A DNA stretch of 64,000 nt from Lepisosteus oculatus (Eukaryota; Chordata; Actinopteri; Semionotiformes; Lepisosteidae): assembly GCF_040954835.1 (NCBI RefSeq), contig NC_090703.1, positions 11,775,001 to 11,839,000 on the forward strand, given 5' to 3'. A program made the translations under genes and the position numbers. The notes beneath the pieces were generated by a model, which was not told the DNA's origin, made no database searches, and was given only the letters and a program-made list of their open reading frames with translations. Numbering within the stretch: the first letter of the stretch is position 1; the number at the start of each line of letters is the position of its first letter. Below are positions 1 through 64,000 of this stretch, piece after piece.

Positions 1-1490
1 TGCCACTTCACTATCTGTTGTTGAAAAGTTTAGTGCAAGTGCGCTACTTTGTCTTCTCTATTTCTCTTAACATTTTTAGGGGTCTGTATTTTTGAATGTT
101 ATGTTTTGTTAACTCCAGGACTCCTCTGTATACAAGATGCCCCACCAGACTTTCCGGTAAAATTAATTTTAAATAACAGAGTATTTTGTTTGTTTTTTGT
201 ACAGAAATTTTAAAGGCGAAATGCTATGAGGCAAAAACATTAAAAAAAAAAACTAAATATAATATAGAAATCTTTGACAACGCCACATTTATAGCTGTAC
301 CTGTGGTTTAAAAATGCAGATTCTAAAGCTCTCCCGAAATAACTAGTTTTTGTTGTGAAAGTGCTGAGTTCTGCAGGGCTGTTAAAGGCACTAGTTCAGT
401 TTCTAGGTCCACTTAGGACTGCTTTGTTCTGCTGACTGGCAGCTATGAGGAGTGTTTTCCTATTCTCTTCTTCCTCAGTCTGGGGTTTTGTTAAGCACGT
501 GGTGTATGAGCAAGGGGTCAAAGGGGCTGTTAGTATTTATGGTACTAAGTATAACAATACATTAGATGAATGTGCTCCAGGTGAACATAAGCTCTTTAAG
601 TTAAGAAGAGAAATAAAACACCTCACTTCAGTGTGGTTTTATTACAACCCAATACACTGCATTTCGGCAGTTTTAAGTGATGAGCTCACTGAAAGCTTAA
701 TGATTCTGATGTTGTGTTCCTTAGGCAATCTGATGCTGGAATACTTGAACTGGGACGGTACCGTCCTGAAATATTTAACTTTCATAGGATGCCTTCCTCC
801 AGCTGAGCAGAGCCACAGAAATTCATGTTGCAATCCCCAGACTGAGGGTAGAGACTGGTGTACATGGAGGTGTAATGATGTAGCGCCAACGAAATTGCAA
901 CCTTGTTGCTTTTCTTAAAAAAGCCAAGGTTAAGAATTGTACCTAGCTTGAGAGTAGAAATTAAAACTGGATCAGGCGTATTCCTTGACCTACTGATGCA
1001 ATGTATCATGTTTATTTTATTTTTGTCCCATTTTGCTTTTTTGCCTTTAACTGCCTTTATCTCTGAGCCAGGGGCTGTCTTCGTTAACAGCAAAAGTGTT
1101 ACTTTGTTGTAGATGAGGGATAAACCTCTTCACGGGAGTGTAACCTAGTAAGTACAGTCAAGGTCAATCCTTCTGTTTCTCTCAGTCTTGATTGTGTGGC
1201 CAAAAAACAAAAACCAAACACACAAGACCCAGAAGTAGTTACAACCCATAAACCTGTTTCAGTTAAATAAAACTAAGAACCTCACTTTTTTTTAAAGGAC
1301 ATCTTAGATTCCATCCACATTCACTTCATTTTAAGCCTAGATATTGACTCATTTCTGATTTTTTTTTTCTCTGCTAAGTTGCTTAGAAAAAATAGTTTCA
1401 GTCCTTGTGACAAATTGAAGTGCTGGTTGTAAAAAGGCGTTGTTCTCCCTTGGCTGATTCTTTACTAACACAGGGCTCTTTATTTTGCAG
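1..1490 (+). other. SLC25A29: SLC25A29 intron (upstream side open)
   Basis: This stretch precedes the first recognisable SLC25A29 exon and ends in a polypyrimidine-rich tttattttgcag acceptor. The roughly 26 N-terminal residues of the carrier, including the first PxDxxK signature, are not encoded here, so the earlier exons lie left of the window. The open frames in it, the longest at 445-918, match nothing I recognise and I treat them as chance. I see no other gene. Confidence 0.75.
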
Positions 1491-1574
1491 GTTAGACTCC
1501 AGGTTCAGAATGTTGACAAGCCTCTGTATCGGGGGACTTTTCACTGTTTCCAGTCTATTATAAGACAGGAGTCT
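1491..1574 (+). CDS. SLC25A29: SLC25A29 penultimate coding exon
   Basis: This 84-nt, phase 0-0 exon encodes 28 residues beginning VRLQVQNVDKP and ending IIRQES. They align with human SLC25A29 residues just after the first PFDTVK signature (human reads VRLQVQSVEKPQYRGT). It is bounded by a tttgcag acceptor and a gtaagt donor, and splices in frame to the exon at 4712. It covers the matrix loop after transmembrane helix 1 of the first carrier repeat. Confidence 0.9.
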
Positions 1575-4500
1575 GTAAGTATGAAAATATTTTTTTTCCA
1601 GAGTATTAATTCCATTTTTTCTTTGTATATTCTTTGTTTTGACTTCTGTCCTCCTACTAAAGTCTAAGAAAGACTGAATTAATAAGGAGTGAGGATGTAA
1701 AGTTGTTTTGCAGAAACTGTATATTTTCTTTTGTGCAGAATTTGGTCTTGTATTTGTTGCTAAGTTGGGATCAGAGCATTAAAGCATTAGATTGCCACAG
1801 AAGGTTAGAATGTGAGAATGTTATAACGGCCCTGATAGGAACGTGATCTACTGTATCTTGTGATTTATGGGCTTGTGTGACTGCAGGGAGCACAGCAAAG
1901 ACAGAAGAGACACCAGGCTTGGTTCCAGTGGGGAGAGTGCAGTATGGATAAACACTATAGACTTACTGAAGCTGGAAAAAATATGTACTTTCAATATCTA
2001 GATGGGCTTTGGTCACCTGTCAAGTAAACATAGTTACTGTGCTTGGCAGCCCATTTTATTAAATATGAATTATTGCATTTCTCAGCTATTGCATATTATA
2101 GATCCATGAGTACCTCCTTTAATTGTTTTTTTGTTCTTTTGAGAACTGATTTAATTGAATTAATAAAAGTGTTTAATGCCAGCCATCTCTTTCTTAATAA
2201 TCTTAATTATTAATAAGATCTTAATAAGGTGCTAAATAAAAAGTTAATGTAATATTTGCTAGATGTTACCTACCCTGGTGTGTGTTCATTTTCTTTATGT
2301 GGCTGTGTAGAGACCACAATAGAATCACATAGCTAAGAAGTAATTGTAATTCTATTGTTTTAATACTCCGATTAAAAAATTGGTGATGGAGATGAGTCTG
2401 ACTGATAAAGCAGAGCCAGAGTTGAGCAGCTATGCTCTTTTCTACTACACAAACATTTATCGAATAGATCCTGTATTGTTGTCAAAGGATTGTGAGGAAT
2501 ACATTGACTGACTGTCTTAGTGCAGCATTATTTCAAATTGTCCTTTTTTTGATTTTCTCCTTGTAAGCCTTTGTAGTTAGGGGGGGCCATATGCTGGTCT
2601 TGGATCACATCTTATGTTTCTGTGTGACTGAAATGCGAGTCACAGGGCACTTGCTCTTAGCTGTGAAGAAATCCGAGAAGCCTCTAGGAGAATGTACATG
2701 ATACAGTAAGCTGAAAAGTACAGTGTCAACCATTTGAAATACTGTTTGATGTAAATGGGACGCTGCCTAAAACTGCAAAGTACTTTCCAACCTCTGACCT
2801 CCTCTCCTGAGCTGGATAATTATGGACTGGTCAGTGAGTAGTAGGAGGCTGATTTTTGAAACTTATGGGGCAGTGGTGCCCACCTTCAGACCTCAAGGGT
2901 CAGATTCCAGGAGGTTTTCTAGGTCTCTTTAAATCAACAACAGCTGAAGGCCATGGAAAAGTGTTAAATGGGTCCAGTTAAGTTAGTGATTAACTCAATT
3001 ATGGTCTTCAGACTGGAGGTAGAACAGGAGCCCTCCTGGACTGGGATTGTGCATCATAGTTACAGGAGAAGGTGACCTTTTTAACTTAACACCTTGAGGT
3101 CTGTATAAACCTTTTGGGGTATTTTAGTTTTTTAAAGACTAACTGAACCTCCTGTCTGTATTGGATTAATTGTTGGATAGTTGTACATTAACAAACTTGG
3201 GCCATTGTTTATATGTAAAAATCAAAGTTTTTAAAATCTGAAGTGTTGCATTTTCTGCATTAGATTTGCTCCTAACCCTAACATCATATAGTTGAACATC
3301 CCAACTAAGATTTGCATAATCTGTTTGTTTGCTATGTATTTGGACTCCTCTTCATGTATCCTATGACCTAGATTTACCTGAGCTGTGGCCCTGACAGCAT
3401 GGCTTCCTGTAAGTGAGGTCTCTGCTCAGCTGTGGTTTAAGGACCTTGCTGTGATGATTGGCAGAAGGGTAGAGGCAGGAGTGGTGGCCTCATAGTGAAA
3501 GAAGCAGGGGGCACACCAGATGTCATATGAGCCATGCTATAGGATCCTGTTTGAACGTAAGGATGCAAATAGACTGTGATATTTATAGAGGAAACTATTT
3601 TGCAACAAATTGTACTTATGCTAAAACTTTATCTTTATCATCCCCCAGTTTGAAATGTGCTGTTGTTTTTGGACTGATCTATTGTATATCTTATCAACGT
3701 ATTTGTGGATGTATTCATGGTCTTTGACTGATTTTGAGAGAAAAGTCTGGAATGCAAAGAAAATAGGCTATACTATCATTCAAACAGTGCTTAAAATCAC
3801 TTGAATAGAAGGATATTTATGACAAGCTGTGAAAGAGATCACACTAGAAACTGCTTCCCATTTACAACCTGACCTTTAGAAACTCACAGATAATCTGAAG
3901 ACTGGGCGTCTTGCTGAATCGCATTTGTTGTCAGCTTTGAAAAGGCACCCACATTTCAAGGAATGAGTTGGATTTGTTCTGAAAGCAAATATTTTTTTCA
4001 CATCTTAAAAGTTTTAATACGACTTAATACTTTTATATAATATCGCTTGAATATGATGCACATTGTAAACTTATAGATTTGGTTTTATAAGGGAAGATTT
4101 AATTACTAGGAAGGAAAGGGGATCTTTACTGCTCCAGATTTATTTTGAGTTTGTAGGACATCACTATGTATATTTCACATTCCTCTATTGTTAATAGGAG
4201 CACTAAGTTTACATTAATTATAAGGTAAATTAAGTTTTGGAATTAATGATCGTCAGTTCTCTGTTCTGCTGAAGAACGGCAATGCTTTTGTTATAGTAAA
4301 TTGAGTGTGAAAACAATATTCAATATCAGCAGACAGTAGCTTATTCAGTTTGATCCATAAAATCACTGACAACCTTATTGATTATTAATTAATTTCTGCT
4401 AAACACAAGTGAATCATAAGATAGCTAATGGAATAGTTCTGAAAGTAAGGCCATACTTGTCCAGAACTAAATAGTTCTATTTAGTAGAACTAATAGAAGT

Positions 4501-4711
4501 CCTAAAACAAGTATGCAGTAATGGAATGGACTTGAGTCAGTCTGATACAGAGAATCTTAAGGCTCCATGTACTGTAAGTTTAGTCAGGTTAAGCAAAATT
4601 CCAAAAATATAACGGTATAACAAGACTACAAGATCCAGTTTATTAATTTGCATTCAAATAATACTGTATGTTTTTTCCCCTCACTCATCCCCTCCCCCTG
4701 TGTGTCTACAG
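1575..4711 (+). other. SLC25A29: SLC25A29 intron
   Basis: AT-rich intron between the last two SLC25A29 coding exons, from the gtaagt donor to the ctacag acceptor at 4706-4711. It contains a short perfect palindrome at 4467-4484 (ctaaatag-tt-ctatttag). I see no conserved coding or RNA feature. The small open frames, for example 3527-3727, lack any family resemblance. Confidence 0.75.
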
Positions 4712-5470
4712 ATGTTTGGGCTGTACAAAGGCATTGGCTCACCCATGATGGGGCTGACCTTCATCAACGCCATTGTGTTTGGTGTGCAAGGTAATGCAAT
4801 GCGGCGGCTGGGCCAGGACACCCCGCTGAACCAGTTTCTGGCTGGCTCAGCAGCGGGGGCTATCCAGTGCATCATCTGCTGTCCGATGGAACTAGCCAAG
4901 ACTCGCATGCAACTGCAGGGCACGGGAGAGAAGAAGTCCAAGAAGCGCCTGTACAAGAATTCCCTGGACTGCCTGGTGAGGATCTACAAGAAGGAGGGGG
5001 TACGGGGCATCAACCGGGGCATGCTTACCACATTGATCCGAGAGACCCCAGCCTTCGGGTTCTACTTCCTCACTTACGACATCCTGACGCGGTCCCTGGG
5101 CTGTGAGCCCGAAGACCGTTTCATGATCCCTAAGCTGCTATTCGCCGGAGGCATGTCAGGCATCGCCTCCTGGCTCTCCACCTACCCTGCTGACGTGATC
5201 AAGTCCCGACTGCAGGCCGACGGGGTCGGGGGGGTCAACCAGTACAACGGCATTGCGGACTGCGTGCGCCAGAGCTGGCAGAAAGAAGGCTGGAGGGTGT
5301 TCACGCGAGGGCTCACCTCCACTCTGCTGCGCGCCTTCCCCGTCAACGCCGCCACGTTCGCCACTGTGACTCTGTTCCTCATGTACATGAGGGGAGAGGA
5401 CGAGGGGCTGAAGGACTGCGAGCCGGCTCCCGCCCTACAGCAGCAGCAGCAGCAGCCCTCAAGCCTGTGA
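4712..5470 (+). CDS. SLC25A29: SLC25A29 last coding exon: mitochondrial basic amino acid carrier
   Basis: SLC25A29 sits in the inner mitochondrial membrane and in mammals carries basic amino acids (arginine, lysine, some ornithine; earlier called a carnitine/acylcarnitine-like carrier). This 759-nt exon encodes 252 residues and the stop, joined in phase 0 to the exon at 1491-1574. It contains the second carrier signature (PMELAK, then TRMQ) and the third (PADVIK, then SRLQ), plus the conserved stretches FINAIVFGVQGN, NRGM, FLTYD and LRAFPVNAATFATVT shared with human SLC25A29. With about 26 missing N-terminal residues the protein would be near 306 residues (human 303). The C-terminal tail ends PSSL as in human, but is preceded by a glutamine run from a CAG tract at about 5440-5457. 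The exon is much more GC-rich than the flanks. Paralogues SLC25A45/47/48 are less similar in these motifs, and synteny with YY1 supports the call. Confidence 0.95.
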   Translation: MFGLYKGIGSPMMGLTFINAIVFGVQGNAMRRLGQDTPLNQFLAGSAAGAIQCIICCPMELAKTRMQLQGTGEKKSKKRLYKNSLDCLVRIYKKEGVRGINRGMLTTLIRETPAFGFYFLTYDILTRSLGCEPEDRFMIPKLLFAGGMSGIASWLSTYPADVIKSRLQADGVGGVNQYNGIADCVRQSWQKEGWRVFTRGLTSTLLRAFPVNAATFATVTLFLMYMRGEDEGLKDCEPAPALQQQQQQPSSL

Positions 5471-7890
5471 CTGGCGCCCCCGTCCTGGCCCTCTCCAACA
5501 CCACATCGAGCCCCTTCCACGAGCTGCGCTAGCCAGGCTGACCTCCAGAGCTTTTACCCAACTAATGGCTTTTTGATGGAGTCTATTTTTATAAAGTGCA
5601 AATGGGGAGTGAAATGGTGATGTAAATAGTCTCTCCTTTGTTGCTTTTGTTTCCCATATAAAGCAGCCTTTTTTTTATTCATAGTTCTCATCTCATTTTG
5701 AAAGTTTTTTTTCTATTTTTGCCTTATTTAGAATATAAACAATTTACTGGAAAACAAAAGCCAGCCCCAGCTTGTATACAGGTATTTCAGTGTTCTCTGC
5801 CTGTTCTTTTATCAATGTTGCATTCTTTCTTCTATTAAGAAGAAAAGTAATCTAGTCAAAAACTCTTAGCTACAAAGCAGCTATAAGGTGTTACTTTAAA
5901 TGTATTTTTTCTGAAAAGACAAAATATTAGGAAATATCACATATGTAGTTCCTCTTTTATCACACTCTAAAATTCCACTAATGCAGCATGAAGGAATCCT
6001 AGTAGTTCCCCCAGATACTTGACTTGGAAAGCTCCCCTCCGACAAAATGTGCAGTGTTGAGCAGGCTCAAGTGACTGCATTTTTATTTTGTTCCATTTCA
6101 TCTGACGGATGCAATTAAACACCACTTTGTACATTTTTATGTATGAATGCTCTATTAAGTCAGGCACTCACTCCCCAGCTCAGGGCAGTGTAATCTGAAT
6201 AGACTTCATTTGCCCATTTATGCCACAGTGGTCACATGGTAACAGTACAGGGGCTGAAATGTCTCTTAAAGGCATTGTTAAAATTGTGCTTGAATTTTAA
6301 AGGATTTGAGTTTAGCTTTCCAGAAATCTCTACAGTTCTCATCCATGTCCATATACTGCATTCCTCAGTCCCAGCTGTTTCTTACTCATGCTTTGCAATG
6401 ATCACAATTCCACTTTTTCTGGTAAAGTATTATCAAATTAGTCCCCTCTTGAACAACATTTAGTGTTTTAATGGAATTTCATTGCTCCCAGGAGTATGCA
6501 TTCCTGGGTTGGGTTTGGTCTAAAGTGGGAGCAAGAAACTATCATTGAGTTCTGTTTCTCTGTATTTAACTGTAAAAAAACAACAACCTTCAAAACCACA
6601 GTTGAACTGCAAAAATAAGACATTCATAACTAAAAATCTCAGAATTGTTTGAAAGTCTCTGGAATTGTATATCCTGTTAAACTATGTGCAAAGGTATAAA
6701 AAATTATCCTAGGATTCTGACTTTCACTATCTAGACCTGCATCTTTGTTTCTGTCCATATACTATGGATGTGGGTAGTTGTCTCAATATTGGCGGCTCTC
6801 CCAAAGAGGCGCACACTGATATAGACACTGGCGCATTTTACAAGTTGAATGTTACCATTGAAACAAACTCACAACAGCCATACTTCAGTTGCCCTTGAGT
6901 TCTAGCTCTGCTTTTTTTCTAATTGGAGACAATATACCATGGTAAAATTACCAATTTCACACAATGTAATGAATGGTGCTCTTTAAAAATATTGATCAGT
7001 GTGTTGTATATTGTAAATATCAGGTTGAGGACTATCATCACTTTTTTCAAAATTATAGTTAAGACTATAACTATATAGAATTCAAGCATTGTATCTTTTA
7101 TGTAGTTCGATGAACTATGTAAAGAATACATACATACATGAGAGTTCTGGTTTAGGTACATGGTTTGAGAAGAATGCTAAGTTACAATGTTTTTGTTATA
7201 TAAACAAAAACAGAATTTAATATTATACAAAGCTTTTCAATTTATTTCCCTTTGATATTTCTGCCTTTTTGGTTGGGGTTAAAACTGGAATTGAATCCAG
7301 ACCATCAAGGCTGCAACTGTGAAATTAAAAGGATTCAGATTGTTCTCTGTAGAATCAGAGGCCACTGCAGTTAGTTACTGTCGAGTATGTGGATGCTATA
7401 CAGTGGGGTCTGTGGTTGATAGTTGATTGAAGGATGAAATTCTCTGGACTATATGTGGTTCAGGGAAAGGTGCAATATGTCCAAGTGGTCAACTTCTGTT
7501 TGTGTGCGTGTGCTGCTTTTATATATTTAAGGGTAATTGTAAGGGAAGAAGCTGTAAAAACAATAGAGCGTATATTTTTCAAAATCAGCTGTTAAATGTA
7601 CTAGCACTTTTGAACTGTGATTTTTGAATTTAAGAGTTCTGGTCTCCTGTTACTGTGGGGATAGTTTATTTTAACCCTTTTTAATGTTTTTAAAATTGCA
7701 ATAATTCCAGTGGGCTGAATTGATACGGGGAGACCACTGATACTGTACATGCATCTCAGTTGGATTTTGTTCATGGACATTGAATGTTTGGCAAGAATGA
7801 CAATGTACTAAAAGTTTAAAACGCCTTGTACCAAAGTATTGTATAAAGCCCAGGTAAAAAAGGTGAAATAAAATGGAAAATTGTTTCTGA
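5471..7890 (+). other. SLC25A29: SLC25A29 probable 3' UTR
   Basis: AT-rich sequence follows the TGA stop, with no acceptor or further coding. The first strong polyadenylation signal I see is AATAAA at 7867-7872, giving a 3' UTR of about 2.4 kb. Weaker ATAAA-type signals occur earlier, near 5655, so a short form is possible. A local region at 6482-6534 can form alternative stems (see findings). The extent is inferred without transcript data. Confidence 0.55.
7867..7872 (+). terminator. SLC25A29: Candidate polyadenylation signal of SLC25A29
   Basis: Canonical AATAAA on the plus strand about 2.4 kb after the stop codon, followed by T-rich sequence (ttgtttctgaact). It is the best placed signal before unrelated intergenic sequence begins, but it is inferred from motif and position only. 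Confidence 0.5.
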
Positions 7891-9699
7891 ACTGATTTGC
7901 TTTTATGACTTAAATTATTGAAAGTGCACAGTGTCAGATATAAGGAAACAAACCTTGTGCTATTTTTAGAGCTGCAATATTTTCAAAACCATTGTAGCAT
8001 CATTGAGTCTTAAAGCTTTTAAATATTAAATAAGGTTGACGCTTCCAAGTAGCCCAAAATTCAAAGAGAGCACTGTTTTTTAATTGTAACGTATCTCGAC
8101 CGTGTGAGAATGTTGCACATTTAAAGCACAGGAACGTGTAGGTAAAGCTCTAAAAAAAAGATGTTCCAATTTGCTTGGAAATGAGATCCAGGCTGGTCTC
8201 GGGAGCCAGAGAACCTACATTCCTTGCAAACAATTCCTTTCTGTCCGATACCCACACACAGTTACAGTTCCATGTGCCTAGATGACCTTGTTGCTGGGAT
8301 TTCCCCAGCAAATCACACTGCATTTTTTGAAACGCAGTATTGAACTATGGTAATCAAGAAGAGGACATGGAATGAAGAATACAACAGTAAAAAACACTGA
8401 GAACCCAATAATGTTGAACATGGTTATGCATTTTTTTCCTCTTTGTCAGGTAAGCTTCTTGTAACAGTGCGACAAAAACATCCAACGTGCAGTTCCATTA
8501 CCTATTTCTCCACTTATACTCAAATGTCACTTCCTAAATAAGGTGCAATTCACTTTGCACAGCAGCGTGGACTTGAAATTACTGGAGTTACAGGTCATAG
8601 TTAATCAGAATCCCATCTACTGTCGGAACTTTACTCACGCCTGATAAGTGCAGGGCAACCCAGCTCCTCTCCCAGAATTATAGGACACAAGGTGGGACCA
8701 TAACCCGGATAAGAAGCCTGTACCCTTGCAGGGTACATGCAGAGTAAACTTCAAAATGCTGCTTCTGAAAGAAACTGGATCATCTAGAAAGAATTCAAGT
8801 GGACAATGTGAGAACATGCAAACTCCACACAGCATGCACCTCAGTCCAGAATATAGAACAGCTATGAGGCAGCTGTACTGTATTTCAACTTGCTGTTCTG
8901 CTGTTGGTTTGAAGCCTTGCTGCAACAGAACATTTCAAGCATTGTTGAGAGCCAGACAATTAACAAGTATGCATGTTTCTTACTATTCAAAGGCATTTCA
9001 GTATTATTTTATTTATTGGATATTAAACATGTCATAGTTAATAAGCAAGTACTGTCAAGTTCTACATTGCACATCAAAACTGAATTGTGTTTTAGTTCAA
9101 AAGAGCTTTCTTGAGCAAACCTGAGAAAATAAGCAACCTTATGTGACATTCAAAGCTTAAAAAATACAAAATTTATCAAGATTCCTGTACTCTATTATAA
9201 ACACAAAACAATCACTTAGACTTCTGGAACCCTCTCCCCTATACTCATACTGGATAAATAATGAATAACTAATCCAGGCCTAAAGAGGAGAATTAAACTA
9301 CAACGCAGAAGGCAGGATAAAAGAAGTGATTTTTTATCTTTGATGTAGCAGCTGTAATCCAAAATAATTGGGAGACTGAAACATAAAAAAAAAATGAAAA
9401 CAGATCTGAAAAAATAATGCGTAAAAGCAGGCTAATAAATCAACTCGAAAATGATAACCATTCGATTATTTTTCATGTATAAAGTCCAGCGCAGGCGAGC
9501 CTGTACGTAAAGGCAACGATTTCTATCCATTTGACCGTAACTTGTGCGGTTCTGGCCATTGTGTAGTTTGCTTAAAGCGGCAGTGGCCTCTAGCGGCAGG
9601 AAAGGGAGGCACTACTTAAGAGTTTTTTTCCACAGTTCAGTACTGCATTATCTGAGACCTGTTCAGGCTATCGGCTTTTTTACATTTGAGATTATGACC
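7891..9699. other. Intergenic interval between convergent SLC25A29 and YY1
   Basis: No exon of either neighbour and no convincing gene. It contains a degenerate SINE relic (8660-8850). A short GC-richer stretch around 9485-9600 has a weak CTCF-like match on the minus strand at 9584-9600. The open frames are short and unsupported. The boundary with the YY1 3' UTR is uncertain. Confidence 0.5.
8660..8850 (-). repeat. Degenerate tRNA-type SINE relic
   Basis: The plus strand reads like a worn copy of the element at 61491-61790: cagctcctctcccag, then ggacacaaggtgggacc, cctgtacccttgcagggtacatgc and gagaacatgcaaactccacacag. These are the body motifs of a common fish SINE whose tRNA-like head lies on the minus strand. 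The head itself is not recognisable here. Confidence 0.5.
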
Positions 9700-12600
9700 T
9701 TAAAACAAATAAATATATTACTTTACCTTATTTTAATTCCACACAGCACAAAGCATTCATTTTATTTATACAAGAAAATCTGATCAAAGGCTCCCACACC
9801 TCTGACGTACTGTATGGCTTGTGCAAAAAAAAAATCCAAGTCCTGTTCAGTGAATAAAAAAAACAAAAATACATGACACACCAATGATCATACAGGACAA
9901 AAACATACTGAGAGCAAAGATGCATGATATTTACATTCTCTCACACACATACTATGTATAAACAAAAATGTAACCTCCCTACTGAGTCTTGCATCATTCT
10001 CACCTAAATGTAACTTGACTCAAGCAAAATAATCCAGTCCAATGCCAGTTTAATGCCTGCTTGCTGTCACACTGCTGAAATGAACATTCAGACACAGACT
10101 CCATAGGACATGGTCTTATCTCACAGGGGGTAAATGGGCTTCAGAGCTTGCAGTTACATTAAAACGGTACTTAAATGAGTCAAACAGTTATACCATGTTG
10201 CAAAGGAACAAGTAATAGGTTTATTCCATGCCGAAAAAAAGAAAGAGAACACAACGTTTCGGCCGTGGAGCCTTCTTCAGGTGTGACGTCACACCTGAAG
10301 AAGGCTCCACGGCCGAAACGTTGTGTTCTCTTTCTTCTTTTTTTTCAGCATGGAATAAACCTATTACTTGTTCCTTTGCAGCCTACGCATGCTGACACAG
10401 CTACCCACCTGAACAGTTATACCATGTTGTCAAGTAGTGTAACACCCTGTACCAAGCCTTCAGCTTTCCCACTCTCTCCCACACATGACCTTTTTGTGAT
10501 AAAAAGCCAGGCACAAACAGCATACGGTTATACGGCCAATACTAATATGCAAGTACCTTTATACCAACGCCCACACATCAGTTGCTTACAGATTAAAGAT
10601 TTTTATAGCCCACTTGACATAGCCGCTTATCAATAAAGGTCCCAGAGAAAAAAAAGGGTTTTGCAATTGCTTTGGAGGCCAGTCTCTTTACATTTTTGCA
10701 TCCATCCCATCTTTTGTTTTTAGATGGTGAGCTTCACTCCCCACTCAATGGACAGATAAAGGTACAAAGACTGGTAACGGTTGTTTCAACGTCAACCTAA
10801 AAAGCACAAGATCCCAACCCTTTTTTTCCCATGATTAGCATGGTCTTAAGCACTTCATGGTCTTAAGCAATTCTATGCATTTTAACCCTTTTGCACTTTC
10901 ACAAGTTTCACGACTAAAACACATACAAAGGCAGTCAAAAAGTATTACTGATTCAATAGAGCTCTGGAGCAGTCTGTGCCGTCTTGCAGATAATCCTAAA
11001 TTCTGCAAGGGCCAGGAAGAAACCTCAGCATGAAAGAGCAGTTACAAGCTTATCAATGGTTAAGATCACTGAGTGAATTCTTAAGATTTCGACTACAGAA
11101 GAGTTTCAGAACTAAAGTTTAGAATCAACCAGTAAGTGAGCTTATTGGCACTCCCCCCAAAAATTCCCCCCAAATTGAAATTTGAAAAATATCACTGACA
11201 TTTAAAACCTTTGAAAGCATGTGCACAAAAATAATATACAGTGGTAATGTAGGGAGAGTAAGGAGTAACCTTCAAACTCATCATGTCGTTGGAGTGTGCT
11301 GAGACTATCTCTTGTAGAGCACAGTTTAAGTATCTGAAAGAAAAAAACAATGGGATAGCAATTGGGTTTAAACCAGGCCTATCCTTGCAAAGAGGGAGGC
11401 TCATTTCAGAAAACCACTGCTCCACACAAGTCAGCAAAGTAGTGCAGGTAGTCAGGACTGAGGGGATTCTGCTGTCCACGTTTAGCTGCTGATGAAGTGT
11501 TCATTTGTAGTTTCAGGGTTCTGATACAGCTGGAAACGAGTCTTAAGTTTCAAGAAGTTAGTTTCAGCATATCATTTTATCTGTCAAGGCAATAGCAAAC
11601 ATCTGAACCTTAATGCTAAAGAGGAAAAAAGTCAGGAGAGAATATCAGCATAAATAATGATAACTCCTGTGCAGATCTTTTGTATACATTAAAGATGCAT
11701 GCTGAGGGCTGGCAGGAATCACACCCGCCTCAAGTTCACCTCCAAAAACCATTGAACTCTGAGAAGCAGAAGGCGGATGATCTCGGCGTCCACTGCAGGC
11801 TGACAGTATAACTGGGAGACAAACGGGTTTTGCGTCAAGCAGAGAAAATATAGCACATCTGTAAAATGGAACCTTGCTGTATTTCATTGTTACCCTGAAT
11901 GAATAATAGATATTAATGCTAAGATGAGAGGCAGATTGGTGGGTCCCGTTACCCCTCAGTGTTGACTTGGCTTTTTCTGACAATTACGAATTTTTAAAAT
12001 GAGACTTAGCTACTTCTGCTAATGCCTGTGTTCCTTTAGCTTTCAGCATCCAACATTTCAATATGTGCACCTTGTTTGGTTGAATCCACTGAGGTCTTGA
12101 AAGGGTGACTGACCCAATGATGCTTGGCAGGATTGGAGTAGTTATAAAGCACAGCCACCTTCAACAAATGTTGAACAGTCAACAGAGAAAGAGGAAGAAC
12201 TACGTGGTTGCAAGACACTCAGTCCACAGTCACAGAAATTAGCTGTTTTTATTAGGCACAAGATCCACAGGGATGCTAATCAGGAAACTTAACCACAGCA
12301 GGTTTTCTCATTACACCCCTTCAGTCACCATTGTAATCTCTGTAACCCTATTCTCCAAGGCAGAACACTCATTCCTTAGTGCTCTACCTTTTCTTTACAT
12401 CTATAAAACCTGTCCTTGTTGTTTCAAAAAATCTGCTGAACCACACAAACATAACTAATGCTTAAATTAGGCAAGAGTGGGGTCTGCAACAAAGGAGGAC
12501 AGGAAAGCACTCATTGTAACACTTCTGACAACAATTGGGCTCACTCTCTTCAACAAAGATGCTACTGAACTGAGATACTGGAGCTTTCAGAAACCTTTCA

Positions 12601-13747
12601 TATGCTATTAGGCTTCTTTTTGCAGCCACATTGAGACAGTCCCCATGTTAAAAACAATACATTCAAGAACACCGCAACATGGACCATTTCAGAGGAAATG
12701 CGATTAGTAGCAGACAAGCAAATTGATTCTCCATCCACAACATCAGACTCATTTTCTAGCCTGTACAACTCCTAACATTCTTAAAAATTAAATTTCTACT
12801 AAGTGCTTGCTTTGGGACCACCATTTTATTGTTGGCCTCATTAAGTACATGGGATGTACATATTAACAGGAATTAAAGGTTGACGCCTGTACAATACATT
12901 CTACAAATGCAACCGAGCACCACGTTTTTTTATGTGTTTGTGTAACGTATCTGAGACAGGCTTTGAAGTGAAGTACATTAGACAACTTAGCAACTGGCAG
13001 TACATGTCAGGAAAAATAAAGTAAATGTTGTGACTAAAATGGTTTTAATTGATTAACACTATTTAAATCACATTGCTATTAGAGTCTACATGATTTCAAT
13101 ACAGCTGTACGGTACAATTATACAAAATGAGTTAACAGTGAAGAATACAACCAAATTAAGGAGCAAAAAAAAAAACTAACTTTTTACAGAAAAAAATACT
13201 TTTGAAGTATGCATGTAGTACAGTAACTGCCAATTCTCTTCCAAGAAGATCTATTACAAGCAGATTTCAATCTTCAGAAAAAAATCACACATAGCATTAC
13301 GAAGCATATCCCAAAATAAGTGTACAATATGCACACTTGGAAAAATACAAAATTAAAAAGCAAATGGTTTTCTATGCAGACAAGTGAAAATTATACTTCT
13401 TTGATATGAAAATCAGTCCCAATTTTTCTCTTTTAGCGCAGTTGTATAAAGAATAGTCTTTAAATGAAAGTCCGTGAGTGTGCCTTCCTGAATGGACCAT
13501 TATTTACCAGTTGGCTTTACAGAACACCACCGTGTTCTCAAATCAGTACTAAAGGTGATAAACTGTTTAGCTTCATCCTTAAAGTTTTTTTTCCTTTTTC
13601 TCATCTCCTTACTTATCAAAAAGTCCGTTAAGTAATTTTCTTTTAAAACTTTTTTTTCCTAGAAACAATATACAAAGGGTATTTCAATGAACATTTGCGT
13701 TAAGATGCCATCGTGTGGAGGATTGGCTGGGAGGCGTCTCCGCACTT
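9700..13747 (-). other. YY1: YY1 probable 3' UTR and downstream sequence
   Basis: AT-rich sequence follows the YY1 stop codon on the minus strand. Candidate AATAAA signals (tttatt on the plus strand) are at 12825-12830, 12248-12253 and about 9762. Vertebrate YY1 messages have multi-kilobase 3' UTRs, so the real end may be any of these, and I cannot decide from sequence. The interval contains the inverted-repeat insertion at 10183-10429, which would lie inside the longest UTR form. No other gene is visible. Confidence 0.45.
10183..10429 (+). mobile_element. Inverted-repeat insertion with 18-bp target duplication, Penelope-like fragment
   Basis: An identical 18-bp direct repeat (AACAGTTATACCATGTTG) at 10183-10200 and 10412-10429 brackets about 211 bp of inserted sequence. 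Inside, two arms of about 86-90 bp are almost perfect reverse complements around a central 20-bp palindrome at 10278-10297. The right arm continues about 30 bp further (cctacgcatgctgacacag), so this is an element with a partial inverted copy of itself joined head to head. A related single-orientation copy runs off the window from about 63888. The CTGAAGA ... GAAAC block followed by a body ending cagcatggaataaac suggests a Penelope-like retroelement. Variable-length duplication and inverted partial copies are typical of that class. The class assignment is inference. The duplication and the arms are directly visible. Confidence 0.7.
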
Positions 13748-25960
<12,213 letters not shown>

Positions 25961-28443
25961 CGTTTTGTTCGTGATTTAGGGTGCCGGCGTCGCGATGTGC
26001 GGTACTTAAATAATGATAATAATACTACCGGGAAACACCGTGAATAGCTTATTTGCAGTTGGCTTTCAGTATGGACTTGTTTGTTGTAGTTGATCGAAAG
26101 ATGGAATGTGTTGGTAGGATGTTAATGTGGCGCCTGGCGTACACATACAAACAGCCGGACGTGCTACATGAACCGAATGGCCTCCTCTTGTTTGTAGGTT
26201 TCTTACGTTCAGATGTATACGTAGTTAACGTCTGCAATAGAGTAACTTCATTTTAGTAAAGGGTGTAGTGAAAAATCTACATGTGTTGATAGTGATTAGT
26301 ATGTCTTGGCTTTTGTGCAGCTGCGCTGATACTGGGTTATGTGGACAGTTGTACGTGTTCACTCTCTCCCCGCTTGTCAGGATACAGCCGTAAGGTACGT
26401 TTCAGTACAATAACATCACTTTATGAACACTATACAACTTCTTGCATTAGGAATGAAACAAGGAGCGCAGGTGAACTTGTATTGCTAAAAGGTTTGCTGT
26501 TCTGTTTGTTTTTTTTATGACAAATTTATGTGGGAATCTTTAATAAACTAAAAGAAAGTGGTACATTGTTTTCTTTTTGCCAACTGCTCTGCAGAAGGTT
26601 AATTGAAATGCAAAAAAAAAAAACAGAAAGGTACCTGAGGATTTTGTGTTTCGATACGTTGTGTAGTTCTAACCGGGGGGTGTTACTGTAGCACATAAAC
26701 CAAGTAGTGTATTTTGTAAGTGATCACAAAATGAACAATGTTCTAATTGTGTTCTTATGAGGTTTTGCATCAGCAAGAACAGGTGTCCCCCAACTTAATT
26801 TATCTTAGCAATAACATTGTCAGCAATAACCTTTCTTAATTTTTAGTATTTCGTAAGCTGTTTGTCTTCTGCATTGCTCTTCCTCTTCCCCAGAGAATAT
26901 TCAGGCTGATCCATTTCACTGCTAAAGGGGTCTTGCTTTCCAAGACTTCGATTCCTGTCTTTTTAATGACTGTAACTGATTTTTAGTTTAGCCACGTTCT
27001 AAGAGTTGTGTGAAAAGACACCTAAAGCCTGCGAGTGTGGATCAATTAGTTGCGTTTCAGTACGATTTTCAAGTAGCCGTCATCCTATCACATGATCTGC
27101 GTTAACAGATTGTGTATATAAAACTGTTTGTACCTGAAAACAATCGGGAGTGTGCGACGCTATGATTCGAAAAAGTGAAAAACGTGTTGTAAGTGACGTC
27201 TGTGTTTACAGTGGTAACGGTGGTCACCGGTTAGAGTCTGTAACTCGACGTTTATACTCCGTTTCCTGGCAACCGCGTCAGTGATTCCATCCAAGATAAC
27301 AAACCGCAATTAGTAAAACACGCCTATATGAATTGTCTGTTGCTGAGAGTTCTGGAAGCTTTCTTCAGTTGCAGCAGGTGTTCTTCACTGTAAATCCGTG
27401 ACACCTTGTGTGCATTTGCCAGTGCTATCCACTAGGGGGGGTCACCATAAAATTGCCATTTATTTTATACCATGTGCGCTATTGGAAGAATACATAGAAT
27501 AGTTTATGAAGAAAATTATCCCCTGCCTTGTTAAAAGACGCTTATATTGGTAAATTCAGGAAGATGTGTTCTAAAATTAAAATGGTGTAAAGTGGCTTCT
27601 TCTGTCATGCGGTAAATTATTTGATACAAAGTTTTTCGTCATCTTTATCATGTGGTATTTCAAAACCTTAATTATCTCCCAGAATAGCTTCAATGGTATC
27701 TTCTGTTTGTGCCTTAAAAAAACACTCATGTTACATTCATTTTTTGTAATATGTTGAACAAAATTGAAAGCTTCTGGCTTTGTACTGACTTAATAAACAG
27801 TTTCAATAAATGGTGGTCACTTGGTTTCTTATGTGTTTGAAATAAACATCCAAACTTTTGCATTTTAGAAATTGTTATATTATTAAAGAGCTAGTAGCGC
27901 TTTTAAAGGGAAATCTATTTTGGTGTTACTTTAAAGACTTTTCAGAAGTGATGTACAGGTCTACAATTACTATCTGGCTTTCTTGCAACCCCCCGTTGAA
28001 ACATGTTAAAAATGCCACAACTTTTAATTTTTATTTTCAATTCCGAACTACCGGTACCGGCATTTATTCGATTTCATTTGGAAATAGCTCTACCAGCGCT
28101 GGGACAACGTTTTGTTTTACATCTGAGCATAGGAGGTCATTTTCATACCTGTACCGAGCGTTTGTTTGTTTTGTTTTGTTTTTTAATCCATGCTCGGGGC
28201 AGGATTAATTTTTGAAATGTCTTGGGTGGGGGTGATCGAGGAGATCAATTTCACCGACAAAAATGGATGTGTAACGGGGAGCGCGAAATGACCAGCGAGG
28301 TGAGTTCACACAATTGGTATTGTGCTATGACTCCTGGAGGGAGGAGCCTTCCCTCACATCTTCCACCTTGGGCAGAAGTTGTACCTGTGCAGTAGTGTGT
28401 GCGGGGAGCAGGTGTACACTGTGAAAAGCGAGCAGTAGTGGCT
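25961..28443. other. Head-to-head interval between YY1 and DEGS2
   Basis: About 2.5 kb of non-coding DNA between the two divergent genes. Visible items are a SINE tail relic (26408-26456), a CRE-like TGACGTCT (27194-27201), an X-box-like GTTTCC-T-GGCAAC (27261-27273) and a CTCF-like CCACTAGGGGG (27429-27439). The last 150 bp before the DEGS2 ATG are moderately GC-rich without a clear TATA box. Short open frames there are unsupported. Confidence 0.6.
26408..26456 (-). repeat. SINE tail relic
   Basis: The plus strand reads ataacatcactttatgaac, then cttcttgcattaggaat. It matches the tail of the tRNA-derived SINE at 29750-30003 (cactttattaaccc ... ttgcattaggaatt). Only the 3' end is present. Confidence 0.5.
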
Positions 28444-28525
28444 ATGGGGAGTAAAACCGGGAGAGAGGACTTTGAATGGGTCTACACAGACCAACCGCAC
28501 ACCTCGAGAAGAAGGGAGATTTTAG
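28444..28525 (+). CDS. DEGS2: DEGS2 coding exon 1
   Basis: Encodes residues 1-27 plus one base, [14 protein letters not shown] ... RRREIL, then a gtacgt donor. The junction regenerates an alanine codon with exon 2 (G|CT), giving [12 protein letters not shown] as in the family. Confidence 0.95.
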
Positions 28526-30387
28526 GTACGTTATACAAATACCTTTCTCATCTCGGGTGGGTGTCTTACAGATTTCTTTTCTGAAGTTCAGTGCGACAAG
28601 GATTTGCTATTCAGACAACGAATAAGAAGACCAGTAAAGTTAAAATGACAACGGAAGGGTATTGCGTCCGTTTTATTTTGTAGTGGTAGGAAATGTTAAA
28701 GATTTGTCGTTTAAACGAGAATGTAACTACTTGTTTTTTACACGTCGTGTAAGAAGTAATTTCAAAATGACACGGTGAGGAACTTTATTATAAGATATAA
28801 TTCAACACCAACCCCCCTTTTTTTACATTTATCTGGATGTTTCTACTTGTGGTTATTAAGTGTCAGGGGTAATATGTTTGGGGGTAATTGTGCTTTCCAG
28901 TTACAGAATGGTTCTGTGGACGACACAAGGTTCAGCGTTTTATATACGGGAAATCTTTCGAGTGATTAATAGGAATATTTCCTGGTTTCATTCAAATGTG
29001 TGTGTAAACATGGAAAAGTGCTGTTTTTTCCTTCATTTGTGATACAAAGGCGTATTCATTATATGATGGTAAGATATGATTGATCCCCTTTAAATGTGTT
29101 GCGCGTTATTTGTCCAAGTCGGGCGGTTTGGAGCGAGGGGTTGCAACACAGCTTTGTGAAGTTGTCAACTAGTAGGTTGAGGAGTAGGAGTAGGACCAGG
29201 TGTAGTGTCCAGTCCTGGTCCTGGACGATGGGAGACCCGTGTCTGCTGGTGTTCATTCCAGCTGAGCCGGTTGTTACTGATACTCAGTGACGCCTTTAAT
29301 GCCATCTCCGTGGTCTTTAAAACCTTTGTTTACCGGCCTCTTCACTCAGCCCTTGGTTTCAAAAGTGCTCTGCCGCAAGCAGATTGTTCCAACAACTAAA
29401 GTTCACAGACCTCTACGCTTTCACTCCTAAACAAAAGAGATGAATTTGCGACTGTCTAAATAACTCCTGATCGGTGATAAATATAGGATTAAGGGTAAAA
29501 TCGAGAGTGGATCAAACACATATGATTACAGTTAAATTACCTGAATGTCAGGTGCTGAAACTCAAGACTTAAAAGGCTGAAGCCAGTGACAAATCACCTT
29601 CGATTTTTTTTTCAGAGCTAACAACATTTTTGACGCCTCAAATAGAAAATTGAAATCGTCCAATAAACAGAAGGCAAAAGTGTTTCCCTGGACAAGGGTC
29701 GATGGTCAAGACTAGTGTATACCAGTGTGGTGTTTCATTCGCTTTCTGTTAATAATAATTATAACCACTTTATTAACCCTTTACAATTTCTTGCATTAGG
29801 AATTGTCTTTTCGCAAACTCCAGCTTGCTCTCCATGAGACACACAGACAGGGAGAGAGCACAGTGTCAGCTATTGTACGGTGCCCCTGGAGCAGTTGGGG
29901 TTAAGGGCCTTGCTCAGGAGCCCAACGGAGTAGGATTCCTCTGCCGGCTGCAGGATTTGAACCAGCAACCTTCCAGCCACAGGTGCAGATCCTTAGCCAC
30001 AGAGAACTTAATATTCTCACATGCATTTAGAAACATATTCATATCTGTATTGTAATTGTAAAGTCCACTTGTCCTGATGTAAGGTCAATGCACCATATCA
30101 GAAAGTAAAGGCTTGCAGAATTTTAATTAAATGTAGTCAACATTGGTTAAAACATGGTCCCATATTTATGTCAAGTTGCTTATTATTTACCAGTTACCTG
30201 CTTTGATTTCAGAGTATTGATACAGGTTTGCATGCTGAGTTTATTTAGTGTTTATAACATAATGTCACTGTAGGTCACACCATTAGGGATAAGTTCCTGT
30301 GACACTTTTAAGCACATTTAAGACTGTTCCTGTTAGCTCCTTTGTTGAGCAGCTCTAAGTAAGCTTCTAGAGTTACTTGGATGTACT

Positions 30388-30429
<42 letters not shown>

Positions 30430-33400
30430 GCTTACACTTATATAGCGCTTTTCTGGACACTCCACTCAAAGCGCTTTACAGGTAATGGGGACACCCCTCC
30501 ACCACCACCAATGTGCAGCCCCACCTGGATGATGCGACGGCAGCCATAATGCACCAGAACGCTCACCACACACCAGCTATTAGTGAGGAGGAGAGGAGAG
30601 TAATGAAGCCAATTCATAGATGGGGATTATTAGGAGACCATGATTGGTAAGGGCCAATGGGAAATTTGGCCAGGACGCCGGGGTTACACCCCTACTGTAG
30701 ACCTGAGGAAGCAGTATGTTAGAGTATAGGTCAAGGTTGCACATTTCCAGTCCTGGAGGGCTGCTGTACTTCCAGGTTCACCCCGACCCAGACCTTAATT
30801 ATCCAGTTGATCTAATTATTGGCTTAAATGGTGAGGCCTAACAGCTATGTCCCTGCTCTGAAATATCATTTGGAGAAATTACACATTGTTACAAACAAAT
30901 GGAAAAGGCTTCACTTATTTAAAACAGTAATTTCTTTGGAGCTGCAGTCATGATAGGTGGAAGTATTGGTACCATCAGACTAGTACACCATTTACTTGAA
31001 ATCTATTAATCCATAGGGTGAATACCTATTCAGTAACACTTATTTCTGTTAAGCAGAAATGAGTTTCAACTGACTGAATGAAGAGTGTTGCAGAAACTGT
31101 GATGAAACTAGGAATTTCTACAAAGAAAAGCAACATTAAAAAGTTAAAAGCATTTATTTGCATTATTGTATTGTCTGTTAGATCTCAGTGCTATGAACCC
31201 TATTCCAAATGGATTGTATATTACTTATCTTACCCATTTAATGGTTGCTAGTTACTTTGACTAACAATGCATCTAACAAACTTAACTGAAATCAGCCACT
31301 GATGTTCTGGAAAGGTTCTTTAAAAGTACTTTTCATGATCTATAGGGAGTTATTACCTGTCGCTTTTGTTTTTTTTTTCTCAGTTTCTGAGAATTAGTTG
31401 TCATGTTTCAATTTAGAACAAAAACAGCAGTATCAACAGTGAAACAAAAACCAGAGGTCACAGGTAGAAGGAATATGGAAGTGAGTTAACATCTGTTAAC
31501 ACGAAGTACTTTTTTACACAAACTGACTTTTAAATAGGTCACAACAATAATAATAATAATAATATTAATAATAATAATAATTGCTTACACTTATATAGCG
31601 CTTTTCTGGACACTCAGGTAATGGGGACTCCCCTCCACCACCACCAATCTGCAGCCCCACCTGGATGATGCGACGGCAGCCATAGTGCACTAGAACGCTC
31701 ACCACACATCAGCTATTAGTGAGGAGGAGAGCAGAGTAATGAAGCCAATTGATATATGGGGATTATTAGGAGGCCATGATTGATAAAGGCCAATGGGAAA
31801 TTTGGCCAGGATGCCGGGGTTACACCCCTACTCTTTACAAGAAACACCCTGGGATTTTTAATGACCACAGAGAGTCAGGACCTCGGTTTTACATCTCATC
31901 CGAAGGACGACGCCTGTTTACAGTACAGTGTCCCCGTCACTATACTGGGGTATTAGGACCCACATGGACCGCAGGGTGAGCACCCCCTGCTGGCCTCACT
32001 AACACCTCTTCCAGCAGAAAACTAAGTTTTTCCCAGGAGGCCTGGGTACTGACCAGGCTCACACCTGCTTAGCTTCAGTGGGTTGCCAGTTGTGAGTTGC
32101 AGAGTGATATGGCTGCTGGCCCTATCAAAATCATCTACAACACAGCTGAGTAGTTTGTACCAGACTCCTACAACCCTTTGTGTAAAAGAAATACCCCCTG
32201 TTCTTAGTTTTAAATGCTCTTGTTGTAAATTTCAGAGGACACATCAAGCATGAGAGACATTCATTTGGATGTAATCTCACACTCCATCAATATGGCACAT
32301 TGCACTCATGTCTGCAGCTCTCTTTCAGAATGTGCAAAGTCAGCAGGGGAATCCTGTCGTTCCCAGAAAGTGAAAAAGTTCTAAGATCACACTCCATGGG
32401 GCTTTAAATCTCACTTTGAGAAGCATTAGACCTTAGCAGTTATTAGTTTGTATTTCACTATTGGTTCTGAAGACGTCCATTGGGTTGACTTTGTCAATGC
32501 CTTTGAAGATTTTGCACGATTTAATCAGGTCCCCTCACCATTGTGTTTGTTCAAGTCTTAACAGACTGTTTTTTTTTTGTATCCTATCAGCCCAAAATGT
32601 ACTTAGTTAAACTTCTTTGTATTTTTCCAGAACAGGAATGCTTTTTTGTAACAGTTTTTAAGGAACACATCTGAATCCAAATCCTCTGCTGTTCAGTAAT
32701 CAAATAATTAAAACAGATGTTTTGCTACAGTATATGATAAATATATAGCTGGAATGTTCCATCTAGGAATCTACCTATTGTGTAACCTGATGAGTGGGTT
32801 GCATACACATGACATTGAAGTCTATCCATTAAGTGCCTCATTATGAAAATATTTTAATCTTGAAATCAATGCATTTCACAACCTTTCAGTGTGCAGTTTA
32901 CAGTGCAATTTGATAAGTGGCACTTCGACTATACTTCATATCAAAAACTGATGTGTGTAAGGATAAGCCACTGAGCCCCAGCCACTCAAAACCAAGTTCT
33001 TATTATTAATTGAAAAGACCCGGCTACATTCCATCTGAGTGCTGGACTTACCTTGAAATTAAAAAATGTTTAGTTCAGCATCATCGGCCTTTCTATGACT
33101 AAGTCTTGGAAAACGGGGTTAGTTGTTTTTGCTCTGGCAGCAGCTGTTGTTGTTTTCGAGATGTATGGTTTTTGGATGGGATCTGACATCTAATCCAACA
33201 TTCACGGTTTCATTAAGGCACGACCATGTCCGCTTCTTATGTTTCAGCAAAATGAATGGAGGCTAATTTGGACTGTCTAGGCTGTGCTCACATGCAAAGA
33301 TAAATGGCAGCACCTATTGTGCTACCAAGGTATGAGCTTGGCAGGGCATTATTGAAAAGATTAGCTTCATAACTTGCAGCTGGCCTTGTGACTGAATATG

Positions 33401-36400
33401 TAAACATTAGACAATATATTTCCTCGGTGACATCTTAATGTAATGAAACCTTTAAAAAAAGCAAGACCTGTAGAGCCAATCATTGTAATCTACTGAAGGA
33501 TTCCAAGTGCATTAATAAAAAAAAACACACTGAGTTCTGTTGCTTTTTTTAAAAGGCATGAAGAATATCATTTTAATCCAGAGGACCATGTGAAATGGCC
33601 ATCTTAACCATTACACCTTCCACAACTATCAAGATAAAAGTATGTTGCTTTTACTGAGATAATAGGACAATGGGAGATTTTCTCAATTAAATATGGCTTT
33701 TGCAAAATTAAGTCTGATGTGACTCTAATAAACTGCAGTATGTTCTCTGTAGGTTGAATGACGTTATTTGTCTTGTGATGAAGATTTTTAATTGTTCAAT
33801 TCAGAGACTTAATAAAATTCAGTCGCATGTTTAAAAAAGTGAGAAAACCAAAATGTGTTTGTTATTTCTTACATGTTATTTTTATTAATATCATGAAGTG
33901 GCATTTAGCATTGCTGCCACACAGTTCTTGTGTCCTGGGTATAATTTTAGACTGGAGAACTATTGGTGAGGAGTTTGCATGTTCCCCTCAAGTCTGCTTG
34001 GGTTTTCTTCATGTGCTCTGGTATCCTGCTTTCAAAAAACATGCCATCTAGCTTATGTGGAGTCCCTTAATTATCAGTTTTAGTGCTCATAATAAGTGTG
34101 TAACTGGCTTTCTAATGATCGATGGATGTTATAACTCACACAGTCATATACTGTACATTACAACTCCCACTGACATTAAAAGACTTTGATAAGGTTTTAG
34201 TATTGTGTGAAATAATTCACTGTCTTGAAGCTTATGATGCAATATTTCCTTAGTTTTCTATCTTTGCTACCAAAGATATTCCACTTAACCCAGTCTTATT
34301 AAATGTGTTCATTTTTCTTTCTCTTTAGAGTTGGCATGAATCAGGATGGTTATTGTGGTATTTGAAGAATGTATTTATGAACTTTCACATATTAAGAGGC
34401 AGACTCCCATCATTAACAATGTGCTAATCAGTCATGGACATAGTGCCCTTCCATTAATTGTAAGAAACCACATCTTATAAGAAGACAGAGGAAGAAGTTG
34501 CTTTGTAGTCTTAAATTGTACAAAGTTCTTCTGGATTATTAATTTGATTTTTATGTTGCCCCTTCTTTAATTTAATTACTCTTTGTTGAAAATTTGAAAA
34601 GGCATCGAGTTTCTTGAGATGGAAGATGAAAAGAGCTATATGAGAGATTTGGTGAACCATCTTTAGGTTTATCTTCTTAACATGGTTTGTGAATAACACA
34701 GGAAAGCTGAAATAGAATCTGAACGTTTTTAATAATAAACTAGTATGTATATAAACACAAGCAATTTTATGTTCTGAGATTGCATGACAGCTTCATATTT
34801 CAGCTATACTGCTTGATTTTACATGGAATGAGATTACCTTCACACTTGTTGCAGTGAGAAAAATAACTTAAAAAAAAAAACAGTTACCAATCCCCAAGAG
34901 CTGCAGCAGAGACACAGGTGAGGAAAAATAACAACGTGAGGCTAAGGATTAATAATTTGAACAGCTGCTTTCATTGGCTGGTTTGCTTTTAAATCTTCAT
35001 TTGCTGTTGTGAAAATTAATGGTCACACATAAGAGTCTGCATTAGGGTGCTAATTTAAGACAGAGTATTACAGCGAATCATGCAAGTATATCGCCTACAA
35101 TTCAACGTATTTGTGAGCATATATGGTTTGGCATTTTACTAAACTAGGACTGAGGTTCAGTTTTTTATAAAATATTATTTCCAGGGGAAGTTTTAACTGC
35201 AAAACTCCATTTGCATTTAAAGCAGATTAAATGGTCTCACACAAAGTGGAGCTTGATGGTCCCATTTATAATGCCTGGTTACTGATTAATCTTGGCCAGG
35301 ATCACCTTTTGACTAAATTACAGTCATGGAAGTTTACAGCAACAGCTATTTCAAATACCAGCGATACTCAACATTTCTGACAAAACTGAAACATTTTACA
35401 CAATACTTTATTCCTTGTGTGTACAAGACAACATTATCAATATACAAAACAATTGCCACAATCATGCTGTTTTATACCAGTAGTGTTCCTGGTCTTACCA
35501 TGTGATTATGGACTCTAAGCATATCAATTTCATTACAATGTGCTATATTTTAATCTTTAACTTAATAAAATAGCACCTAAAGTAGTTTCCACCATGCAGC
35601 ATCTTGGACAGAAACAAAACATACCATAAACGCTCCAGAACATCTAAGGACTTCATAGGATTAACCAAGAGCTTTATTAGAATATACAAGATTATTCATA
35701 AATTGATAAGAGAATAAGAGGAAGGTTAGATTTGCAGTTGTGTCTATAAGGTGCTGGATATAAATTGGGATTCCAGATTCACTCCTCTTACTTTTTTTAA
35801 ATTCATTAAATTGTTTGCCCAAGTCAGAGAAGGTTGTGCTGTGAATCCTTCTGTAAACAAACACCATGCCATAGTGCTTTAAACATCTGTTGTGCCTCAG
35901 TTGCCAGAACACTACAGTGTTTGTGTTACTGTGTTGTTACCTACCCAACAACACACAATGGTGCGTACACAATGGACAACCATCAGCCTAATTCTTTAGT
36001 TTGCACGTTCCTTTTGTAAGATAATTAAACAAATGAACACTATGTGTAATTATTTTTCATACATGTATGCACATCACAAAATCCTAAATACAATCCTTAA
36101 TACCTGAATACGTATAATCTTCCGTGAAATTCCAGGTATGACATTCTGTCTATAATGTATATAATGGACGATTTAGGTTTCGACATCCTTATACAGAAGT
36201 GACAGCTTTCAAATTCCATGCAAATTAGCTGACGACATTTTGTAGCTCGTCCTGCATACTGCAACCACACACACCAATTAACCACAAAAAGACAGGGCTT
36301 TACAGCGTATTATTTTTTGCTCTATAAACGACTGCATTTTCAAACAGGCCATCTACAAAACCTTACCAAGATACATAGAGCTTGGACTGAATCGTTTGTG

Positions 36401-39400
36401 TTTTGCGGCATATTAAATTCCTCCATCTTTTGTACCCTATCGTGTTGTTACAGCGACGGTGTACAAAGGGAACGTCTGCAAGTGGAAAGTTTTAGTGAGC
36501 AGTTGTGAATGGATGACTTGGAATAGATTTGCATGACCCAAATTCACATGCAGCGGGCTTGCAGACTTCTGATGTTTACTCAATGGCATGCAGTCGCCGC
36601 AGTAGAGGTTTTTCCTATGGGATAATATAATGAAAGGAGCCAGAATAGGATTGCGCTGAATAACCTGGGAAAATTAAAAGAAGAGTTTATACCGTAGGAT
36701 TGTACATATCGACATTAGAACATCGTCCGTCTCCACGCACACGGGGTTCCTAATCCCATCACAGTATGTCTGGCACGTATGCGCTTGCGCTGTCAGAGAC
36801 CGTGCTTGAATCGCTCGATTTGGCGTGTGCTTTATATGTTATTACTCCTATGCTTCCCAACCTTTTTGAAACGTTTGCACCGATCGTGCATTTTCCATCT
36901 AGAACAGCCCTCTGAAAGTTATTTTAAGTGTGGGTGAATACGTACACGCAAAAAGAAGCGTCCATCCCTCACCTAATTGTTTCATTTAGTAATTCATGTG
37001 CACGTAACAACGGCTACGAAGGATAGAAGGCCGTTTGGTGTTTCAAACGAGTTTTTAATGGCGAATGCAGTATGTTAGTTTTATGTGGAATAAATATTAA
37101 TACATATTTTTAATTAATAACCGTCATACACATAGCTCTTAGTTTTCGTAGCTTTGATTGGTCATTTGTACGCCGGTGTACTGTATATGTACTGGAGAGT
37201 CGAAAATATTTTTTAAAAAGGTGAGCTAAACTCCACTTGAACTGAGTTAGAGACCAGATATTATTGCCCTCTGTAAGGGGCAGCAATTCTAACGGGTTTT
37301 AAGAGGATCATGAGAAATAACAGTGATGAATTAATGGCTTTTGCTGTTCAGGCTAATATTGAAGTATAATGTTGTTATTCTATTATAAAAAATGACAACT
37401 GTTGCTGATGTAGCAATTCGTGATATTATACTGTTTTTGGTCGTACATTACAAAAAAAAATGATATGATATTGTTTTCTGTTGGAATTCATGTAAGCCAC
37501 CCGAATAAGTTAATTTGTAAAACGGTAGGTTTTAATTATCCAATGCACTATATAGTACTGATAGGTATGCGTATAGAAAATTATGTAACATTTCTTAAAG
37601 TCATTTTTGCAGGCTTCCATACCATCCATGTTGAGTGTGTTGCAACTTGGGTTTGGTTACGGTGTGCACACCATTTATTATCATTTATCATGCTACTGAT
37701 ATTTTTAATTAACGATGACAAAGACACTAGTCTTCACAGTATTTAAGTTTCGTTAATGGGGCCCTGTGTTTGTTTTACATTAAAAAGCCGTTCAGATAAT
37801 GTGAGTTTTGAAGGCTGTGTTTCATATTTCATCAGAGGGACCTGCATGTTGCATCTTAAAACATACAAATGAAGTAGGAAAATACGGACTATGCACACCA
37901 TGTGAATTAAATGTGGCCGAAGCTGTTCGTTATACAAGCTAGCAATAATAATGAAGTGATAAAATGTGTGACTCATTAGATATGGATTTGTGCTGAAAGT
38001 GATTGACTGAATTATGCGTGTAACAGGGACTGTGTGGAGCAATTAAAAACAACTTTAATTTGCCCTATATTTTTCATATATTTTATGCATATCAGTTTAC
38101 ATGAGCCTTGAGCGGTGAACGTTGTGTTGTGCTGTGAGAGGCTGTTTTCGTGCCGCACTACTTTCTTAAGTAATAGCTACACAGCACATTTCCAGAGTCC
38201 GGTGAAAATAACCGTTTTTGGTGTGTTTTATGTATTAGTGCTGTAAATCACAAGGCTGTTTGGTTGCGACTTGATGTGTCAGCGTTGTACAAGAATTCCC
38301 CCGGTTGTTCCTTCGCCCAACACCTTCCGTTCTTTCAAACGGCTAAACAATGTGTTCTCCATTTAAAGGACGATTGTAGAGACGGGTTCCACCCCAGGAG
38401 GGGGAACATTAAGCTTTGCTTCAGTTAACATAATTGCTGAGTTACAGCCATAATACTGCCATTCACAGTAATGTTTGTTTGTTGATCCCCTCGGCCATTT
38501 AACACAATACACTGTCAAGAACCCTATTAAAGTAGATCCCTTAATTATTTTAATGAAAGGGCAAATGAAAGATTATGCGTTTAGAATAGAAAAATCTCTT
38601 ACCCCATTTATCAGTGGAGGTTATTACACAGTCACAGCAGAGCGAAAAAGACTGTGAATATTAGTATATAGGTTATGATGCAGAGGAAGTACCCGAGTTG
38701 TAATAATGGCAACATCATTGACCAGGACCAATATTGTTAATATATAGTAATCTGTAAGAAGTATGCTTGATTGCAGATGCACACCTACAATGGCCAGCCT
38801 GACCTGCAATTCAGTTTTTTAATCTGCCAAACTGTATGGAATATGGAAGGAACCATATTACCAAAAGAAGTGGAGGAACATAAATAGTTTGCACCTTTGT
38901 TTCCCCAGCTAAGTACCCCGAGATCAAGTCCCTGATGGGCCCCGACCCCCTGTTGAAGTGGATCGTTTCGGGGATGGTCATCGTGCAGCTGCTGGCGTGT
39001 TATCTGGTGCGTGGACTCTCCTGGAAGTGGGTCCTGTTCTGCGCCTACGCGTTTGGGGGCTGCATCAACCACTCCCTGACCCTGGCCATCCATGACATCT
39101 CCCACAACGTGGCCTTCGGCAACAAGCAGGCCAAGTGGAACCGCTGGTTCGCAATGTTTGCCAACCTGCCTGTCGGCATGCCGTACTCGGCCTCCTTCAA
39201 GAAGTACCACATCGACCACCACCGGTACTTGGGGGGGGATGGGCTGGACGTTGACGTGCCCACCGATCTGGAGGGTTGGTTCTTCTGCACGCCGCTTCGC
39301 AAGGTCGTGTGGCTCTTCTTCCAGCCTTTCTTCTACGCCCTGCGCCCGCTCTGTGTCAATCCGAAGCCTGTCACCCGGATGGAAGTGTCCAACGCTATGG

Positions 39401-42400
39401 TCCAGTTGTCTGCTGACTTTGTCATTTACTACCTGTGGGGCCTGAAGCCGGTGGTGTACCTACTGGCTGGGTCCATACTGTGTATGGGCCTGCACCCCAT
39501 CTCAGGGCACTTTATTGCAGAGCACTACATGTTCCTCAAGGGGCACGAAACATACTCCTACTACGGCCCCCTCAACTTCATCACCTTCAATGTGGGATAC
39601 CACATGGAGCACCACGACTTCCCCAGCATCCCTGGCAGCAAGTTGCCATTGGTAAAATTCTTTCCATTATTAAATCCCATTTATATTTTTGCCTTTTTAT
39701 TACTAATTATTATGATTATTATGATTTATTGTTATCAATAATAACAGATTTATTATTATGGTTATTAGTACACTTATATGACAGGTAATGGGGACTCCCC
39801 TCCACCAGTGTGCAGCCCCAACCTGGATGATGCGTTGGCAGCCAATGTGCTCCAGTATGCTCACTACACATTGGCTACTGGTGGGGAGGTGAGCAGAGTA
39901 ATGAAGCCCTTTCAGAGATGGGGATTATTAGGTGGCCATGATTGATAAAGGCCAGGGCCCTTTTGATAAATTTGGCCCTACCTCTTTTAGATTTTTAATG
40001 ACCATGGAGAGTCAAGCCCTTAGTTTTTTGCCTCATCCGATGGATGGCACCTTTTTGCTGTATAGCATCTCCATCACTATACTGGCTCACAGACCACAGG
40101 GTGAGGACCCCCTACTGGTCCCCCTAACACCTCTTCCAGGAGCAACCTTAGCTTTCCCAGGAGGTCTCCCATCCAGGTAGTGACCAGGCTCACACCTGCT
40201 TATCCTCAGTGGTTTTCCAGCTGTAAGTTGCAGGGTGATATAGCTGCATGCTTCTTGATACACACAACATTATATCCGAAACAATTAAGTCTGATGCCCA
40301 TGAAATTATTTTTTGTTTATGCTTAACTTTTCCTGGCTCGACTTTTATTTTAGCATTGCACACTCAGAAACATCTGGCTCCCATTTTTGTGTTAGAAGAA
40401 CGGTCTCTTTGACTGCGACTGGAGAAACCTGTTAGGCAATCCATTAAACAGTACAGGCTTCATCATGTGGGCTCTGTCACTGTTACAAAAGCTTCAAAAT
40501 GTATATGTACCCTGCACTTGTGTTATTTTCTCCGGTAACCTTTTGCACAGGAAGATAGTCCCTAACGTTATAGTTAATAGAATAGAAACACAACTTAGAG
40601 TTTGTTTTTATTTTGGCTCACTTTATACTTACACATTTACTTATTTTAATATTGAGGCTTTACACTTTCTTATATGTAATTCACATGTACATTGCCAAAG
40701 ACACAATATAGTTGCTGTAACAGTCTGTATGCTTTTCACTTGGACGTTGGTGGAAACGATTTATCATATAAGATACAGTATCAGGGAGCGGCTGATCGGC
40801 TGGAGTGCAAGGAACTGAAACAGAACTTGGGTGTGATTGTTCTGAAGCAGTGTGTTTTTTGGATTGAGCCAAGGTTAGAATTAGGGCCCAGTTGTCACAG
40901 TCCTGATTCCTCTAGCTTTTCCATACCTGCTTCAGAAAGTAACTGAATGATCGCTTATTTAATGGGTAGTTGCTGCAATTTGTGCTAATCAACAAAGCCC
41001 CCATTAAGCCAGTTTAAGTTGTCATTCAAAGTTAAGCACTTAATATTTCAATGGACATAGATGTTAGAATAAGAAGCTGAGTGGATCATGACACTCTGTC
41101 TTCATATATATTCTGTATATTATTCAGGTTATACAGCATCTGTGGTCTGTGGTTGTGCCCCAGATTCATACTGCAATCTCTCAGGCTCTACCTTACATTA
41201 CTGTATCTACCCTACATTTCCCACATAGGTCACAGACATTCTCACCAGAACAAAAGACCATCTTTCTGATGCAGTGGGTTTGAGCACTTTCAAGAGTGCT
41301 GGCGAGGGAATACCACAGTAACACTCTCATTTTACACTTGGAAAGCAATGTTTCTGCAATTTCAGCTGGACCTCCTATCACAGTTTACCTGTGGAACTGA
41401 AAATAGCTGATATATTGTAACTGATACGATTCACCAGTGGGAAACCTGATATGGAAGAATTGCCTCTTATCCCTTTGCAGTTAAACAGATTTCATGGTGA
41501 GTCATGAGTTTGTGAAAAAGACAGCTTTTTCTTTGAGGTTAGGTCTGTAGTCTTTGATGTACTCTTAAACCAGTGGTTTTCAAGCCTTTTCATCTGATAA
41601 CACACCAGTATAGGCAAATACCAAACCTGGAGAAAATGGCATATGCCATAAGCAGTATCTCTTGTGCTATCTTTAAGTACTCATACCAGAATTACTGTAC
41701 AGTATATCAAAGTAGTTTTTTGTATTACCGAGGTATACAGTAACTTACCTGAGCTTGTGTTATAACCCACTATCCCAACTCATGTCTTAAAACACTGATT
41801 CCTGGAATGGTGCACCTTTAGTCCTTTCTGACTTAAAAGCAAAGAGAAGTCTGTTTACTTCTCTCTACGCATGGAGAAGAGGAGTTTAGAGGAATTTGTG
41901 CAACAGAGAAGAGTGCAAATTACAGAAAAACTCATCAATAAGTAGATTAAATGTTTTTCCATTATAAAATAATCATATGCAAGGATCATTTTAATAATTC
42001 TTTGAAAGGGGAATTTAAACTCTGTTGTAATGTAGCAGAAGGTTTTGTTTTCATAATGTGCATTCTATCATGACTGGGCGTTTCTGAGTGAAACTCTACA
42101 CTTGAATTAGAAATTGCCTTTCCTCTTTTTTTTCAGATAAGAAAAGTTAATACAAGGTTCATGAGGTATTTTATTCTATTAAAACTGAATTTTGGACCTT
42201 GGATCTTTAAAGAATTATAAGTGAAGTTGAATCGTTCTTTTCTGACACACACAAATACTGCCTCAGTCACAGGGTAATGAGTCCCTTATTGCCTACAGTC
42301 AGGTGTTTAATATGTAACCTATCAGGGTGAGAGGCTGAAATCAACACATAATTATGGACCTTTAAGTTCACTCTGTGTGAGCTCAATGGATTTGTGCTTT

Positions 42401-44586
42401 TGCAAGTACTATTCAGGTACAGACTGAAAGCAAGAAGTTATAATCAGCCTACTTCACAATCAGCAGGGTTGCAGTTGAAAACTACTTTAAAAAATGATGG
42501 CTGTGCATTGATATTACAAGGTGTCTCCCACACTTCTGTCTCATTAACAGCACACGCAGCACACACAGAGAAGACCCATGTACCATTAAAAACTGTGCTA
42601 TGTATCGTGGAAAATACCAAGACTGAACTTTATAACTTAATCTGTGCTCAAGTGGCTTAAAATGGGGAGAGTGAAAAGAAGTCTCTGTGTTAAAAATAAG
42701 ATCTCTGCAGCCAGGACTGGTGTTGTGATTGGGACTACTTTGCCACTTATTTTCCGGTGAATTGGTTGCGAGGTGAAGTTTTATGCAGCACCAGTTATTA
42801 ATTATTGCAGTGAATCCAGCAGGTGGCACTCTTTTCTTAGGGCCAGAAAATAAAAACAACGAATCCATTCTTTAAAAACAAAATAACATTTTCAAATGTG
42901 ACACTTACATTTGTCCATTTAAATGTTATTCGATTTTAATAGCTAGCTGATCCAAAGATTTCAACTAGACACTTCTTGAAAGTAGCCAATAAGCGTGGTC
43001 CAGACTCCCACCACCCACAATTCTTTGTGTAACAAATTACCTCCTGTTACCAGTTTCAAACACACCTCCTTTTTGGCACTTTAGTCTTCTCTAGTCCTTG
43101 TGCCCTCTAATTTGTCTTTTACTATGGTTCTGAAGAGGTTCGTTTGACTTGGTCATGTGATGTTTTTGCTTACTTGACTCAGGTTCCCTCATAATCTTCT
43201 CAATTCTACCTTTGAGCCTAGGAACATAACTGGTTGCTTTTTACTATGTATTCTACCATTGTTTGCTTTGCTGTCCCACATTATCTAGTGAATGAAAATG
43301 GTGTGTCTGTATAAACACCTAAGGCTCATAAGTAGCTTCTTCTCATTTTTTATTTTTACTTTATATTTTTGCTGCTTGCATGTAAAACTCTTCTGCCAGA
43401 TGTTTTCCAGAAAGAGCATTGATTTCATTACCCAAATTTAAATATCCATACTTTATTGTACTCTCTGTTTTGTGTCATTAACTAGTTCTTAATCCAAATA
43501 CATGTATTTTTTTAATGCTTCTTGTAATTTAAGAATTAATATTTTACAAGGAACTTTATTGAAAGATTTCAGAGTATTAAATTAACAATTAAAAATGCTT
43601 TGTATCCACAGCCTGATGTACTTTAACAGGGCCTGCTTTTCCTAAACCTAAAAAAGCTTTTTCCTAAAAAAAAATGTAGTCTTTCCTTAGAATCCTTTTG
43701 ACATACTAATGATCCTCTAGTTTAGTTTCAATTAATGTTTCCTTAATCTTACATGTAATAAAAGTAAAATTTATGGGTTTATAATTACTTGGTCACCCTT
43801 TTTGACGGATGGGTGAAACAGTCAGTTTTCCAGTCATTGCCCGGGTTGTGTGACTTGTGAAAGACTTTTGCTGACTGTGAATAATACAGTATCTCAATTC
43901 AATCCAATTAATCAAATACCATCAGGACCTGGAGATTTATTTTTCTTAGGTGTCTCTAGTACCTATAACATGTCTGCCTTTTCTGTGTATTATAAAACTT
44001 GTACATGTCGATGGTTTCTTCCTTGGTAAACACCTGAGAAAAAATAACCTACATATCCCATTTCCATTTCATCTAAAAGTTTCCCATTTTATCTCTTGAG
44101 ACATTTTTTCATAGTACCAGAAATAAGGTTTGTTCACTGTTAACATTCAAAATTAAAGATTGCACAACTGATTCATGCAGAAGGTTAATGTGTGTGTACT
44201 AGTCCAGTCATTATGCTGTCATTCTGGTATTGAAGGGTATTTAGGATAGTCCCTGAGGCACTATTAAGATAATTGAATCAAGTATAATTGAATCCATTTA
44301 CCAAACTATAAAGCAGGTAATAATTTAAAGAGACCAACACATTTTCTGTACTTCAGTCCCTGGGTACCAGAGTTGAGGCACATGGCGCTGGTTCGGAGAG
44401 TCCTGGTGACTGACACTGCTCCCTCTTCTTTGGCTCTGGCAGGTGAAGAAGATTGCAGCGGAGTACTATGACACACTGCCTCAGCACACCTCCTGGGTCA
44501 GAGTGCTGTGGGACTTTGTATTTGATGACAGCATTGGGCCTTACGCCAGGATAAAGAGGGAGTACCAACTGGCCAAAGAAGACTGA
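28444..44586 (+). CDS. DEGS2: DEGS2 sphingolipid delta(4)-desaturase/C4-hydroxylase, complete coding region (3 exons)
   Basis: Coding exons are 28444-28525, 38909-39651 and 44443-44586 (82, 743 and 144 nt), giving 322 residues (human 323). DEGS2 is an ER membrane enzyme that makes phytoceramides by C4 hydroxylation of dihydroceramide and also has delta-4 desaturase activity. The three di-iron histidine boxes are present: HDISH at 89-93, HIDHH at 128-132 and HMEHH at about 259-263. Several hydrophobic spans surround them. The family N-terminus [12 protein letters not shown] and the stretches LHPISGHF and [12 protein letters not shown] are intact. G2 with a small residue at position 6 (MGSKTG) permits N-myristoylation, as known for DEGS1. 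I prefer DEGS2 to DEGS1 because of HMEHH (DEGS1 has HNEHH), the C-terminus ([13 protein letters not shown]) and YY1/EVL synteny. The start context gtggctATGG is good. Confidence 0.96.
29750..30003 (-). mobile_element. tRNA-derived SINE
   Basis: On the minus strand the head reads TGGCTAAGGATCTGC (A-box-like), and then GGTTCAAATCC (B box) about 30 bp on. The body follows, with gagcaaggcccttaacccc, gctccaggggcaccgtacaat and a tail ending cctaatgcaag ... ttattattaa. The arrangement identifies a Pol III tRNA-type SINE of a kind common in fishes. The exact family name is not assigned. Confidence 0.8.
30390..30696 (-). mobile_element. 5S rRNA-derived SINE, 5'-truncated copy
   Basis: This has the (AAT)n tail followed by gcttacacttatatagcgcttttctggac and the body (cacccctccaccaccaccaatgtg ... 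gccggggttacacccctac) shared with the full copy at 31545-32120. It stops before the 5S-like head, as expected for incomplete reverse transcription. It lies in the same orientation as the other copies. Confidence 0.8.
31545..32120 (-). mobile_element. 5S rRNA-derived SINE (SINE3 class), near full length
   Basis: The plus strand starts with an AAT microsatellite and ends, at about 32028-32120, with the reverse complement of 5S rRNA: cccaggagg ... gtactgaccaggctcacacctgcttagcttc ... gtgatatggctgctggc. This corresponds to the 5S internal promoter region (AAGCTAAGCAGG, GGTTAGTACTTGG, and GCC ATACCAC at the start). The body of about 430 bp is shared with three other copies in this window. The tail motif gcgctatataagtgtaagc plus ATT repeats on the minus strand is a typical LINE-dependent 3' end. 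Confidence 0.85.
32130..32660 (-). mobile_element. LINE (CR1/L2-type) ORF2 C-terminal remnant
   Basis: Read on the minus strand, one frame gives [17 protein letters not shown], then PMDVF, from about 32540 to 32460. This is the conserved C-terminal RGDLIETFKIL-type motif of non-LTR retrotransposon ORF2. The rest is decayed. It abuts the 5S-derived SINE. Confidence 0.65.
33900..34055 (+). repeat. SINE fragment, head-side
   Basis: The plus strand reads attgctgccacacagttcttgtgtcctgggtataa, then gaggagtttgcatgttcccctc and gcttgggttttcttcatgtgctctgg. It is a decayed copy of the tRNA-type SINE seen in opposite orientation at 61491-61790 (consensus-like ggagtttgcatgttctcccc, gtgggtttcctcc). Confidence 0.6.
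38909..39651 (+). CDS. DEGS2: DEGS2 coding exon 2: catalytic core
   Basis: A 743-nt exon encoding residues 28-275 and all three histidine boxes, from [14 protein letters not shown] to SKLPL. It is far more GC-rich than its surroundings. The donor is gtaaaa immediately after CCATTG. Confidence 0.96.
39700..40247 (-). mobile_element. 5S rRNA-derived SINE, diverged copy beside DEGS2 exon 2
   Basis: An irregular TTA/TAA tail precedes cacttatatgacaggtaatggggactcccc. The body has lost the gcgcttttctggacact segment. The 5S-like head is visible at the right end (catccaggtagtgaccaggctcacacctgctta ... gtgatatagctgc). It has the same orientation as the other copies. Confidence 0.75.
42816..42829 (+). 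promoter_or_regulatory. CTCF-consensus match
   Basis: CCAGCAGGTGGCAC matches the 14-bp CTCF core CCASYAGRKGGCRS at every position. It is supported by motif only. It lies in DEGS2 intron 2. Confidence 0.4.
43000..44160 (-). repeat. Decayed interspersed repeat (LINE-like), low confidence
   Basis: The stretch 43003-43250 resembles 32140-32560 in layout (cagactccca ... caa-ttctttgtgtaa, then ggttctgaagaggtt and caggttccctc), so it looks like a second, more decayed LINE tail. The part from 43600 to 44160 has long low-complexity phrases typical of old vertebrate repeats, but I cannot name it. Confidence 0.4.
44443..44586 (+). CDS. DEGS2: DEGS2 coding exon 3 and stop
   Basis: A 144-nt exon encoding the last 47 residues, [20 protein letters not shown] ... 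[13 protein letters not shown], and TGA at 44584-44586. It aligns with the human C-terminus VRKIAPEYYDHLPQHHSW. The acceptor is ctctggcag, phase 0. Confidence 0.95.
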
Positions 44587-45340
44587 CCAGACCATCTGCT
44601 AACAGCAAATGCAAGTTCCATCAATCCTTATACCCACAATTCCTAGCTGCATTTTTTGCCGAGTTCCACAAACCAGTAGAAATGCGAGGAAACGTTTTAT
44701 TACATTTTACAAAGTGCGCAGCAGTTTTTCTGAGAAGACTAACATCACTCCGGACATTGCAACAGTACAATGAGGAGAACCCTGTCTTCAGTGAAGTCTC
44801 TTGCTGTTCATTTTGCTCTTCTGACTAATCTCATTACAAAGAATTGGATCTGTGGCATTGCTGCTGTGAAAAATATTTAAAATAACATTGTCACCATCAT
44901 TTTCAATCATCCCTTAGACAGCATAATTCTTATATTTGTTTTAGACTGATGCTCAATTCCTCTTATTTAGAATCCTTTTTATTTCAATACAATATAAATG
45001 ACCAGTCAGACCTAATGAAAGACTTGACTGCTTTAACTCAAGATTTTCAGTATTTTTTTCAGTGTTTTGCATGTTCTGAATAGTCATTAAGTATACTGGA
45101 TATGAAAAAGGTACATTCTTGAGTTTTTGTGTTGAAGATTTATACAATTGTTCTATAATAATAACAATAATTATTTAACAGACTTCAGAAGTTACTGTAT
45201 TTTAATTCTTAAAATGGATATATTTGTGAAAAAAGCTTGCTTTGCTTAATTAGGTGACCTATATAAAAATATCTAAAGAAATAGATGGTTTTATAAATAT
45301 GAATGAGTATTTTGAAATAAAAATGTGAACTTGTGCAGCA
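44587..45340 (+). other. DEGS2: DEGS2 3' UTR
   Basis: AT-rich sequence follows the stop codon up to a canonical AATAAA at 45316-45321, with GT-containing sequence just downstream. This gives a 3' UTR of about 0.75 kb, inferred from the signal. Confidence 0.6.
45316..45321 (+). terminator. DEGS2: Candidate polyadenylation signal of DEGS2
   Basis: AATAAA on the plus strand, followed by tgtgaacttgtg, the first canonical signal after the stop codon. Confidence 0.55.
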
Positions 45341-46779
45341 GAACTAGAATCCATCCAGTTTTGATTTGCTCCATATTCAATTATAGAAGATGTTTTACAT
45401 TCAAAATGCTTACAACCCTATTGGAAACAATAGTGATTTTACCATACTATTTTTAACTATAGGACCCAGTGATTTTACCAATCTGACACATGCAGTCTTG
45501 ATCTAAAAACACATTATCTGGCCAACCATAGATTACCTGGTGAATATACCATGGCAGATATCTTGTTTTTTTAAATCTGGAAATTGAAAGTAGTCAGGTG
45601 GATTTCAGAGTCATAACTTCAATATGGCTCGATCTATGTAGCTGTAAGCTGTTTCCTATATGAGGATACATGACAATATCTGCGACCTAATTTCAGACAC
45701 ATCATGAGGGTTTTTCACAGGACTGTTCTCGTTGATTAGGTGCAGTAAATTTGAACTAATTACTGTAGGTTTTTGGCATATATTTATGCACAAACTCAAA
45801 AACATTCTAGGGCAGGGCTTCCAATCCATCTCCCTGAGTCAACAGAGAAGCAGCTTAATCATCAACAGCTTAAACCTGTGTAGGAGATCTAATTTAACAA
45901 TCTTCCTGAGAGTTCAATGAAGATTGAACAATGAAGACCTAGAGAAACTACTGGTCTATTAGTCTTGAGGGTCTGGATTTAGAGAATTACTGACTTCCCA
46001 CTTTTAAAGTCACCATCTGCTGTAGTCACAGGACAGGTTTGTTTAATGCTTACTTATATCCCGTTTTAAATGATGGATATGACAGCATTTTATATAACAA
46101 ACTGCATTTGTTAGATACAATTATTTGTATGGTGATCCACACTTTTCCAAAATAAAGGAAAGCGCAGCTTTCCACTCAACCAATAGCACAAAATCAAACG
46201 AGATTAACCGCCTGTGCATTTAAGTCAGCACACTGAACAAACACAGGAAAGTTTGTTTTTAAAGGCTAAACGCTGTCAGGTACTACCACACATACCATAT
46301 TTGTGTTCTCAATTCATTCTGCAATGTTCACACCTCCAGGTTAAATATTTACCTTTTACGAACAAGCAACCCCAAAATGGCACAGGATATTGTCCATGCA
46401 CTGTAGAATTAATGGAAGTAAGGAAACCAAAAATAGATGGTATGTGTTTATATAATGCTGTAAGGGAGGAATATGACATTTTCAAAGCGCACTGCACTGA
46501 CCAGATCAGGTGAAGCAGCAGTTGCTTTAATCCAGCTGTAAATCAAGTGACCATCAGATGAAAGTACTGAGAAGACATGTGAAAACTAAACAACCTAAAG
46601 ACCAGAATGTAACATTTTTAACCTCTTTCAACAAAAACTTCGTACAACAAATACATTGTTCACAGTTTTATTTAAATGGATTTAAAACTCAGTGTATTTT
46701 TTTAAACCAGGAAGCACTTGGTCAAAAAGGGAAATAAAATGAACAATACTTCACCAAATCCTTGCAGTCAATAAACATT
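45341..46779. other. Intergenic interval between convergent DEGS2 and EVL
   Basis: AT-rich sequence with no recognisable gene, RNA or repeat. A second tttatt (minus-strand AATAAA) at 46667-46672 could serve as a more distal EVL signal. Confidence 0.6.
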
Positions 46780-46785
46780 TTTATT
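46780..46785 (-). terminator. EVL: Candidate polyadenylation signal of EVL
   Basis: Minus-strand AATAAA about 0.6 kb after the EVL stop codon. Another lies at 46667-46672. Confidence 0.45.
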
Positions 46786-47397
46786 AACAACATGATCACA
46801 AATACTGTGGTGTATTGATGTACTGTTTATAAGGTTGCAATATTTTAAAGAGCAACAGTTTCTATTCTTCCACAACTAGTTCAGGTTCAAACTTTTTTTT
46901 TTTCAGTGATTTCAAACATCATCTGTGTTGGCAAAGGATAAAAACTCTTAAACATAAAAAATGATGCAGAGGTCATGTAACTATAATGCAAATTGTGTAT
47001 TTACTTATCATCGTATCTTTAACAACCCAAGAAATAAAATAATAATACCAATATAAAATATAAAAGACTGACATAAAATGGTGTGCAATGTTTGTTTGAA
47101 AAATAATATATTATAATAATTATAAACAAAGTAAAACAATAAAATCCTAGAAAACAAATCTGTAATTTCAATTTCTTCCAAACTTAAGACTTTTAACATT
47201 ATGTAGACTGAAAGCAGCAGGCTGCAATCTGGGCTGAGTCTCTAAATTTACAGAGAAGAAAAGGTCGGTAATGCAGACATATCAGTGCGGGTGTCCTCTG
47301 GCGTGGTCTTCTTCGCCTCACTCTTCCTCCTCCTCTCCGTCACTACTTCCCTCAGAACGCAGCATGCTTCCTGCTGTCTCATATGTGTTTGCCGATA
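46780..47397 (-). other. EVL: EVL probable 3' UTR
   Basis: Sequence after the EVL stop on the minus strand, ending at AATAAA (tttatt at 46780-46785). It begins with a short GC-richer part, then turns strongly AT-rich. The open frame at 47285-47653 on the plus strand overlaps the EVL terminal exon antisense and is not supported. Confidence 0.5.
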
Positions 47398-47435
47398 TTA
47401 TGTTGTACTAATTCTACTAAGTTCTTGTCTAATGG
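47398..47435 (-). CDS. EVL: EVL terminal coding exon
   Basis: A 38-nt exon encoding the end of the coiled coil, (A)[11 protein letters not shown], and a TAA stop at 47398-47400. Human ends AIRQELSGISTT. The acceptor is tttcccag. It is too short to show up as an open frame on its own. Confidence 0.94.
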
Positions 47436-50400
47436 CTGGGAAAGAAGAACAAGAGCAAAGTGTTTTCATGTGCAAAGACGCGATGCAGTATTACTTTTAT
47501 AATCAGACCTATGCACTATTTATTTTTTACAATTATGGCTCTACATCTCTTGCAGTGAGTAGTAAATGTAAAGTAGACTGTGAAGACGCAGTACCACTGT
47601 GTCCTAAAATGAAGATGCAGCCGTTAAACAACTTAGTGGCCTTCAAAAATTAATTTCATACTCGATAAAATGTTATATATGATAACATTTATTCCTAAAG
47701 AGCCAGTATTATGTAATACATGTTTCAGGTCAGGGTTAAATTGGGCTGTCTGTAGAAGAATGAAAGAGTCATAGTATTGCTGTGTTAGCAAAGATTAGAT
47801 CATTTAAGATCTAGTGACGAGTACACAGTGATGTTTTTCTATCATACAGGCTAAAAAACAAACAAAATGCATAAAGAACTAGTAAAATTATGATTCCTTT
47901 CAATTATTTACTGTACAGAGCCTGTTCCCTTTGTAATATCTGAATAAAATACCACACAATTAGTATGTACACTTCCTAACAGATCTAGGTGTGCTTTCAT
48001 CAAAACTGTTTTTTTTTCTAAAAGTGAAAAATAACAATATTAAACAAGGGGGAATTTTAGGTAGTTCAGATTATGCAAGCCTAGGATTAACACCCCCATC
48101 TTAATATCATAGGATATTTAATGACATGGTAAGGACCCCCTGGTTTAACACCTTATCTGAAGGCTGATACAGAATTGATCTGAAAATCCGATCCAGTGGG
48201 GAGAGTGCCTCCTACTGGTTGACAAAAGCAAAAGCTCTTACCATCAATTATCTCATCCTTCACCTTGTGCAATTCACGTACAACTTCCTCCAATATTTCC
48301 TGTCAGAGAAGTGTAAACAAGGTTCTGTCAGCTCCTCAGCCCTTTCCCAGTGCAGCTAACAGCAAATATTAGGCCCACAATACATTACCAATGATGTTTT
48401 AATGGAGTGCCTAAGTGCAAAATTAGAGTGCAAAATTGTTGATCTCTCCCACATCTGTGGTTTTCCCCAAATGTGCTAACATCTCTCTCTCTTTGATAAG
48501 AAGGTTGAAGGCTATTTGATAAAATAATTTAATCAGCCTTCAAAGCGAGTTGCAGACTATGTTTCACTAAAATCTTGTTCCATTACCCAAGACATCATTC
48601 AAGGTTTGCGTTTTGCCATTTGTATTTCTGTACATTACTGCCCATACCTGCTTCATTCTGTCAAAGTCTAAGGCATCTGCGGGCATGTCGTTGGTGCTGC
48701 CGACAGGTTTCACCCTGCAGACACAACATAAGAATAATGAGCCCGCAGCCAGCAGAAACACACAGCATCCGCCTGACAGAATTGCCCCTGTGCCTGTGTG
48801 GTCTGTAAGGAGGGCACTGACAACCAGTGGGGGTGTTTTCATGTATGCTACCTTTACACGTGGCAGTGCACGTGCATCACGGACAGCTCAAGAGCATCAG
48901 GCTTGTGTCAGACAGAGACGGCTACAGTGAGGGGAAAAAGGTCCATTCCATTTATTCATGAGAATGGTGTAAAGCATAGGGAAAAGCGCACCCGTTTTCA
49001 CATGGAAAGCCACATTGCACATCCCATCTCGCCCATGAGAGCATGTGTGGGAGGACCCTGAGAACACAGTTCTACATGTCTGCCAGTTTTCTGTCACAGG
49101 GAACCCGCTGGGTTGCACACCTTCATTTTACACTTCCAGGTTAAGTGTTTGTCCTGCAATTCAAAATGCTATGGATTTAATTAGTTGAGCTCATTCACAT
49201 TTAACAACGCATTCCACACATCCAGTGCATTTTCAAAGCTTGTGTTGTTACACTAAAAAAAGTGTACCAAGCACAAAACATTTCAGATCGTCACTCAGAC
49301 AAGGCTTTGCTTTACAAAACATGTATTTTCTGGTGGGCTTCTCCATTGCTCTCCCTGTGCCTGGAAACCAGTTGTGGTAACATTTCAGAGAAGCAGGTGA
49401 GGGCATTACACATGGCAAATCTGCATACCAGCTCCAGCCTTCCTCTTTCAACATCATGATGTAAGGGTGGAAAAGGAGCTTTCGAAGGTAAAATGGTGTG
49501 ATAAAATAACAGTCTGGCAGTGGAGAGAATCATTGCTCGTTTAGCTGGATAAATGATCTCGGGCAAAGTTAAATCATGTGCAAATGCCCCCAGTGCTATA
49601 TTAATCTAATTGAACTGCCTGAATAAAGGTGCTTTTAATTGTGGATTAAGCAGAACATATGAAAAGATTCACATTTCATAAGCACAAATGACTAAATGTA
49701 GCATTAACATGATTAATTAAAATCCCAAGCACCTGCTCCCATTGATTCTTCATCACTAATCACTAAGAACGAACCAGAATAATCAGTATTTTACATTCCT
49801 GAGATCTTAGTGGAGAAATCTACATTTACAGCTTCTTTTAAATATCAAAATATTGCATTTCCCGATCTTTATAATTTATTGCATGGATCCTTTAGTAACG
49901 AAGGCCTCCCATACTCTCAGATTAGCTTGTTGCTAATATGTATCGCAGATTGGAGCCAAGTATGGTAACACAATTTCTGCGTGGGCGAGTTGGTCAGTGT
50001 GCTGATAAATGCCCCTTTAAGACCGAAGATGGGAAGACTGCACAACTGTGCAAATATCCACCAAAGAAAATATACAAGGCCTGCTGAAAAAGGCATCACT
50101 AGCACCACCTATCTGCTTTTTTAAATAACACACCTATATTAATCAAGGCACATGTTTGATCAGTGGGTACGCACATCAGAAAGGATAAATAAACACGCCC
50201 TTCACTGTTTTTTCCTCCTCATATTATTTGCTAGTTGTAAAAAATATATGGAGAAATGAAAAATAACAGAGAGGATTTTTACAATTGTGCACTTTCTTTT
50301 TCATGCATCTTTATTAAAATCCTAAAATGCTGCCACCAAAAACTTGTATGGGTTACCCCACATGTAGAAGATACACTTAATAATAATAATAATAATAATT

Positions 50401-53400
50401 GCTTACACTTATATATATATAGCGTGTTTTCTGGACACTCTACTCATAGCGCTTTACAGGTAATGGGGACTCCCCTCCACCACCACCAATGTGCAGTACC
50501 CACCTGGATGCTTGATTTGTTCAAGTAAATTCAAGTAAATTGCTTAAACCGTGAAAGGCTAAAAATGTTTATCCTTTTTTTAATCAATATCGCTTGTTCT
50601 TGAATTATTTTTGCTCCAGCCTTGAAGGCGTAACACCAACAGGAAGCAGAAAGCTGAAAGCACAGTGCACGAGCAGCTGGAGTTGTTCCCTGTAGTTTGT
50701 GCTTGTTTGCATTGCGGTGGGACCAGTTTCACAGAGCTGCACATTGAAATGAAAGCCACAGCAGCATCGGCAGAAGGAGCTGCAGTATAGCTGGCCTGAA
50801 CGGACAGGATCATAGTGGTACCTAGTACTTAATGGGTGTGAGTTGCTCTTAACTTCAGGACTCTTCAGCGCCAATGGACTTCTGCATCAATGGGAATGAA
50901 ATGATCAGTGACACATAAAAACATCACTCCTTCTCAAAGTTTCTTCTGTTTTTCATCATGAACATCCGAGACATTTTTATTGTTCTGTGTTCCCTAATGA
51001 CACTCATGCCAACATGGGTGTCATTACTTTGCGACACCAGTATTGAAATGTGTCAGGAATCATGTTACTTATTAATCAACTGCAATCAGTAATTCCAATG
51101 GAATGTGGAAAATTTCATATCAGTTTTAACAATAGTTTCTGAGGTTATGCCACTACCGTGCAATAATTATATGAACACATGAATTACATGAATTATATGT
51201 GTGTAGGAATGTGCTATGAGTATGAGCATCATACAGTCACTTCCACATTATTAGATCCTCACCTTGATACCAATGAAGACTTGTCTGCAGAATTGGCTCG
51301 ATCCCATGGCTTTTTCAGAGGATCTGCCAGAAGTACAAGACAGTTACTACCTTTACTGTTGAGACAGTTTTATTTCAGAAACCAGCCCTGCCCCAGCTCA
51401 CACACTCTAATTTTTAAAGAAACTGGAAACCAACCCTGAAACAACCCACCAGTAAGCTGGACACATTTATACTTAATTGTAATAAAAGGTGTTTTGTAAG
51501 TAGTAGAGTTTGTGGTGTTCTATTCACGTCATAATGAGAGTTTAATCATCAGCAATCTAATGTTTATCTGCTCTCATATTCCTGCTGGCCTTGTGAATTT
51601 GGCAGCTGGTTGTCCGGTGACCCCAAAATAGACTGCAGGCTATATTGAAGCTGGTCCAGACTGGGTTACCTGTGGAGTTCTGCTGTCCTGGCCCACGGGT
51701 GACAGGTGATGGAGACAGGCTGGAATCCTCCTACAAAGCATATTGTTTGTTCAATAATCACTGTATCATGAAATAATAATTGATAATTTTCTTAAAATGG
51801 AGTTAAATGTAATATAAATATATGATTTATATACACTGTGCAAGGCAGTGAAATATTTTGATTTGCCTTTGAATATTTCACTACCAAAGGAAATTTTCCT
51901 TCAGAAAAAAAAGGAAGAGATTTCCTACCTTTGGCCCTAAAATATCAAACTCTACAAGAATGCAGGGACCATCTTAACCCTAGCTAGGAATTTCAAGAGG
52001 GGATATGTGCTAACAGGTGAGAGATGGGAGGGAGCTGGCATGATTCACAGTGTAGCTGATTTCATTACAGCAAGTTTGACGCATTAACAACAAGATGGAT
52101 TGCCTGTTCTCACCTCTCCAGGGTTACTGGACACTTGGTTTTCAAAAAGACCTGTCTCACTCACGTTTTGGCTTTCTTCCTCTTTCTTGTCACTGGATTT
52201 CTCTGTCTGTGTAGCCGCTTTCCTTCTGTTAAAAAAAGTAAACTGTAAACATATATAGACCCGTACCGGAAACATATACGTTTAAGTAACAACGGCAGCG
52301 CTGTCAGCGATCGAATGAATTACTTGCACTGTCAAAGCACCTGGTGGGGTCTGCTAAATCAATGTCAACCAATGAAGATGGCAGGGGAAGATATGCTGTT
52401 CATTTGTTCACTTTGCTCATGCGGGATGGCGAGGAATTGTGAGTCTGAAGGCGGGCGCGCGAATGGAAATAAAATAACTCCCTGCAGTCTTACTCTAACC
52501 TTCGTGCCAGCAGGGCATTCATCTCCTGCATCAGCCCCCCTCCTCCACTCGTCCGGTTGGCATCGTTCTTCGCTGCACCACCGGGGCTGGTGCCTCCTGA
52601 CGCGTCTTCAGACTGTGAGCACAAACGGAGAGTGTCAGGACGAACTGTGCAAACAGCTCTTCTCTGGCAGCTAGGGCTCCTGGCAACTACAGTACTACAG
52701 TACTAAAGGATTATAATTTCTTAGGCCTGATTTTAAAGAGGAGGCCAGTCCCTGGTGTGACGTTGTCTTTGCAAGCCACAGGGGATTTCCAACCATCCCC
52801 AGGCTCCAGGTCTCCTGGGATTGGCAGAAGGTGATCCCTGCTGCTGCCAGTGACAGGAGCGGACGATCCTAGAAGATCCTAGACACTCACTCGTTGCACT
52901 TTGCGCAGTTTGGCTCCCGCCAGTGCCGCTGCCAGCCCTGAACCCGGGCTCTCGTCTCCTGCCCCGCCAGAACCTCCACCAGCCGGCAGCGGAGGCGGAG
53001 GGGGAGGAGCCCCAGCGGACGGGGGAGGGGGCCCAGGAGGAGGCGGGGGAGGAGGCGGACCTCCCCCAGAGGCGGGGGCTGCCGTGGGAGGAGCTACAGA
53101 GAGCACTGAAGAAGGATGCCCAGGCGGGAGGGGAGGACCTGTGTGAAAACAGGGACAGAAACAGGTGGTCTGTCACACTCAACACCAAAGCCCAGGACAC
53201 AGGGCAGTGGTTAGCAATCAAGCAGCAGCACAGCCCCAGTGCCGATAACCCCTCAAAGAACTGTGAGATAGAAACAACTAACTAATACATCAGGCTTTGG
53301 GAGACGCTGACTATAAAACAGTCAGTCATATTTTTGCTACAGATCTGTTCTAACTCTTGAGTGCTTTCAAGGTCATTTTTGAAAATGTTTTTTCCTCAAC

Positions 53401-56400
53401 AGTGATGAGAACTGGAGAAGAAAATTGCTTGGTGTCTTTAAATATAACAAAGATATATCTTGCTATTACTTTTATAATGTACGCAAATGAAGACTTTTTA
53501 CACTTTACAAGCTTTGAGAGAAAAACATAAAATAAAGACAAACTAGGAAACCAATACATCCTCTAAAAACATGTTTTCCACCCGCAGGCAGCCATTAAAT
53601 GGGATTCCATTTTCAAACACAAGCATGCACACTCAGTACACAGCAGGTTTCAAAGAAAATACCCTGAGATAATGTATAAATAAGGAGCAGACACAGAGGT
53701 CCGGTTGTTAGAGACGTGAAGGCAGTTTAACAAGAGGCTGGAGGCAGTATGTCAGTGCTGCAGAGGCACACTGCTTGGCATACCTTAAACTTTTGTTAAA
53801 TGTCAGGGCATGTATGTGCAATACAGACTGGCTTTCCTCCTCATGTCCAATACAAATTTCAGAAACATCTTAAAACTAAACTAAACGAACAGTAAGCCAA
53901 TCTTGTATTATTTCTAGTACATAATACAACTCCATGAAACCGAAACCGTAAAAATATAACAAATATTAAAGTTTACAAAAAAGGATGTGGAATGTCTAGA
54001 TGAATCTAGATCTGGGGAACAGAGAGATGCATACTCTCACAATTACTGTACATTAGTCTGTTCAAGCCAAGTAAGTGTTCATGCTCTCAATGCATGGGAC
54101 ACATAGACCAATAGATACTTTAATATTTAAAATATCTTAAATTATCTCCAGATTTTGCTCTCCTGCTGGAATGATTTTTGCTTTTTATTTTTTATTTCAT
54201 TTTTTTATTACTAGAGCATCCCACAGGCCCTGAGGGTCTGAGGAGTAGCCCATGAGACATGGCATCTGTGTGCAAAGCCCCACACAAAGCGATCTGAGCC
54301 AGCTGCAACACTGCCCTGCTTGCGGGGCTTTGAGGTACTTACTGGAGTGGGGTACGGCAGCCTGAGAAGGAGAAGGGGGGGTCTTCTTGGGCAGAGTCCC
54401 TTCGGACAGAGCAGTGTAAGAGGGGGGTGAGGAGCTGATAGGGGGGACAGACGGGTACAGCTGTTGCAGGTGGTAAGATGGGAATTGGGACTGGTGGGTG
54501 GGGCCTGTAACTGGATGACCAATCAGAGTGGGCAGGGGGTGTGACTCATAACATGGAGCGAATGAGCCATCAGGATGTTTGTAGAGGACAGGATGGGAGG
54601 CGGAGCCAGAAGAACAATGCATCTGGTGTTGGTTAAGGCAATAATCTTCCAGGTGATCACTGGAGTACTCTGCCCCATGCTGAAACAATGAAAGGTCTGC
54701 AGGTCCTTTGCCCCGGCCATTGTGAACAGGCAGCAAGGGATGGGCAACAGGGAGCATAGGCTGGGGGCAGACCTGCTTCAAAGGGGCTAGAGCCATCACC
54801 ACAGGGGGTGAGGGGGGCAGAGGCGAGAACATATGTGGGGAGGACCATGCACCAGACTTGGGGGGAAGCAAAGGGGCCTGGGAAGCTGCCAGCGGGGGAG
54901 AGATGGGGATCTGGCGGACATTTCGGGACAATGTCCCTACTCCAGGCTGCACTGGGGAAAAAGCAGAGGCAAGGGATGTTGAAAGCTGTGAGGCAACGGG
55001 TTTTTTTCTCTGGGGAGAGTCAGAGGTCCCATCTGCCTGCAAGGAGGCACAGCCTCCTTCGCCGTCCCGAGAGGAGGGGGAAGAGGAGGTAACCTTGGCG
55101 TAGGAGGGGGGAGGCATGGCCCCCGCTCGACAGTGACTATATTCAGGAGGGGGGGACTGAGACCGAGAAGAGGAGGGAGACACTTTGATCTGAAGGGTGG
55201 AAACTAAAGGGAAACAGACAAATAGTCAACAAAGAAGAAAGAGTCAGAATGCAGAAGGGAAAGAAAAAGAAAGAATATAACTCACAAAAATAACAGCAAT
55301 GGAACATGAGACAAACAATGTGTGACAAATCCTTATTTTGCCAAAAAATAAACATGATTAAAGAAAGGAAAGAAAATGTAAACATACGTTAATACCTCCC
55401 CTTCCCCTTCCTCTCCCCCAAGGTTTTCCAGGAAAGATGTCTAAGGTCCCCACAGAAGCAAATGTACAAAACACAGCTCCTTACAAACTTAGGCTACTGC
55501 TAGAGAAAAGATGTGTAGACCGATATTCCTGCAGGGACTAGTAAATGGATAGACTGAAGTACTAGTGTACTGCATGTTGGTGTTTGAAATCTCTGCAAAC
55601 TGTCGAAGGTGGAAGAGAGCTAGAAGTTCTCATGTGCTGCTGTGTACCCATTGGAAAACCATGACATCAGGTGGAAGACAGCCAGAGGCTCTCATGGGCA
55701 ACAGTAGGACATTGGAAAACCATGACATCAGATGGCAGACAGCCGCTGGGTCTCCTATCCCATTGCGCGGCCAATTCTGTGATCTGAAGGGTGCTGGACG
55801 CTTACCTGAGGTGGATGCCCTTCGATCCCTCTCTATCTGTGCCTGTAGCTGCTGCTGCTCCATCATCTGCCTGCTGAAACAACACACAGGGAACTCCGGT
55901 TCAGTCAGCTTTCATGCTGTGCCACAGGAACTAATCTTTACCTTTGTCTACGCTTTGGGAAGCTCAAGTGTTGTACCAGAAAGGCCCTGCAACAAAGTGT
56001 GCTGTATATAGGACATTTGTGCAGTGATTTACCAGTGAAGGGGACACAAGCCAGAGACCTTTTGCTAGTCAACAAAACTCAAGAAATTGAAACTGTGGCA
56101 TAGTGATTTTCTTTTGGGTCATTCCCTTCACTGGTGTCAATGGCTGGCGTCTGTGAAGAATAACATATGCAATGCAATCAAATGTCTTTTTATGCAATTG
56201 AATACAAAGAATAGCTGACAGATAAAACTGGCAATTGAATGGAATGGTGTGCCCACATTGGAAGCCTGCAAGACCAAAAACATAACTGACATAATTTGGC
56301 TTGGGAATGTAGCACCTGGAAGGGTCTGGAAGGGGAGCTGATGCAGTTGTGTAACCCTATTTAAGCCACACTTCTCAGTATTCTAGTTTGTTTTGTGCCA

Positions 56401-56978
56401 CCCAGCTGGAGTTAGGGTAGTGCAGTGGCCCAGGGAGAATGCAGTGTTATCATGCCTCTTTATACCACTAGAGGGAAGCATTGAGGCACACATAAGACAG
56501 ATCCCTCCGAAGCAAGATTCTAATTTTCCCAGAAAAAAACATCTGGATGAACACCATAAGGAGGTGGTTCCATTAACTGTAGCTACTAGATTTATAATTC
56601 TCTTAGGTCTAAGTAATGGAAAAAAAATATTTGAAGGGGTGGAATTCATAACCATTTTTAGCTTTTAAAGAGTTTGCACCTAAAGAAAGTCACAGAAATC
56701 ACAAAATGTGTATCAAGGGCTCCAGCAAATGCTACCTTTGACCTCTACAAAAATGACCAATCTCATTTTTTGCTTTTCATTTGATCTAACACATCTGCCT
56801 CAAAGGGACAAAGGGTCACAGGAATCACTATTAACTGAAGGTCACAGTTTCTTTTTAATTCAATTAACAGCAAAGAAAGCCAAGGACTGTCAAATAAGTT
56901 TCTTGCATTTTTACCTTCTCTGCATGTCCATGTCATCTGCAGATGGCCCATTCTGTACCTGGCGCTGGACAGCTGGAC
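47398..56978 (-). CDS. EVL: EVL (Ena/VASP-like) actin regulator, 3' portion after the EVH1 exons
   Basis: EVL is an Ena/VASP tetramer that binds profilin-actin and protects growing barbed ends at lamellipodia, focal contacts and growth cones. Exons in transcript order: 56978-56915, 55870-55806, optional 55203-54343, 53138-52891, 52612-52500, 52225-52165, 51730-51670, 51323-51263, optional 50881-50822, 48714-48648, 48299-48242, 47435-47398. All phases join. Visible parts are a Q-rich segment with the PKA-type RRAS site, a polyproline core ([26 protein letters not shown]), the G-actin motif [16 protein letters not shown], the F-actin motif [26 protein letters not shown], and the tetramerisation helix [38 protein letters not shown]. 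Without optional exons this part encodes about 278 residues, close to human EVL over the same region. EVH1 exons lie right of the window. Helix, [11 protein letters not shown] and synteny separate it from ENAH and VASP. Confidence 0.95.
47436..48241 (-). other. EVL: EVL intron before the terminal exon
   Basis: An 806-bp intron with gtaaga donor and tttcccag acceptor. No feature is seen. Confidence 0.85.
48242..48299 (-). CDS. EVL: EVL exon: tetramerisation coiled coil
   Basis: A 58-nt exon encoding [19 protein letters not shown] plus one base. It is identical to human EVL except D for E. It forms the core of the right-handed coiled-coil tetramer helix. The acceptor is tctgacag and the donor gtaaga. 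Confidence 0.95.
48648..48714 (-). CDS. EVL: EVL exon: [11 protein letters not shown] segment
   Basis: A 67-nt exon encoding [18 protein letters not shown] then DRMKQ, matching human RMKPAGSVNDMALDAFDLDRMKQ. Phase 2 in, phase 0 out. It follows either the EVL-I exon or the exon at 51263 directly. Confidence 0.95.
48715..50821 (-). other. EVL: EVL intron between the EVL-I exon and the 48714 exon
   Basis: A 2.1-kb intron with gtacca donor and tgtctgcag acceptor. It contains the truncated 5S-derived SINE at 50378-50510. Short open frames on both strands are unsupported. Confidence 0.75.
50378..50510 (-). mobile_element. 5S rRNA-derived SINE, short 5'-truncated copy
   Basis: The (AAT)n tail is followed by gcttacacttatatatatatagcg, then cactctactcatagcgctttacaggtaatgg and the start of the body, ending at cacctggatg. 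It has the same orientation as the other copies. Confidence 0.8.
50822..50881 (-). CDS. EVL: EVL-I type optional exon
   Basis: A 60-nt exon, phase 2 in and out, with acceptor gatgcag and donor gtacca. It encodes (R)[19 protein letters not shown](R). It corresponds in position and content to the 21-residue insert that defines mammalian EVL-I (VAKSPEAKSPLQSQPHS). Skipping or including it keeps the frame. In mammals this insert carries a protein kinase D site. Here the matching position is not serine. Confidence 0.8.
51263..51323 (-). CDS. EVL: EVL exon: KPWDRANS segment
   Basis: A 61-nt exon encoding (D)[19 protein letters not shown](R), matching human [23 protein letters not shown]. Acceptor ctggcag, donor gtgagg, phase 1 in and phase 2 out. 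Confidence 0.92.
51670..51730 (-). CDS. EVL: EVL exon: Ser/Pro linker
   Basis: A 61-nt exon encoding [20 protein letters not shown] plus one base, aligned with human EDPSTSPSPGTRAASQPPNSS. Acceptor tttgtag, donor gtaacc. Confidence 0.9.
52165..52225 (-). CDS. EVL: EVL exon: basic/acidic linker
   Basis: A 61-nt exon encoding (R)[20 protein letters not shown], aligned with human RKAASQSDKPAEKKEDESQM. The acceptor is tttaacag and the chosen donor is gtgagt directly after AAC, because it joins in phase 0 to the 51730 exon. The frame stays open past it, so readthrough or a later donor is possible. Confidence 0.88.
52500..52612 (-). CDS. EVL: EVL exon: F-actin binding motif
   Basis: A 113-nt exon encoding [20 protein letters not shown], then [17 protein letters not shown] and two bases of R. 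It carries the Ena/VASP F-actin binding block (LMEEMNxLLAxRRK type). Acceptor ctcacag, donor gttaga. Confidence 0.93.
52891..53138 (-). CDS. EVL: EVL exon: polyproline core and G-actin motif
   Basis: A 248-nt exon encoding [20 protein letters not shown], the profilin/SH3-binding proline runs, and the WH2-like [16 protein letters not shown]. It is CG-rich. Acceptor cacacag, donor gtgagt. It accepts the upstream exon either from 55806 (giving G at the junction) or from the 861-nt exon (giving S). Confidence 0.94.
53139..54342 (-). other. EVL: EVL intron after the large proline-rich exon
   Basis: A 1.2-kb intron with gtaagt donor and cacacag acceptor. No feature is recognised. Confidence 0.8.
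54343..55203 (-). CDS. EVL: EVL large optional exon resembling the neural Mena exon
   Basis: Between the RRAS exon and the polyproline exon lies an 861-nt open block with a ccctttag acceptor and a gtaagt donor. It enters and leaves in phase 1, so it can be included or skipped without a frame change. It would add 287 residues rich in Pro and Ser. Positions in the insert: PPPEYSHC (18-25), PPPSYAKV (31-38), LSTSLASAF (74-82), FSPLPPSPP (126-134), PMLPV (149-153) and SSPPSYTAL (258-266). From memory, the neural-specific large exon of ENAH (Mena) carries [32 protein letters not shown] and PVLPV in the same order, and sits at the same place just after the RRxS site. I know of no such exon in human EVL. 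Coding status rests on length, phase and motif order. Expression is not shown. Confidence 0.85.
55806..55870 (-). CDS. EVL: EVL exon: Q-rich segment with PKA site
   Basis: A 65-nt exon encoding (R)[21 protein letters not shown] plus one base, like human RRQVMEQHQQQRQESLERRTSAT. RRAS matches the Ena/VASP PKA phosphosite. The 3' splice site is a tandem cagcag, and the downstream AG gives RRQMM while the upstream one adds a residue. Donor gtaagc. Confidence 0.92.
55871..56914 (-). other. EVL: EVL intron
   Basis: A 1.0-kb intron with gtaaaa donor and the tandem cagcag acceptor. It contains a CTCF-like CCACTAGAGGGAA at 56465-56477 and nothing else recognised. Confidence 0.75.
56915..56978 (-). 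CDS. EVL: EVL exon immediately after the EVH1-coding exons
   Basis: A 64-nt exon encoding (G)[20 protein letters not shown] plus two bases, aligned with human [22 protein letters not shown]. Acceptor cttctcag, donor gtaaaa. Confidence 0.93.
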
Positions 56979-59900
56979 CTGAGAAGACAAACAAGCTGGT
57001 AAAGACTCAGAGAAATGTCAAAATGCTACACCACAGAACTCACATTGTAAAAATATGTGATTCCAAGCAACTAATTTTCAAAAAGGTAAGCAAGTTGCTA
57101 GGAACAGAGAATCATAACCACTGACCCTGTGGGAAAACAGTCTGCAGTTCGAACACTTAATTGCTTCTAGGAGGTTTTGCCATTTTCCCTTCAGAAATCA
57201 ATTTTACAGGCTCAGCTCTGTTGACAGGTGGTATTGTACCTCAAGGCACATTACAGTATAGACGTGCAGAAATTGTGGTGTATGACAGCACTGAATGTTG
57301 CAAATGGGCTTATCCAACATTTATCAAAAAGTGGTTTAAAAGAGAGGAGTACTAGTATAAAAATGAAAACATTACATCTCTACGCTTCACATTAAAATTG
57401 TTTTTAATTGTGCTTCCTTTTTAATGTTAAGCTCCAGAGATGAATTTTGGGATATCCGCGAACCAATGCCATTGTCGGTTGATTTGCAGTTCATCCTGGG
57501 AATTAAATCAAACATCCACTGGAATATATCCTAAACACATTTACACAGTCAGATTTAAATGAAGTAATTTGCTCATGTCCCTTACTTCAGAATTTGGAGA
57601 GACTGTATTTGAGAGGACTGTACAAACTTGTGCCGTCATTCAAGAATAAATGAGTTCATGTGAATGCGGCTTGTGTCACAGGTCTGTCTCTGATTAATCA
57701 GCCATCATCAATCATATCTACAGTTTAACAGCCATGCAGTCCCTAAAATTCAAGTGGGGGATGTTTTAGTCTTTTTCGTCCATTAATTAAAACCCATTTG
57801 AACTGATTTATTTTTTAATTACTATTCTTAATTTCCAAACTGAGTTTTAAACTCAACTCAAATACCTGGCATTTTTACAGTCACAAAACATGAACCCAGT
57901 ATTTTATCACAAGAAACAATACTGCTGAACCAACAAACCTATCTCCGCTCTATTTAAAATGTAAATAACAGCGTGTATGTGCTCAGTGAGCTATTGATGT
58001 AAAATCCAGACTGTGCTTTCTCACTATGCATCAGTGTCACTGATACACGTCACTGCTATCAAAGACATATGATATATCCCCATTTACTTTGAAAACCATG
58101 CACACTACCGAAAGATAAGCAAAGCAGGCAGAAAGTGTATGAATGTTCCAAACAGTGCATCTTATTACCTATTATTAGGAAATATATATTATCTTCTATC
58201 TAACATGTAACATACAATTTTCACTTTGCAAGCTTGCCTCTGGTGACAGTTGATTCTTAGCTGCTTCTCGACTCGAGTATTGGTTGTTCGGGTTGCAGCT
58301 CCTGCTTATAAACATGAATCTCTGGTTACAGGACAAGGTTCCCCCCTCTCACATGACATTCTGTGGAAACTGGTGAGCCAACCGCAACACCCAAGCCACG
58401 ACAGACTATCTATCATCCATCTACCGTGCTTCACTAATGGAGTTTATAATGAAAGTTCGGGAGGGATGACAACAGCCAAGTTCAATCATCTTCAGCTGTC
58501 AGTAATTTGTAAATAATCATGATGTCACTTCCTCTCTTAAACATCACATACTGTACATCAGCCCCTTGATCACTCCCTGCTCTACATGGAGGTCCCAGAT
58601 GCCTCATCCGATAGCAAATGGTTTAGCCCTCAGACAAGTGGGTTAAGACAAATTATTATAACTTTAAATACTCAATAAACCTTTTAATACTTTAATTCTT
58701 GGCTATTGTCATTCCTAGTGAAACGTTTTTGCTCAGAATATGGCATGGGCCACAAATTATTAAAGGTGACATTAGCCTGCCTTTCATTTTTAAGCTTATT
58801 TCTCTGCAAAATCCAAGTCCCAGGTACTCTTCGTACCCTGAGAGCGTTAGTCCTCCTCCAGGAAACTCTATATGCTATGTTTTTGGCTGCCTTCCACCTT
58901 GTGTTCCTCATCCCTGATGTAATAATCTATCTCTGATTCCTTGGTCTTTTATTTGAGAATGGTTTAAAGTGATTATGTTTTCTCTGGGGAATGTAATGAA
59001 ATTTTTTATTTACCACTCTGCATTGCACCTGAATCTCTGATAACACACCTTGAAGTGGCATGCCCTTTGTGGAATAACAAGTGTACTTTTGTAGGGAACA
59101 TGTTTCAACTAAATAGCTGAAGATTAATGCACCAAACCATGTTATTGCAAAATCTGTTGGAAGTTAGGAAAAAAGCTAAACTCTAGATTGTGCTTCACCT
59201 CTACCAATAGCACTGTTATTGAGCATTTCATGATTATACCGCACTAGATTATTCTAGAGAATAAAAGTGATTACAAAAGCAATTGATTGTAACAGGGACA
59301 TACAGCAGCAGACAGATGGTAAGCATTGCAAAAGTATTAAAATATTACTGCACAGCTGTCATATAATGTAAAACCCTTCACAGAAGTGCATTCTTAATTA
59401 AAAAAAAACAGATACATTTTTTCAGTTATCAAAGTGCAACAACTCCTGTAGCATGTCAGTGGCTAGACTGAAGTAATTCTCCAGTGCCTTCTACTATGTA
59501 CTATAATTATTGTGGCCATTTCTCTACTGGACATTTAGCTACATTATGTTGGATAAAATATCGTACAACAAATAGGTGTAGTAGCAGTTTTGTTTGGTTG
59601 TAGCCTTTCTAAATCTCTTTGGAAGCTTAATGCTAAAGTAAATACTGGTTTTACTTGTTGCAAGCTTTATTGCTTACACTGTTCCCACCTCATTCCAGCA
59701 ATAATAAGTCTGGCAATTTCTTGCACTTTCCTGCAAGAAATGCAGAGACAAAAATCCAGAGACAAAAATTGCAGTGGTTCACAGTCAAAAATCAACCAGG
59801 TTTTAGGTGTGAAATATTAAGATCGGTCTGCTTACTTATGTTAGCAGTGCAAACAGCAATGATAGCTTGCAATACTGGAGCAGAACCCTGAACTCAAAAG

Positions 59901-61490
59901 CAGTTTTTGGAATCAGACAAAAACCTAGGAGCAGTTTTAACAGGCTGTGACTGCAGGAAGTGTGCTTCCTATTGCGTCCATGGCAGGTGATGACATATCA
60001 TGATCTCTGGCTGTCTTGTCACCTTCTTGCCAGCTAATGAAACTCAACACAATGTTCACTTGCACTTGCAGCTCAAATCATTCACTCTGTCACCTTTTAT
60101 AAGTTTTCAGTGCCTGGAAAAAAAATAGCTGTTCTTAGTAGCTATAGTCATAGTATAAGGTATTTCCAGCTCCAATATAAAGTAAACTGACACCATTTAT
60201 TCACACAAAGAATTAGTTATTAAAACAGTTCCTTCATTCTTATTTATTATTCTTCTGTTGTTTCTAAACTACAAAGCATTTTGGGAGCTTCCTCAATCAT
60301 AGCTGTTTGATCACTTCACACTGACAGATGAGACCTTATCAATCTACCATTGTGATTATCCACAGAAGCACTGAGAGAAAACAGACAGGTTGTGAACTTC
60401 ACCCTGTCTATGTCCCCTGGAAACTGCCCTTCAGAGGTTGCTAGAACAATCGTTTTCATAAAGTACAGTTGTCTCATCTGAGTGGAGTGAAAAAATATGC
60501 TACAGACAATTTTCTAATTAATACTAACTCCAACTAAAACATGGTGTGCCAGTATTATGATGGGCATGTCATTCAGTCTTGTGGTAACTTTTATAATAAA
60601 TACCAAATGTTTTCTTTCGGTTTTATAAACAGCTGATGGGGGAGGTGGAGTAAAGAGATATGGTAGGGGGTTGGCTGCCCCTGAAAAAAAAATATTTTTT
60701 TTTCTAATAAACACTTCATGACTGAAAAACCACAGGCTTTGAAACAGGAAACCTCAGTACAATAGGGTCTATAGCACATCATCCCAGAATAAACAGTGCA
60801 TGCCTCTGTATCTGCATCATTCTGTGTGTGGTGTACCCTCAGAGTGGGTCTAATTTTACTACAAGAGACACTGCTACAAGTCCTAATGATGAATATAATA
60901 AAACAGCACACTTATTTTTATGTGATGGAACTTTTAAGCACACAATCACACAATTGTGCATTGAAACATTAACAGTGTACGTGCTTAGCTACAGTATACA
61001 GCATTTCAGGGACCTTTTAAAAAACACTTTACCTTGGTTTACAGCATTCAATCTTGTTTTTTTTTCTCCATTTGTCAGAATTATAAACAAGAAATATAAT
61101 AAGGACAAAATCTTCAGCAGATTTCTGGAGCACAACTCAACCTATTTATGTGATTTGTTAGCATTTTAAAGGTGAACTTCAAAAGCTGTACACTTAAAAT
61201 GTACAGTATATTGGAATTGATACAAAGATGAGTTGGAAGAAAATACTGTATTAATGTAATGTCACCACATTGATACCACAGAAGCAGTCCACTGGATACA
61301 GATGACTTAAATAACTAAAGATATTTCAGACATTTCAAGATACAAATAGTGTGCTTTGAATTGAGCTGCTATTTCCACGAACGTGTCAACAGCCTCACTG
61401 AGCCTCTCACTCTTACCAATGCACTATAAAATAATCACTTACCTCTGGTAAAGAAGGTTTATGTGTTAACTAAGAAGTAAATATGAGCAT

Positions 61491-61790
61491 CCATCCATCC
61501 ACTTTCTATCTGCTTTATCTAATACAGGGTTGCGGGGGAGCTGGAACGTATCAGCAAGGCAGGATACACCCAGGACAGGATGCCAGTCCATTGCAGGACA
61601 GACAGACACTCACACACACCTTGGCTAGTTTTCTGAGAAGCCAGTTAAGCTACCAGTATGTCTTAGGACTGTGCAACGGAACAGGGAAAAAAATACATAC
61701 AAATTCCACACAGATAGCACCTCGGGAACTGAACACTGGACCCCAGCAGTGCGAAACAAATGCTAACCACTGCACCACTGTTCCCCCCTG
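61491..61790 (-). mobile_element. tRNA-derived SINE
   Basis: The plus strand starts catccatccactttctatctg, then cagggttgcgggggagctgg, ggatacacccaggacaggatgcc, and ends gctaaccactgcaccactgttcccc. On the minus strand the end reads GGTGCAGTGGTTAGC (A-box-like) followed by a worn B box (GTGTTCAGTTCC). This is a common fish SINE type, and the copies at 8660, 17288 and 33900 belong to it. Confidence 0.75.
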
Positions 61791-63887
61791 AATGATCATT
61801 ATATTACAAATTTATAAAGCATTTTTTACATTAAAAACTTTAATTATCTAGTTTGTATTCCTTCATAATTTGCTGTTGCAAACTGGTAATAAACTCTGGT
61901 TAGTACTACACTGTCAACAGTAAATGAAAGACCTCTTTCAGGTAACAGACCCAGAAGAGCAGTTTCCAAGCCCTTGATGTTACAGAGATTATCTGTGTTG
62001 TACAGTAATTAATGTCCCACAAACTCATTGCCTGAATGGGGGTACCCATCAGGACTGGGAATTTTCTCCCACTGTGAGTTTTTATTTTCCTCTCCTGTGT
62101 ACCCACATGCTCTACTTAACATTGCACTCTCTATTAAAGAAATCTAGATTTATTAATTGATATGCCTGCACTCTTCCCTCACATATCTGTTATTTAACAC
62201 AGTGCAAGTTTCACTGTGAGCAAGAGCCAGCACCAGTGGGAAGATGGCGAGCCTTTTCCAAAAAACACGGTCACCTAACCTAAACCTGGGCAAGTCCTCC
62301 ACTCATGCAGGGAGGGCTAGGAACACCTGGATGACTCCTACTCACCTACACCTGGCAGCCTTTGGCCAATTTCATGATGCTGTTTGGGGTATTGGAGTCA
62401 CAGATGGTTAACAACACAGCCCAGAGTTTAACCAGCAATGTGTGGTTAACCAGGTTAACCTCAGCCTGCTCCTTAAGCCAATCCCTTAACTGGTTGAGCC
62501 ACTTATGAGCCCCTAAAATATACAAAAATGAACCAGAATAACCCCTGGAAGAGCAGAAACCTGTGGGGAGGGTGATGTGTATGAGCCACCTCTTAAACAT
62601 CCCACTTCACTTCCAATCCCTTAGATTTAAATCATGCTGACTTGTCCTTCCAGTGGGTGATCGCCATCACCAGGAAGCCTTTTATAGCTCACAGTACTTA
62701 CATTTTCATTTCAGAAACAGAACAGACAAAAGTGGTGAAAGGTAAGAACACCATTCAGAAAACGTAATGCGATCTCTGTAGCCCTCAATCTTTTATTGAT
62801 GACCACACCTGTGCCATTACGTAATGAATGACACCACTGCCATGGCTCCACTATCTCTCTCCATACAACAGTATATTTAAAAAGCAAGCCCAATTTCCAG
62901 AAAGGTACAGATTCACACTACATCTCACAATAGATTCAACCACTATAAATAACTTAAGACACTTAAACAAACAAAAAGTCAAAAAGATTTCAACTTCATT
63001 TCCAGAATCCATAAAATAATAAAATGTTAGGTGGTATTATCAGTTTTTTTTTTCTAAAAAGGACATTTTAAAAATATTTGTAACAGCATTATTTTGTTCT
63101 GATCTGGACACCTAGAAATGTTGCCCTGACAAAACCCCTGCGTACAAGACACCACTCACACCAGACACAGTCACCAGTTATATCTCACACGTATAATTAT
63201 ATTGCTAACCACATGCCTCACTGCTGACAAGCATGCAGGAAACAAAAGCTGGGTTACCTACAGGACATCCTGCACAAGAAGAAGCGGCTACAGTGGCAGA
63301 AGCAGAAGCACTGGCAGACCCACTCCCTGCTGACCATAGTGAGCCCAGACCTCCCTCTCCCTCACCTCTGCACACCTTCATCAGCATCCCAAGACACAGC
63401 CTTGTCACACTGATCAGGTTCCACCACCCGTAACCAATACTGCCGCACCAGCAGGGAAATGTTCAGCTCACCTTCAATAATTCATTATAGGACCATGAAC
63501 ACACAGGCCATTCCCTCTCGGGGCCCTGGTTATAGTCAAGGGCCCAGACTGCCCTTCCCTGGCCTGTCAGCTCTGAATGCTCAATAGTGGCCAAGTTGTG
63601 GGCAGGCCACCCAGTTATGTGGGAAGCTGCCAGATCTAGGATTTCTATGTAGCACCATCCTAGTAGTCAGGTATGTATGAGGTATTAAGTCAAACTAATC
63701 TAATTAAGGTCCACAGTTGTTTACACCCCCTATACCAGGGATGGTCAAACAAAATGGGGTCAGATGGTCAGGAGCTGTGAGAATTTCACAGCTACCTTTG
63801 AGGGCCACTAGATAGTCCTGATTAAAGAAATTATCAGGACACTAAAAACAACCTACAAGTAAAGTGGTAAATCCACAACATGTTGAA

Positions 63888-64000
63888 AAAACAACACAAA
63901 AGAAGGCTCCACAGCCAACATGTTGTGTTTCTTTTCTTCTCTTTTCAGCGTGGAATAAACCTTTACTTGTTCCTTCGTAGCCTACGCATGCTGACACAGC
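63888..64000 (+). mobile_element. Penelope-like fragment running off the window
   Basis: Matches the right arm of the element at 10183-10429: agaaggctccac, then cagcgtggaataaacc, ttacttgttcctt and gcctacgcatgctgacacagc. It is diverged (the GAAAC block reads caacatg) and truncated by the window edge. Same orientation as the right arm. Confidence 0.65.

Follow-up and report, generated by a model that had tools for sequence, protein, structure and literature searches.

The question raised by this locus is whether an EVL gene can carry its own counterpart of ENAH exon 6L, the large alternative exon that consists of the '+' exon plus exon 6 and belongs to the 140-kDa neuronal Mena. According to Veniere et al. 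(2010; PMC2898656), whose comparison took in gene structures from human, mouse, chicken, zebrafish and Xenopus, neither Vasp nor Evl has Enah exon 6. The EVL forms described in the cited parts of later reports are two: a 2023 review gives two isoforms 21 residues apart (PMC10340426), a 2021 study assigns to mouse EVL 14 exons and two isoforms differing by 21 residues, seen as 60/65-kDa bands (PMC7857432), and a 2017 study describes the same 21-residue isoform difference for human EVL (PMC5655499). To the extent that these two isoforms and the 14 mouse exons are the full set (PMC10340426, PMC7857432), mammalian EVL is without a 6L-like exon. A preliminary description of the window, i.e. the entire 64,000-nucleotide stretch analyzed here, proposed that the EVL of this fish has one.

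The gene itself is identified firmly, by sequence comparison, as EVL, in agreement with that description. Two EVH1 exons are located 8-10 kb outside the window on the same strand as the exon in question, and their translation matches the PDB entry 1qc6 (EVL) best, with 237 bits, as opposed to ~177 for ENAH and 149 for VASP. In addition, the tetramerization domain in the EVH2 region of EVL is recognized on the same contig (C8) by a VASP_tetra match above cut-off, and tblastn of a provisional human EVL sequence also matches. The neighbors of EVL in the window include a Mito_carr gene and an FA_desaturase gene by Pfam, and a YY1-like piece that is without Pfam match; we take the three to be SLC25A29, DEGS2 and YY1. 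In the human gene order, SLC25A29, YY1 and DEGS2 adjoin EVL.

Three Ena/VASP loci were found in the 1.2-Gb genome, with EVL on contig C8, ENAH on C2 and VASP on C3. Three of the nine tetramerization-domain matches are above cut-off, one per locus of this set, and six of the seven EVH1 matches fall at the same three loci; the one that remains is weak (E 8e-4, 35% identity). The EVH1 domain encoded on C2 is closest to ENAH entries and LERER repeats are present at that locus; the repeats form a long run at approximately C2:58767004-58767300, which ends RRMSNA/G (the slash marks the exon boundary here and below). Near the first ENAH EVH1 exon sits an open fragment resembling a transposase, presumably of the Tc1 type.

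The EVL exons relevant to the question are as follows.

56915..56978, minus strand: further EVL coding exon
55806..55870, minus strand: upstream EVL exon ending RRASTS/G; owing to a CAGCAG double acceptor it may instead begin at 55873
54343..55203, minus strand: EVL exon with supported homology to ENAH exon 6L; 861 nt (287 codons) with phase 1 at either end
52891..53138, minus strand: downstream EVL polyproline exon; the 52891 end was set by eye and is approximate

The 861-nt block is contained in a 342-aa stop-to-stop frame, the longest in the window. Its length is divisible by 3, and with one base (G) borrowed from the preceding exon it is open over all 287 codons. Only one of 3000 dinucleotide shuffles was free of stops, and between 5 and 14 stops occur in each of the remaining five frames, although openness is weak evidence for the last 129 codons, over which 98 of 3000 Markov sequences were also stop-free. 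Retranslation and the shuffles thus bear out the open, phase 1-1 block at 55203..54343 that had been claimed, and every motif quoted for it is present in the translation. The placement between an RRAS exon and a polyproline exon also holds: the preceding exon ends at 55806 (RRASTS/G) and the following one begins at 53138 (/GTCCTCCC; /GT CCT CCC), where boundaries, at this site as at the ENAH site, were taken from the splice consensus. Given these flanking boundaries and the phase 1-1 block, the EVL frame is kept whether the exon is included or skipped. The serine of RRASTS is assumed to be a PKA-type site. At the start of the same upstream exon, the CAGCAG double acceptor (55870-55873, minus strand) perhaps makes one residue optional. 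With the exon peptide as query, neither Pfam (E up to 1) nor PDB (E up to 10) gave a match, and Rfam has no match at gathering thresholds anywhere in the window.

The relation to ENAH was revealed by searching the genome itself. With the EVL exon peptide as query, the 1.2 Gb yielded the exon and one other place (E 2e-10), which is an 819-nt phase 1-1 ENAH exon between the RRMSNA/G exon and a polyproline exon. The reciprocal search with 145 residues of the ENAH frame recovered, besides the query's own locus, the EVL exon (E 5e-15). The Smith-Waterman score between the two, 257, was reached by none of 2000 residue shuffles, 2000 ten-residue block shuffles and 2000 first-order Markov sequences. 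A provisional mouse 6L sequence, backed by published junction primers (PMC2898656) and the PPTPPLR motif (PMC10340426), behaves similarly: it scores 231 against the EVL exon (0/2000 in each of the same three randomizations), finds that exon as its single tblastn match in the window (E 4e-6), and is 63% identical to the ENAH of this genome over 148 columns. These comparisons support homology of the EVL exon to ENAH exon 6L at the same site and in the same phase.

The homology does not extend over the whole exon, which divides into two parts.

54735..55155, minus strand: core alignable with ENAH 6L (residues 17-156), with the PPEY/PPSY pair and TSLASAF; 61 of 136 aligned residues identical
54343..54734, minus strand: EVL-specific C-terminal part of ~130 residues, which contains a third PPxY, the PPSY at residue 260

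Thus, the proposed homology to the large neural ENAH exon stands, by the reciprocal matches, the randomizations and the common site and phase, for approximately residues 17-156 of the 287. It does not stand for the tail, whose relation to the ENAH tail is not detectable (484 of 1000 shuffles score as high), and residues 1-16 are without homology support. Over the 136 columns of the core, base identity between EVL and ENAH by codon position is 0.55/0.66/0.29; where an identical residue also has the first two bases in common (47 cases), the third bases agree in 21%. Third positions appear saturated while the protein has been held, which points to an old divergence.

The exon also has putative docking motifs. 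PxxP-type sites occur in both exons at different positions, whereas PPEY and PPSY are 13 residues apart in each, at 19/32 in EVL and 11/24 in ENAH; the provisional mouse ENAH has LPEY and PPSY instead. PPxY is a class I WW-domain ligand. Ser or Pro makes up 99 of the 287 residues of the EVL exon, and the pattern applied for polyproline profilin sites found none in it.

Taken together, the evidence makes it very probable that 55203..54343 is a real EVL cassette exon, its splicing being predicted, and that it and ENAH 6L descend from one exon of the ENAH/EVL ancestor. Splicing it in would extend by 287 residues the disordered linker that separates EVH1 and the PKA site from the profilin-binding polyproline, and would add the PPEY/PPSY pair for partners with WW domains and PxxP sites for those with SH3 domains. 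Since the exon has these motifs and lacks the polyproline profilin pattern, its inclusion is predicted to lengthen the linker and add docking without adding profilin sites. Skipping would give, in frame, the ordinary short EVL. By analogy with ENAH, the long form would be expected chiefly in brain, perhaps also in heart, and this is the weakest step of the proposal.

Indeed, the alternative with most weight concerns that step: the exon might be used broadly or constitutively, in which case a 'neural EVL' fails and the exon stands. We consider this possible but less probable than not. Neural use of the EVL exon is argued by analogy with ENAH only, and the analogy is itself loosened by the account of Veniere et al. 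(PMC2898656), according to which mouse Enah exons once called neuronal are used in other tissues too, heart in particular. The 140-kDa ENAH form, on which the neural expectation for EVL is modeled, is reported from brain and heart (PMC3751641). The flanking introns are of little help. Their likeness between EVL and ENAH is not significant, as 152 of 3000 shuffles reach the observed score upstream and 739 of 1000 downstream, so that a conserved intronic setting around the 6L exons is unsupported. An Rbfox-type GCATG common to both genes was not found, EVL having one at +259 and ENAH none within 400 nt downstream. What the two do have in common is a 9-mer in the upstream pyrimidine tract.

55250..55258, minus strand: CCTTCTGCA, at -55 of the EVL exon; the same 9-mer stands at -56 before ENAH 6L

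Among shuffles, such a coincidence arose in 3 of 500 when the offset had to be the same and in 15 of 300 when any offset was allowed. This hints at a splicing control shared by the EVL and ENAH exons and speaks against broad use. It is post hoc and suggestive only: the 9-mer stays a lead because it was noticed by a search that required TGC within the word, and TGC occurs within 100 nt upstream of five of the six other EVL acceptors examined. Also against broad or constitutive use, EVL without the exon is the form described in the cited parts of PMC10340426 and PMC7857432, and skipping preserves the frame.

A second alternative is that the exon is a relic, its frame left open from recent activity and now unspliced. 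Here the splice sites are informative; their scores rest on approximate site frequencies and matrices. The preliminary description called both sites good, which is true of the donor: no GT site in 54100-55400 scores above CCA/GTAAGT, and among the 3870 GT sites of the minus strand its rank is 106. For the acceptor, TTTGTCTGTTTCCCTTTAG/TTT, the corresponding rank is 91 among 4143 minus-strand AG sites, but within 54100-55400 it comes only sixth, and this favors the relic. However, all five AG sites that outscore it are internal to the block. Only one of them, 54951, is in phase with the preceding exon, and its use would remove most of the ENAH-like core; the other four are out of phase. As the better AG sites are all within the block, 55203 is the sole in-phase acceptor upstream of the core among the eight listed. 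Site 54951 (minus strand, TTTTTCCCCAG/TGC) could in its own right yield a shorter form without the PPEY/PPSY pair. The internal acceptor with the highest score, 54361, is out of phase, and for this reason a plain cassette is the preferred reading of the block. With the splice dinucleotides intact and the best donor of the region, 287 stop-free codons (matched by one in 3000 shuffles) and ordered motifs still common with ENAH after saturation of third positions, a relic is improbable.

A third alternative, that the ENAH exon moved into EVL by later copying or gene conversion after the vertebrate lineages split, is more doubtful still. In its favor, the comparison covers a single EVL exon, too few for a tree of EVL exons. 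The column counts argue against a late copy. Over 145 columns, EVL shares 63 with the ENAH of its own genome and 60 with the provisional mouse ENAH, whereas the two ENAHs share 98. Since EVL is about equally far from both ENAHs, which are mutually closer, the EVL and ENAH exons appear to have split before this lineage and that of mouse parted. The counts fit descent from the ENAH/EVL ancestor and not recent copying, as do the saturated third codon positions, and lend support to the earlier suggestion that the exon predates the ENAH/EVL split. Finally, although disordered segments so rich in Ser and Pro might resemble one another, chance likeness can be dismissed, for none of the 6000 randomized sequences reaches the score, the motifs are collinear, and the only other match in 1.2 Gb, found in both search directions, is the equivalent site of the paralogue.

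Returning to the reading of a cassette exon inherited from the common ancestor, we see three consequences. First, it contradicts the published absence of Enah exon 6 from Evl (PMC2898656, as stated there) and, given that statement, would bring EVL into the 6L exon family as a new member. Among the open-access matches listed, no title or opening of an abstract concerns a 6L-like EVL exon, and the exon's motifs matched one paper of that literature, for PPTPPLR only; automated gene predictions may already include the exon. Second, the origin of the 6L exon would precede the ENAH/EVL split. Third, a comparison of paralogues at third-codon saturation shows where selection has held a 240-residue segment of Mena that is poorly understood, namely at the PPEY/PPSY pair, TSLxSAF and FSPLPPSPP, and so offers concrete motifs for Mena itself. 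Going further, we see about an even chance that a long, regulated linker exon with the PPEY/PPSY docking pair and a shared pyrimidine-tract control element was already present in the ENAH/EVL ancestor, that two 'neural' Ena/VASP proteins, long Mena and long EVL, are still produced in some lineages, and that mammals and others lost the EVL copy, leaving Mena alone.

How does the exon compare with known alternatives in the family? The mammalian EVL-I exon (10a) is likewise an alternative exon of EVL, but it encodes 21 residues in the EVH2 region (PMC10340426, PMC2898656). In zebrafish Evl, it was not found by Veniere et al. (PMC2898656); in the present window, a 60-nt in-frame candidate with a GTACCA donor is located at 50822-50881 (minus strand), with weak likeness to a provisional human EVL-I (tblastn E 2.8). 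Fish are reported in the same paper to have two Evl genes (PMC2898656), as opposed to the single EVL locus found in this genome, which would suit a non-teleost fish, a teleost in which one copy was lost, or some other vertebrate. VASP, the third family member, has the same exon order around the site as EVL but is devoid of a 6L-like exon: the best tblastn matches over 40 kb had E 0.89 and 1.4, and by eye only ~250 nt separate the two exons that flank the equivalent site.

The closest relative remains ENAH 6L, with which the EVL exon has a homologous core of ~140 residues. Both follow an exon with a PKA-type RRxS and precede a polyproline exon, both are phase 1-1, and both have a length divisible by 3. 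They differ at the C-terminal end, where the ~130-residue EVL tail, without a polyproline run, is unrelated to that of ENAH and bears the PPSY at 260 as a third PPxY found only in EVL. They differ also in internal organization. In ENAH 6L, 237 codons are followed by an in-phase internal acceptor, one of two in phase among the four pyrimidine-rich sites listed; its use would yield the short exon 6, which fits the organization of the mouse gene. The in-phase site of the EVL exon, 54951, is at a different place.
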